The position numbers were made by a program, and so were the translations under genes. A DNA stretch of 45,706 nucleotides from Syntrophaceae bacterium (GTDB taxonomy: Bacteria > Desulfobacterota > Syntrophia > Syntrophales > UBA5619): NCBI GenBank assembly GCA_003141195.1, contig PLLC01000025.1, positions 8,530 through 54,235 of the forward strand, read 5' to 3'. The notes below the pieces were generated by a model. That model had not been told where the DNA came from and did not search any database. It saw only the letters and a program-made list of their open reading frames with translations. Below are positions 1 to 45,706 of this stretch, piece by piece (position 1 is the stretch's first letter; each line of letters opens with the position of its first letter).

Positions 1-3000
1 TGGCGTGGACACACAGCGATGTCTTCTTGCGGCAGATCAATGCCACGGAGGCCGACGCGCAGCTCTACGGGCGTCTCGCCGGCTCGATGATCTATGCCAA
101 TGCTTCGCTGCGCGCCGACGCAAGCGTCCTCATCAAGAATCACCGCGGGCAATCCGGTCTCTGGGGCTACGCCATTTCCGGCGATTTGCCGATCCTACTC
201 CTGCGGATTGAAGATCCGGCCAATATTGACTTGGTGCGTCAACTCATACAGGCCCACACATACTGGCGCTTGAAAGGGCTGGCGGTGGACCTGGTGATCT
301 GGAACGAAGATCACGCCGGTTACCGGCAGCAACTCCAGGAACAAATCATGGGGCTCATTGCCGCAGGCGTCGGAGCCCAAGTGACGGATCAACCGGGCGG
401 CATTTTCGTAAGGCCTGCGGACCAGATATCGAGCGAGGAACGCATCCTGCTCCAAACGGTCGCCCGCGCCATCGTCACCGACAGCCGGGGGATGCTGGCG
501 GACCAGATCAACCGCAGGAATCTTGGGGAAATTACCGTGCCGCTCTTTACGCCGACCCGGTCTGACCATGCCGCCCCCCCGGCAGTTTCCGCCTTGCCTC
601 GCCATGATCTGCTGTTTTTCAACGGACTCGGCGGATTTACGCCTGATGGCCGCGAGTACATCATTACAACCACGCCTGATCAGGTGACGCCGGCGCCATG
701 GGCGAATGTCCTGGCGAATCCGCACTTCGGAACCGTCATCTCAGAGAGCGGCTCTGCCTACACCTGGGCCGAGAATGCCCACGAGTTTCGCCTCACTCCC
801 TGGTATAACGATCCCGTGAGCGATACGAGCGGGGAAGCGTTCTACCTCCGCGATGAAGAGCGCGGCCACTTCTGGTCTCCCATGCCGCTGCCCAGCCGTG
901 GGGCGACGCCTTACGTCACCCGGCACGGATTTGGCTACACCGTCTTTGAGCACACAGAGCGCGGCATCCGCTCCGAGGTGTGGGTTTACGTGGCCATGGA
1001 CGCATCGATCAAGTTTACGGTATTGAAGGTAAGAAACGAATCAGGCAGATCACGCCGGCTCTCCGCTACCGGATATGCGGAATGGGTTCTGGGAGATCTG
1101 CGGCCCAAAACGACAATGCATGTGATCACCGAAATTGACCCCGTGAGCGGAGCGCTTTTCGCGCGGAACCCCTATAATACGGAGTTCCCCGACCGGGCTG
1201 CCTTTTTCGACGTGGACGAAGCGACCCGGACGGTAAGCGGCGACCGGACGGAATTCCTGGGGCGCAACGGCACGCTCGCGAGTCCGGCCGCGATGACCCG
1301 GTTGGGGCTCTCCGGCAGGGTAGGGGCCGCCCTGGATCCCTGCGCCGCGATTCAGGTTTCTTTTGAACTGGCCGATGGGCAGGAACGTGAAATCGTCTTC
1401 AGACTCGGCGTAGGGCGGGACGCCGAGGACGCCGGCAACCTGGTTCGTCGCTTCCGGGGATCTGCCGCCGCGCGTGGCGCGCTCGAAACGGTCTGGCAAT
1501 ACTGGCAGCACACGCTCGGCGCAGTGAACGTGGAAACACCCGACCAGTCCCTCAACATATTGACCAACGGCTGGCTCTTGTACCAGACGCTGGCGTGCCG
1601 CCTGTGGGCGCGCAGCGGCTACTACCAGTCCGGGGGCGCCTTCGGTTTTCGCGATCAGTTGCAGGACGTGATGGCGCTCATCCACACCGAGCCGCGCCTC
1701 GTGCGTGAGCACCTCCTTCTTGCCGCAGGCCGTCAGTTCTCCGAGGGAGATGTACAGCACTGGTGGCACCCTCCTCAAGGCCGCGGCGTGCGCACACACT
1801 GTTCCGACGATTACCTCTGGCTGCCGTTGGCGATGTGCCGCTACGTCCGGAGCACCGGGGATTACGGTGTATTGGATGAGACCATCCACTTCCTTCAGGG
1901 CCGCCCGATAAACGCGAATGAGGATTCCTATTATGATCTGCCCGGCCGGTCAAAAGAAGCGGCCAGTTTGTATGATCACTGTGTAAGAGCCATCCTGAGA
2001 GGTATCAACTATGGCGAGCACGGATTGCCGCTCATGGGCTCCGGCGACTGGAACGACAGCATGAACATGGTGGGCGCAGAGGGGAAAGGTGAAAGCGTCT
2101 GGCTGGGCTTTTTCCTGTATGATGTGCTTATGCAATTCAACGAGGTTGCCCGCAGGCGCGGCGATCTGCCTTTCGCCGAACGGTGCGGGGCAGAGGCGGC
2201 TCAGATGCGCCGGAACATCAAGCAGCATGGCTGGGATGGCGGGTGGTACCGCCGAGCTTACTTCGATGATGGCTCGCCGCTTGGGTCGATGAGTAACCCC
2301 GAATGCCGGATTGATTCGATTGCGCAAAGCTGGTCTGTTCTCTCCGGCGCAGGTGATGCCGAACGCGCGCGCATGGCCATGGAGGCGGCGGATCAGCGCC
2401 TTATCCACCGGGACCAGGCGTTGATCCAACTCCTGGACCCGCCCTTCGACAAGTCTGATTTGAATCCCGGTTACATCAAGGGATACGTCCCCGGCGTACG
2501 GGAGAATGGCGGGCAATACACCCACGGGGCGATCTGGATGGCGATGGCCTTCGCTCAATTGGGCGATAGCCGGCGTGCCTGGGAACTGATGGCCATGATC
2601 AACCCGGTGAACCATGCGAGGTCTCCTGAGTCGATTGCGGCTTACAAAGTGGAACCCTACGCCGTCGCAGCTGACGTTTATGCGCTCTCACCGCACACCG
2701 GCCGTGGCGGATGGACGTGGTACACCGGTTCGGCCGGCTGGATGTACCGGCTGATCGTGGAATCACTCCTGGGGCTGAGGCTGGAGGTGGATCGACTGAG
2801 TTTCGCACCGCTCCTCCCGGCGGATTGGGAGGGCTTCACGGTGCACTACCGTTATCGGGAAACGGTCTACCACATTGCCGTTCTGCGCAGGCAGGTTGGC
2901 GATGGTGCAACAAGGGTGACCGTCGACGGCGCCCCGCAACAGGATACAACGATTACCCTTGTTGACGACCATCAGGAACACTCGGTCGAGGTGAGAATAC

Positions 3001-3020
3001 CCGCCGACGGAATTGATTGA
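1..3020 (+). CDS. Cyclic beta-1,2-glucan synthase-type GH94 protein (5' end outside window)
   Basis: This is the C-terminal portion of a very large NdvB/ChvB-type protein. The open frame runs in from base 3 without a start, so the beginning lies upstream of the window. From the TTG at base 27 it has 997 residues. The segment near residue 190 ([17 protein letters not shown]) is the glycosyltransferase-36-associated beta-sandwich, followed by the (alpha/alpha)6-barrel GH94 domain. The barrel has GFRDQLQDV and, at residues 674-677, DWND, which carries the general-acid Asp of cellobiose-phosphorylase-type enzymes. In full-length synthases this domain trims the glucan by phosphorolysis after an N-terminal GT84 domain builds it; the GT84 part cannot be seen here. 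A free-standing beta-glucan phosphorylase is less likely, since the frame continues upstream with similar-looking sequence (AWTHSDVF). The product would be a periplasmic or exported beta-1,2-glucan. Confidence 0.85.
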
Positions 3021-3242
3021 TAAAACCTACCTTTTATGGATGGAGTAGAAAAATGGCCGTGTGTGTCAATGGAATCATGACCGCAAGATATGGTGGGGGA
3101 TTCTTTTGACCATGAAAGTAATGTGCCGGGGCGGCCAACCTTCCGTCAGAGCGGTCCGATTTTTGACAGTTTCACCGTCTCTTGGCCATTTTCTGGCACA
3201 ATTTTGACAGACGTCTCCGGCACGTTCAGGATACATGAGGCA
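3021..3242. other. Intergenic, no gene recognised
   Basis: The stretch between the GH94 stop and the protein-like tail at 3243 holds TTGACA-like hexamers (for example near 3163 and 3206), but none has a matching -10 box at 16-18 bp. I see no convincing terminator hairpin and no supported gene. Confidence 0.4.
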
Positions 3243-3410
3243 TCATGCCTGGGTGTATTCGTCCCAGGAATATTCAGAATCCCGATAGAGGTGCTCCGGC
3301 TTGATGTAACCGAGATCCAGCATGTTCTGCCAGACCTTCTCCCTTGTGGGATGACCCGGTTTCCAGCCATCCCTGTCGGCAAGTACAACCCCTATCCCGA
3401 TGACTCCGGC
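3243..3410 (-). pseudogene. Protein-like 3' remnant abutting lon
   Basis: On the minus strand, in a different frame from lon and starting inside its last codons, is a stretch of about 45 residues with natural-looking composition. It includes WKPGHPTREKVW, NMLDLGYIKPEHLYRDSEY and ends SWDEYTQA before TGA at 3243. It has no start codon or ribosome site of its own, so it looks like the tail of a gene whose body was lost when this junction formed. The style (REKVWxxMLDLGYIKP) recalls the C-termini of periplasmic NMT1/TauA-type binding proteins, but that is only a suggestion. Confidence 0.35.
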
Positions 3411-5764
3411 GCCTTGTCCAGGGCGAGGCGGAGGACCTCCAGCATCTCGTCCACGAAGTGGAAGGTGATCTCCTTGCGGACCTTCACTGGCACGTCCTCG
3501 AGATCTTTTCTGTTCCACTTCGGCAGGATGATCGTCTTCACGCCGGCCCGGTGGGCGGCGAGGACCTTCTCCTTGACCCCGCCGATCGGCAGGACCAGCC
3601 CCCGGAGCGTGATCTCGCCCGTCATGGCGAGGTCCTTTTTTACCGTCCGGTTCGTCAGGAGCGACGTCAGCGCGGTCAGCATCGTCACCCCCGCCGATGG
3701 CCCATCTTTCGGCGTAGCTCCGGAAGGGACGTGGATGTGGATGTCCGTCCCCTCGAAGAAATCCTTCGCGATCCCCAGCGCCTCGGCGTTCGCGCGGATG
3801 AAGCTGAGCGCCGCGGTGGCCGATTCCTTCATTACGTCGCCGAGCTGCCCGGTCAGGGTGAGGCCGCCCTTGCCCTTCATGGTTGTCGCCTCGATGAAGA
3901 GAATATCCCCGCCGGCCGGCGTCCAGGCAAGCCCCATGACGACCCCCGGTTTCGCGGTCCGGGCGGCCGCCTCCTCTGTGATCCGGACGGGGCCGAGGAA
4001 CCGATGGAGATCCCGCGCCGTGATCTTTGTCTTTTCGATCACGCCTTCGGCGATCTGGCTCGCTACGCCCCGGCAGACCGCGGCGAGCTCCCGCTCGATA
4101 TTCCGCACCCCCGCCTCCCGCGTATAGCCGGTGATGATTTTGCTGATTGCGCTCTTCGTGATCCGGATCTGTTCCGGTTTCAGGCCGTTTTCCTCCGTCT
4201 GTCGCGGGATCAGGTAGCGCTGGGCGATCCGGATCTTCTCGTCGATCGTATAGCCGGACAGTTCGATCACCTCCAGGCGGTCACGGAGCGCCGGCGGGAT
4301 CGTCTCTAAGATATTCGCCGTCGTGATGAACATCACGTGCGACAGGTCGAACGGGACGTCCAGGTAGTGGTCCGCGAAGGAGAAGTTCTGCTCCGGGTCG
4401 AGGACCTCGAGGAGCGCCGACGAGGGATCGCCGTGGAAATCGCTTCCGACCTTGTCGATCTCGTCCAGCATGAAGACGGGGTTGTTCGACTCCGCCCGCC
4501 GGATTCCCTGGATGATCCGGCCGGGGAGCGCCCCGACGTAGGTCCGACGGTGGCCGCGGATCTCCGCCTCGTCGTGAATGCCGCCGAGCGAAATGCGGAT
4601 GAACTTCCTTCCTAAAGCGCGGCCGATGGAGTGGCCGAGGGAGGTCTTACCGGTCCCCGGAGGGCCGGCCAGGCAGAGAATCGGTCCCTTCGAGTCCGGC
4701 TTCAGCTTGCGGACGGCGAGGTATTCGATGATCCGCTTCTTCGCCTTCTCCAAGCCGTAGTGGTCCTCGTCCAGGACGCGCCGCGCCTTTTTGATATCGA
4801 GGTTGTCCTCGGTGCGCTCGTTCCAGGGGAGCGCCGTCATCCAGTCGAGGTAGGTCGCCGCGACGGTGTATTCCGCCGAGGAGGGGTGCATTTTGGAGAG
4901 CCGGGCGAGCTCGCGTTCCGCCTCCTTTTTCGCCTCCTCCGGGAGGTTCTTCTTTTCGATCTTCGCGCGGTACTCCTCGACCTCGACCTTTCCGTCGTCC
5001 GTTTCGCCCAGTTCCTTGCGGATCGCACCGAGCTGCTGGCGGAGGTAGTACTCCCGCTGGCTCTTGTCCATGTCGTCCTTCACCTGGGACTGGATCTTGC
5101 TGCCCAGTTCAAGGATCTCCACCTGGTGATTGACCAGGCGCGTCACCTCGCGGAGGCGCTCCTTCACGTCGAGGATCTCGAGGAGCTTCTGTTTCTCCTC
5201 GATCGGCGAGTTGATCACGGAGGCGACGATGTCGGACAGGACGCCGGGTTCGGAGACCGTCTTGGCCATCGCCCCGAACTCCTGGGGGAGGAAGGGCGAG
5301 AGCTTCACGATCCGCTCGAAGAGGCCGATGAGGTTCGCCATCAGCGCCTCGACCTCGATGTCCTTGGCCTCCCGGTCTTCCAGATTCTCCACGCGGGCGC
5401 GGAGGTAGGGCTTCCCCTCCAACAGTTCGACGATGCGGAACCGGCCGATCCCCTGGAGGAGGAGCTGGGTCTTGTTGTCGGCGGTCTTGGCCATCCGGAG
5501 GATGACGACGCTCGTACCGACGCCGTAAAAATCCTCTATTTTATGCGGGCCTTCCGCCGGGTCGCCGGCCTGCTTGAGCATGACGAGACCGATCAGGCGG
5601 TCGCCCGCCATCGCCTCGTCGATCAGGCTGATCGCAGAAGTGCCGGAAACCTCCAACGGGAAGAGCATCTTCGGAAAGACGAAGGCGCCCGCGAGCGGCA
5701 GCACCGGAAGGATTTCCGGAATGCTTACAATTTTCATTTCTTCAGACGCTTTCTGTTCGGACAT
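3392..5764 (-). CDS. lon: ATP-dependent Lon protease
   Basis: A 790-residue soluble AAA+ serine protease that degrades misfolded and regulatory proteins as a hexamer. The ATG at 5764 (MSEQKASEE) is chosen because GGAGG lies 6 nt upstream; a TTG four codons earlier lacks this. Visible parts are the N-terminal LON substrate domain (about residues 20-210), a coiled-coil region, Walker A GPPGTGKT at 367-374, Walker B VFMLDEID at 430-437, and the Ser-Lys dyad: Ser690 in PKDGPSAG and Lys733 in GGVKEK. The Ser-Lys spacing of 43 matches E. coli Lon. Length is normal. The gene follows the Hsp20 gene by 28 bp in the same direction, so the two are probably co-transcribed as a protein-quality-control unit. 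Confidence 0.97.
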   Translation of the reverse strand: MSEQKASEEMKIVSIPEILPVLPLAGAFVFPKMLFPLEVSGTSAISLIDEAMAGDRLIGLVMLKQAGDPAEGPHKIEDFYGVGTSVVILRMAKTADNKTQLLLQGIGRFRIVELLEGKPYLRARVENLEDREAKDIEVEALMANLIGLFERIVKLSPFLPQEFGAMAKTVSEPGVLSDIVASVINSPIEEKQKLLEILDVKERLREVTRLVNHQVEILELGSKIQSQVKDDMDKSQREYYLRQQLGAIRKELGETDDGKVEVEEYRAKIEKKNLPEEAKKEAERELARLSKMHPSSAEYTVAATYLDWMTALPWNERTEDNLDIKKARRVLDEDHYGLEKAKKRIIEYLAVRKLKPDSKGPILCLAGPPGTGKTSLGHSIGRALGRKFIRISLGGIHDEAEIRGHRRTYVGALPGRIIQGIRRAESNNPVFMLDEIDKVGSDFHGDPSSALLEVLDPEQNFSFADHYLDVPFDLSHVMFITTANILETIPPALRDRLEVIELSGYTIDEKIRIAQRYLIPRQTEENGLKPEQIRITKSAISKIITGYTREAGVRNIERELAAVCRGVASQIAEGVIEKTKITARDLHRFLGPVRITEEAAARTAKPGVVMGLAWTPAGGDILFIEATTMKGKGGLTLTGQLGDVMKESATAALSFIRANAEALGIAKDFFEGTDIHIHVPSGATPKDGPSAGVTMLTALTSLLTNRTVKKDLAMTGEITLRGLVLPIGGVKEKVLAAHRAGVKTIILPKWNRKDLEDVPVKVRKEITFHFVDEMLEVLRLALDKAPESSG

Positions 5765-5792
5765 GGGAACCTCCAATATATCTCAAGCAGAA

Positions 5793-6239
5793 TCAACTGC
5801 CTTGAATGCTGATCTTGTGGACGCGGTCCAAGGGGCGCTTGGCGAGTCGGATCTCCAGGATGCCGTCCCGGCAGACCGCCCGGACCGTTTCCATATCGAT
5901 CGGAACGGGGAGTGTGAGGTTCCGCTCGAAATGGCCGCAGGGGATCTCGGCGAGACGGTAGCGGGCATCCTCCTCCCGCGGTCCGCCTTCCCGCGCGCCG
6001 GAAATCTTCACCGTGCGGGGACCGATCTCCAGGTTGATCTCCTCCCTCGGGACGCCGGCGATCTCGGCCAGGATGACAATCTCCTCGCGGGTTTCATAGA
6101 TGTCGATCTGGGGCCGCCACCGCTGCCGGGAGAGTGTGAACCGCGGCTGGGCCGCGCGCAACATCTCTTCCACGGTCCGGCGGAATTCGGACTCGATGCC
6201 TTCCGGATTTTCCACGAATCTGATCTTGATGTAATCCAT
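5793..6239 (-). CDS. Small heat-shock protein, Hsp20 family
   Basis: A 148-residue alpha-crystallin-domain chaperone that holds unfolding proteins in the cytoplasm for refolding or, with Lon next door, degradation. The crystallin domain spans about residues 40-140: the strand motif IDIYETREEIVILAEIAGV, a DGILEIRLAK (G-x-L) motif, and the C-terminal ISI (I-x-I) motif used in oligomer assembly. AGGAGT upstream of the ATG at 6239 fixes the start. The gene begins the hsp20-lon unit, and a sigma70-type promoter lies about 80 bp upstream, inside the tail of the DUF1499 gene. I do not see a CIRCE element or a convincing sigma32 promoter. Confidence 0.93.
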   Translation of the reverse strand: MDYIKIRFVENPEGIESEFRRTVEEMLRAAQPRFTLSRQRWRPQIDIYETREEIVILAEIAGVPREEINLEIGPRTVKISGAREGGPREEDARYRLAEIPCGHFERNLTLPVPIDMETVRAVCRDGILEIRLAKRPLDRVHKISIQGS

Positions 6240-6318
6240 GTCTGACTCCTGTTTTCAAGAACCACCCCAATTGCCGGAGATCGCCGCAAGGAGATCGTCC
6301 TTAACCCAATTTAAATGC

Positions 6319-6347
6319 AAGATATGCATCCCATCCCATGGCGTCAA
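6319..6347 (-). promoter_or_regulatory. Sigma70-type promoter for hsp20-lon
   Basis: On the minus strand TTGACG (6342-6347) is separated by exactly 17 bp from TATCTT (6319-6324). It overlaps the stop of the upstream DUF1499 gene and lies about 80 bp before the Hsp20 start. Confidence 0.5.
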
Positions 6348-6793
6348 GGGAAGGGGGGGCCGAGGGTGTCGAACCGGGAGCGGATTGCCTCCACGCGCCT
6401 CCTGTTTACGCCAAGATCGGAATAGCCGACGCGGGATGCCGATCTGACGTGGATCGTTTTCGCCCCGTCGTCCAGAAGAAACTCCACATCGTCCACGAAG
6501 CGGAAGAGGGCGGAGGTGAACTCCGCGTGAAGGTACCATTCCTCAGCCGTGACGATGCGGACCCGCTTCATGCCCAGAAGTGCCTCGATCAGGAGCTTTT
6601 TGGCCTGCTCCGCCGTTCCTTTGTAGCGGAGGGGTTCGACGGCATGTTTCCTGTCCGGGCTTTTCGATGAGACGCAGTTGGGCGAAGCAGGGCAGGCAGA
6701 GAGCCTGCCGCCGGTTACACCGATCGGGTAGGAGCACGTCCCCGAACAGCCCACCATCATCACGACGACGTAAAGCAGACATAATCTGGACAT
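6344..6793 (-). CDS. DUF1499 family lipoprotein
   Basis: A 149-residue protein of unknown function with the DUF1499 signature LSACPASPNCVSSKSPD at about residues 31-47, followed by a compact alpha/beta domain. The ATG at 6793 is chosen because GGAGG lies just upstream and because it begins a short hydrophobic signal (LLYVVVMMVGC). Cys16 may be the lipidated residue, although Met at -3 is not the usual Leu/Val. The frame stays open further upstream, but that part is Arg/Pro-rich and unlike a protein start. Family members occur as secreted or membrane-attached proteins in many proteobacteria, with no established biochemical role. It is transcribed toward hsp20-lon. Confidence 0.82.
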   Translation of the reverse strand: MSRLCLLYVVVMMVGCSGTCSYPIGVTGGRLSACPASPNCVSSKSPDRKHAVEPLRYKGTAEQAKKLLIEALLGMKRVRIVTAEEWYLHAEFTSALFRFVDDVEFLLDDGAKTIHVRSASRVGYSDLGVNRRRVEAIRSRFDTLGPPFP

Positions 6794-7207
6794 GGCACCT
6801 CCTTCATCCCTTTGACTCTCACCCGAAAAGGGGTTGCAACTCTCATACGGTTCCGGAGGCGAAACCGGCCCCGCAGGAGACCGGGCCCCGGCGGTTTTCG
6901 GGCAGGAGCGGCACATCCGCATGGGAGGAGCGCGGTATTGCGGTTGCAGGACCGGGAAAAGGCGGGTCGTTTCCTCCGGAGACATCCCCGCCGACCACGG
7001 CGATCTTCAAGCAGGCTTCCGGAATCATGCTGTCCTCCCCTGCGGTTTCGCGATTTCTTTGCGGAATCGTTCGGATACAGAACAAGAACCGGACCGAATG
7101 GACAGCGAAATGCTATCACGATGCGGCGACCCGATCCAGCACATTTTGATCCTTGGCTCCTCTCTGCAAATAGTGGATTGGAGGCCATTCGCGCGGCGAC
7201 GAGGTTG
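6794..7207. other. Intergenic, no gene recognised
   Basis: A G+C-rich region between the divergent DUF1499 and flavoprotein genes. Open frames here look like noise: Arg/Pro/Gly-rich, without ribosome sites. No repeats or RNA motifs were recognised; the promoter at its right end is listed separately. Confidence 0.4.
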
Positions 7208-7236
7208 TTGACATGCGAGGCCGTTCGGAATATGAT
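7208..7236 (+). promoter_or_regulatory. Sigma70 promoter of the MerA-like flavoprotein gene
   Basis: TTGACA (7208-7213), a 17-bp spacer and TATGAT (7231-7236) form a near-consensus promoter. The predicted start near 7243 leaves a leader of about 150 nt before the ATG at 7391. Confidence 0.75.
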
Positions 7237-7390
7237 TCTACATCTTTAAAAAACGAATTCCCGATGCGCCAAGTGACGGAAAGGCTTTTGCCATAAGGGA
7301 TCCGGAAAGGATATTTCAGCATGCACAGCAGGTCGGAACGCGCCCTTCAACCGCTGCCCGGCGTATTCTTCTTGAAGGAAGGGGAGAATC

Positions 7391-8857
7391 ATGCCAAACT
7401 ACGATTATGACCTCGGGATCATCGGCGGAGGCGCGGCGGGACTCACCGCCGCCGCCGGGGGCGCCCGGTTCGGGGCCAGAACGATCCTCATTGAAAAATC
7501 CGCAAAGTTCGGCGGCGATTGTCTCCACTTCGGCTGTGTTCCCTCCAAAACCCTGATCCGGACCGCGGAGGTGCGCTCCCTGATGGGCCGGGCCAAGGCG
7601 TTCGGCCTTCCGGGGGCGCCGTTGCCCCCCGTGGACCTGGGCGCGGTCATGGACCGCGTGAAGGCGGTCATCGACCGGATCCAGCAGCATGATTCGCCGG
7701 AGCGTTTTTGCTCTCTGGGGGCGGAGATCCGGTTCGGAGAGCCGAGGTTCCTGGATGACCATGCGGTGGAGTTGGACGGAAAAAGGATCGTCGCCGGAAA
7801 CTGGATCATCGCAACGGGCTCCGGCCCGGTGGTGCCGCCGATCGAGGGGATCTCGGCTGTTCCCTATTGGACCAACGAAACGGTCTTCAGCCAGAGGACG
7901 CTTCCGTCCCGCCTGATCGTCCTGGGGGGAGGGCCGATCGGCCTGGAAATCGCCCAGGCCTTCGGCCGTCTCGGCGCCCGGGTCACCATCGTGGAGTTCA
8001 TGGATCAGATCCTGGGTCCGGAGGATGCCGATCTGGCGGACATCCTGAAGAACCGGCTGGAATCGGAAGGCGTCCGGATCCATACGGGGACGAAGGCGAT
8101 TCGGGTAGAGCGCAACGGCGCCGCCATCCGGCTGACGGTTGCCGGGGCCGGCGGAAACGGTCCGTCGGCGGTTCTGGAGGCGGACGCCCTCTTTGTGGCC
8201 ACTGGGCGCAGGCCCAACATCGCCGGTCTCGCGCTGGATGCGGCGAGTGTGACCTTCACCCCGCACGGCGTCCCGACCGATCCGCGGATGAGAACCAATA
8301 TCCGCCATATCTACGCCTGCGGCGATGTCAACGGCCGGTTGCCGTTTACCCATGTCGCCGGATACGAGGCGGGGATCGCACTGACGAACGCCGTCCTGCA
8401 TATCCCGCGGAAGGCCGATTACGACAGGATCGGCTGGTGCACCTATACGGACCCGGAGGTGGCGAGCATCGGCCTGAACGAGAAAAGGGCCCAAAAGGCG
8501 GGCGTCGAATACCGGGTGATCGAGGAGTATTTCGACCAGAACGACCGGGCCCTGGCCGAAGGGGAACCCGGGGGCAAGATCAAGCTGCTGCTCAATCCCC
8601 AGGAAAAATTCCTGGGATGCCAGATCATCGGCCACCATGCCGGCGAGCTGATCCACGAATGGGTCGTGATGATGAACGGCGGGGTGAAGCTTTCCAACAT
8701 GGCCGGCGCCGTCCATATCTACCCGACGTTGTCGGAGATTTCCAAACGGGTCTCCGGCCGTCCCTTCTCCGAAAAGCTCTTCGGTGATAAGACCAAAAGG
8801 ATCCTGAAATTCCTTTTCAATTTCAAAGGGCGGGCCTGCACGCCGCTTGAGGGATAA
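7391..8857 (+). CDS. MerA-like FAD-dependent pyridine nucleotide-disulfide oxidoreductase
   Basis: A 488-residue flavoprotein of the lipoamide dehydrogenase/mercuric reductase family. It has the FAD Rossmann motif GGGAAG (12-17), the redox-active disulfide Cys44/Cys49 in GGDCLHFGCVPSKT, a second Rossmann fold (VLGGGPIGLEIAQAFG, about 175-190) for NAD(P)H, and the dimerisation domain with the His442-Glu449 pair in HIYPTLSE. The C-terminus (RACTPLEG) lacks the vicinal Cys pair of true mercuric reductase, and there is no MerR or MerT nearby, so Hg(II) reduction is unlikely. Proteins of this HIYPTLSE subgroup commonly sit beside TVP38/TMEM64 and rSAM/selenodomain transferase genes, as here. AGGGGAG precedes the ATG. 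The electron acceptor is unknown. Confidence 0.9.
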   Translation: MPNYDYDLGIIGGGAAGLTAAAGGARFGARTILIEKSAKFGGDCLHFGCVPSKTLIRTAEVRSLMGRAKAFGLPGAPLPPVDLGAVMDRVKAVIDRIQQHDSPERFCSLGAEIRFGEPRFLDDHAVELDGKRIVAGNWIIATGSGPVVPPIEGISAVPYWTNETVFSQRTLPSRLIVLGGGPIGLEIAQAFGRLGARVTIVEFMDQILGPEDADLADILKNRLESEGVRIHTGTKAIRVERNGAAIRLTVAGAGGNGPSAVLEADALFVATGRRPNIAGLALDAASVTFTPHGVPTDPRMRTNIRHIYACGDVNGRLPFTHVAGYEAGIALTNAVLHIPRKADYDRIGWCTYTDPEVASIGLNEKRAQKAGVEYRVIEEYFDQNDRALAEGEPGGKIKLLLNPQEKFLGCQIIGHHAGELIHEWVVMMNGGVKLSNMAGAVHIYPTLSEISKRVSGRPFSEKLFGDKTKRILKFLFNFKGRACTPLEG

Positions 8858-8980
8858 GACGCCATCCCTGCGGGCCGCACGATCCTGAAGACTCCGCGAG
8901 ACCTTGAATTTCTGTCCCCCCTGTTATTGCCAGGCGTGCCGCGCCGCCGCAATCTCATGAATTAACAAACCTTGTGTTCT

Positions 8981-9697
8981 TCAAAGGTCTTTCCGCCCCA
9001 ATGAAGATGTTCCCAATCGGTTCCGCAGAAAGGTCATCGTCCGCGAACGGCTGAAGGGGGTGTTTGCGTGCCTCGCCCGGAGGGCCGCCAGGTCCTCTCC
9101 CGTATCGATATCGTGCCATGCCGGCATAAGATGGATCCGATACCCCCGGGCATGGAGACGGTTCAAGGTTTTTTCACAGACGATGCGCTCCCCCCAAGGC
9201 ATCTCTTTGAAAACACCGGGATCAAACGTAGCGGAGCGAAAGCCGATCAGATAGTAACCGCCGTCGAAGGCGGGTCCGACAACGGCATCATGCCGGTTCT
9301 CCAGGGCGTGGAAGGCCTGTTCGATGACCTCTACGGTCAAGTCCGGGAAGTCGCTCCCGATGAGAAGGGTCGTAGCGAATCCCTTCGCGAAACAGGAGAG
9401 GAAGGCCTTTTCCATGCGCTCTCCCAGCCCTTCGCCTTCCTGGGGGATGTAAGAGAATCGGCCGCCGAATCGCCGTCTGATCTCTAACTCCTTTTCGGCC
9501 GGCGTGAAGGTGATTTCCAACCGGTAGCTTCCCCGTTCCAGCGCCTCTAACAGATCGTCCACGAAATATCCGTAAAGTTCCGCCGCGAAGTGGTCGCCAT
9601 ATGTCTTGGCCAGTCTGGTCTTGACCTTGCCCGGCTCGGGATGGCGGACAAAGACCATCAGACATCGATCCGGTTTTGGCGGGGAATTCAGCGCCAT
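8981..9697 (-). CDS. rSAM/selenodomain-associated transferase 1 (DUF2064 glycosyltransferase)
   Basis: A 238-residue GT-A-fold nucleotidyl/glycosyltransferase-like protein of the TIGR04282 type. Visible are the N-terminal VFVRHPEPGKVKTRLAKTYG, resembling the nucleotide loop of MobA-like transferases, LLIGSDFPDL at about 115-124, AVVGPAFDGGYYLIGF (metal/sugar site) and the tail motif WHDIDTGEDLAAL. These proteins accompany radical SAM enzymes of the arsenosugar/selenodomain type; the donor and acceptor here are unknown. The ATG at 9697 is preceded by AAGGGGTGA and lies 6 bp after the sterol-desaturase-like gene, so the two form an operon. Its usual partner, transferase 2, lies at 11626-12321. 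Confidence 0.85.
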   Translation of the reverse strand: MALNSPPKPDRCLMVFVRHPEPGKVKTRLAKTYGDHFAAELYGYFVDDLLEALERGSYRLEITFTPAEKELEIRRRFGGRFSYIPQEGEGLGERMEKAFLSCFAKGFATTLLIGSDFPDLTVEVIEQAFHALENRHDAVVGPAFDGGYYLIGFRSATFDPGVFKEMPWGERIVCEKTLNRLHARGYRIHLMPAWHDIDTGEDLAALRARHANTPFSRSRTMTFLRNRLGTSSLGRKDL

Positions 9698-9703
9698 GCC
9701 CCG

Positions 9704-10528
9704 TCACCCCTTTTCCAACGGGTTCAGGATCATCTTCCAGAAGCGGGCGTACCGGACATCCAGAAAGCCCGTGAGGCCGATGATCATCCCCTCCCGGCCC
9801 GCCGCCGGCTCTGCCTGGTACGTTCCGAAGAGCCGGTCCCACCAGGAGAGGTTGAAACCGAAATTGTGGTTGGATTCCTGCCGGAGAATGGAATGGTGAA
9901 CGAGGTGCATGTCGGGGGTCACCACGATCCTTCGGAGGAGGCGATCCGGCCGGGCGGGGATCCGGAAGTTGCCGTGGTTGAACATGGCCATGCCGTTCAG
10001 AAGGACCTCGAAGATGAAGACGGCAAGGGCGGGAGGGCCGAGGACGGCCACCGCGGCCATTTTAATCAGCAAGGAGATCACGATCTCCAGCGGGTGAAAA
10101 CGGAGCGCCGAGGTGAGATCGAGGTCCAGATCCGTATGGTGCATCCGGTGGAGCTGCCAGAAAAAGTGAACCCGGTGAAACAGGACGTGCTGGGCATAGA
10201 TGACCAGATCGAGTGCCAGAATGCTTGAGATGATGGCCGCCGCTTCCGGGAGCGGGGCGATGTTCAGCAGGCCCCATCCCTTCTGCGCCCACAGGACGGC
10301 CATGCCGACGGGAAGGATGGGGAAAAGCAGGCGCGGGAGGACGCCGTTCACGAGATGCACCGACCAGTTCCCGAACCAGCGCAAAGACTTCTTCACGATC
10401 AGCGGACGCCGGGGGATGACGATCTCCGCGATGGCGACGGCGGTGAAAATGGCCAGGAAGCAGCCGATGCGGATGACCGTTTCGTGCTCGGAAAAATTCA
10501 GTTGAAAACCCATATCGGGGAAAATCAT
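9704..10528 (-). CDS. Sterol desaturase/fatty acid hydroxylase family membrane protein
   Basis: A 274-residue integral membrane non-haem di-iron protein with about four hydrophobic spans. The eight-His iron site is complete: HVLFH (His114, 118), HRMHH (His127, 130, 131), HLVHH (His208, 211, 212) and His221. Family members use O2 to hydroxylate or desaturate lipid substrates; the substrate here is unknown. The O2 requirement is notable if the host is an anaerobe. The ATG at 10528 (MIFPDMGFQ) is favoured, with AGGA about 9 nt upstream; a further in-frame ATG lies at 10513. The frame extends upstream to 10726, but that part has no membrane or enzyme character. It heads a two-gene unit with the transferase 1 gene. 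Confidence 0.85.
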   Translation of the reverse strand: MIFPDMGFQLNFSEHETVIRIGCFLAIFTAVAIAEIVIPRRPLIVKKSLRWFGNWSVHLVNGVLPRLLFPILPVGMAVLWAQKGWGLLNIAPLPEAAAIISSILALDLVIYAQHVLFHRVHFFWQLHRMHHTDLDLDLTSALRFHPLEIVISLLIKMAAVAVLGPPALAVFIFEVLLNGMAMFNHGNFRIPARPDRLLRRIVVTPDMHLVHHSILRQESNHNFGFNLSWWDRLFGTYQAEPAAGREGMIIGLTGFLDVRYARFWKMILNPLEKG

Positions 10529-10689
10529 CGGCGCGGTCCTATTTGCTGTTTGTGTATAGACACAGGGCCCATGTGTCCATGTTGTCGTTTCCTCCCGCCG
10601 GCCATTCTTCAATCCAAGACCGTGTTCAACCAAGAAAGATGATACACCGAACCGGCGGTAATGAAAATCCTCTCCTTGCAGAAAAATAG

Positions 10690-10709
10690 AGAGGTTTGCA
10701 TAAACCTCT
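10690..10709. repeat. Perfect 8-bp inverted repeat, possible operator
   Basis: AGAGGTTT and AAACCTCT flank a 4-bp GCAT loop. The palindrome lies between the divergent desaturase-like and TVP38 genes, 38-77 bp upstream of the possible TVP38 starts, so it is placed like a repressor site. No T-run follows that would make it a clear terminator. Confidence 0.45.
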
Positions 10710-10785
10710 TTCCCTCCGGCTTGCAAATCTGGTAGAGGAAGGGCGTATGGATTGCGCAGAGGCGCATTCAGAGAAGGGGTATGAC

Positions 10786-11499
10786 ATGGAAGAAAGTACT
10801 CCCGAAGCGACGAAAAAATCCAGGATTTGGCGGCCGGTCCTCCTGCTCGTTGTTGTTGTAGCCGCCGTGATTCTCCTGCGCTTCCTGGGAATTGCAGAGA
10901 GGCTGGGTGATCTGAAGGAATGGATCCGGGGGGTTGGTTCTCTGGCGCCGCTGGTGTTCGTTCTGGTTTATATCGTTGCGGTGGTTGCGGCCCTGCCGGG
11001 TCTGGTCCTCACCATCGCCGGGGCTGCTCTCTTCGGATCGCTGATCGGCGTGATCCTGGTCAGCATCGCCTCCACGGCGGGGGCGGGTCTCGCCTTCCTG
11101 ATCGCCCGTTACATTGCGCGGGAGAGGATGGTCCGGCGGTTCTCCGGCAATGAAACCTTCCGGAAACTGGACCGCATGACGAAAGAGCACGGAGCGGTCG
11201 TGGTGGCCATCACCCGCCTCATCCCCCTCTTCCCGTTCAATCTGCTCAATTACGGCTTCGGCCTGACCGGCGTCCCGTTCCGGACCTACCTCTTCTGGTC
11301 CTGGCTCTGCATGCTTCCCGCAACGATCCTCTACGTGGTCGGCGTCGATGCCGTTTTCAGCAGCCTCTCCCGGGGGGAGATCCCCTGGCCGCTCATCGCG
11401 GTGGCCGCCGTCGCGGCTTTGATCCTGATTTTTCTGGTGAAGATCGCCAGGCGTCGTCTCCGGCGAAAAGCGGGGGAGGATCGTTCCGACCTGCCCTGA
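10786..11499 (+). CDS. TVP38/TMEM64 family (VTT domain) membrane protein
   Basis: A 237-residue inner-membrane protein of the DedA/SNARE-associated superfamily. After a short polar N-terminus there is a membrane span (about 15-35), then the VTT core with ALPGLVLTIAGAALFG, FLIARYIARE and FPFNLLNYGFGLTGV, and two C-terminal spans, ending in a basic tail. Related proteins are thought to act as lipid scramblases or small-ion transporters; substrate unknown. The ATG at 10786 has AGAAGGGG upstream. An in-frame ATG at 10747, preceded by GAGGAAGG, would add 13 residues and is also possible. Its neighbours (MerA-like flavoprotein, transferases 1 and 2) repeat a common association of this family. Confidence 0.88.
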   Translation: MEESTPEATKKSRIWRPVLLLVVVVAAVILLRFLGIAERLGDLKEWIRGVGSLAPLVFVLVYIVAVVAALPGLVLTIAGAALFGSLIGVILVSIASTAGAGLAFLIARYIARERMVRRFSGNETFRKLDRMTKEHGAVVVAITRLIPLFPFNLLNYGFGLTGVPFRTYLFWSWLCMLPATILYVVGVDAVFSSLSRGEIPWPLIAVAAVAALILIFLVKIARRRLRRKAGEDRSDLP

Positions 11500-11625
11500 G
11501 ACAGGCAGGTTATCGTAACGTTTCCATCAAGGCGTTACAATACATTTCGCACGGGCGGAAAATCTTGTTCAATATCTTCCGGTGAAGATCTCCCCGCGGT
11601 CGAGATAACCATTTGAAACAAAGTG

Positions 11626-12321
11626 TTATCGATAAAACCGGACGAGCCGCTCCGGCGCGACGCCGCAAAGATAGAGGGTCATCAGAAACCAGTTTCTATT
11701 CGTGCCGAATACCAAGCCCTCTTTTTCCCATCGGCGCGCCGAGGTGATCACCGGCTCCCGGAATATGATGATCCTCCCGCCTTTCCGCTTGATCCGCCGC
11801 ATGAGGTCCACGTCCTCCATGATCGGGATGTCCCGGAATCCTCCGAGGGTCCGAAAACAGGAGGCCCGGATGAAGATCGCCTGATCGCCGTAGGGGATTC
11901 GCGTCAGACGCGACCGCAGGCTGGCCGCTCTTTCGATAACCCGGAAGGCCGCCCGCGGGGAATCGATGCGCAGATTGAAGGCGCCGCCGACGCAGCCGTC
12001 ATCGCGCATCGCTTCGGCAATCCGTTCAAAGGCGGCGGGCGGCAGAACGGTGTCGGCATGGAGGAAGAGCAGCACATCGCCGGCGGCGATGGCGGCACCC
12101 CGGTTGAGCTGTCCGCCCCGGCCTTTTTCGGAGCGGACCTTCTGCATAGCGGCGTCTTGTATTGCTGCAAGGGTTTCCCCTTCCGCCTGTCCATCGACCA
12201 CGATGATCTCTGCGGAGTCCCCGCCTCTCCGACAACGGACGGCTTCGATCGTTCGGTTGATGACGGCCTGTTCGCAAAACACGGGGATGATCACCGAGAT
12301 GCGACATTCCAGGTTCTTCAA
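11626..12321 (-). CDS. rSAM/selenodomain-associated transferase 2 (GT2 glycosyltransferase)
   Basis: A 231-residue cytoplasmic family 2 glycosyltransferase of the TIGR04283 type. It has the N-terminal SVIIPVFCEQAVINRTI, the nucleotide-binding EIIVVDGQAEGET (about 37-49), the metal site LLFLHADTVLPP (DxD-like HAD), GGAFNLRID and the catalytic-region PIMEDVDLMRRIKRKG. Translation starts at TTG (12321), which AGGAG 5 nt upstream supports. Members co-occur with transferase 1 and a radical SAM protein in arsenosugar-type loci; the sugar and acceptor are not known from sequence. It converges on the TVP38 gene with 126 bp between them. Confidence 0.87.
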   Translation of the reverse strand: MKNLECRISVIIPVFCEQAVINRTIEAVRCRRGGDSAEIIVVDGQAEGETLAAIQDAAMQKVRSEKGRGGQLNRGAAIAAGDVLLFLHADTVLPPAAFERIAEAMRDDGCVGGAFNLRIDSPRAAFRVIERAASLRSRLTRIPYGDQAIFIRASCFRTLGGFRDIPIMEDVDLMRRIKRKGGRIIIFREPVITSARRWEKEGLVFGTNRNWFLMTLYLCGVAPERLVRFYR

Positions 12322-12614
12322 GGCAACTCCTCTGACTCACGGGTCTTTTGCTTCGGATAAGCCACCCGGAACATGCCATCACCTCTTTCGTGCGGGAAAT
12401 GCGGGATGCCGGGCCAACCCCTGTATTTCTACCACAAACCGATCCGAAGTTCTGCTGCTTTCTCCGGTGTATCGCCAAATGATGTGGGGGCGCGTCAGGC
12501 TCCGTCGCCCAGCCTGCCGCCACAGCCTGTCTTGCATCAAACCCCGGCATATGATATTTCTTTCAAATAACGGGGCAGCCGCCCCCAACCTTCAGGGGTG
12601 TATGGCCATGGACA

Positions 12615-12962
12615 ATGAAAAAAACCTCCGTCATTGCGGTCGGCTGTGACGACGGGGATCTCTTCGCCGCGGTGAACGCGAACGAAGAGATGAACGAGGG
12701 GGCGGCGGTCCGCAATGGTGAAGTCCTCGCCAGGCTGCCGCTTCCCATCGCCGGCCTCATGTCGGACCGGCCGCTGGCCGAGGTCACCCAAGGTTGGGAG
12801 GAGCTGCGCCGCATTGCCCGTGATTTCGGTTCCGTGCCGGTCGAGCCCTTCATGGTTCTCTCCTTCCTCGCCCTGCCTGTGATTCCGGAGCTGAAGTTGA
12901 CCGACATGGGGCTCGTTGATGTGAACCTCTTTCAACACTTATCCCTCTTCGCAGGGGGTTGA
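12615..12962 (+). pseudogene. Adenine deaminase, C-terminal remnant
   Basis: A 115-codon frame matching only the last quarter of adenine deaminase, which is normally about 570-600 residues. The segment VIAVGCDDGDLFAAVN corresponds to the region after the SHNIxVVG motif, followed by VRNGEVLARLPLPIAGLMSD, then PFMVLSFLALPVIPELKLTD and GLVDV. The metal-binding amidohydrolase barrel is entirely missing, and nothing recognisable as its 5' part lies in the 290 bp upstream. The ATG at 12615 has no good ribosome site. It is most likely a deletion remnant left beside the glycerate kinase gene. Confidence 0.8.
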
Positions 12963-13033
12963 CGGCGGGAAAAATAGAGTGCGGAAATGACATGAACGAT
13001 AAATAAGCTAACGATAAAAGATCAGGGGGAGCA

Positions 13034-14335
13034 GTGACGAACCGAGAAAAGATGATGAGCGTGTTCCAGGATGCCCTGAGCTCGGTACTCCCTGGGAATC
13101 TGGTCCGGGAAACGCTGAAGTATGATGGTGGTGTCCTCACGATCGAAGGGAAAGGCTACCGCCTTAGCGACTACCGCGGGGTTCATCTCTTCGGGAGCGG
13201 GAAGGCCTCGGTCGAGACGGCGCGGGCCGTCGGGGCCATAATGGGAGACCGGGTGACGGACTGCCTCGTTGTTTCCAATTACGGCGCCACCCTGGACGGA
13301 ATCACGGTCTTCGAGAGCTCGCACCCCGTCCTCACGGAGAAGAGCATCCGGGCGGCCGAAATCCTGATGCAGAAAATGTCCGCCCTTTCCGCGGACGACT
13401 TCTTCATCTATGTTTTGTCCGGCGGGAGCTCGGCGCTCATCGAGAAGCCGGCGCCGCCGATCACCCTGGTCGAGATGCAGGGGTTGGTGAAGGGGCTCCT
13501 CGCGAACGGCGTCCCCATCGAGGAGCTGAACGTCGTCCGGAAGCACCTCTCCCTCGTGAAGGGCGGGCGCCTGGGCCGGCTGTCGAAGGCGCGCGGGATC
13601 GTCCTGGTCGTCTCGGACGTCATTGGCGACGACCTGGAGGCGATCGGCTCTGCGCCGATGTTCTTCGACCGCTCCAGTTTTGCGGATACCCATGCCATCC
13701 TGAAAAAATACGGCCTCTGGGAGGCAGCGCCGGAAAGCGTCCGGACGGTGATCCGGAAGGGGCTCAACGGGGAGATGGAGGAGACGCCGAAGGGGCCGAG
13801 CCCGCTGATCGACCATTTTCTCATCGGGAGCAACCTGAAGATCCTCCGGAAGGCGAAGGAGAAGGCCGAGGCCCTGGGGATTCCCACCCGCATCATGAGT
13901 TCCCGCCTTAGGGGCGAGGCGCGGGAGATGGCGAAGGCGATCCTGGCCATCGGCGAGGAGATCGCCTTCACGGGGCATCCATTCACCCCGCCGGTCTGCC
14001 TGCTCTTCGGTGGGGAGACAACCGTAACCCTGAAGGGGGACGGAATGGGCGGCCGGAACCAGGAGATGGCCCTCGCTGCCCTCCGCGAATTCCAGGGGAA
14101 CCCGCGCTTTCTCTTTCTCAGCGCCGGGACGGACGGGATCGACGGCCATTCGGACGCCGCCGGCGCTCTCGTCGATCATGCAAGCTGGGAAAAGGCGCAG
14201 GCGATCGGTCTCCGGGTCGACGATTTTTTAGCCCGGAACGACTCCTACCACTTTCTGCAGCAGACCGGGGACCTGATCATGACCGGCCCCACGGGGACGA
14301 ATGTCATGGACATGACCGCGCTGCTGATCTCGTAA
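13034..14335 (+). CDS. Glycerate 2-kinase (MOFRL family)
   Basis: A 433-residue cytoplasmic enzyme of the GckA/TtuD family that phosphorylates D-glycerate to 2-phosphoglycerate, feeding serine-cycle, glyoxylate or sugar-acid carbon into glycolysis. The N-terminal DUF4147 domain shows GVHLFGSGKAS, VVSNYG, SSHPVLTEKS, the phosphate loop VLSGGSSALIEKP (about 133-145) and NVVRKHLSLVKGG. The C-terminal MOFRL domain has LFGGETTVTLKGDGMGGRNQ and SAGTDGIDGHSDAAG. Length and motifs are complete. It starts at GTG (13034) with AGGGGG just upstream; an ATG six codons in (13052) is an alternative. It stands alone on the plus strand. Confidence 0.93.
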   Translation: MTNREKMMSVFQDALSSVLPGNLVRETLKYDGGVLTIEGKGYRLSDYRGVHLFGSGKASVETARAVGAIMGDRVTDCLVVSNYGATLDGITVFESSHPVLTEKSIRAAEILMQKMSALSADDFFIYVLSGGSSALIEKPAPPITLVEMQGLVKGLLANGVPIEELNVVRKHLSLVKGGRLGRLSKARGIVLVVSDVIGDDLEAIGSAPMFFDRSSFADTHAILKKYGLWEAAPESVRTVIRKGLNGEMEETPKGPSPLIDHFLIGSNLKILRKAKEKAEALGIPTRIMSSRLRGEAREMAKAILAIGEEIAFTGHPFTPPVCLLFGGETTVTLKGDGMGGRNQEMALAALREFQGNPRFLFLSAGTDGIDGHSDAAGALVDHASWEKAQAIGLRVDDFLARNDSYHFLQQTGDLIMTGPTGTNVMDMTALLIS

Positions 14336-14446
14336 AAGGCGTCGGCAGGTCCGGGGGATCCGGTCGGGGAGGCGGTTTTACCCTCTCCTTCCATTCCTTT
14401 CCTGTCTTAAAAAAACGGCAGCCTTTTCGTGCCTACCCGGACCTTT

Positions 14447-15292
14447 TCACAAAGTGCTATCAAAAACGATGACTCTATTACGCCCCTCCTGCTTCGCTTT
14501 ATAGAGAGCTTTGTCCGCTCGCTCGATAAGAACATGATGGTCGGTGAATTGCTGATCAAACCCCGTAACACCGATGCTTACAGTTATTGTAATTGCCGGT
14601 CTCTTCTCATCCTCGTCCGCCGGCACCATGATCGATGTTTCCACGGCCTGACGCAATCGTTCCGCCAGATCAACTGCATCTGAGACCGGGGTCTGAAGTG
14701 CAAGGATGGAAATTTCTTCTCCTCCGTAACGGGCAATGATATCCGTGTCTCGGACTTTTTTGAAAAGCACTTTCCCCAGGCTCTGTAAGGTTTGGTCTCC
14801 AATCTGATGTCCATAATGGTCATTGACGGCTTTGAAGTGGTCAATATCCAGCAATAGCATGGATAGTGGCATGCCGTATCTGCTGAACCTCGGAAGCTCT
14901 TCGGCTATTTTCCTGTCCAAATACCTCCGGTTGTAAATGCCGATTAAATGGTCCGTGATATTTTCATGTTGAAGCGTGGAGATTCGCTTTATTTCGGTAG
15001 CCGTTTCCAGAGCAAGCGTACCGACAAACAGGACCAGAACGGCGCCAAGAAAGAACACCGCGGGTACGATTAGATTAAAATTGTCATCATGTTTCAGCCA
15101 ATACAAATACGTAAAGCTTACATAACCGGCGATAAAAAAGAGAATCAGTGCCCTCAGGTCGTTCCACCTTCTTAGTAGCGCCCCTTTAGGCAGTTGTCCG
15201 ATCAGGCGCTGGATGGGGTAGAAAGAAACGCAAAGAAGACAGGCGCCCACGAATAAGATCCCATTTACGATATAACCCGTAATGTTCTGCAT
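14447..15292 (-). CDS. Membrane-bound diguanylate cyclase (GGDEF domain)
   Basis: A 281-residue protein with three N-terminal membrane spans (about 4-25, 47-66, 73-95), a short linker and a GGDEF domain from about residue 108. The active loop reads GGEEI (190-194) instead of GGDEF/GGEEF. The Phe-to-Ile change at position five is uncommon, but the metal- and substrate-binding Gly/Glu residues are kept, and the upstream DIDHFKAVNDHYGHQIGD block is canonical. The product-inhibition I-site RxxD (RDTD, 181-184) lies the usual five residues before the loop. It probably makes c-di-GMP; PilZ proteins at 44353 and 45183 could be receptors. A near-consensus promoter lies at 15359-15387. Confidence 0.92.
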   Translation of the reverse strand: MQNITGYIVNGILFVGACLLCVSFYPIQRLIGQLPKGALLRRWNDLRALILFFIAGYVSFTYLYWLKHDDNFNLIVPAVFFLGAVLVLFVGTLALETATEIKRISTLQHENITDHLIGIYNRRYLDRKIAEELPRFSRYGMPLSMLLLDIDHFKAVNDHYGHQIGDQTLQSLGKVLFKKVRDTDIIARYGGEEISILALQTPVSDAVDLAERLRQAVETSIMVPADEDEKRPAITITVSIGVTGFDQQFTDHHVLIERADKALYKAKQEGRNRVIVFDSTL

Positions 15293-15358
15293 ATAAATGA
15301 CCTTAAGAGCTTTGGTTTTTCATTTCGAATGGATAAGAATTCCCTTTTTGGCGGGCGA

Positions 15359-15387
15359 AGTATAGGGATGAGTCCCTTGTATGTCAA
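15359..15387 (-). promoter_or_regulatory. Sigma70 promoter of the diguanylate cyclase gene
   Basis: Minus-strand TTGACA (15382-15387), a 17-bp spacer and TATACT (15359-15364). It begins TTGACATAC, like three other promoters in this window. The leader would be about 60 nt. Confidence 0.75.
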
Positions 15388-15479
15388 GACATAATAAGGT
15401 ACTTTCCCTTTGCCAGCCCCGGAAGCGGTAGACCGCGAAGCGGGAAAGCCTTCCTTACCGCCTTGCCCGGAGTCCGAAA

Positions 15480-16610
15480 TCAATCGGCCTTCGCCTGCGC
15501 GATCCACTTCTGCATGCGGGCCTGTTCTTTTCCCCATCCCTCAGACAGTCGGAGGTCCAGGAACAACCGGAACCATTGATCCATCATCCCCGCCGCCCTT
15601 TCGATGAGATAGATCCTCTCGAGGATCTGCCCCTCCCGGTCGGCCTCTTCCCCCTCGCTTTCCGCGACGGCCGGCAACTTCATGGACTGGAAATGGAAGC
15701 GGTCCGCCTTGAAGGTGAATTCCCATTCCGCCTTGTCGTGGGCCACCCGGAGGCGTGCCGCAGTGATCTTTTTCCCCCGGCGCAGGGCCTCCTTTCCCTC
15801 CTTGAGATCGGCGTGGAGCCCCTGACAGACGACCGTTTCGGCGTACTCCCCGTCGCCCGATTCCAGGACGAGACGCCGCACGAAAACGACCTCGCTTTCG
15901 CCGCCGCCGGGAATCCGGATCATCCCGTTTCTCTCCTCGCTCTTGAACCAGAGCCAGGTGAGAAATTCCCGCCCGACGGTCAGGGGATCGACCCCGGGCG
16001 GGAGAGGCGGGAGAGAGACATCCCGGGAGTTTGACCCGGCCGCCGCGCCCTGCGGGTTCGCACCCTCTCCTTCGACGTCCCACGGCGCATAAGGGCAAAG
16101 GCCGAGCGAAAAGGATTCCCGAAAAAGCTCCTGGAGCTCACCGACCACCTTGTCCGAAAGGCAGCAGAAGGTCAGGACATGGTCCGGGACGGACCAGCAG
16201 ATCTCATGAAAGGCGGGGACGGGGAGGGTTTTACCGAGCAGTTCAAGCCGCACCGACTCCCGGATCGCCTCGCGTTGTTCTCGGTAGAGCTTCTTCTGCC
16301 CGCTTTCGGCGAGCTGTTTCCGTTCCGCCTCCAGGATCCGGAGCCGGAGGAGGGAAGGGGCGACCGACTTCCGGTCGATGCGGAGGGAAAAGAGCATGTA
16401 CCGCCCCTGGGCGTAGGAGGCATAGGGAAAATCCGTGTCGAGGCAGTTTTCCAGGGAGGTCCAGCCCGCCGCTTTTTCGTCCGTCGTGCGCCAGACGGTC
16501 TGGAAGGCGTAGCGCCGGATCCGCTCGTTGAAGAATTCGGGGAAATGGTCCGGCAGGGCGCCGACCGTGCGATAACGCGAAAACGTGACAGATCCCTTCA
16601 ATAATCCCAT
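15480..16610 (-). CDS. rdgC: Recombination-associated protein RdgC
   Basis: A 376-residue protein matching the deltaproteobacterial RdgC family. It opens with MGLLKGSVTFSRYRTVG, has the conserved GWTSLENCLDTDFPYASYAQGRY (about 49-71), FSLRIDRKSVAPSLL, LYREQREAIRESVRLELLGK and FHEICWSVPDHVL. In enterobacteria RdgC forms a ring around DNA and restrains RecA; that role is inferred here. A proline/glycine-rich linker near residues 195-215 precedes the C-terminal half. The ATG at 16610 has AAAGGAG 7 nt upstream. The gene is monocistronic and diverges from nadK across a copy of the 126-bp repeat. Confidence 0.88.
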   Translation of the reverse strand: MGLLKGSVTFSRYRTVGALPDHFPEFFNERIRRYAFQTVWRTTDEKAAGWTSLENCLDTDFPYASYAQGRYMLFSLRIDRKSVAPSLLRLRILEAERKQLAESGQKKLYREQREAIRESVRLELLGKTLPVPAFHEICWSVPDHVLTFCCLSDKVVGELQELFRESFSLGLCPYAPWDVEGEGANPQGAAAGSNSRDVSLPPLPPGVDPLTVGREFLTWLWFKSEERNGMIRIPGGGESEVVFVRRLVLESGDGEYAETVVCQGLHADLKEGKEALRRGKKITAARLRVAHDKAEWEFTFKADRFHFQSMKLPAVAESEGEEADREGQILERIYLIERAAGMMDQWFRLFLDLRLSEGWGKEQARMQKWIAQAKAD

Positions 16611-16637
16611 GGGCGTCTCCTTTTGCGGGCGACACTA

Positions 16638-16763
16638 ACAGGCTGTTGAAAAACGCCCATCTGTTTCGTTTCCCTCATCCTTCGCCGCTCAACGTACTTT
16701 AAAGTACGCCTCACGGCTCAGGATTTCGGGGGCCTTGCATCTGGGCATTTTTGAACAGGCCTG
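16638..16763. repeat. 126-bp inverted-repeat element, copy 1 (MITE-like)
   Basis: A non-coding element whose ends form imperfect terminal inverted repeats (left ACAGGCTGTTGAAAAACG, right the complement of CAGGCCTGTTCAAAAATG). A central palindrome reads CGTACTTTAAAGTACG. A second copy, in the opposite orientation and about 90% identical, lies at 42223-42348. This copy occupies the rdgC/nadK intergenic region. It encodes nothing, so if mobile it would depend on another transposase. Confidence 0.85.
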
Positions 16764-16952
16764 CACGAGCCTTTTTAAATATGCTCCTAACCCACTTGTC
16801 CGGAGGATGTCAAGGCTAAGTGAAGTCCGTCCAGCTTTCAGATCCGTTGCCGGATGATTTTGCTGAATTTTCACGGGCGATCTGCATCATACGCATGGAC
16901 ACCCGGAGTATTTTATGATAAAAAAGGCGCAAATGTGTTCTAAGGGAATCAG

Positions 16953-17864
16953 ATGGTTATCAAAAAAGTCGGAATCATCGCTAATATCGCCAAGGAAAAA
17001 TCGCCCGAATACACCGCCGCTCTTCGGGAGTGGATGCTGAAGCGCGGGCTGGAGGTCTATCTCGAGGAAGGGATTGCCGTGAAGATCGGCTGCCTTCCCG
17101 GTGTTGAAAAAGGGAAGCTCTGGACGCTGGTGGATCTGCTCGTCGTCTTCGGCGGCGACGGGACCATCCTGCGGACGGCCCGTCTGGCCCGCAAACGGGA
17201 TGTGCCCATCGTCGGGATCAATCTCGGGGGATTCGGATACCTGACCGAGGTGAACCTCAGCGAGATGTTTGCCGCCCTGGAGCTGATCCTTGCGGGTAAC
17301 TTCCAGATTGAAAAACGGATGATGCTCGATGTGGAGATCCAGGGGGGCGAGGAACCGTTCCGGGAGGGGACCGTCCTGAACGACGTCGTGATCAACCGGG
17401 GGAATCTTTCCCGGATCGTGGAGTTGGAGACGACGGTGGACGGTCGCTATCTGACGACCTTCAAGGCCGACGGCCTCATCATCGCGACGCCGACCGGCTC
17501 CACGGCCTATTCGCTGGCCGCGGGCGGACCCATCATCTTTCCCGAGCTGAATTCGATTATCATCAACCCGATCTGCCCCCATACCCTGACGAACCGGCCG
17601 GTCATCCTGCCGGAAAGCGCGGTTATCCAGGTCTCGCTCTGCACCCTGGAGCAGGGGGCGACCGTGACCCTCGACGGACAGGTATCCTTTACCGTGAAGT
17701 TCGGGGACAGCGTCACCATCCGGAAGTCGCGGTACATCACCACGCTGGTCTCTTCTCCCCACCGGGGCTATCTGGAGATCCTGCGGACAAAGTTGGGATG
17801 GGGCGGTTCCCAGACGGGAGCGACCCGGAAGGGGCAGGATGCTCGCGGAACTGAATATCCGTAA
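16953..17864 (+). CDS. nadK: NAD kinase
   Basis: A 303-residue cytoplasmic enzyme that phosphorylates NAD to NADP using ATP or polyphosphate. It has the catalytic FGGDGT motif (GGDG 67-70), GINLGGFGYLTEV for nucleotide binding, LNDVVINRG, and the diagnostic ADGLIIATPTGSTAYSLAAGG. AAGGGA upstream of the ATG at 16953 supports the start. The coding region overlaps the start of recN by 26 bp, so the two are translationally coupled. The nadK-recN order is widely conserved. The last 25 residues are polar and beyond the usual fold. Confidence 0.96.
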   Translation: MVIKKVGIIANIAKEKSPEYTAALREWMLKRGLEVYLEEGIAVKIGCLPGVEKGKLWTLVDLLVVFGGDGTILRTARLARKRDVPIVGINLGGFGYLTEVNLSEMFAALELILAGNFQIEKRMMLDVEIQGGEEPFREGTVLNDVVINRGNLSRIVELETTVDGRYLTTFKADGLIIATPTGSTAYSLAAGGPIIFPELNSIIINPICPHTLTNRPVILPESAVIQVSLCTLEQGATVTLDGQVSFTVKFGDSVTIRKSRYITTLVSSPHRGYLEILRTKLGWGGSQTGATRKGQDARGTEYP

Positions 17865-19521
17865 TTTTGCCATCATCGATGAATTGAAGGTGGCCTTCGA
17901 CGGGGGTCTGAACATGATCTCCGGGGAGACCGGTGCGGGAAAATCGATCATCGTTGGCGCTGTGGGTCTTCTTCTGGGAGACCGGGCGAACGCCGATATG
18001 ATCCGTTCTTTCGAGGATGCGGCCGTCGTGGAGGCGCTTTTTGACATCCGCGGGCAGGACGGGTTGCAGGCAAAGGTCCGGGATATGGGATTTGGCGACG
18101 GCGATGAGCTCGTCGTACGCCGCGTGGTCTCCCGTTCCGGGAAAAACCGGGTCTACATCAACGGCCATCTTGCATCCCTGGCATCACTCGCGGCGATCGG
18201 CGAATCGCTGATCAACATCTGCGGCCAGCACGAACACCAGATGATTCTGAATCCGGACAATCATACGGACATCCTCGACGAATTCGGGGGACTGCTGCCC
18301 CTCCGGACGGCCTACCGGAAAGTGTACGACCGTTATCGTTCGCTTCAGGAGAGACTCCGCGGGCTTCAGGAGCGCCAGGTGAAAAGAGAGGAGCGGGAAG
18401 ACCTTCTCCGTTATCAGATCGGCGAGATTGCCCGGGCGGATGTCCGGGCGGGGGAGGATGCCGCCCTGACGGAAGAGAAGAGGATTCTTGCCAATGTCCA
18501 GAAATTGATGGATTTTGCCGGTGCGGCCTATGAGACCCTCTACGGGAAGGGCGGCGCCGTGCTAGCCGAGTTCCGCGGTGTGGTCTCGGCCGTGAAGGAG
18601 ATCCGGAAGATCGATGCAGGTTTGAAGCTTACCGAACAGGAGTTGGAGGAGCTCTACTTCCGGATCGAAGAGGCGGCCTTCGTGCTCCGCGATTATGCGA
18701 AACGCCTCTCGTTCGACCCCGTCCGTCTGGAGGCGGTCGAGGAGCGGTTGGAGCTTCTGGGGCGTCTGAAACGGAAATATGGGGGGACGCTCGATGCCAT
18801 TCTCATGAGACATGGCGAGGCGGAGAGAGAGATGGAGAAGATCTCCTCCCTGGAAGAGGAGATCGAGGCGCTGACAACGAACATCGCTGCCGAAAGGGAG
18901 CGGCTGATGGAAGCGGCAGAGGTGCTGTCCGCGAAACGGCGCGAGGCGGCCGCCGCCATGAAGCGGTCGGTCGAAGGGGAGATCCGGACGTTGGGAATGG
19001 AAGACGCGCAGTTCGAAGCGGTCTTTCGTGATCTTCGGAGCGATCAGAGAGAGGCGACCCTGAACGAAAAAGGGATCGATGCCCCGGAGTTTTATCTCTC
19101 GGCGAACGTGGGCGAAGAGCTGAAACCGCTTCGGGGGATCGCCTCCGGCGGCGAACTCTCCCGCATCATGCTTGCCCTGAAGAAGGTCCTGGCCCGGACG
19201 GGTTCCGTGGGGACGATCGTTTTCGATGAGGTCGACAGCGGGATCGGCGGCGCGACGGCGGAGATCGTCGGCCAGAAACTCCGGGAGGTCGCACGACACC
19301 ATCAGGTCCTCTGCATCACCCATCTGCCGCAGATCGCCTGTTGCGGCGACCGGCATTACCGGGTGGTGAAACGGGTCGCCGGAGAGCGGACGAATACCTT
19401 CGTTTCGCTCCTCTCCGGGGAGGAACGGCTGGAAGAGATCACCCGCATGTTGGGCGGGGTTGAACTGACCGAAAAGACAAAGGAACATGCGCGGGAGATG
19501 CTTCTCGCCTCGCATGGGTGA
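17839..19521 (+). CDS. recN: DNA repair protein RecN
   Basis: A 560-residue SMC-like ATPase that acts early in double-strand-break repair. The N-terminal Walker A is GETGAGKS (29-36), with CGQHEHQMIL (the Q-loop region, about 131-140). A long alpha-helical coiled coil spans about 155-370. The C-terminal ABC signature ASGGELSRIM begins at residue 435, Walker B IVFDEVDSGIGG has Asp463-Glu464, and CITHLPQIA is the switch-His region. Length is normal. It is the second gene of the nadK-recN-GNAT-mltA unit. No LexA-like box was recognised upstream; regulation would come from the nadK promoter. Confidence 0.96.
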   Translation: MLAELNIRNFAIIDELKVAFDGGLNMISGETGAGKSIIVGAVGLLLGDRANADMIRSFEDAAVVEALFDIRGQDGLQAKVRDMGFGDGDELVVRRVVSRSGKNRVYINGHLASLASLAAIGESLINICGQHEHQMILNPDNHTDILDEFGGLLPLRTAYRKVYDRYRSLQERLRGLQERQVKREEREDLLRYQIGEIARADVRAGEDAALTEEKRILANVQKLMDFAGAAYETLYGKGGAVLAEFRGVVSAVKEIRKIDAGLKLTEQELEELYFRIEEAAFVLRDYAKRLSFDPVRLEAVEERLELLGRLKRKYGGTLDAILMRHGEAEREMEKISSLEEEIEALTTNIAAERERLMEAAEVLSAKRREAAAAMKRSVEGEIRTLGMEDAQFEAVFRDLRSDQREATLNEKGIDAPEFYLSANVGEELKPLRGIASGGELSRIMLALKKVLARTGSVGTIVFDEVDSGIGGATAEIVGQKLREVARHHQVLCITHLPQIACCGDRHYRVVKRVAGERTNTFVSLLSGEERLEEITRMLGGVELTEKTKEHAREMLLASHG

Positions 19522-19601
19522 GATTCTGCAGGGAAGCAAAGGGCAGGGGACGGCGGTTCCGCCCGCCCGAGGAAGACCGGGAACCGCCGCAGGAGTGGGA
19601 G

Positions 19602-20060
19602 ATGCTGAGAAAAGCCCGTATCGGGGACGTCAAGACGATTCACAGATGGATCAATATCTCGTCCGGGAAGGGGGAGATGCTGCCCCGTTCGCTGATGGAT
19701 ATCTACGGCAGTCTGAGGGATTTCTTTGTTTATCAGGACGAGGGGCAGAATGAGATCCGCGGGATCTGCGCGATGAGCATCATCTGGGAGAACCTGGCCG
19801 AGATCCGCTCCCTCCATGTCGATGAGGAGCGCAGAAGGGAAGGGGTCGGGCGGAAACTCGTGGAGGCCTGCATCTCCGAGGCGATCACACTGGAGCTCTT
19901 CCGGGTTTTCACCTTGACTTACAAACAGGAGTTCTTCCGGAAACTCGGCTTCCGGGAGGTCGAGCGCTCCACGCTTCCAGAGAAGATCTGGTCCGATTGT
20001 TTCCGCTGTTCCAAGTACCCCGATTTCTGCGATGAAGTCGCCATGATCCTGGAGCTTTGA
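19602..20060 (+). CDS. GNAT acetyltransferase, N-acetylglutamate synthase-like
   Basis: A 152-residue single-domain acetyltransferase. It has the acetyl-CoA loop RRREGVGRKL (about 77-86, matching R/QxxGxG/A), the ArgA-like KGEMLPRSLMDIYGSLRDF near the N-terminus, and the Cys-containing end WSDCFRCSKYPDFCDE found in short ArgA-type proteins. This resemblance suggests acetylation of glutamate for arginine synthesis, but the substrate is inferred and no arg genes are nearby. The start at 19602 is chosen for AGGAG 6 nt upstream and for agreement with family length; the frame is open further upstream, overlapping recN. It lies 7 bp before mltA. Confidence 0.82.
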   Translation: MLRKARIGDVKTIHRWINISSGKGEMLPRSLMDIYGSLRDFFVYQDEGQNEIRGICAMSIIWENLAEIRSLHVDEERRREGVGRKLVEACISEAITLELFRVFTLTYKQEFFRKLGFREVERSTLPEKIWSDCFRCSKYPDFCDEVAMILEL

Positions 20061-20067
20061 GATAAAA

Positions 20068-21447
20068 ATGTTCCAAAAGTTTGTTCTTTTCGTTGTTGCT
20101 CTCTATTTTCTTGCGGGTTGCGCCGCTCCGGTCCGGAGGCCGGCCCCACGACCGACGCCGCCCCCTTCCGTTGTGGAACCGGTATCCCCTCCCGAGAGGC
20201 CGGCGCCTCGACCGGTAATTCCGATCCCGCCCGAGATTTTGGCGCCGATCGTTCCTCCGGAGATCCCCAAACCCGCGTTTCCACCGCCCGTTGAGCCGAA
20301 ACCGGTTTCCCCGCTCATCCGCGTTCCCGACGATCATCTTCCCCTGTTTGCCGACGACATGGACCTGGAGTCGCTCGAAACGGCCGTCGAAAAGAGCCTC
20401 CAGTACTACAGGAGGACGTCCGGGAACGGTCCCTTCCGGATGGACGACGCCCAAATCACCGTCCGGGAGCTCCGGGATTCTCTTACAGACCTGCTGGAGA
20501 TCCTCAGGAGCGGCGAGCCCGAAGAGGTCAGGCAGGCGCAGATCCGGGAAACCTTCGACGTCTATCAATCCACCGGTGCGGATGGAAGAAACACCGTCCT
20601 TTTCACCGGCTATTTCGAGCCGATCATGAAGGGGTCGCTGAAAAAGACCCAGGAATACCGATATCCGGTTTACAAAGCCCCCGATGATGCCGTGACGGTG
20701 AATCTCGGCAAATTCCGAGACAGGTATAAGAACGAACAACTGATCGGCCGGGTGAAGAACAGGGAACTCATCCCCTATTACAGCCGGGGCGAGATCGAGG
20801 ATCAGGGTTTTTTATCCGGACGGAACCTCGAACTGGCCTGGGTGGGTGACCGGATCGACCTCTTCTTCCTCCACACCCAAGGGTCCGGCAAGATCGAACT
20901 GACGAACGGCAGGCTCCTCCAGATCGGCTATGCAATGTCCAACGGTCGTCCCTTTCAGAGCGTGGCGCGCTTTCTGCTCGATGCGGGAAAGATCTCGCCG
21001 CAGGAAATCTCCTACCATGCGGTCAAGGGATACCTTCGGGAGCATCCGGACGATCTCCCGGAGCTCCTCGGCCACAATGAGAGTTTCGTGTTCTTCCGCG
21101 TGGTCGAGCAGGGTCCCGTCGGTTCGATCGGCGAGATTCTCACGCCGGGCCGTTCGATCGCCACCGACGCCGCGGTGTTTCCAAGGGGGGCGCTCGCCTT
21201 CATGCGCGCACGCAAGCCGGTCCTCGACAAGGAGGGGAACGCCCTATCCTGGATCCCCTTTTCCCGCTTTGTCGTCAGCCAGGACGCCGGGGGTGTGATC
21301 AAGGGGGCGGGGCGCGTCGATCTCTTCTGCGGTAGCGGCAGTGAGGCGGAGATGTTGGCCGGAAGCCTGAAGGAGAGGGGGGAACTCTATTTCCTCGTGA
21401 AGAAGAGGGCGAACGGCGGCGCGGATCAGAGAAACGCCAGGAAATAG
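20068..21447 (+). CDS. mltA: Membrane-bound lytic murein transglycosylase A
   Basis: A 459-residue lipoprotein that cleaves peptidoglycan glycan strands with formation of 1,6-anhydro ends, on the inner face of the outer membrane. A signal peptide ends in the lipobox LAGC with Cys18. A Pro/Arg-rich linker covers about residues 20-75. The MltA domain includes FTGYFEPIMKGS and YRYPVYKAP. The C-terminal 3D domain includes AFMRARKPVL, SQDAGGVIKGAGRVDLFCG, where the catalytic Asp lies, and GSEAEMLAGSLKERG. The ribosome site lies inside the end of the GNAT gene. It is the last gene of the nadK operon and overlaps the convergent UbiA-family gene by 22 bp. Confidence 0.94.
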   Translation: MFQKFVLFVVALYFLAGCAAPVRRPAPRPTPPPSVVEPVSPPERPAPRPVIPIPPEILAPIVPPEIPKPAFPPPVEPKPVSPLIRVPDDHLPLFADDMDLESLETAVEKSLQYYRRTSGNGPFRMDDAQITVRELRDSLTDLLEILRSGEPEEVRQAQIRETFDVYQSTGADGRNTVLFTGYFEPIMKGSLKKTQEYRYPVYKAPDDAVTVNLGKFRDRYKNEQLIGRVKNRELIPYYSRGEIEDQGFLSGRNLELAWVGDRIDLFFLHTQGSGKIELTNGRLLQIGYAMSNGRPFQSVARFLLDAGKISPQEISYHAVKGYLREHPDDLPELLGHNESFVFFRVVEQGPVGSIGEILTPGRSIATDAAVFPRGALAFMRARKPVLDKEGNALSWIPFSRFVVSQDAGGVIKGAGRVDLFCGSGSEAEMLAGSLKERGELYFLVKKRANGGADQRNARK

Positions 21448-22358
21448 GCGGCCATCGTCCCGAGATGGACGGCGATGTTGAGCCCGCAGAGGATCTCCAG
21501 TACGAGCGGATTTTCGTATCTTTTCCCGGCCATCATAAGGGAGATGCCCGCCGACATGGCCATAACGGGGAGGTAGATGTAGAGCGCCTTCCGCGGGATC
21601 CCCGTGTTGAGTGAAGAATACATGGAAAACCAGGAGAGGATCGAAGTCAGGCAGTAGAGGGCCGCCCCTTTCGCTCTTCCCAGCCGACGGAGAAGATTCA
21701 TCCTGCCGACGGACGGGTTGGAGGTATGTTCCGGGAATTCGTTGAGCAAGACCACGTTGAAGATGGACAGACCAATCGGCAGCGCCATCCAGTGGATGCA
21801 GGGAACGATATATCCCCGCTGGATGTAGAAGGCGGCGGCAATGGGGAGCCAGCCGTAGAAGAAGGCGATGAGAGTTTCGCCGTAACCCTTATCGGCTGGA
21901 CGGCTGGGCCATGTTGAGTAGAAGAAACCCGGCAGGGCGCCGAGACAACCAAGAAGGAGCGTAAAAGGACCCGTCTTCAGGCCGAATTGCAGGATGAGGC
22001 CGATCAAGAGCGCCAGCGTGATCGCGACGAAACCGGTCCGAAGGGGGCCGGACCGGCGAAAAATCAAATCCGGGAGTGTGCCGGATCCCCCGGAGAGGGG
22101 GTTCCGGAAGAGATGTTTGGATCGTTCATCCTCCACGTGTGTTAAGTATTCTCCGGCATGGTACGTCGAGAGCATAACCATGACGATGCCCATGAAGCCG
22201 AGGACAAAGGCGGGGATATGGAAGACGTGATCCAGACGCCAAGCCAGAAAAGTCCCGAGACAGAACGGGAAAATGCCGAGGGTGTGAAACGGGGGACGGG
22301 ACAATCCCAGCCAGCCCTCGATCTTGGTCATGATGTCCGTTTCGTCATCTGCCGGCAT
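21426..22358 (-). CDS. UbiA-family prenyltransferase-like membrane protein
   Basis: A 310-residue protein with about eight or nine membrane spans and the overall layout of MenA/UbiA prenyltransferases. The two Asp-rich metal motifs are unusual. Where NDxxDxxxD is expected there is GEYLTHVEDE (about 69-78), and where NExPDxxxD is expected there is NEFPEHTSNPSVGR (from 206). RNPLSGGSGTLP and NLLRRLGRAKGAAL look conserved. It may be a divergent prenyltransferase or an inactive relative; the substrate is unknown. The ATG at 22358 (MPADDETD) has GAGG 9 nt upstream. The ATG at 22373 has its ribosome site directly abutting it, so it is less likely. A TTGACA at about 22421-22426 could be its -35 box, but no good -10 follows. 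Confidence 0.75.
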   Translation of the reverse strand: MPADDETDIMTKIEGWLGLSRPPFHTLGIFPFCLGTFLAWRLDHVFHIPAFVLGFMGIVMVMLSTYHAGEYLTHVEDERSKHLFRNPLSGGSGTLPDLIFRRSGPLRTGFVAITLALLIGLILQFGLKTGPFTLLLGCLGALPGFFYSTWPSRPADKGYGETLIAFFYGWLPIAAAFYIQRGYIVPCIHWMALPIGLSIFNVVLLNEFPEHTSNPSVGRMNLLRRLGRAKGAALYCLTSILSWFSMYSSLNTGIPRKALYIYLPVMAMSAGISLMMAGKRYENPLVLEILCGLNIAVHLGTMAAYFLAFL

Positions 22359-22373
22359 TGGGATAGACCTCAT

Positions 22374-22774
22374 TCCTTCTGTATCGCCCGGTAATTAAGT
22401 AACACAAAGCGCAGTGTTTGTCAAATCGCCGTCCATTCTGAGCCTCCGCTTTTCGATCCTTCATCTTTGTTAAAAATATTAGAATTTTTTCTTGATTGTT
22501 TGTTTTCTTTATGTTAGGGATAATCCCAAGTTCACTGGGAAGTGGGCTGTTCCATTTGTTTCTTGAAATCCTGAACATAGTAGAATCTTATGCTGCATTT
22601 CCGGTTACGGACGCTTTTGCTTGCAACATCCGATGTTTCGGGGGATGACCCCGAACGGTGATGGCGGTGAGGTGCGGTCATCGGCAGGGCAGCGCCCGAC
22701 AGGGATTGAACCACCCTGGGGTGGCGGCAACGTTATGTTCCATTAAACCAATTGATGAAAGGGGGACGTAAGGA
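22374..22774 (+). promoter_or_regulatory. HU upstream region with structured leader
   Basis: A 400-bp non-coding stretch. The left half is A+T-rich, with a weak promoter candidate (GATAAT at 22519-22524, poor TTGTTT 17 bp upstream). The right half can fold: a 7-bp stem TTCGGGG/CCCCGAA (22637-22655), GGG-CAGCG-CCC (about 22688-22698) and CCACC/GGTGG (22711-22724), ending about 40 nt before the HU start. It may be a regulatory leader; no known riboswitch was recognised. Confidence 0.35.
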
Positions 22775-23050
22775 ATGACGAAGGCAGAATTGATTGCGGT
22801 GATGGCGGAGGGGGCGGCTGTTACGAAGGCGACGGCGGCAAAGACGCTGGAGGGCTTTACTGCAGCGGTGGCCAAGGAGCTCAAGAAAAGCGGTAAGCTC
22901 GGACTGGTGGGGTTCGGGACCTTTTCCGTGGTGAAGAGGAAGGCCCGCGAGGGCAGGAACCCGCAGACCGGAAAGAAAATCAAGATCGCAGCGAAGAAGG
23001 TGGTTAAATTCAAGGCGGGCAAGGCTCTGGCCGACAAGGTTAATAAATAA
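22775..23050 (+). CDS. HU family DNA-binding protein
   Basis: A 91-residue nucleoid protein that bends DNA as a dimer. It shows the full HU fold: the helical N-terminus MTKAELIAVMAEGAAVTK, the GLVGFGTFSVVKRKAREGRN hinge to the DNA-binding arm, NPQTGKKIKI with the intercalating Pro, and FKAGKALADKVN at the end. It is Ala/Lys-rich and of the usual length. A GGGGG run lies about 10 nt before the ATG, and a second AAGGA abuts it. The gene stands alone, with a structured leader in front and a strong terminator behind. IHF is less likely given the HU-like length and C-terminus. Confidence 0.95.
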   Translation: MTKAELIAVMAEGAAVTKATAAKTLEGFTAAVAKELKKSGKLGLVGFGTFSVVKRKAREGRNPQTGKKIKIAAKKVVKFKAGKALADKVNK

Positions 23051-23075
23051 CAGGGTATTGAAGAGTCAGCTTAAG

Positions 23076-23108
23076 AAAGGCCTCCATCTTGAGATGGGGG
23101 CCTTTTTC
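23076..23108 (+). terminator. Rho-independent terminator after HU
   Basis: AAAGGCCTCCATC pairs with GATGGGGGCCTTT (one G-U pair) around a TTGA loop and runs into TTTTT. It is located 25 bp after the HU stop codon. Confidence 0.9.
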
Positions 23109-23159
23109 TATCCGGTTCGCGGAGGGGACCGGTTGGTATGACATGCGCGGCCTGTTCCG

Positions 23160-23188
23160 TTGACACGCCCGGACGTTTCTGTTATAGG
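23160..23188 (+). promoter_or_regulatory. Promoter candidate for trpS-scpA-scpB-rluB
   Basis: TTGACA (23160-23165), a 17-bp spacer and TATAGG (23183-23188). The leader to the TTG at 23374 would be about 180 nt and contains a GCCCC-TTTT-GGGGC hairpin near 23219-23232. The Trp codons and terminator pair of an attenuator were not found. Confidence 0.5.
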
Positions 23189-23373
23189 ACGGCATACTTC
23201 GGGTCTTCTTTAAAGCCCCTTTTGGGGCCCCTTCGAAACGCGAATCCGCTCCGATGAAGAGGGCCTCCGCACGGGGGAAACAGGGGATGAGGGAAGGGGC
23301 GTTTCACCGCTTTCCTTTTTAAGTCACTTAAGAAAAGGACCAAAGTGAGGGAATCTATTTTCAGGAGGTTCGT

Positions 23374-24372
23374 TTGACGAAAAAGAGGATTTTGAGCGGG
23401 ATGAGACCTACAGGGAAGCTCCATCTGGGGAATCTCCACGGTGCGCTTTCGAACTGGATCGCCCTGCAGAATCACGGCGATTACGATTGCTACTATTTCG
23501 TAGCCGACTGGCATGCGCTGACAAGCGACTACGCGACCACGGGCGAGATCCGGGCGAACACGATCGACATAGTGATCGACTGGCTCTCCGCCGGCCTGGA
23601 TCCGGCTAAAAGCACCTTCTTCATCCAGTCCACGATCAAGGAACATGGCGAACTCTTCCTGCTCCTCTGCATGATCACCCCCCTTGCCTGGCTGGAGAGG
23701 AATCCGACCTACAAGGAGATGAAGGAGGAACTCTCGCAGAAGGACCTCTCGACGTTCGGTTTCCTCGGCTACCCGGTCCTTCAGGCGGCGGACATCATCA
23801 TGTACAAGACCTACGGCGTCCCGGTCGGCGTCGATCAGCTTCCCCATGTCGAACTGACGCGCGAGATCGCCCGCCGTTTCAATTTTCTCTACGGCGAGAT
23901 CTTTCCCATACCGGAGCCGCTCCTCGCGGAGGTCCCGAGGCTCCTGGGTATCGACGGGCGGAAGATGAGCAAGTCTTACGACAACGCGATCTTCATGAGC
24001 GACCGGGGCGACGACCTGAAGAAGAAGGTCGGGGCGATGTTCACCGATCCCCAGCGGCAGCGCAAAAGCGACCCGGGCCGTCCCGAGCTCTGCAATGTTT
24101 ACACGTTTCACGGGATCTATTCTGCGCCGGAGACAGTCGCAGAGATCGCCCCCGCCTGCAGGAGCGCAAACATCGGCTGCATCGAATGTAAGCGACGTCT
24201 GGCCGGGGCGATCGCGGAGGGAATGTTGCCGATCCATGAGCGGCGGGACCACTACCTGGGCCATCCCGAAGAGGTCCGCGCGATCATCGAAGACGGCAAT
24301 GTCCGGGCCGGCCGGATTGCAAAGGCGACGCTGGCCGAGGTCAGGGAAGCCATGAAGATCAACCATGAGTGA
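23374..24372 (+). CDS. trpS: Tryptophanyl-tRNA synthetase
   Basis: A 332-residue class I aminoacyl-tRNA synthetase that charges tRNA-Trp. The HIGH-type motif is HLGN (17-20) within GKLHLGNLHGA, and KMSKS is at 197-201 in DGRKMSKSYDN. LQAADIIMYK and VGVDQLPHVELTREIARRFN are typical of the family. Near residues 262-277, CRSANIGCIECKRRL suggests a small Cys cluster. Translation starts at TTG (23374), with AGGAGG 5 nt upstream. It is the first gene of a unit with scpA, scpB and rluB, but a repeat-like inverted element sits between trpS and scpA. Confidence 0.95.
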   Translation: MTKKRILSGMRPTGKLHLGNLHGALSNWIALQNHGDYDCYYFVADWHALTSDYATTGEIRANTIDIVIDWLSAGLDPAKSTFFIQSTIKEHGELFLLLCMITPLAWLERNPTYKEMKEELSQKDLSTFGFLGYPVLQAADIIMYKTYGVPVGVDQLPHVELTREIARRFNFLYGEIFPIPEPLLAEVPRLLGIDGRKMSKSYDNAIFMSDRGDDLKKKVGAMFTDPQRQRKSDPGRPELCNVYTFHGIYSAPETVAEIAPACRSANIGCIECKRRLAGAIAEGMLPIHERRDHYLGHPEEVRAIIEDGNVRAGRIAKATLAEVREAMKINHE

Positions 24373-24497
24373 CGGCTACGGAAAAAGTCCATATACTGCG
24401 TTGCGCTTCCTCCATCGTCGTTGCGGCGTACACCAGGGTACGCCGCACTCCTCAGGAGTCGCGCGCCTTGTCTCTGGAGCTTTTTCCGAAGCCGTCC
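24371..24497. repeat. 127-bp inverted-repeat element, related architecture
   Basis: The element begins at the trpS stop codon. The left end GACGGCTACGGAAAAAGTCC is an imperfect inverted repeat of the right end (complement of GGACGGCTTCGGAAAAAGCTC). There is an inner GCG-rich arm pair and a central palindrome (GCGTACACCAGGGTACGC). The primary sequence differs from the elements at 16638 and 42223, but length, GAAAAA-containing ends and a central GTAC-based palindrome are shared. Confidence 0.75.
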
Positions 24498-24533
24498 TAA
24501 ATCTGCGCTTTGAAGTTTTTTTTCGGGAAAACC

Positions 24534-25259
24534 ATGAGCTATGAGATCAAGCTCGACGTTTTTGAGGGTCCGCTGGACCTCCTGCTCTATCTCATCCGGA
24601 AGAATGAGATCGATATCTACAATATTCCCATTGCGCTGATCACCGAGCAGTATTTCTCCTACCTGGAGATGATGCGCTCTCTCAATCTGGATCTTGCCGG
24701 GGAATATCTGGTACTGGCCTCGACGCTCATCCACATCAAGTCGAAGCTGCTGCTGCCGCCGGCCGAAGGTGAGGGCGAGGAGGAAGAGGGGGAGGACCCC
24801 CGCGCGGAACTGGTCCAGCAGCTCCTGGAGTACCAGGCCTTCAAGGAGGCGGCGCTCCGTCTCGATGACCGGCCTCTCCTCGAACGGGATGTCTTTAAGC
24901 GCGGCGCCCCCGTGGAGGAGCCGACCACGGCGGAGGAGACGGATGACGCGCTGGTTGAGGTCGACGTCTTTGAGCTCGTCACGGCCTTCCGCCGGATCAT
25001 CGCCGGCCTCGATCTCAAGGAGGATCTGCAGATCGATGCCGAAAAGATGTCCCTGACCGACCGGATCAATGAAATCATGGAGAGACTAACGGAAGAGGGA
25101 CAGATCACCTTTGCCGATCTCCTCGGGGATAGAACGGACCGGCGGCGGATCATCTACACGTTTCTCGCGATCCTGGAGCTCATGAAGCTGCGGATGGTCC
25201 GGGCCTACCAGTCGGGATCCTTCGGGGCGATCCGGCTGTTTCCGGCCGTGGAGGGATGA
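24534..25259 (+). CDS. scpA: Segregation and condensation protein A
   Basis: A 241-residue kleisin that bridges the SMC dimer and, with ScpB, compacts and segregates the chromosome. It has the N-terminal signature YEIKLDVFEGPLDLLLYLIRKNEIDIYNIPIALITEQY, where an SMC neck-binding helix sits, then LASTLIHIKSKLLLPP. An acidic linker (about 80-95) is followed by a C-terminal winged helix (LFAILELMKLRMVRAYQ-like; here FLAILELMKLRMVRAYQ). The ATG at 24534 (MSYEIKL) fits the family start; a TTG at 24510 would add eight residues, and neither has a strong ribosome site. It overlaps scpB by 4 bp (ATGA). Confidence 0.94.
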   Translation: MSYEIKLDVFEGPLDLLLYLIRKNEIDIYNIPIALITEQYFSYLEMMRSLNLDLAGEYLVLASTLIHIKSKLLLPPAEGEGEEEEGEDPRAELVQQLLEYQAFKEAALRLDDRPLLERDVFKRGAPVEEPTTAEETDDALVEVDVFELVTAFRRIIAGLDLKEDLQIDAEKMSLTDRINEIMERLTEEGQITFADLLGDRTDRRRIIYTFLAILELMKLRMVRAYQSGSFGAIRLFPAVEG

Positions 25260-25789
25260 TGGAAGAGAAAGTCGCAATCATCGAGGCGCTCATTTTTGCC
25301 TCCGAAGCGCCGCTGACAGTGGAACGGGTCGCCGAGATCCTGCCCGATACGGAAAAGAAGGGGATCGTTTCGCTTCTGGAGGGACTGACGCGGGAGTACG
25401 AGGAACGGGGCGGCGGGATCTGCCTCCGGGAGGTGGCCGGCGGCTTCCAGTTCAGGACGAGAACGGATCTGGCCCCCTGGCTCCGGAAATTGAAGGCGGG
25501 CCGACCCGCGATGCTCTCTCCGGCCGCCATGGAGACCCTTGCCATGGTCGCCTACCGCCAGCCTCTCGTGAAATCCGAGATCGATCGGATCCGCGGCGTT
25601 GACGCGAGCGGCGCCCTGAAAGGGCTTCTGGAAAAGAAACTCGTGAGGATTGTGGGAAGGAAGGACGTTCCCGGGAAACCGATTATCTACGGAACCACCC
25701 GAAAGTTCCTCGAGGTCTTCAACCTGAAGGATCTTTCCGAATTGCCGACCCTCAGGGAACTGAGGGATTTGCAGGGGCAACAGGAGTAG
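25256..25789 (+). CDS. scpB: Segregation and condensation protein B
   Basis: A 177-residue protein with two winged-helix domains, the dimeric partner that stabilises ScpA on the SMC complex. Visible are KVAIIEALIFASEAPLTVERVA at the start, GICLREVAGGFQFRTR, and LSPAAMETLAMVAYRQPLVKSEIDRIRGVD (about 85-114), the family signature, followed by GRKDVPGKPIIYGTTRKFLEVF. Two adjacent ATGs (25256 and 25259) are possible; GGAGGG upstream is spaced slightly better for the second. Overlap with scpA indicates coupled translation. The stop lies 4 bp before rluB. Confidence 0.94.
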   Translation: MMEEKVAIIEALIFASEAPLTVERVAEILPDTEKKGIVSLLEGLTREYEERGGGICLREVAGGFQFRTRTDLAPWLRKLKAGRPAMLSPAAMETLAMVAYRQPLVKSEIDRIRGVDASGALKGLLEKKLVRIVGRKDVPGKPIIYGTTRKFLEVFNLKDLSELPTLRELRDLQGQQE

Positions 25790-25793
25790 ATGA

Positions 25794-26576
25794 ATGGAGG
25801 AACGCTTACAGAAGATCCTCTCGCAGGCCGGCGTCGCATCCCGCCGTGCAGGGGAAAAGATGATCGCCGAAGGCCGGATCAGCGTCAACCGGGTTGTGGT
25901 GACCGAACCGGGGACAAAGGCGGATCCCGGTCGGGACGAGATCCGCGTGGACGGCAGGCTGATCTCCTGTGAGACGGAGCGGATCTACATCCTCCTCCAC
26001 AAGCCGCAGGGGGTTGTGACGACGCTCAGCGATCCGCAGGGGCGTCCGATCGTGACGGATCTCCTCAGCGGGGTCACGGAACGGGTGTTTCCCGTCGGAC
26101 GTCTGGACTATGATTCGGAAGGGCTCCTCATCCTGACCAACGACGGGGAGTTTTCCCAGCGTCTCCAGCATCCCCGTTACGGGATCCCGAAGACTTACCG
26201 CGTCAAGGTGGAAGGAAATCCTGGAAAGAGGGAGATTCAGACCCTGGAAAACGGGATAGACCTGCCCGACGGAAGATTCGCCCCCGTGGACGTGTGTCTC
26301 GAAAAGACGAACCGGGGAAGCGCCTGGCTCCGGCTTACCATCACAGACGGGAGGAATCGTGTGATCCGGCGGGCATTCGAGGTCCTGGGCCATCCCGTCT
26401 GCCGCCTGGTCCGCGTTGCCGTCGGGGATGTCACACTCGATGCCGTCCGCGAAGGCGCCTGGCGCAGACTGACCCGGATGGAGGTGGACCGGCTCCTTGC
26501 CCAGGCCGGAAGTCGGAAACCGGGGGAAAAGGGTCTTCCTTCATCCACCGTCAAAGAGAATAGAAAACCTCGTTGA
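25794..26576 (+). CDS. 23S rRNA pseudouridine synthase, RluB/RsuA family
   Basis: A 260-residue enzyme that isomerises a uridine in rRNA. The N-terminal S4 RNA-binding domain reads RLQKILSQAGVASRRAGEKM and IAEGRISVNRVVV. The catalytic domain has LLHKPQGVVTTLSD and the active-site Asp105 in GRLDYDSEGLLILTNDG. LTITDGRNRVIRRAFEVLGHPVCRLVRVAVG closes the fold. A basic tail ends the protein. RluB (U2605 of 23S rRNA) is the best guess from gene order with scpAB; RsuA or RluE cannot be excluded without alignment. It is the last gene of the trpS unit. Confidence 0.92.
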   Translation: MEERLQKILSQAGVASRRAGEKMIAEGRISVNRVVVTEPGTKADPGRDEIRVDGRLISCETERIYILLHKPQGVVTTLSDPQGRPIVTDLLSGVTERVFPVGRLDYDSEGLLILTNDGEFSQRLQHPRYGIPKTYRVKVEGNPGKREIQTLENGIDLPDGRFAPVDVCLEKTNRGSAWLRLTITDGRNRVIRRAFEVLGHPVCRLVRVAVGDVTLDAVREGAWRRLTRMEVDRLLAQAGSRKPGEKGLPSSTVKENRKPR

Positions 26577-26607
26577 CAAAGGGATCTTGTGTGTCAAGCG
26601 AATTGGA

Positions 26608-26940
26608 CTACAAGATATCCTGGTAGCAAAAGGACAAAATCACGGCATTGACCAAATCGGTGAGGGAAACCTGCCCAAGCTGAGTCAATACCGACCCAAC
26701 GGCTTTCTGATAGATTAAAATATCTTGCGCCCCCACCGGTCCCGGGAAGGCAACACCGGCATCACAAGAGGAGGTGACACCGGTCTTCAAATAATGGACC
26801 GCGCCTTGGGCCAACAAATCCATCCTTTGATCCAAGGTAAGTTTGGGCAAGACCTCGTAAATTGTCATCATGGCCATTTCTTCCAGAACCCCATCCGGCT
26901 CACCGGTCTCGGGATCTTTTCGAATGACGCCTCCGGGAGC
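26608..26940 (-). pseudogene. Amidohydrolase (YtcJ-like) internal fragment
   Basis: About 110 codons on the minus strand resemble the middle of amidohydrolase-3/YtcJ proteins: GGVIRKDPETGEPDGVLEE, then AMMTIYEVLPKLTLDQRM, HYLKTGVTSSCDAGVA and DILIYQKAVG. A TAG at 26941-26943 closes the frame on the 5' side. After KAVG the sequence no longer looks family-like. The metal-binding His motifs of an active enzyme are absent, so this is a decayed piece. It lies in a lower-G+C stretch next to the penicillin-acylase gene. Confidence 0.7.
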
Positions 26941-26943
26941 CTA

Positions 26944-27249
26944 TTTCCCTCTTGATTTTCCATGGGCATAAGAGTACTTTACAAATAAAGGTGCTCTTCA
27001 TAGCTCAGTAAATCCATCGACCCTCTCCTTAACCTTTCTGGAGACCGTGCCATGAAAAGGATTTGTCGGAAGCTGCCAATACGATGCCTTCAAGAGGGTC
27101 TCAGTACCTTTCTGGAGGCTTTTGTATTTTAGATCTCAATAAAGGCGAAGACACGAAGTCAATGTCTTTTCTATGTTTTTTATGTCATCCGTGAACGGTC
27201 TTTTACCAAGGAAGCGTAGACGTGTCGATTTTCCACTTTAACCAAATCT
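26944..27249. other. Low-G+C intergenic stretch with one stem-loop
   Basis: No gene recognised. An inverted repeat at 26970-26998 (AAGAGTACTTT against AAAGGTGCTCTT, two G-U pairs) could form an 11-bp hairpin, but no T-run follows. The A+T-rich composition contrasts with the flanking operons and suggests insertion or decay. Confidence 0.4.
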
Positions 27250-27255
27250 TATAAT
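27250..27255 (+). promoter_or_regulatory. -10 box candidate for the penicillin acylase gene
   Basis: A perfect TATAAT lies 25 bp before the ATG, followed by an AAGGAGG ribosome site. No clear -35 hexamer is seen 16-18 bp upstream. The leader would be very short. Confidence 0.35.
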
Positions 27256-27279
27256 TCATTTAAAAGGAGGAAAACCAAG

Positions 27280-29697
27280 ATGCGGAAAAGAAAATTTTGT
27301 GCTTTGAAACAATTATGTTCCCGCTGGCTGACATTGGCCATTCTTCTGATCTCTATCGCCATCATTGGGTTGGGATGTTCTTCCAGCGGAACATCCTCCG
27401 CACCATCTACGGTAACAACCACACGTGACGCCAAAGGTGTGTGGTTCATTGCCGGTTCGGAGCAGGACAGACTCTATGATGTATTTGAAGCCATGGGCTA
27501 TGCCGTTGCTACTGACCGGCTCTGGCAGGCGGAAACGTTCAGGCGGTCCGCCCGGGGAAGGCTGGCTGAGATCTTCGGCGCCACCCAGTTGGCCCAGGAT
27601 AAGTTGGTGCGCACGACCGGCTATTCCGACCAGGAACTGCAAGACGGCTTCGCTTCCCTGGATGCGGAGGCGCAGGATGTGATCAACGGTTACGTGGCAG
27701 GCTTTAACAGACGCATCGCCGACATTCGCAAGGATCCTTCTCTGCTTCCATTTGAATTTTCCGCAGTCGGCATTACGGGTGTTACGCTTGAGGACTGGAC
27801 GTACAAGGATGTCCTGGCCTGGGCGTCGTTGATGATGAGAAACTTCGATCCCGAGGCGCAGACGACGGGACAGATCGATAACGCGGCATTGTACCAGGGG
27901 CTCGTGGCTGCCTATGGAACCACACAGGGACCGCGCATGTTCGAGGATCTGCGATGGGTCAACGATCCCGATGCGCTGACCTATATCCCCAAGCCTCTAA
28001 GGGTTCCCATGGCTCTTGTAGAATCAAAAGAAGCACTCTCCCCGCTGATGGAAAATCCTCCGTCATTCTCTGCTGATATGAGTCAGGTCGCCAAAAGCAT
28101 GGCCCAGCAGCGGTCGGAGATCGACGAAAACCTGAAGATGATCAATGCCTACGTCAAGATGGGCAGTTATGCCTGGGCGATCAAAGGGAGCAAAACAGCC
28201 TCAGGCAATCCGATCATCTACTCCGGTCCGCAGATGGGATTTACCGTACCCTCGATCATCGGCGAGGGTTCCATAAGGGCCGGCGGTTTGAATGTCTCCG
28301 GCATGACCATCGCGGGGCTTCCCGCCATGGTTATCGGTCGCACGCCGCACCATGCATGGTCCATGCAAGTGGGTCATGCCCATACCGTGGATTATTACAT
28401 GGAATCCGCGGCAGCGATGACCCTGAACAGGACGGATACCATCAAGGTGAAAGGCGGGGCCGATGTGGTTCTGCCGATATACAGGACGGCTCACGGACCC
28501 GTTATTAATGCAAGCCCTGTCATTTCATGGAAATATTCACAGTGGGGGTATGAATTTAAGGTTATCAAGGCATATCTTGGTCTTGCCCGGGCGACCAGTA
28601 TGGACCAGTTTGGGGCGGCCATAGAACTCGTGCCGCTATCTCAGCATTTCACGTATGCCGATAGAGATGGAAATATAGCGTACTGGATGTCGGGAAGGGA
28701 CCCCGTCCGTCCTTACGGTGAATGGCGGCTGCCGCAGGGCGCCGCAGGGACATCCCTTGAATGGGATTCGGCAAACCTGATCCCCCGTTCAACCGATCGC
28801 AACACCAGCCAGGGTTATTACAGCGGCTGGAACAACAAGACGAATGCAGGCTACGCCAATTCACCCAATAACCTCTCATATTCGTTAGGCGCGTTCCACA
28901 GAGCGCATGTAATCGATGACTACCTTTCCAAAAATAACAATCTGACCTTCGATGATGTCAGGAACCTTGCTCTCAACATCGCCACGACGGACTCTTTCGG
29001 CAGTGGCGGGAATCCCTGGAAGTTTGTGTCTGATTATTTCACCGCTGCTGTAAACACGGCGCCGGATGCCCCCAATGCAGGTCGTTCAGCGGCTCTTGCG
29101 CTTCTTGCTGCTTGGGACGGACATTTCGTAGACGGAGGAGTCGGATCCTGGGCCACAGGAAAGAACCGTGCCGATGCATGGATGCTCATGGACGCATGGA
29201 TCAAAGAGGTTCTGAAACTCACTTTCGAGGAGCTTGACGCTCTTCCAGCAGCAAAAAACGACTTGGTGCTCTTCAATGTACTTCTCCACGGCCTTATGCC
29301 GGGAGGTATCGATAACTACTACAACTGGTTCCAGAACAAATTGGATCCTGCAGCGCCTCAGACCGCGAACGCGATCATCGTGAAGGCGCTGGACAATACG
29401 CTTGCAACTCTTGGAGCCCAGCCGTGGGGTACGAATAAGCGGGGCGTTATCGCATATAACCACGCTATGCTGGGAAAGGTATGGGAAATGCCCTTCTCGT
29501 CACGTTCCACCTACGCGCACACCATTGAATACGCCAGCTCGGGCCCCCTCAAGATCCAAAGCATGTTCCCCCTGGGAGAATCGGGAACCATATTGGGTGC
29601 ACCACCCGCAGCACCCGTTTTCGATGCCAATTTCTTTAGCATGACCGGTGTGTACGACGGGTTTGTATACAGAGACTTCCCGCTGTTTACGCCGTAA
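27280..29697 (+). CDS. Penicillin acylase family lipoprotein (peptidase S45)
   Basis: An 805-residue Ntn-hydrolase precursor exported to the periplasm. The signal peptide ends at GLGC with Cys33 as the likely lipidated residue (Gly at -3 is atypical). The alpha-chain region shows GYAVATDRLWQAETFRRSARGRLAEIFG. Autocleavage would expose Ser296 in MGSYAWAIKGSKTASGNPI as the catalytic N-terminal nucleophile of the beta chain. YADRDGNIAYWMSGRDPVRP is also typical. Substrates in the family include N-acyl-homoserine lactones, beta-lactams and acylated peptides; none can be assigned here. AAGGAGG 9 nt upstream fixes the ATG. The gene is monocistronic with a strong terminator and sits between decayed fragments, suggesting acquisition. 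Confidence 0.9.
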   Translation: MRKRKFCALKQLCSRWLTLAILLISIAIIGLGCSSSGTSSAPSTVTTTRDAKGVWFIAGSEQDRLYDVFEAMGYAVATDRLWQAETFRRSARGRLAEIFGATQLAQDKLVRTTGYSDQELQDGFASLDAEAQDVINGYVAGFNRRIADIRKDPSLLPFEFSAVGITGVTLEDWTYKDVLAWASLMMRNFDPEAQTTGQIDNAALYQGLVAAYGTTQGPRMFEDLRWVNDPDALTYIPKPLRVPMALVESKEALSPLMENPPSFSADMSQVAKSMAQQRSEIDENLKMINAYVKMGSYAWAIKGSKTASGNPIIYSGPQMGFTVPSIIGEGSIRAGGLNVSGMTIAGLPAMVIGRTPHHAWSMQVGHAHTVDYYMESAAAMTLNRTDTIKVKGGADVVLPIYRTAHGPVINASPVISWKYSQWGYEFKVIKAYLGLARATSMDQFGAAIELVPLSQHFTYADRDGNIAYWMSGRDPVRPYGEWRLPQGAAGTSLEWDSANLIPRSTDRNTSQGYYSGWNNKTNAGYANSPNNLSYSLGAFHRAHVIDDYLSKNNNLTFDDVRNLALNIATTDSFGSGGNPWKFVSDYFTAAVNTAPDAPNAGRSAALALLAAWDGHFVDGGVGSWATGKNRADAWMLMDAWIKEVLKLTFEELDALPAAKNDLVLFNVLLHGLMPGGIDNYYNWFQNKLDPAAPQTANAIIVKALDNTLATLGAQPWGTNKRGVIAYNHAMLGKVWEMPFSSRSTYAHTIEYASSGPLKIQSMFPLGESGTILGAPPAAPVFDANFFSMTGVYDGFVYRDFPLFTP

Positions 29698-29719
29698 CCG
29701 TTCAGATTCACAAAATGTA

Positions 29720-29762
29720 CGATAACGCCTCACCAACCCCGGTGAGGCGTTATCGTTATTAT
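29720..29762 (+). terminator. Rho-independent terminator after penicillin acylase gene
   Basis: A perfect 15-bp stem, CGATAACGCCTCACC/GGTGAGGCGTTATCG (29720-29734 and 29741-29755), with an AACCCC loop, is followed by TTATTATTT. Confidence 0.92.
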
Positions 29763-29849
29763 TTGGCGGTCCTCAATGAAGCGGATGATCCGCATGATTC
29801 CCTGACATTTTGGGCAGGTCATCAATGTTCTGTCTGAGGTATTTGATAT
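29730..29849 (-). pseudogene. IS91-type transposase, zinc-ribbon remnant
   Basis: On the minus strand the codons MTCPKCQGIMRIIRFIEDRQ, then IITITPHRGW and a stop, resemble the C-terminal end of IS91-family (Y2, rolling-circle) transposases, which typically finish with CPKCxGxMRIIxFIEDxxVIxxILxHLGLW. The end has lost its frame, and no HUH/Y2 catalytic part lies nearby. Part of it overlaps the acylase terminator. Confidence 0.5.
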
Positions 29850-29864
29850 CCGGCATGGGTCAAT

Positions 29865-30215
29865 CTCTCCTCCCGGGCCAAGGGAAGTTTTCCCCATCAC
29901 CATGACCCTTTGAAGTCAATCATTTTATGGGCGGCGGCCGGCCGGAAAACGTTCTGCCGGTCTTCGATTTTAAGGAAATGCATGCGGTTTTCGCCGTCCG
30001 TTGTATGGGAGACCCGTTTCCGGAATCAGTTTCCGAGGAGAACAGGGTTTTTCACCGGCGGACGCCCTTTTCCGGCAGGCTGGGGCGTACCCGAACAACC
30101 GGTCCTTGATATTCGTTCAAAAAGCCGGTAAGGCGTAGACACGAATTGTTTTCGGAAAGGGCTCCGAAGTTAGGGTGCTGAAAGTTTTCCATTTTGGCAG
30201 GGAGAGGTTCGGCTT
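29865..30215. other. Intergenic before the TPR gene
   Basis: No gene recognised. Short plus-strand frames at 29910-30131 have no ribosome site and no family resemblance. A weak promoter candidate (TTGATA at about 30106, 17 bp before TAAGGC) precedes the TPR gene. Confidence 0.3.
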
Positions 30216-31394
30216 ATGAAAAAGCGGCTGGCTGCAATTCTTTTCCTCTGCCTCTCCTTTCTGCTCCCCGCTGGGGAAGCGGCGGCTGCGGAAACCCAAC
30301 CAGGCCAACTCCATGCCTATCTCCGTCAGGGGATTGAAAGCGCTTTTAACATGGATCATGCAGGCGCGATCTCCTCTTTCCAGAAAGCGGTAGAACTGGA
30401 TCGGGAGAGCCCGACGGGGTATGCCTTTCTGGCCCTGGACCAGTTGTTCTCCTATGAAACGAGCTTCGATCCGAAGGAACGGGAGAAAAGGCAGGAGGCC
30501 ATGATCCGTTATGTCGGCGATGCGGTGGCCCGGGGGGAGAAGCGGGTCGGGAAGAATCCCCGGGATGGTCAGGCCTACTTTGCCCTGACCCTGGCGAAAA
30601 TCGTCAAGATCCGCCTGGCTCTCATGCAAAAGAGTTATTTCACGGTCGCGCAGGAGAGCGCGTATGCCTGGGGTTATCTGGAAAAGACGAGGGCGGCGGA
30701 TCCGAACAATTACGACAACTATTTCCCGATGGGCCTGCTCCATTACCATCTCGATCATCTCCCGGGCGTAACCCGTTTCCTCTCTTCCCTGCTGATCACC
30801 AATGGGGATCAGCATAAGGGCATCCAGGAGCTGGAACTGGCGGTGCAGAAGGGGGATCTTCTCCGGGAGCTTGCCCAGGCAGAGCTCTCGTCGGTTTACA
30901 TCAATTTTGAAAAGCAGCCGGCCCAGGCCCTGGCCATGACCCTGGAACTAAAAGAGAGGTTTCCCCGGAATTATAATTTTTCCTTTTCGCTGGCCAATAT
31001 CCTTTCTGAACTCCGGCGGTTCGACGAGGCTTACGCCATCGCCCGGGATCTGGAGGAGGGGATTCAGGGCGGCAAGGCCCCCTTTGCCCCTCAGCTCCAG
31101 CCCCGTTATGATCATCTCCTGGGACGGATCCTTTTCAATCAGCGGGAATACGCCCGGGCGGAGGAATATTTCCAGAAGGCCCTGAAGGATACAGCGCCCT
31201 ACAACGCGCGGGTCCGGGCCTCGGCCCTGCTGCGTCTGGGGATGATTAACGACATCCGCCAAGAGAGGAAGCGGGCCGAGGAGTATTACAACCGGGCGCT
31301 GGAGGTCGAGGGCGGGGAAGGGGTCGCGCAGGTAGCCGCCAAACAGTATCTCAAGACGCCCTATCTCCCTCCGTCGAAAATTCCGGGCTCTTAA
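30216..31394 (+). CDS. Secreted tetratricopeptide-repeat protein
   Basis: A 392-residue protein with a clear signal peptide (MKKRLAAILFLCLSFLLPAGEAAAA, cleavage near residue 25), so it is periplasmic or outer-membrane associated. Helical TPR-like pairs include GAISSFQKAVELDRESPTGYAFLAL (about 47-71), KGIQELELAVQKG, RRFDEAYAIARDLEEG, REYARAEEYFQKALKDT and KRAEEYYNRALEVEGGEG. It has no catalytic motif. Proteins of this layout often scaffold envelope complexes, but no partner is evident: the upstream gene is unrelated and the downstream importer operon runs the opposite way. GGGAGAGG precedes the ATG at 30216. Confidence 0.82.
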   Translation: MKKRLAAILFLCLSFLLPAGEAAAAETQPGQLHAYLRQGIESAFNMDHAGAISSFQKAVELDRESPTGYAFLALDQLFSYETSFDPKEREKRQEAMIRYVGDAVARGEKRVGKNPRDGQAYFALTLAKIVKIRLALMQKSYFTVAQESAYAWGYLEKTRAADPNNYDNYFPMGLLHYHLDHLPGVTRFLSSLLITNGDQHKGIQELELAVQKGDLLRELAQAELSSVYINFEKQPAQALAMTLELKERFPRNYNFSFSLANILSELRRFDEAYAIARDLEEGIQGGKAPFAPQLQPRYDHLLGRILFNQREYARAEEYFQKALKDTAPYNARVRASALLRLGMINDIRQERKRAEEYYNRALEVEGGEGVAQVAAKQYLKTPYLPPSKIPGS

Positions 31395-31566
31395 TCCGCC
31401 TTCGAGTCAGGGATTCCGGGAGTGTTATCAGCAGGGGATGGTTCAGGCGATGCGCCGTCGTGATCCGCCGGGCCAACGGACGCGGGGGATGGGGAGGCCT
31501 TTAGGGGAGCCGTTGAGGCGGCTGTATCCATGAAAGTGCCGCTGGGAAAACCGGTTGAACTTGATA
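31395..31566. other. Intergenic between convergent TPR and ABC genes (left part)
   Basis: No gene recognised between the TPR stop and the twin palindromes. The 75 bp right of the palindromes, up to the ATPase stop at 31711, is likewise empty. Confidence 0.4.
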
Positions 31567-31594
31567 ATTCCCCCGCAGCTTGCTGCGGGGGAAT
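31567..31594. repeat. REP-like palindrome 1 (CTTG loop)
   Basis: A perfect 12-bp stem, ATTCCCCCGCAG/CTGCGGGGGAAT, around a CTTG loop. It lies between convergent genes and could act as a bidirectional transcription stop. It pairs with the next palindrome, which has the same loop and inner GCAG/CTGC. Confidence 0.85.
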
Positions 31595-31611
31595 ATCCTT
31601 TCGGTTTTGAT

Positions 31612-31633
31612 ACCCTGCAGCTTGCTGCAGGGT
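31612..31633. repeat. REP-like palindrome 2 (CTTG loop)
   Basis: A perfect 9-bp stem, ACCCTGCAG/CTGCAGGGT, around the same CTTG loop as palindrome 1, 17 bp downstream of it. The shared core GCAGCTTGCTGC suggests one repeat family. Confidence 0.85.
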
Positions 31634-31710
31634 CATTCATTCGCCGGAGTCATAAGAATCCGTCCACGTTGATGAAAGCTTGGATTCGAGGCCGCTGTCG
31701 TTGCCGTCTC

Positions 31711-32754
31711 TTACGGCTGCCCATACACCTGCACCTTCTCCGACGGCAAGACCAGCCGGACGGCGCCGGTCGGTCGAGGGTCGGCGCTATCGGCCATCAC
31801 TACGATCCGGCCGACGCGGATATATTGCCGGTAGTGCGCACCCAGGAAGAGGCTCTCCTCCAGGATGCCCGTCAGTGCCATCGTCTCCGGCCGGGGCGTC
31901 GCCGCCGGATCTTCGATCTGGATATCGGATGCACGCATAATCACGACCGCCTTGCCTCGCACGGGTCCGGCATAGGAAACGGTCTGGCCGGCGATGGTGA
32001 GCTTTCCGTCGGCAACCTCCCCCTCTAATTGATTGCTCACGCCGAGAAACTCCGCAGCGAAGGCCGTGCCCGGCTTGAGATAGATGTCTTGCGGCGTCCC
32101 CGTCTGGATGATCTGCCCCTGATTCATCAGAACCACGGTATCCGCCAAGGCCAGCGCCTCTTCCTGATCGTGCGTCACATAGATGGCCGTGATCCCGACC
32201 TGCTTCTGAAGCCGGCGCAGTTCGGCGCGGAGCCGCTGGCGCACCTTGGCGTCCAGGTTGGACAGGGGTTCGTCCATCAGGAGCACCTTTGGCTCCACCA
32301 CCAGGGCCCGCGCCAACGCTACGCGCTGCTGCTGTCCGCCGCTCAAGGCGGCGGGCTTGCGCGTTTCCACGTCGGACAGGTTCCCGATCTCGACCAGCTC
32401 CAGCACCTTGAGGACGCGCCGACGAATCTCGGCCTCGGGCACCTTTTGGAGTCGCAGCCCGTACGACACATTCCCAAAGATGGTCATGTGGGGCCAGAGG
32501 GCATAGTTCTGAAATACCATCGCGGTGCCCCGATGCTGGGGCGGAAGCTCAGTCACATCGTCGTTGCCGAAGAGGACGCGTCCCTCGTCGATCTGGATGA
32601 ATCCGGCAATGCTTCGAAGCAGCGTGGTCTTCCCGCAGCCGCTGGGGCCCAGGATGGCGGTCATGGCGCCGCTCTTGAAGTTGAGCGAGGCCCCCTTCAG
32701 CGCCTCGACCTTACCGTACATCTTGCGGACATTCTCGACGCGTACCTCAACCAT
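31711..32754 (-). CDS. ABC importer ATP-binding protein (PotA/FbpC type)
   Basis: A 347-residue ATPase powering the importer encoded just upstream on the same strand. It has Walker A GPSGCGKT (36-43), Q-loop FQNYALWPHM (81-90), signature LSGGQ (137-141), Walker B LLMDEP (158-163), the switch His in YVTHDQEEALALAD, and a C-terminal TOBE domain from about 240 (VSNQLEGEVADGKLTI, VVIMRASDIQIEDP). This subfamily serves iron(III), polyamine, sulfate or phosphonate uptake; sequence alone does not decide. The ATG at 32754 follows AAAGGGG. It is the last gene of the operon, 74 bp after the second permease. Confidence 0.93.
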   Translation of the reverse strand: MVEVRVENVRKMYGKVEALKGASLNFKSGAMTAILGPSGCGKTTLLRSIAGFIQIDEGRVLFGNDDVTELPPQHRGTAMVFQNYALWPHMTIFGNVSYGLRLQKVPEAEIRRRVLKVLELVEIGNLSDVETRKPAALSGGQQQRVALARALVVEPKVLLMDEPLSNLDAKVRQRLRAELRRLQKQVGITAIYVTHDQEEALALADTVVLMNQGQIIQTGTPQDIYLKPGTAFAAEFLGVSNQLEGEVADGKLTIAGQTVSYAGPVRGKAVVIMRASDIQIEDPAATPRPETMALTGILEESLFLGAHYRQYIRVGRIVVMADSADPRPTGAVRLVLPSEKVQVYGQP

Positions 32755-32828
32755 GGCACCCCTTTCCGGCGCTGAGACCGGAGAATCTTAAAAACCCGCC
32801 CCGCCTCCCCGACATTCGGCTTTTCGTA

Positions 32829-33623
32829 TCAGATACGTCCAAACATCGAAAGGTACTCAGACTTCATGTACCGCTCCAAGAGGACCAGGAGCACGATGCC
32901 CGGCACCATGAGCATGAGCGCGCTGATCGAAGCCACCTGCAGCTCGTACCCCACGCTCGTCCGGTACATGTAGACCGGCAGGGTGAGGACAAACGGGCTT
33001 CCGACCAGAAGCGTCCCCGTGAATTCGTCCAGCGAGTAAAGAAAGACCAGCAGCGTGCTGGCAATAATCCCGGGCGTGGCCAGCGGAAGCGAGACCGAAT
33101 AGAAGGCCTTGAACCGGGATGCGCCCAGGTTGATGGCCGCCTCCTCCAAGGCCTCGGGCACCGACTTGAAGACCGCCGTCATGGTCCAGACCGCGAATAC
33201 CAGCGCCCCCACCATGTGGATGAGGACCACGCCTCCAAGCTTTCCCCCCAGGTTCACCTGATAGAGGAGCGTCGTGGAGTTCACGAACACCGGAAGCTGT
33301 GGAAACGCCTGAGGCAGCAGGAAGATCATGAGGATCAGCGGCTTGAACGGAACCGGCAGGCGCGCCAGCACATACGCCAGAGGGATCGTGATGACCAGGG
33401 TGAGAACCGTGACCACGATGGCGATGAGGAAGCCGTCCGTGAGCGCGCGCAGCAGGTCGCCCTGCATCACCTTGGCCCAATAGAAGAGTCCTGTCTGCTG
33501 CGGAAAGAGATGCGGCCAGTACCACTTCTCGGCGAAGGACCAGATGACCAGGCTGGAGAGCGGCAGGAAGATCACCATCCCAGCCAACACCACCCCCGCC
33601 ATGCGCATTGTTCGACGCGTCAT
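32829..33623 (-). CDS. ABC importer permease 2 (PotC/FbpB-C type)
   Basis: A 264-residue inner-membrane permease with six predicted spans. The cytoplasmic EAA loop that docks the ATPase reads EALEEAAINLGASRFKAF and ends VSLPLATPGI (about 165-190). It ends SEYLSMFGRI. The start ATG encodes MTRRTMRMAGVV; the spacing to the first permease is 74 bp. It works with the 33698 permease as a heterodimeric channel for the binding protein's cargo. Confidence 0.92.
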   Translation of the reverse strand: MTRRTMRMAGVVLAGMVIFLPLSSLVIWSFAEKWYWPHLFPQQTGLFYWAKVMQGDLLRALTDGFLIAIVVTVLTLVITIPLAYVLARLPVPFKPLILMIFLLPQAFPQLPVFVNSTTLLYQVNLGGKLGGVVLIHMVGALVFAVWTMTAVFKSVPEALEEAAINLGASRFKAFYSVSLPLATPGIIASTLLVFLYSLDEFTGTLLVGSPFVLTLPVYMYRTSVGYELQVASISALMLMVPGIVLLVLLERYMKSEYLSMFGRI

Positions 33624-33697
33624 AGAAATGCCCTCAGCTCTCAGCCTTCAGCGGTGCTTCCGGGTTTCAAGCCGACCGCTGATCATGGACGGCCCGT

Positions 33698-34540
33698 TTA
33701 TGTTCCCTTCTGGATGGTCCGCAGGTAATACCCGGCCACGCCCATCGCCAGCAGATACGACACCACGCCCAGCGCGTTGGCCGTGCCGTAATCCATCTGG
33801 TAGTTGATCCGGTAGAAGACGTCGATCATCACCATCTGCGGCGGCTCCCCGCTGCCGATCATCAGGGGAACGGAAAACGATGCCAGCATCGAGGTGAACA
33901 TGAAGGCCCCCGCCACCGCCAGCGAGGCTTTCGACATTGGGAGGAGGATGTCCTTGATCTGTTGGAACGTGGACGCCCCGAAGTTCCGTGCCGCCTCCAG
34001 AAACGTCTCGTCCACCGACCGGTAGGATCCCAACACGAGGAGCACCGCCAGCGCGAGATTCTTCCAGATCAGGCAAACGGCGATCCCGATCCAGCCAAAG
34101 GCGATGGATGGCGGATCGTTCATGTTGACGAGGCCGATCTGGCTCAGTGCTGCGTTCAACGTCCCCTTGGGCGCCAGCAGCACCCGCATGGCGTGCCCCA
34201 CGACCACGAAGGGGATGAAGAGCGGAATCTTGAAGAGGAACTCAACCGGCCTGTTGATATGAATCCGCAGATACCCGCACAGAAAGACGGCGATCACCAG
34301 CACCGCAACCAGGCTGAAGAAGGCGATCCAGAGCGTGTAGAGGATATCGTAGCGGTACAGTCGCCACACCAGGTAGTAGTTCCGCAGGCTCCACTGATCC
34401 TCACGCAGCAGGCTCAGATAGGCGGAGGAGAGAAACGGGATGAAGAATAGCCAGACGACGATGGCCAGCGGGGGCAATGCGATCACGAGACAAGCGAGGC
34501 GATGTGAGAGTCGCATAGGGAATGAGGGCGAGGGGGCCAC
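33698..34540 (-). CDS. ABC importer permease 1 (PotB type)
   Basis: A 280-residue inner-membrane permease with about six spans. The EAA loop is DETFLEAARNFGASTFQQI followed by LLPMSKASL (about 183-210). The first span is LACLVIALPPLAIVVWLFFIPF. The start is uncertain: GTG at 34540 has GAGGGG close upstream, while the ATG at 34516 (MRLSHRLAC) has no ribosome site but begins a more typical permease N-terminus. The gene lies 33 bp after the binding-protein gene. Confidence 0.92.
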   Translation of the reverse strand: MAPSPSFPMRLSHRLACLVIALPPLAIVVWLFFIPFLSSAYLSLLREDQWSLRNYYLVWRLYRYDILYTLWIAFFSLVAVLVIAVFLCGYLRIHINRPVEFLFKIPLFIPFVVVGHAMRVLLAPKGTLNAALSQIGLVNMNDPPSIAFGWIGIAVCLIWKNLALAVLLVLGSYRSVDETFLEAARNFGASTFQQIKDILLPMSKASLAVAGAFMFTSMLASFSVPLMIGSGEPPQMVMIDVFYRINYQMDYGTANALGVVSYLLAMGVAGYYLRTIQKGT

Positions 34541-34573
34541 ACCCCTCGCCCATCTCCGGGGTTGTTTTCGGGG

Positions 34574-35725
34574 TTAGTTCTCCTCGTACGCCGTCAGCAG
34601 ATCCTTGAAATACTTCTGCTGCGGGAACATCAGCCCGTTCTTTTCCAGCGTATCCGGCGGCACGTCGGCGAAGAGCATCGCCTTCGCTTTTGGCGACACC
34701 ACGGACAGAACGTGCTTGGCATCGATGCCCGGGAGCCATCCCATCCGCTCCACGACCACCCTGGCCTGCTGCTCCGGCGAGGTGATGAATTCCACGTACT
34801 TCTTCGCCATCTCGTAGCTGGCCGACTTTTTGGTCACCACCAGGTACATGGGCTGTCCGGGCAGGCCGGGAGAGATCAGCTTCATCCTGATCTTGGGGTC
34901 CATCCGGTTCTCGTTCTTCATGCTGATCACCATGTCCACCCAGACCGGACCCATGGCAATCTCGCCCCGATTCAGCTTGTCGAGTGTATCGTTGTTTCCG
35001 GTGGTCATCGTCACGGGGAGGCTCTTGAGCTCCTTGATCGCAGCCGGCCAACTTGCCTCGGCGGCCTCGTCATAGGCGCCCTTGGCATACTGGTCGTACT
35101 TCCCGCTCTTCCAGTAGGTCCAGCCGGTGACGAAGCCGGTGCCGCTCATCCCGCCCTTGACCCCGTTGTACCCGAACTTCTTGGGGTTGGCCTTGATCCA
35201 GGCCACCAGCTCCTCAAAGGTGTTGGGCGGGTTCTTGACCATGTCCGGATTGTAGGCGAGCACGACCTGGCTCTGAAACATGGGCATCACGTACCCTTCC
35301 ACGTTGAAACCCAGGGCATTCCTGCCGTTTGCCGCCGTCATCAGCTTGTAGGTGCTGATTTCGGGGCCGTACTTCGCCAGCAGATCATTCTGGATCATCT
35401 GCGGCATGATGCTCTGGTGGATGATCGCCACGTCGATATCAAATTTGGCGACGTTGGCGTCCTTCTGGCTCTTGAGCTTCTGGAAGATCACCTGGCTTCC
35501 CGGGTCGCCGGGGCCGCTGCCGACCGCGTTGATCTCCACATTCGGGAACTGCTTGCTGAACGCCGGGCCGAAGATGCTCTTCTGCAGCTCGTGCATGTTT
35601 GTGTCCCCGGCGGAGACCACGGTCAGTACGATCTTCTCGCCGGCGGCGAAAGCCGGCCCCGGGCCCCACGTCAGTAAGGCCAATCCGAGCGCCACAAGCG
35701 CTAAGGGAAACAACATCCGTCGCAT
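34574..35725 (-). CDS. ABC importer extracellular solute-binding protein (family 1)
   Basis: A 383-residue periplasmic binding protein that captures the ligand for the importer. A signal peptide (MRRMLFPLALVALGLALL) is cleaved near AFA-AG at residue 27. The fold shows IVLTVVSAGDTNMHELQKSIFG, FSKQFPNVEINAVGSG, FNVEGYVMPMFQSQVVLAYNPD (hinge strand) and NRGEIAMGPVWVDM. These fit the PotD/FbpA-like cluster. The ligand is not evident: the Tyr pair of ferric-binding proteins was not identified with confidence. The ATG at 35725 is chosen for AAGGAGG 7 nt upstream. The frame is open beyond it, but that part contains the promoter and is not coding. First gene of the operon. Confidence 0.92.
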   Translation of the reverse strand: MRRMLFPLALVALGLALLTWGPGPAFAAGEKIVLTVVSAGDTNMHELQKSIFGPAFSKQFPNVEINAVGSGPGDPGSQVIFQKLKSQKDANVAKFDIDVAIIHQSIMPQMIQNDLLAKYGPEISTYKLMTAANGRNALGFNVEGYVMPMFQSQVVLAYNPDMVKNPPNTFEELVAWIKANPKKFGYNGVKGGMSGTGFVTGWTYWKSGKYDQYAKGAYDEAAEASWPAAIKELKSLPVTMTTGNNDTLDKLNRGEIAMGPVWVDMVISMKNENRMDPKIRMKLISPGLPGQPMYLVVTKKSASYEMAKKYVEFITSPEQQARVVVERMGWLPGIDAKHVLSVVSPKAKAMLFADVPPDTLEKNGLMFPQQKYFKDLLTAYEEN

Positions 35726-35876
35726 GAGGTACCTCCTTCTCTCCGCCGTCGCGGCGGGAACCATACCGACACGCCACATGCGGCGCGCCGATGCCGTGAG
35801 GGAACCGAACGTTGTGCGGTCTCGAACTGTGAACGACTGATACTGAACTGAAAAACGCTGACTTTTATACGCGCCA

Positions 35877-35905
35877 AAGATATTAAAAGCGTTTTTGTAT
35901 GTCAA
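35877..35905 (-). promoter_or_regulatory. Sigma70 promoter of the ABC importer operon
   Basis: Minus-strand TTGACA (35900-35905), a 17-bp spacer and TATCTT (35877-35882), about 150 bp upstream of the binding-protein start. It begins TTGACATAC and has an AAACG in the spacer, like the promoter at 37605. Confidence 0.75.
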
Positions 35906-35997
35906 GGAGATTTTATCGCAGCAGACCGTCAACCCACCCATAAAGCCAAAGGCGCCTTCCATTTGTTTTAATTTTTTCTTTCATAGCTTATCTTTCA

Positions 35998-37367
35998 GGG
36001 TCTTCTCCCAATCGAGTGGGTAAAATAAACGGTTTTTAAGCTGCGAGCGCTTGTCCTGTAAGGGTTTGCACTCTACTGATCGCCGATAAAATATGATATG
36101 AACTCCGCATGCGAAAAACGAAACGATTGTGGGACGCGTATCGGTTTTCGGGGTTCACGCCGGAACCCGAGGTATCGGGGATTTTCGGTGACCCGAAAGC
36201 CCTGGTCATCAAGCTGCGACGCCGGGGGGAAAAACGCTTTGCGGAGCCTGCGGACGGGCACACCGGACGTTTTACGACCGCAAGGTGCGACGGGTTCGGG
36301 ATCTGTCGTGTGGCGACCGTCGCGTCTGGCTGGATGTGGAGATTCGACGTGTTTTGTGCCGGAGTTGCGGGAAAGTGAAGCAAGAGAGCCTGGAGTGGCT
36401 GGCCGACAACCCGGTTTATACGAAGCGTTTTTCCTTCTGGGTGGGACGCCGGGTCCGTGTCTCGACGATCCGGGATGTCGCCCGGGAGACCAACCTGGAC
36501 TGGAAGACGATCAAGGCGCTGGAGAAGCAGTACATGGAGGCGCAACTGCGGCGAGCGGGAACGCCGGGTCCGCAGATCATCGGGATCGACGAGATCTCCG
36601 TCCGAAAGGGGCACACCTACCGCATCATTGTGAGCGATCTGGTTCGGCAGCGCCCGATCTGGTTTGGGGGCACGGACCGTTCGGAAGCCAGTATGAATCT
36701 GTTCTTTGAATGGCTGGGAGGGAAGAGGAGCTGCAAAATCCGTCTGGTGGTCATGGACATGTGGAAGCCGTTCCGCAATGCCTGTGCGTCGCACGTGCAC
36801 GGCGCCGCAGTCCTGTACGACAAGTTTCATGCCCTGCGGCATCTCGGCGAGGCCATGGACAAGGTGCGCCGCAGCGAGTACGCCCGATTGAAAGGCGAGG
36901 ACCGCAAGTTTATCAAGGGGCAGCGATACACCTTGCTGTCGCACCGGGAGAACCTCTCCATGGACGGCAAGAAAGCCCTGCGGACACTGCTCAAGGCCAA
37001 TAAGCGACTGCAGACGGCCTACCTGCTCAAGGAGTCCTTCGGTCAGCTGTGGGAGTACCGCAGCGAAGCCTGGGCCCGGAAGTTCTTCGATAACTGGTGC
37101 GCTTCCCTGAAGGGGCAGAAACTGGAACCTTTCGAAAAGTTCGCCAAGATGATCGACCGCCACTGGGAGGGGATCGCAGCGTACTGCCTTCCCGAGAACA
37201 AGGTCTCTTTGGGCTTTGTGAAGGCCTCAACAACAAGATCCGGGTGATTCAACGTCGCTCCTATGGTTTGCGGGATGACGAATATCTCCGCCTCAAAATC
37301 CTCACTTCGATGCTGCCGGAGATATGAGAAACTGCATCAAGTTACCCACTCAGTTGGGAGATGAGCC
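35998..37367 (+). mobile_element. ISL3-family insertion sequence with intact ends
   Basis: A 1370-bp element. Its ends are 29-bp imperfect inverted repeats: 35998-36026 (GGGTCTTCTCCCAATCGAGT...) and 37339-37367 (complement begins GGCTCATCTCCCAACTGAGT). It is flanked on both sides by the 8-bp target duplication ATCTTTCA (35990-35997 and 37368-37375), as expected for ISL3. The perfect duplication implies a fairly recent insertion, although the transposase frame is broken twice. It landed between the importer operon and the ketosynthase cluster. Confidence 0.93.
36109..37327 (+). pseudogene. ISL3 transposase, two frameshifts
   Basis: Read through, it would be a DDE transposase of about 405 residues. 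Segment 1 (36109 to about 36235) begins MRKTKRLWDAYRF and ends KLRRRGEK. The zinc-finger segment TLCGACGRAHRTFYDRKVRRV continues in the -1 frame, so one extra base lies in the run of six G and five A near 36224-36234. Segment 2 carries CRSCGK, the catalytic GIDEISVRKGHTYRI, VVMDMWKPFRNA and DKFHALRHLGEAMDKVR. Near 37215-37222 one base is missing: SLGFVK should continue as EGLNNKIRVIQRRSYGLRDDE and ends LTSMLPEI in another frame (stop 37325-37327). As written the element cannot make its own transposase. Confidence 0.88.
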
Positions 37368-37598
37368 ATCTTTCATAATATCTGGTATCCAACAGCTGAG
37401 AGGCATTGAGCTATATATAAATGACTGTGTATTTTCCTTTAGAGGTAATTTACAGTCATTTCCCATGCCAAAGCTACCAACACGACCGTCACCGGCATCG
37501 ATCCTGCTTATTGCTCGTTCATAAGTACCTTTCTTATAAACCATAACAAATATTTTAGGAAATGGAGTAGCACCCAAGAGAGTCAATAGCCAGGGCAA
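37350..37598 (-). CDS. Hypothetical ORF with 3' end interrupted by the IS
   Basis: A minus-strand frame of 82 codons from a TTG at 37598. It contains KIFVMVYKKGTYERAI, SRIDAGDGRVGSFGMGNDC and CWIPDIM, then runs through the target duplication into the IS end and stops at 37350. Joining the two flanks without the IS would give DIMKDKL and a stop, so the insertion only altered the last codons. No ribosome site is visible, and the ketosynthase-cluster promoter lies just upstream on the other strand. The family was not recognised; it may be non-coding. Confidence 0.3.
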   Translation of the reverse strand: MPWLLTLLGATPFPKIFVMVYKKGTYERAISRIDAGDGRVGSFGMGNDCKLPLKENTQSFIYSSMPLSCWIPDIMKDGSSPN

Positions 37599-37604
37599 AT
37601 TTGT

Positions 37605-37633
37605 TTGACATACGGAAACGTTTTTTCTATACT
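37605..37633 (+). promoter_or_regulatory. Sigma70 promoter of the ABC-ACP-ketosynthase operon
   Basis: TTGACA (37605-37610), a 17-bp spacer and TATACT (37628-37633); a leader of about 60 nt precedes the TTG start at 37702. It begins TTGACATAC, and the spacer contains AAACGTTT, a small palindrome. Confidence 0.8.
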
Positions 37634-37701
37634 CCGCACGTCCCGTTTTTTCAAAGGTCGTAAAACTTCTTGCATGAATTGGTCATTTTGACGGAGATCC
37701 G

Positions 37702-38637
37702 TTGATCAGCATCAAACATCTCTACAAATCATACCATGGGAAATCCATCCTCTATGACATCCAGCTTTCGGTGAGGCGTGGTTCCATCATGGGGCTGTTG
37801 GGTCCCAACGGCGCGGGAAAGACGACCCTGATCTCCATCCTGACAGGTATCATCGAAAAAGACGACGGAGAGATCACCATCGGCGGCCTCGATCTCGAAC
37901 GTGAGATGGGCCGTATCCAGTCCCTGTGCAGTTATGTGCCCCAGACCCTCGCTTTCTATACCCGTCTGTCGGCCTTTGAGAATCTGGAGTACTTCGGTTC
38001 CCTCTGGGGTCTGAAGGGGAAGAAACTGAAGGAACGCATGGCATTCTGCATCGATGCCGGGAGCATGGAGGCCTTTGTCCATAAGCGGGTGGACACGTTC
38101 TCCGGCGGGATGAAGAGACGCCTGAACCTGGCCATAGGCCTTTTAAACGAACCCGACATCCTGTATCTTGACGAGCCGACGGTCGGCGTCGATGCACAGT
38201 CCAGGAACTACATCCTGGAGACGATCAGAAAGATCAACCGGGAAAGGGGAACGACGGTCATCTACACCTCCCACTACATGGATGAAATCGAGCAGGTGGC
38301 CGACGAGATCGCCGTGATCGATGAAGGAAGGATTGTCCTTCATGGCAGCAAACAGGCCCTTTTGACACACGCCGATGCCGTTTTGATCAGCGTGGAGCCG
38401 ATGACAGAGGCCGCCGTCGGGGTACTGCGGCAGCGCGGCGGGCTACAAGTGAAGGCGGACAACGTTCATGTCGAACGGGACGAACGCTTCAATGAAAACA
38501 TGGCTGCGGTATTTGCCGTCCTTCACGATCACGGCGTCCGGGTGAAGGACATCGTATTCGGCCACAGAAATCTTGAGGCGCTTTTCCTCAAACTGACCAG
38601 CAGCCGACTGCGGGATGACGAGGGGCAAAACGGGTAG
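37702..38637 (+). CDS. ABC-2-type exporter ATP-binding protein
   Basis: A 311-residue ATPase of the DrrA/NodI/CcmA type. It has Walker A GPNGAGKT (34-41), CSYVPQTLAFYTRLSAFENLEYFG (Q-loop region), the signature FSGGMKRRLNLAIGLL, Walker B ILYLDEPTVGVD and the switch His in YTSHYMDEIEQVAD. The C-terminal extension (about 225-311) is usual for DrrA-like subunits. Translation starts at TTG (37702), with GGAG 5 nt upstream. It is the first gene of the operon, with the permease start 2 bp after its stop. This type exports lipids, polysaccharide or polyketide products. Position ahead of ACP and ketosynthase genes suggests the cargo is what they build. Confidence 0.93.
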   Translation: MISIKHLYKSYHGKSILYDIQLSVRRGSIMGLLGPNGAGKTTLISILTGIIEKDDGEITIGGLDLEREMGRIQSLCSYVPQTLAFYTRLSAFENLEYFGSLWGLKGKKLKERMAFCIDAGSMEAFVHKRVDTFSGGMKRRLNLAIGLLNEPDILYLDEPTVGVDAQSRNYILETIRKINRERGTTVIYTSHYMDEIEQVADEIAVIDEGRIVLHGSKQALLTHADAVLISVEPMTEAAVGVLRQRGGLQVKADNVHVERDERFNENMAAVFAVLHDHGVRVKDIVFGHRNLEALFLKLTSSRLRDDEGQNG

Positions 38638-38639
38638 GC

Positions 38640-39857
38640 ATGATGAAGCTGCTGTACACCCTGAAAAAGGAATTCCTGCTGATCACCCGCGATATCCATG
38701 CCGTCACGGTCCTGTTTATCATGCCGGCCGTTTTCATCATGATCATGTCCCTGGCGATGCGTGACCTTTTCGAGCTCAACAACACGGTCCATATCGATGT
38801 CCTTGCCGTGAACCGGGATGCGGGGAAGAAATCGGGGGAGTTCCTCAAGGCGATAGAGGAACTCCGTACCTTCAAATTTCACCTTCTCGAGAAGGACGTC
38901 GCCACGGAGAAGGTTAAGGAGCAGATGCTTTCCCGGGACTACAAGTTTGCCCTGGTGATCGGGGAGAACTTCTCCGCCATCGTGGAGGACATCGAAAAAG
39001 AGGAGGATCAAAAGCCTCTGGCGCTGTTCGTCAATCCCGCGGTCAACCTCCAGACCCAGATGATCCTGACCAACGCTCTGGACGGAAGGCTGGCGAAGTT
39101 GAGGAAGGATGCCTTCATCGACCGTATCGGGGAAGTCCTGGCCGCAGCCGGGATTGACGAGAAGAAACTCAAGGCGGCCGAGGAAAGCCGGGTAGAGGTC
39201 CAATACGTTTACAAAGAGGCGCGTGCCGCCAAGGTCCCCTCCGCCGTCCAGCAGAGCGTCCCCGCCTGGCTCGTTTTTTCCATGTTCTTTATTGTCATCC
39301 CCATCTCCAACACCTTTATCTCCGAACGGGGGCAGGGCACCCTGATGCGCCTCAAAAGCATGAACGTCTCGCGGGTCGCCCTGATCATCGGCAAGATGGT
39401 CCCCTATCTTTTCGTCAATGCCATCCAGGTGATCCTTATGATCGCCATCGGTGTTTATGCAGTCCCCCTTTTGGGCGGCACCCCCCTCACCGTCGGGGAT
39501 TCACTGGGAGGCCTTGCCCTGATTGCCGCTTCCGTGAGCTTCAGCGCCATCTCCGTGGCGCTCCTGATCGCCTCCCTGGCCAGGACGACGGAGCAGGCCA
39601 CCACCATCGGGGGCGTCCTGAATATCATCTTCGGCGCACTGGGCGGGATCATGGTGCCCAAGTTTGTCATGCCCGGATTTATGCAGGAGATCGCCCATCT
39701 CTCCCCCATGTCCTGGGGGCTGGAAGGATTCCTCGACATCTTCCTGCGGAACGGCAATGTCTCCGACGTCCTCCCGGAAAGCCTGTCCCTGCTCATTTTC
39801 GGGACAGCCATGCTGATATGTACGATGATCGCATTGAAAAAACAAAGAGAGGTTTGA
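38640..39857 (+). CDS. ABC-2-type exporter permease
   Basis: A 405-residue inner-membrane subunit with the YhgE/DrrB-like two-part layout. One span near 22-42 (AVTVLFIMPAVFIMIMSLAM) is followed by a large periplasmic segment (about 48-215, with coiled-coil-like KKLKAAEESRVEVQYVYKEARAAK), then five spans from about 220 to 400 (PAWLVFSMFFIVIPISNTFI, then a cluster ending IFGTAMLICTMIAL). SERGQGTLMRLKSM and HLSPMSWGLEGFLDIFLR are conserved features of ABC-2 permeases. It forms the exporter with the ATPase encoded 2 bp upstream. Its stop lies 8 bp before the favoured ACP start. Confidence 0.92.
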   Translation: MMKLLYTLKKEFLLITRDIHAVTVLFIMPAVFIMIMSLAMRDLFELNNTVHIDVLAVNRDAGKKSGEFLKAIEELRTFKFHLLEKDVATEKVKEQMLSRDYKFALVIGENFSAIVEDIEKEEDQKPLALFVNPAVNLQTQMILTNALDGRLAKLRKDAFIDRIGEVLAAAGIDEKKLKAAEESRVEVQYVYKEARAAKVPSAVQQSVPAWLVFSMFFIVIPISNTFISERGQGTLMRLKSMNVSRVALIIGKMVPYLFVNAIQVILMIAIGVYAVPLLGGTPLTVGDSLGGLALIAASVSFSAISVALLIASLARTTEQATTIGGVLNIIFGALGGIMVPKFVMPGFMQEIAHLSPMSWGLEGFLDIFLRNGNVSDVLPESLSLLIFGTAMLICTMIALKKQREV

Positions 39858-39865
39858 AAGTAGCG

Positions 39866-40132
39866 ATGCAAGGTTCCCTGGATGAAAGACTGAAGATGGA
39901 CTTGAAGAGGCTGATCGTCGAGGAGTGCGATCTCATGATCGATCCCGGGGAGATCCATGACGATGATCCCCTGTTCGGCAACGCCGCCCCTCTCGGCCTG
40001 GATTCGATAGATGCCCTGCAGATTTCCATCGCGGTACAGAACCGATACGGCCAAATGATCACCGACAGCAAGCAGATGAGGCGAATCATGAAATCGATCA
40101 ACACCTTTGCTGACTTCATCCAACCGGAGTAG
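39866..40132 (+). CDS. Acyl carrier protein
   Basis: An 88-residue four-helix carrier protein. Ser47 in PLGLDSIDALQIS is the expected 4'-phosphopantetheine attachment site (consensus DSxD/E). Helix 1 (DERLKMDLKRLIVEECDL) and the end (KSINTFADFIQ) fit the family. It is cytoplasmic and would hold the growing or finished acyl chain. The ATG at 39866 gives the usual ACP length; an ATG at 39818, inside the permease gene, would add 16 residues. Its neighbours (two ketosynthase-like genes downstream, exporter upstream, BtrH-like protein opposite) point to a dedicated carrier, not the fatty-acid ACP. No phosphopantetheinyl transferase is in the window. Confidence 0.88.
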   Translation: MQGSLDERLKMDLKRLIVEECDLMIDPGEIHDDDPLFGNAAPLGLDSIDALQISIAVQNRYGQMITDSKQMRRIMKSINTFADFIQPE

Positions 40133-40135
40133 GAC

Positions 40136-41311
40136 ATGGGGCGAAAGCCATTTGTCACTGGAAAGGCGATGACCTGCTCCCTCGGGGATTCCCTGGAGGG
40201 GATTGTCGAGGCCGTACGCCATCAGCGGTTGAAGCTGGAACAACTTCCCTTCACCCTCTCCGGCCTGCCCTATACCAGACCCTACTACCTGATCCGGAGA
40301 AACGAGAAGGATCAACTGGAGAACCGCTCCGAGGCTTATTTTTACGAGGTGCTCTTTTCCACGGTCTCCCGCGCCCTCGACGACGCCGGGGTGAGCGACG
40401 CCGAGATCAGGGACATGCCTCTGTTTTTCGGCTCGACATCCATGGATGTTCCCGTGTTTGAGGGCAAACACCGCCGGCGGTCCTCGTCCGTGTCGGAACT
40501 GTTTCTCCAGGCATCCAATGGGTATGGCAAAATCGCCGGCGCCGTCATGGATAGGTTCGGAATGGAGGGCAACACTTACTCCTTCATTACGGCATGCACA
40601 TCGAGCTCCAATGCCGTTCTTTACGCCGCATCCATGATCGAGGAACGGTGCATCGAAAGGGCTCTGGTGGTGGGCTATGACCTATACAACAACCTCGGTT
40701 TTTACGGCTTTGAGGGCCTCAAATCCATCGCCTCTTCCGAGTACAGGCCCTTTGACAGGGCGAGGGACGGCCTGATCCTCGGCGAGGCTTGCGGCGCGGT
40801 GGTTCTGGAGGGGCAGAACCGGAAGGACTCCGATTTCATGTGCCTTGGCGGGGCAAACCTCTGTGATACTTACAGCGTGACCAGTCACGATGAAGAGGGC
40901 GCCGCCGTAGCGGAAACGATGAACAGGGCGCTCATGCAGGCAGGGATCGATCCGGGGGAAATCTGTGCTGTCAAGGCGCACGCCACGGGAACGGAGAACA
41001 ATGACAGGACCGAGTGTGCGGCCATGAGATTGGTCTTTGGCCATCGCATCCCTCCCGTAACGTGCGTGAAACCTTTCATCGGCCACACGGTCGGCGCCTG
41101 CGGCGTCAGCGAGCTGATTCTGTTGACGGAGTCGATCAAGGCGGGGTTCATCCCCGCCACACCGGGCTTCCGGGAAAAGGACGAGGCATTGAACCTGACG
41201 CCCCTGACGGAAAACAGACAAACCGGGGAGGGAATTTTTATGCTGAACTACTTCGGCTTCGGCGGTAACTGCACCACCCTTATCCTTTCCAACCGGGGCG
41301 ATGGGGGATGA
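40136..41311 (+). CDS. Beta-ketoacyl-ACP synthase (FabF-like, complete active site)
   Basis: A 391-residue thiolase-fold condensing enzyme. The catalytic set is complete: Cys154 in ITACTSSSNAV, His282 in AHATGTENND, and Lys312/His317 in KPFIGHTVGACG. The C-terminal NYFGFGGNC is the glycine-rich loop. It would elongate an ACP-bound acyl chain by decarboxylative condensation. The N-terminal part is less like FabF and closer to ketosynthases of aryl-polyene-type clusters. It starts at ATG 40136, 3 bp after the ACP stop, with GGAG upstream, and its stop overlaps the next ketosynthase-like start by 4 bp (ATGA). No ketoreductase, dehydratase or thioesterase gene is seen nearby. Confidence 0.92.
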   Translation: MGRKPFVTGKAMTCSLGDSLEGIVEAVRHQRLKLEQLPFTLSGLPYTRPYYLIRRNEKDQLENRSEAYFYEVLFSTVSRALDDAGVSDAEIRDMPLFFGSTSMDVPVFEGKHRRRSSSVSELFLQASNGYGKIAGAVMDRFGMEGNTYSFITACTSSSNAVLYAASMIEERCIERALVVGYDLYNNLGFYGFEGLKSIASSEYRPFDRARDGLILGEACGAVVLEGQNRKDSDFMCLGGANLCDTYSVTSHDEEGAAVAETMNRALMQAGIDPGEICAVKAHATGTENNDRTECAAMRLVFGHRIPPVTCVKPFIGHTVGACGVSELILLTESIKAGFIPATPGFREKDEALNLTPLTENRQTGEGIFMLNYFGFGGNCTTLILSNRGDGG

Positions 41312-42180
41312 GAGGAATGTACATTCACAGCTTCTCTGCCTATACCGGCGAACCGAACGTGGACGTCGAATGGCTGAAGGCGGAGATTTCACGTTACACC
41401 CGGGTGAATTTCCGCAGGGGGAACAGGTTCATCCTGCTTGCCCTGCTTGGCGCCTGCCAATGTATCCACGAACGTTCCATCGAGGCCGATACGGGGGTGT
41501 ATCTGACGACGGAGCACGGCAATCTCGGTGAGACCGCGGCTGTCCTGGATGAGATCTATACGGCCCGCTCTCTGCCCAAACCTTACGGATTCATCAACAC
41601 GATGAGCGGTACGGCCGCGTTTTATCTTGCCCAGACCCTGGGTAGCCGGGGCCGGAATATCACCGTTTCCAGCCAGCACCTCTCCTTCGAAAGGGGGCTG
41701 GAACTGCTGAAGTTGGATTTTGCCGGGGGTGCGGAAAGAAGCGCCCTAATCGGCGGCGTGGATGAGGCCTCTCTTTCCGGGGAAAATACGGGGCAGGAGA
41801 ATCATCGCGGTTGGCGCATGGCCGACGGGAGCGGCTGGTTTTATGTCAAGCCCGAGAGGGAGGGGGCCTGCGGGTCATTTATCGCAAACCGGTCGTTCCG
41901 GGATGCCCCCTCCTGTATCGACTGGATCAGGAAACGGGGGGGACCGCCGTTGGATCTCCTTTCATTCGGTGCCCTGGTCGGTGAGGATGAAGCCGCGGCA
42001 TTGAAGGCGGCTTTGCGCCCCGCCGCCGTGTTTGATTACCTCCGTGACGGCGGGTATTCCGGATCGGCCACCGCATGCGGCGTCGGCAGGTTCATGGGGC
42101 ATTTTCAGGGAAGGTCCCTGTTGCACATCAACCGGGATCGGCGAGGAAATTACGCCGTACTGGAAGTGGAACGGTATTGA
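41308..42180 (+). CDS. Ketosynthase-like protein without active-site Cys (chain-length-factor-like)
   Basis: A 290-residue protein resembling a shortened ketosynthase. The opening YIHSFSAYTG and the block GFINTMSGTAAFYLAQTLGSRGRNITVS (from about 94) align with the nucleophile region of condensing enzymes, but the Cys is replaced (NTMSGTA). The AHATGT motif is absent. The ending CGVGRFMGHFQGRSLLHINRD recalls the GHT-GACG and C-terminal regions. In type II polyketide and aryl-polyene systems such partners pair with an active ketosynthase and shape chain length; that role is inferred. An ATG at 41317 is an alternative start. The element at 42223-42348 follows 42 bp downstream. Confidence 0.8.
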   Translation: MRGMYIHSFSAYTGEPNVDVEWLKAEISRYTRVNFRRGNRFILLALLGACQCIHERSIEADTGVYLTTEHGNLGETAAVLDEIYTARSLPKPYGFINTMSGTAAFYLAQTLGSRGRNITVSSQHLSFERGLELLKLDFAGGAERSALIGGVDEASLSGENTGQENHRGWRMADGSGWFYVKPEREGACGSFIANRSFRDAPSCIDWIRKRGGPPLDLLSFGALVGEDEAAALKAALRPAAVFDYLRDGGYSGSATACGVGRFMGHFQGRSLLHINRDRRGNYAVLEVERY

Positions 42181-42222
42181 CCGATACCCCGGGATCAGGA
42201 ACATGTTGAAAAAGTCTATTTT

Positions 42223-42348
42223 GCAGGCTGTTCAAAAATGCCCAGATGCAAGGCCCCCGAAATCCTGAGCCGTGAGGCGTACTTGCTTGTACGTTGAACG
42301 GCGAAGGATAAGAGAAACGCCGCAGATGGGCGTTTTTCAACAGCCTGT
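42223..42348. repeat. 126-bp inverted-repeat element, copy 2 (opposite orientation)
   Basis: About 90% identical to the complement of the element at 16638-16763. The ends are GCAGGCTGTTCAAAAATG and the complement of ACAGGCTGTTGAAAAACG. The centre is GTACTTGCTTGTAC where copy 1 has GTACTTTAAAGTAC, so the pairing arms are kept while the loop differs. It fills the gap between the convergent ketosynthase-like and BtrH-like genes, its right edge touching the BtrH stop codon. Confidence 0.88.
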
Positions 42349-43349
42349 CAGAGGTTCAATGACCTGAGGGTTGTGTAGACAAGCCGCTCCTGCGCGGCGC
42401 ACTTCTGCAATCGCTGGGCGATCTCCCCCACATTCACATCCGCCGTTTTGCTTTTACAGGCCCTGGCGCAGGCCAAGGCAAACTGGCGCCACAGATTGCC
42501 CGCCTCCGTCATCATCCGCGACGCCTCCCCCATTGGGACGATGCCAAGAAGATCCCCCGCCTCCTGGAGAAACGCCGCATACATGAACCGGAAGCCCCCG
42601 CCTCCCGTCCCGATCTCCTCCTGCATCCGGACGATATGGGCCAGAAGCAGACGGGTGTACCTCAGGTCTTCGCGGACAGGGAGCCGTTTGATTTTTCTTG
42701 CCATATAATGGATCCCCTTGACGCCGATGAACGGCACGGGGGCATGGAGCATCATGTGAACCGTCCGCTTGACGGCTTTTCGTATCGCTTTGTGCAAATC
42801 AATGTCCCGATTGACCCTGACGGGGTAGTATATGAAACCCTTCGGGGCAAGGGTTCCCCTGGCGAAGCGGGCATTCTGGAGATCCTCCGCGTTGATCCGG
42901 ACGGGGTGTTCAAAAACAGGGTCGCTGATGAGAAATTCGTTTCCCTCCCTCCCGTAGACGATCAGATTGTGCGCGTTGAACTGGAAGCGCATCTCCGGCG
43001 GGAAATAGGGGAGCCAGTACACCGATGTCTGCAATCCGACAATTTCCCCGCTGTCGATGAGGTTGGTGAGTTCGGCAAGGGCCTCTCCCTTTTCCCGATA
43101 TCTCTTTGTCCGGAAGCGGGCATCGAGGTGTTTTACCGCCCCCTTGATGATTGCCCCGGGGAACATGCGGTACGAAATGATGGGCATGCCGGTGATCTTG
43201 ATCAAGGGAAGATAGGCAAAGGTCAGACCGCCCGTGATGCCGAAGACCATGGGCTCGGAAAGATCGAGACCGTGGCGCTTCAGGAGCGCGGTGACCACGC
43301 CGCTTTCGCAATGGGCGTATTGTCGGTGTTCCAGCGGCTTCAGCGTCAC
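42348..43349 (-). CDS. BtrH N-terminal / DUF4872 domain protein (acyltransferase-like)
   Basis: A 333-residue protein with the BtrH_N papain-like domain: Cys14 in YAHCESG, SEPMVFGITGGLTFAY, His127 in FNAHNLIVYG and Asp143 in ISDPVF form a plausible Cys-His-Asp set. The C-terminal DUF4872 domain shows MQEEIGTGGGGFRFMYAAFLQEAG (about 255-278). BtrH in butirosin synthesis moves an acyl group from a carrier protein to an amine, so this protein may offload the chain held by the ACP encoded on the facing strand. It starts at GTG (43349) with GAGAGGA 7 nt upstream, 3 bp after the stop of the preceding gene. No signal peptide; cytoplasmic. Confidence 0.85.
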   Translation of the reverse strand: MTLKPLEHRQYAHCESGVVTALLKRHGLDLSEPMVFGITGGLTFAYLPLIKITGMPIISYRMFPGAIIKGAVKHLDARFRTKRYREKGEALAELTNLIDSGEIVGLQTSVYWLPYFPPEMRFQFNAHNLIVYGREGNEFLISDPVFEHPVRINAEDLQNARFARGTLAPKGFIYYPVRVNRDIDLHKAIRKAVKRTVHMMLHAPVPFIGVKGIHYMARKIKRLPVREDLRYTRLLLAHIVRMQEEIGTGGGGFRFMYAAFLQEAGDLLGIVPMGEASRMMTEAGNLWRQFALACARACKSKTADVNVGEIAQRLQKCAAQERLVYTTLRSLNL

Positions 43350-43352
43350 CGA

Positions 43353-43757
43353 TCAATCCTCTCCGTGAAAGTGCCGTAACGCGTCAACGGATACCCTGAA
43401 GATCCGGGCATACTCCATGAGCGTCTTGTCCTTGAGTTTCTTGAAAACGCCGGGTTTAAAATGCCGTTTGACCTGCCAGCGGTAAAGCCCCATGGCCTGG
43501 GCAAGCGTCAGGGGGTCCATCCAGCTTTTGTGCATGAAATACTCTATCGGCGATGTTTCATGATGCCTTACCCGGACGGCGGCCTTCCCGGCCTGTTCCT
43601 CGAAGTCGTGGATCACCTGGTGAAGGACGATCTCCTCCACCTCCCAACCCCGGGTCGTGGTCTGGGCATAACGCCCCTGTTCATCAACGGCGTACAGAGC
43701 CTTCCTCTCTCCCTGTAGCATCTTGATGTCATCCTGGGGCACTTCGGATATCTTCAT
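43353..43757 (-). CDS. Conserved hypothetical, HTH-like C-terminus
   Basis: A 134-residue protein not assigned to a named family. The N-terminal half reads like a small ligand or protein-binding domain (ISEVPQDD, ALYAVDEQGRYAQTTTRGWE, then an acidic helix EEIVLHQVIHDFEEQAGKA). From about residue 83 it resembles an XRE-type helix-turn-helix: LTLAQAMGLYRWQVKRHFKPG, then LKDKTLMEYARIFRVSVDAL. It could be a regulator of this cluster or a protein-protein adaptor. The ATG at 43757 follows the radical-SAM stub stop by 10 bp and its own stop is 3 bp before the BtrH-like start, so these genes are coupled. Confidence 0.75.
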   Translation of the reverse strand: MKISEVPQDDIKMLQGERKALYAVDEQGRYAQTTTRGWEVEEIVLHQVIHDFEEQAGKAAVRVRHHETSPIEYFMHKSWMDPLTLAQAMGLYRWQVKRHFKPGVFKKLKDKTLMEYARIFRVSVDALRHFHGED

Positions 43758-43767
43758 AGCGGTCCGT

Positions 43768-43926
43768 CTACACCACCGGCAGCATCATATAGGCGTACTT
43801 GAAGGCGGCGAGCACCTCGAGGCTGAAGGGTTCTCCTCGAAAGATCTGCCGGATGGATGTGATGCCGTATTCCTCCTCGGGGATGCTGCGGCCGACATTG
43901 GGAGGATTGACGAACATAATCTTCAT
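43768..43926 (-). pseudogene. B12-binding radical SAM protein, N-terminal stub
   Basis: A 52-codon frame. MKIMFVNPPNVGRSIPEEEY, then GITSIRQIFRGEPFSLEVLA matches the start of cobalamin-binding radical SAM proteins of the HpnP/BchE type (NPPN loop of the B12 domain). It then switches to AFKYAYMMLPVV and stops. The CxxxCxxC cluster motif and the rest, normally several hundred residues, are missing. An internal deletion joining the first 40 codons to the end of the same or another gene is the simplest reading. The stub is still placed as a leader to the HTH-like and BtrH-like genes, with tight spacing. Confidence 0.62.
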
Positions 43927-43948
43927 GGAGCTTGCCTTTGGGGAATTA

Positions 43949-44067
43949 TTAGGGTTTTTCGCGATTGAGTTGCACCACCGTGTTTGCGTAAGGTCCGCAC
44001 CCTGTCATCATCAGAACGGTCAGCAACAGCCCCCGACGACCATCTTTCGATACGACGCTTTCATCAT
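43949..44067 (-). pseudogene. Small lipoprotein gene with a one-base frameshift
   Basis: AAGGAG followed 5 nt later by ATGATG (44067) marks a genuine start: MMKASYRKMVVGG. The frame then meets TGA, but shifted by one base it continues LLLTVLMMTGCGPYANTVV and QLNREKP to TAA at 43949. The length is 119 nt, one short of 40 codons, and the loss maps to the run of five Gs where six are needed. The restored 39-residue product has a signal sequence and lipobox MTGC. It is the first gene of the minus-strand set leading to the BtrH-like gene. Confidence 0.65.
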
Positions 44068-44224
44068 TCGATCTCCTTTTTTGCCGATCTGTTTATGGAA
44101 CGGATTTATCAAGAGAGATCTCTGAACCCCCTGCCTTGCGTTGCCGTTCTATACCTTTTTCACTCCGAGTTTTCAATGGAAACAATGCCTGTGATTTGAT
44201 AAGAACTTGATTTTACGTGAAGGG

Positions 44225-44253
44225 GGTATAGGGAAATCATTCTCGTATGTCAA
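44225..44253 (-). promoter_or_regulatory. Sigma70 promoter of the lipoprotein-to-BtrH operon
   Basis: Minus-strand TTGACA (44248-44253), a 17-bp spacer and TATACC (44225-44230). It begins TTGACATACG, as does the promoter of the facing ketosynthase operon. The leader would be about 150 nt. Confidence 0.75.
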
Positions 44254-44327
44254 TGAAAACTGGCCAACAGAGGATTTTGGCCATAAAATAAAAATTTATC
44301 CTGGAATTTTTTTGTGCTATTATTTCA

Positions 44328-44333
44328 TATAAT
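44328..44333 (+). promoter_or_regulatory. -10 box candidate for the PilZ gene
   Basis: A perfect TATAAT lies 20 bp before the PilZ ATG. A second option, TGCTATTAT at 44315-44323, looks like an extended -10. No good -35 hexamer was seen for either. Confidence 0.35.
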
Positions 44334-44352
44334 ACAGAAAGGAGGCAGGAGC

Positions 44353-44733
44353 ATGGCCAACATCTTGAGCTATGTTCGGAGGTTATTCGCACCCAGGTGT
44401 CATCAGCGTTTCATGGTCCAAAGCGGTACCTTTGTCATCGTGTCGCCCGGTATGGATAAAGAACAGAAGGTTCAGGTCATAGACATCAGCCAGGGCGGCG
44501 CGGCCTTCATCTACCAAGGGTCCGAAGAAGACATCGAGACATCGGGCATCCTTAAAATGCTCGCCGAGAATCCGAGTCTCGAAAAAGTGCATTTCGAAAC
44601 GGTCTCCGATGAACCGGCCCCCGGATCTACGGATCCATCGTTACCCTACCGACGTCGGGGTGTGAAGTTCAACTGGATGGGAGTCATGGAAACAGCGGAT
44701 TTGAAGAAATTCGTCAAAAGCATCAGCATCTGA
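44353..44733 (+). CDS. PilZ domain protein
   Basis: A 126-residue protein with both c-di-GMP-binding motifs of PilZ domains: RCHQR (RxxxR, about residues 15-19) and DISQGG (D/NxSxxG) in VQVIDISQGGAAFIY. A later RRRGVKFNWMG strand closes the barrel. There is no other domain, so it is probably a small cytoplasmic c-di-GMP receptor acting on motility, adhesion or exopolysaccharide. Its output partner is not evident. The ATG at 44353 is chosen for AAAGGAGG upstream; an upstream in-frame start at 44314 overlaps the promoter region. The diguanylate cyclase at 14447 could supply the ligand. Confidence 0.85.
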   Translation: MANILSYVRRLFAPRCHQRFMVQSGTFVIVSPGMDKEQKVQVIDISQGGAAFIYQGSEEDIETSGILKMLAENPSLEKVHFETVSDEPAPGSTDPSLPYRRRGVKFNWMGVMETADLKKFVKSISI

Positions 44734-44781
44734 TACAGAAGTAATACGCACCAGGATGTAACTTGTTGGGAGTCAGGCTTT

Positions 44782-45110
44782 TTACGCATCCAGAAGTCTT
44801 CGTTGCAACAGCATCTGCATGTCGCGACGTCCGTCGGCGATCAGGAAGACGTGTACGATGTTGCCCAGGACCCGGTAAATCACGCGATAGGATTTGAAAA
44901 AGATCTCCCTGTAATCACGGATTCCCAGGGCCAGCAGTTCTTTCGGATGGGCGCCCCGGTCCGTGGATTCGGAAAGGCTGCCAAAAGCCTTCTCGATGCT
45001 CGTAAGCACGTGTTCCGCTTTGCCCGGTGCATCATGCAGGGCGATGTATTGATAGAGTTCCTCATCTCCCTCCCCTCCGCAGGCGGTTCAGAAATTAGCG
45101 AACCTCGAAT
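44782..45110 (-). pseudogene. RelE/ParE-type toxin, broken 5' end
   Basis: The clear part reads EELYQYIALHDAPGKAEHVL, then GAHPKELLALGIRDYREIFF, KSYRVIYRVLGN and DGRRDMQMLLQRRLLDA, a typical ParE-like ribosome-dependent or gyrase toxin fold. No ATG opens this frame; it is closed by TGA upstream of TACGGEGDEEL. Pieces of the missing N-terminus (RFEVR and LISEPPAEG) lie in the other two frames just upstream, so two indels separate it from an intact gene. A GTG at 45009 would give only 75 residues. No antitoxin gene is adjacent. Confidence 0.6.
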
Positions 45111-45121
45111 CTCTCAAATGT

Positions 45122-45155
45122 AAAGGCAGGACCCTTGCGGGACCTGCCTTTTTTT
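45122..45155 (+). terminator. Strong hairpin terminator
   Basis: AAAGGCAGG pairs with CCTGCCTTT, with an inner CCC/GGG pair and a TTGC loop, followed by a run of T on the plus strand. On the minus strand the hairpin follows the PilZ-like gene at 45183, so it may work in both directions. Confidence 0.8.
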
Positions 45156-45182
45156 CGTGGATGTGGGGGAAGAACGGCCTGC

Positions 45183-45563
45183 CTACATGAGGTAGCGCTG
45201 GAGGGTCCGGTAGCTGTTGAAATCGGAATCGACAATGGTGGCGCCGATATTGACTTCGCTTATGGCGTCGCTGGTCCTTTGGGGTTGGCACTTCATGCGC
45301 AGAGGCTGCGTGGCGTTCGGCATGGTGAAGGTTACCTCGATGGCCGAAGATGCGCCTTCGGCCTTGATCTCCAGTTGCGTGCCCTTCGGCACGGATATCC
45401 TCATACCATACAGGGAGATGTCGAGTATGGCCCCCGCCTCAAAATCCTCCTTGTCCTGGTTGGATTCGCGGATCAGGGCCGGCACGGAGCCTTTTTCCTA
45501 TCATACCGTCGCTGCTCCGTTCCACTGACCTGCGAAAGGAGCCATCCGGGGAGAACGTCATTA
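45183..45563 (-). pseudogene. PilZ domain gene, apparently frameshifted
   Basis: The main frame (from a GTG at 45485, 100 codons) has the PilZ motif AILDISLYGMRISVPKG and ends IVDSDFNSYRTLQRYLM. Directly upstream this frame has TGA TAG. The expected RxxxR motif lies one frame over as EQRRYDRKKAPC (about 45495-45530), and a plausible start (GGGGGAAATA then ATG, near 45563) lies in the third frame. So the two c-di-GMP motifs are separated by at least one indel near 45487-45495. If the GTG is used, a truncated domain without RxxxR would result. Confidence 0.55.
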
Positions 45564-45595
45564 TTTCCCCCAAAAATACCACTAAAGAAGTATTG

Positions 45596-45611
45596 ATATT
45601 TCAGGAAATAT
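45596..45611. repeat. Perfect 16-bp palindrome, possible operator
   Basis: ATATTTC-AG-GAAATAT lies about 35 bp upstream of the possible ATG of the second PilZ gene. It is A+T-rich and placed like a regulator site. It does not match a LexA or Fur box that I recognise. Confidence 0.4.
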
Positions 45612-45706
45612 GTTAATAATCGACAGCTTTTCTGAAACGCCATAGGCTTCACATAAAAACGGTCCATATGCACCCCTCGAGTTGTGAGACGTTTGAATTT
45701 TCCAAA

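Follow-up and report, generated by a model that had tools for sequence, protein, structure and literature searches.

In dialkylresorcinol (dar) pathways, DarB makes the dialkylresorcinol and DarA is the aromatase. BtrH, which shares its domains with one protein of the locus described below, is the acyl-ACP:aminoglycoside acyltransferase of butirosin biosynthesis. The dar genes of Azoarcus sp. BH72, whose product is arcuflavin, a xanthomonadin-dialkylresorcinol hybrid, are arranged in the order darK (hypothetical), darJ (ketosynthase, KS), darC (acyl carrier protein, ACP), darI (permease) and darF (ATPase), followed by darE (BtrH-like), darD (hypothetical), darB and darA, with a toxin-antitoxin pair in between (PMC3949708). 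By contrast, Pseudomonas chlororaphis makes a free resorcinol, 2-hexyl-5-propyl resorcinol, with darABC and two regulators; its described cluster contains DarA and DarB and has no DarG, DarH or exporter (PMC6403133). In the published model of the Bacteroidetes flexirubins, the ester bond is assigned to FlxW (PMC3992019). In the dar literature that we found, no function is assigned to the accessory dar genes, namely the KS, the chain-length factor (CLF), DarG, DarH and the exporter, as they normally travel with DarA and DarB.

The window analysed here, a stretch of 45,706 nucleotides, comes from an uncultured anaerobic bacterium of the order Syntrophales. Like all Syntrophales data in this study, its assembly (G000) is a metagenome-assembled genome; it is 96% complete and not closed. 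The module consists of seven intact frames in two converging groups. On the plus strand lie an ABC exporter ATPase (37702..38637, matching Azoarcus darF), an ABC-2 permease (38640..39857, matching darI), an 88-residue ACP (39866..40132, matching darC), an ApeO/FabF-like KS (40136..41311, matching darJ) and a 290-residue, Cys-less KS-like CLF (41308..42180, matching darK). On the minus strand lie the predicted acyltransferase DarH (42348..43349, matching darE) and the HTH-like DarG family protein (43353..43757), next to an in-frame relic of 52 codons (43768..43926). All seven genes had been recognised in a preliminary description of this DNA. The lipoprotein that it added at ~43950-44050 does not hold up: the frame has ~31 codons and no ATG start, and was found in no relative. 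A sigma70-like box, TTGACA-17-TATACT (37605..37633, plus strand), precedes the exporter operon as a putative promoter by consensus match (11/12); promoter-like sites taken together were not above shuffles. The module is adjoined by an ISL3-family insertion sequence (35998..37367, plus strand) with a transposase frame at 36285-37247 (ISL3 transposase, 249 bits) and 26-nt terminal inverted repeats (35998-36023 and 37342-37367, 85%), the only full copy within the assembly. The contig (C51) ends 1.4 kb beyond the module.

DarH scored 469.5 bits against the NCBIfam family DarH NF053550 (cut-off 300), and DarG scored 161.9 bits against DarG_fam NF053536 (cut-off 70). The gene letters differ between the naming schemes: DarH of NCBIfam is darE of Azoarcus, and DarG is probably darD (PMC3949708). 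The DarG-DarH pair, the ABC ATPase and permease, and the ACP/KS/CLF genes make up the accessory set of dar and flexirubin loci. Overall, the window contains the same seven genes as the Azoarcus dar cluster (ACP, KS, KS-like protein, ABC pair, BtrH-like protein and conserved hypothetical protein) in the relative order K-J-C-I-F-E-D and in a convergent layout; the last two genes, darB and darA, which adjoin the set in Azoarcus, are missing here, and darB has left a relic (PMC3949708). With its dar name and its ACP gene as the shared elements, the P. chlororaphis cluster is the mirror image of this locus. That the locus represents the accessory half of a dialkylresorcinol/flexirubin (dar) gene set is well supported. 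The preliminary description had held that membership in a named, characterised pathway would speak against its proposal; this is the case for the gene set and not for the product, DarA and DarB being absent. The gene set itself is already known. Its DarA/DarB-less form is unusual and its host unexpected, and our literature search did not find flexirubin-type gene sets in Syntrophales.

At the residue level the earlier assignments were confirmed. The KS triad Cys154-His282-His317 is exactly as claimed and is invariant across 18 orthologues, and the best PDB scores of this protein were to 9s5h_B and 6qsp_A (ApeO). Its partner has no catalytic-site Cys. While a single CLF sequence gave no significant match in a sequence search against the PDB, a 26-sequence CLF profile matched ketosynthases and CLFs, including 6kxd_B (ishigamide) and, weakly, 6qsp_B (ApeC). 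The predicted CLF model (pLDDT 89.6) has a full ketosynthase/CLF fold and is closest to the ishigamide CLF (6kxd_B, Z 27.7, 3.3 A over 286 residues). A Cys-His-His KS with an adjoining Cys-less partner of the same fold constitutes a type II KS/CLF pair. Compared with the ApeO-ApeC pair of aryl polyene clusters (PDB 6QSP), the KS is close to ApeO and the CLF profile weakly resembles ApeC; however, the CLF here is a full-length match of 290 residues, whereas roughly one thiolase domain is left in ApeC, and the module adds DarG, DarH and the ABC exporter (PMC8358021). The serine of the ACP, in GLDSID, is Ser47 as described if the ATG at 39866 is the start codon, and Ser63 in the longest ORF (start 39818). 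DarH exceeds the equivalog cut-off, carries both the BtrH_N and the DUF4872 domain and has the Cys and His of a papain-like site: of the described residues C14, H127 and D143, the first two are invariant in 8 orthologues, and position 143 is D or E. Against the PDB, the DarH profile hit designed coiled coils only and no relative. The two domains and the Cys/His active site are shared with BtrH, but DarH is a separate family tied to aryl-polyene genes, and aminoglycoside genes are not nearby.

We searched for the missing half of the gene set. The DarB-type ketosynthase/cyclase (NF005293/NF053539) had no match in the window genome at E<=1e-20 or 1e-10, and none of the genus's 11 genomes (the window genome and ten others) yielded DarB. 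A second DarB-like candidate (NF005703) was rejected, its one 86-bit, KASIII-like match on contig C47 being below the family cut-off. In the sister genus, DarB stands beside DarG and DarH in four genomes. Whole-genome searches of 15 further genomes without a local DarB detected it elsewhere in five and not in the other ten. The DarA candidate was defined as the ORF that immediately precedes darB in 48 loci, so that its identity comes from gene order, the protein being unnamed in the libraries. It had no match in the window genome or in any Syntrophales searched, DarB-bearing ones included; the two matches obtained were a Desulfobacteraceae MAG and Desulfatitalea.

The 52-codon frame records how darB disappeared. 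In the closest relative (L015/L027) the gene order is B12-binding radical SAM (rSAM) gene, darB, darG and darH, and the window matches it through darH and darG and then jumps. The frame opens with codons 1 to ~41 of the rSAM gene (91% DNA identity over 124 bases), continues with a short internal stretch of darB, and closes with the last darB codons and the stop, before darG. Both junctions are resolved, at ~43805-43811 and ~43785-43795. Judged from these alignments, the stub is the scar of a ~2.3-kb deletion that removed the remainder of the rSAM gene together with darB. The B12-radical-SAM stub reported earlier is therefore real, and a deletion fusing the rSAM start to the darB end explains it. 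The fusion may alternatively be an assembly error, against which the genus-wide absence of DarB speaks. In the window genome the deletion looks recent, so the module there could be dying.

To place the locus among its relatives, we scanned one genome per species with a DarH alignment, which gave 80 named loci, or 81 with the window; two duplicate loci were omitted from the counts below. Genes in these loci were called by homology, as greedy ORF calling picked antisense frames at high GC. DarH loci occurred in Syntrophales, Desulfobacteria, Marinobacter, Vibrionaceae, Campylobacterota, Bacteroidetes and others. The co-occurrence that the preliminary description had proposed as a check was borne out across many phyla: ACP, KS and CLF were found within ~21 kb in 56 of the 81 loci (an approximate count for flexirubin loci, where the CLF HMM also catches other KS-like genes), and the permease within the same distance in 69. 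Both a DarA candidate and DarB were present in 48 loci, DarB only in 10, and neither in 23, some of the latter being cut by contig ends. The convergent layout recurs in Marinobacter. In the DarH tree, the window falls inside a clade of 17 rows (100/99 support) that comprises Syntrophales, Desulfobacteria and one Spirochaetes MAG; no locus in it has DarA and three have DarB. For CLF and the DarA candidate, plasmids yielded no informative record.

The preliminary description had noted the lack of a ketoreductase (KR), dehydratase and thioesterase. This is correct for the locus, and in the genome these genes sit on another contig, C14. It encodes an aromatic amino acid lyase (ASG motif), an AMP-ligase, a KR, an ApeP-like dehydratase and a PS-DH-like protein, as well as five KSs, two ACPs, a LolA-like protein, acyltransferases, thioesterases, an FAD enzyme and two B12-rSAM proteins. 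With starter supply by lyase and ligase, KR, dehydratase, KSs and ACPs, the genome has the gene content of an aryl polyene pathway. An in-frame TGA flagged in the lyase in five genomes is the gene's own C-terminal stop, and recoding was rejected. The flexirubin clusters of Flavobacterium and Chitinophaga share with this genome DarG, DarH, the ABC pair and ACP/KS/CLF on the one hand, and lyase, ligase, KSs, KR, dehydratase and LolA on the other; they differ in that the genome studied here lacks DarA and DarB, carries the module and the polyene cluster on separate contigs, and belongs to a Syntrophales anaerobe (PMC3992019). In G016, a genome of the same genus, both halves lie on a single 34-kb contig: orthologues of the C14 AMP-ligase, two KSs, acyltransferase, KS and ACP (81-97% amino acid identity) are followed by DarG-DarH, then by the CLF-KS-ACP-permease-ATPase block (72-78% identity), and then by the C14 FAD enzyme. 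That ACP and FAD enzyme adjoin on C14 in the window genome, where the block is on C51, 0.3 kb from the ISL3 element. It follows that the block has either entered or left the polyene cluster here. Among 21 genomes of the family, CLF occurred exactly in the DarH-positive ones except the fragmentary G004 (p 4e-5), and the C14 lyase occurred in 7 of 9 DarH-positive versus 2 of 12 DarH-negative genomes (p 0.009).

We consider it somewhat probable that the locus represents the half responsible for tailoring and export in an aryl-polyene pathway of the flexirubin type that has lost its other half, the one forming the dialkylresorcinol. This reading draws on the gene identities, the catalytic residues, the conservation of the set, the relic, the absence of DarB and the DarA candidate from the assembly, and the aryl-polyene linkage. 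If the pathway is still active, the C14 enzymes, judged by their families, would start and elongate an aryl-polyene chain on an ACP, and the ACP/KS/CLF of the module would build or hold an acyl chain. DarH, again by family, would load the ACP-bound aryl-polyenoyl chain onto Cys14 and hand it over to an acceptor; the ABC-2 pair would carry the product across the inner membrane, presumably outward, and LolA-like carriers would then take it further out. The earlier proposal of an ACP-bound chain, BtrH-like transfer and ABC export thus keeps its gene logic and loses its stand-alone minimal type II polyketide system. Since DarB and DarA are missing, the acceptor must be something other than the usual dialkylresorcinol, most likely a lipid or another alcohol or amine, and the product would probably differ from the usual pigment ester and be undescribed. 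The assignment of the flexirubin ester bond to FlxW counts against DarH as the ester-forming enzyme, and a transferase role of DarH is suggested by its sequence.

The alternative that fares best is that the module is a non-functional leftover, not yet eroded since the rSAM gene and darB were lost. The recent relic with its still readable frame and the adjoining insertion sequence fit it, as do a frameshifted CLF in the sister G011 and a truncated second DarH in the closest relative. Nevertheless, we regard this as rather unlikely: all seven frames are intact, dN/dS of the module genes between the window and its closest relative is 0.14-0.28, and modules without DarB are also found in several Syntrophales and one Spirochaetes MAG. 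Similar constraint (0.14-0.23, all seven genes) was obtained for L039 versus L040, two loci whose genomes gave no DarB match, an absence weakened by their completeness of ~80% each. DarB-less genomes that keep the accessory set under constraint separate two roles. The free resorcinol of P. chlororaphis indicates that resorcinol formation can do without DarG, DarH, KS/CLF and the exporter; together with the persistence of the DarB-less set under constraint, this argues that the set serves polyene transfer and export.

It is improbable that the module is an independent compact pathway, in which ACP, KS and CLF make their own polyketide that the BtrH-like enzyme attaches to some molecule for export. 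The key residues of ACP, KS and CLF are present, and in G012 and G017 the seven genes are flanked by unrelated housekeeping genes; but both of these genomes carry the aryl-polyene lyase elsewhere, the block lies within the aryl-polyene cluster in G016, and genes for reduction or chain release are missing from the module itself. It is very unlikely that the genome has a normal pathway to a dialkylresorcinol ester (flexirubin), with DarB on sequence that the assembly missed: although the assembly is incomplete, the contig ends shortly past the module and DarB is on a separate contig in some other genomes, none of the 11 genomes of the genus has it, the relic marks its deletion at its usual place, and the DarA candidate is missing too.

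Returning to the tailoring and export reading, a wider version of it is possible, and we put it forward tentatively. In the Syntrophales clade, with its Desulfobacteria and Spirochaetes relatives, the flexirubin pathway would have been rewired: dialkylresorcinol formation was lost, and DarH, KS/CLF/ACP and the ABC exporter would make and export an aryl-polyene conjugate with an undescribed acceptor. Relatives with a B12-radical-SAM gene beside DarB in the place of DarA would be intermediate.

DarG gave weak matches as a profile against the PDB. Its model (pLDDT 90) contains an XRE/lambda-repressor-like HTH domain in the C-terminal half (residues ~65-130), the one stretch for which the fold comparison gave an assignment; this domain resembles the HTH of the enzyme HppE about as closely as those of repressors. 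On this model, DarG may be a regulator or an adaptor.

The slot immediately before darB is taken by darA in other phyla, whereas in four sister-genus genomes it holds a gene for a B12-binding radical SAM protein (HpnR/BchE-like; DarH loci L013:1522-4063, L015:13220-15723, L018:6666-9122 and L021:613-3152). Searches of three whole genomes from this group of four turned up no candidate DarA. The B12-radical SAM enzyme encoded ahead of darB may serve as an anaerobic replacement, or it may be a methylase.

DarG-DarH pairs also occurred in tandem, with three copies at L095:3571-8179 and two each at L081:936-4397 and L056:6881-10978, which suggests that one cluster can carry several transferases with differing substrates. 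In two Syntrophales loci (L035 and L085), the DarG/H module shares a single contig with an aromatic amino acid lyase and with genes for a KR or LolA, a thioesterase and a radical SAM protein, the same grouping as in the flexirubin clusters of Bacteroidetes.

Beside the module in the window lies an ISL3-family element with 26-nt inverted repeats (35998-37367), the only full copy in the assembly. Its transposase frame spans only model positions 29-331 of 370 and may be frameshifted. Toward the contig end, the module is flanked by two small, weakly PilZ-like proteins (44314-44733 and 45183-45485). In the closest relative, a truncated second DarH, consisting of the C-terminus (L015:8532-8834), lies between the intact DarH and the CLF, a further sign of rearrangement. 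The CLF of the sister genome G011 is broken by a frameshift (L017:9575-10422), reflecting either an assembly error or decay.
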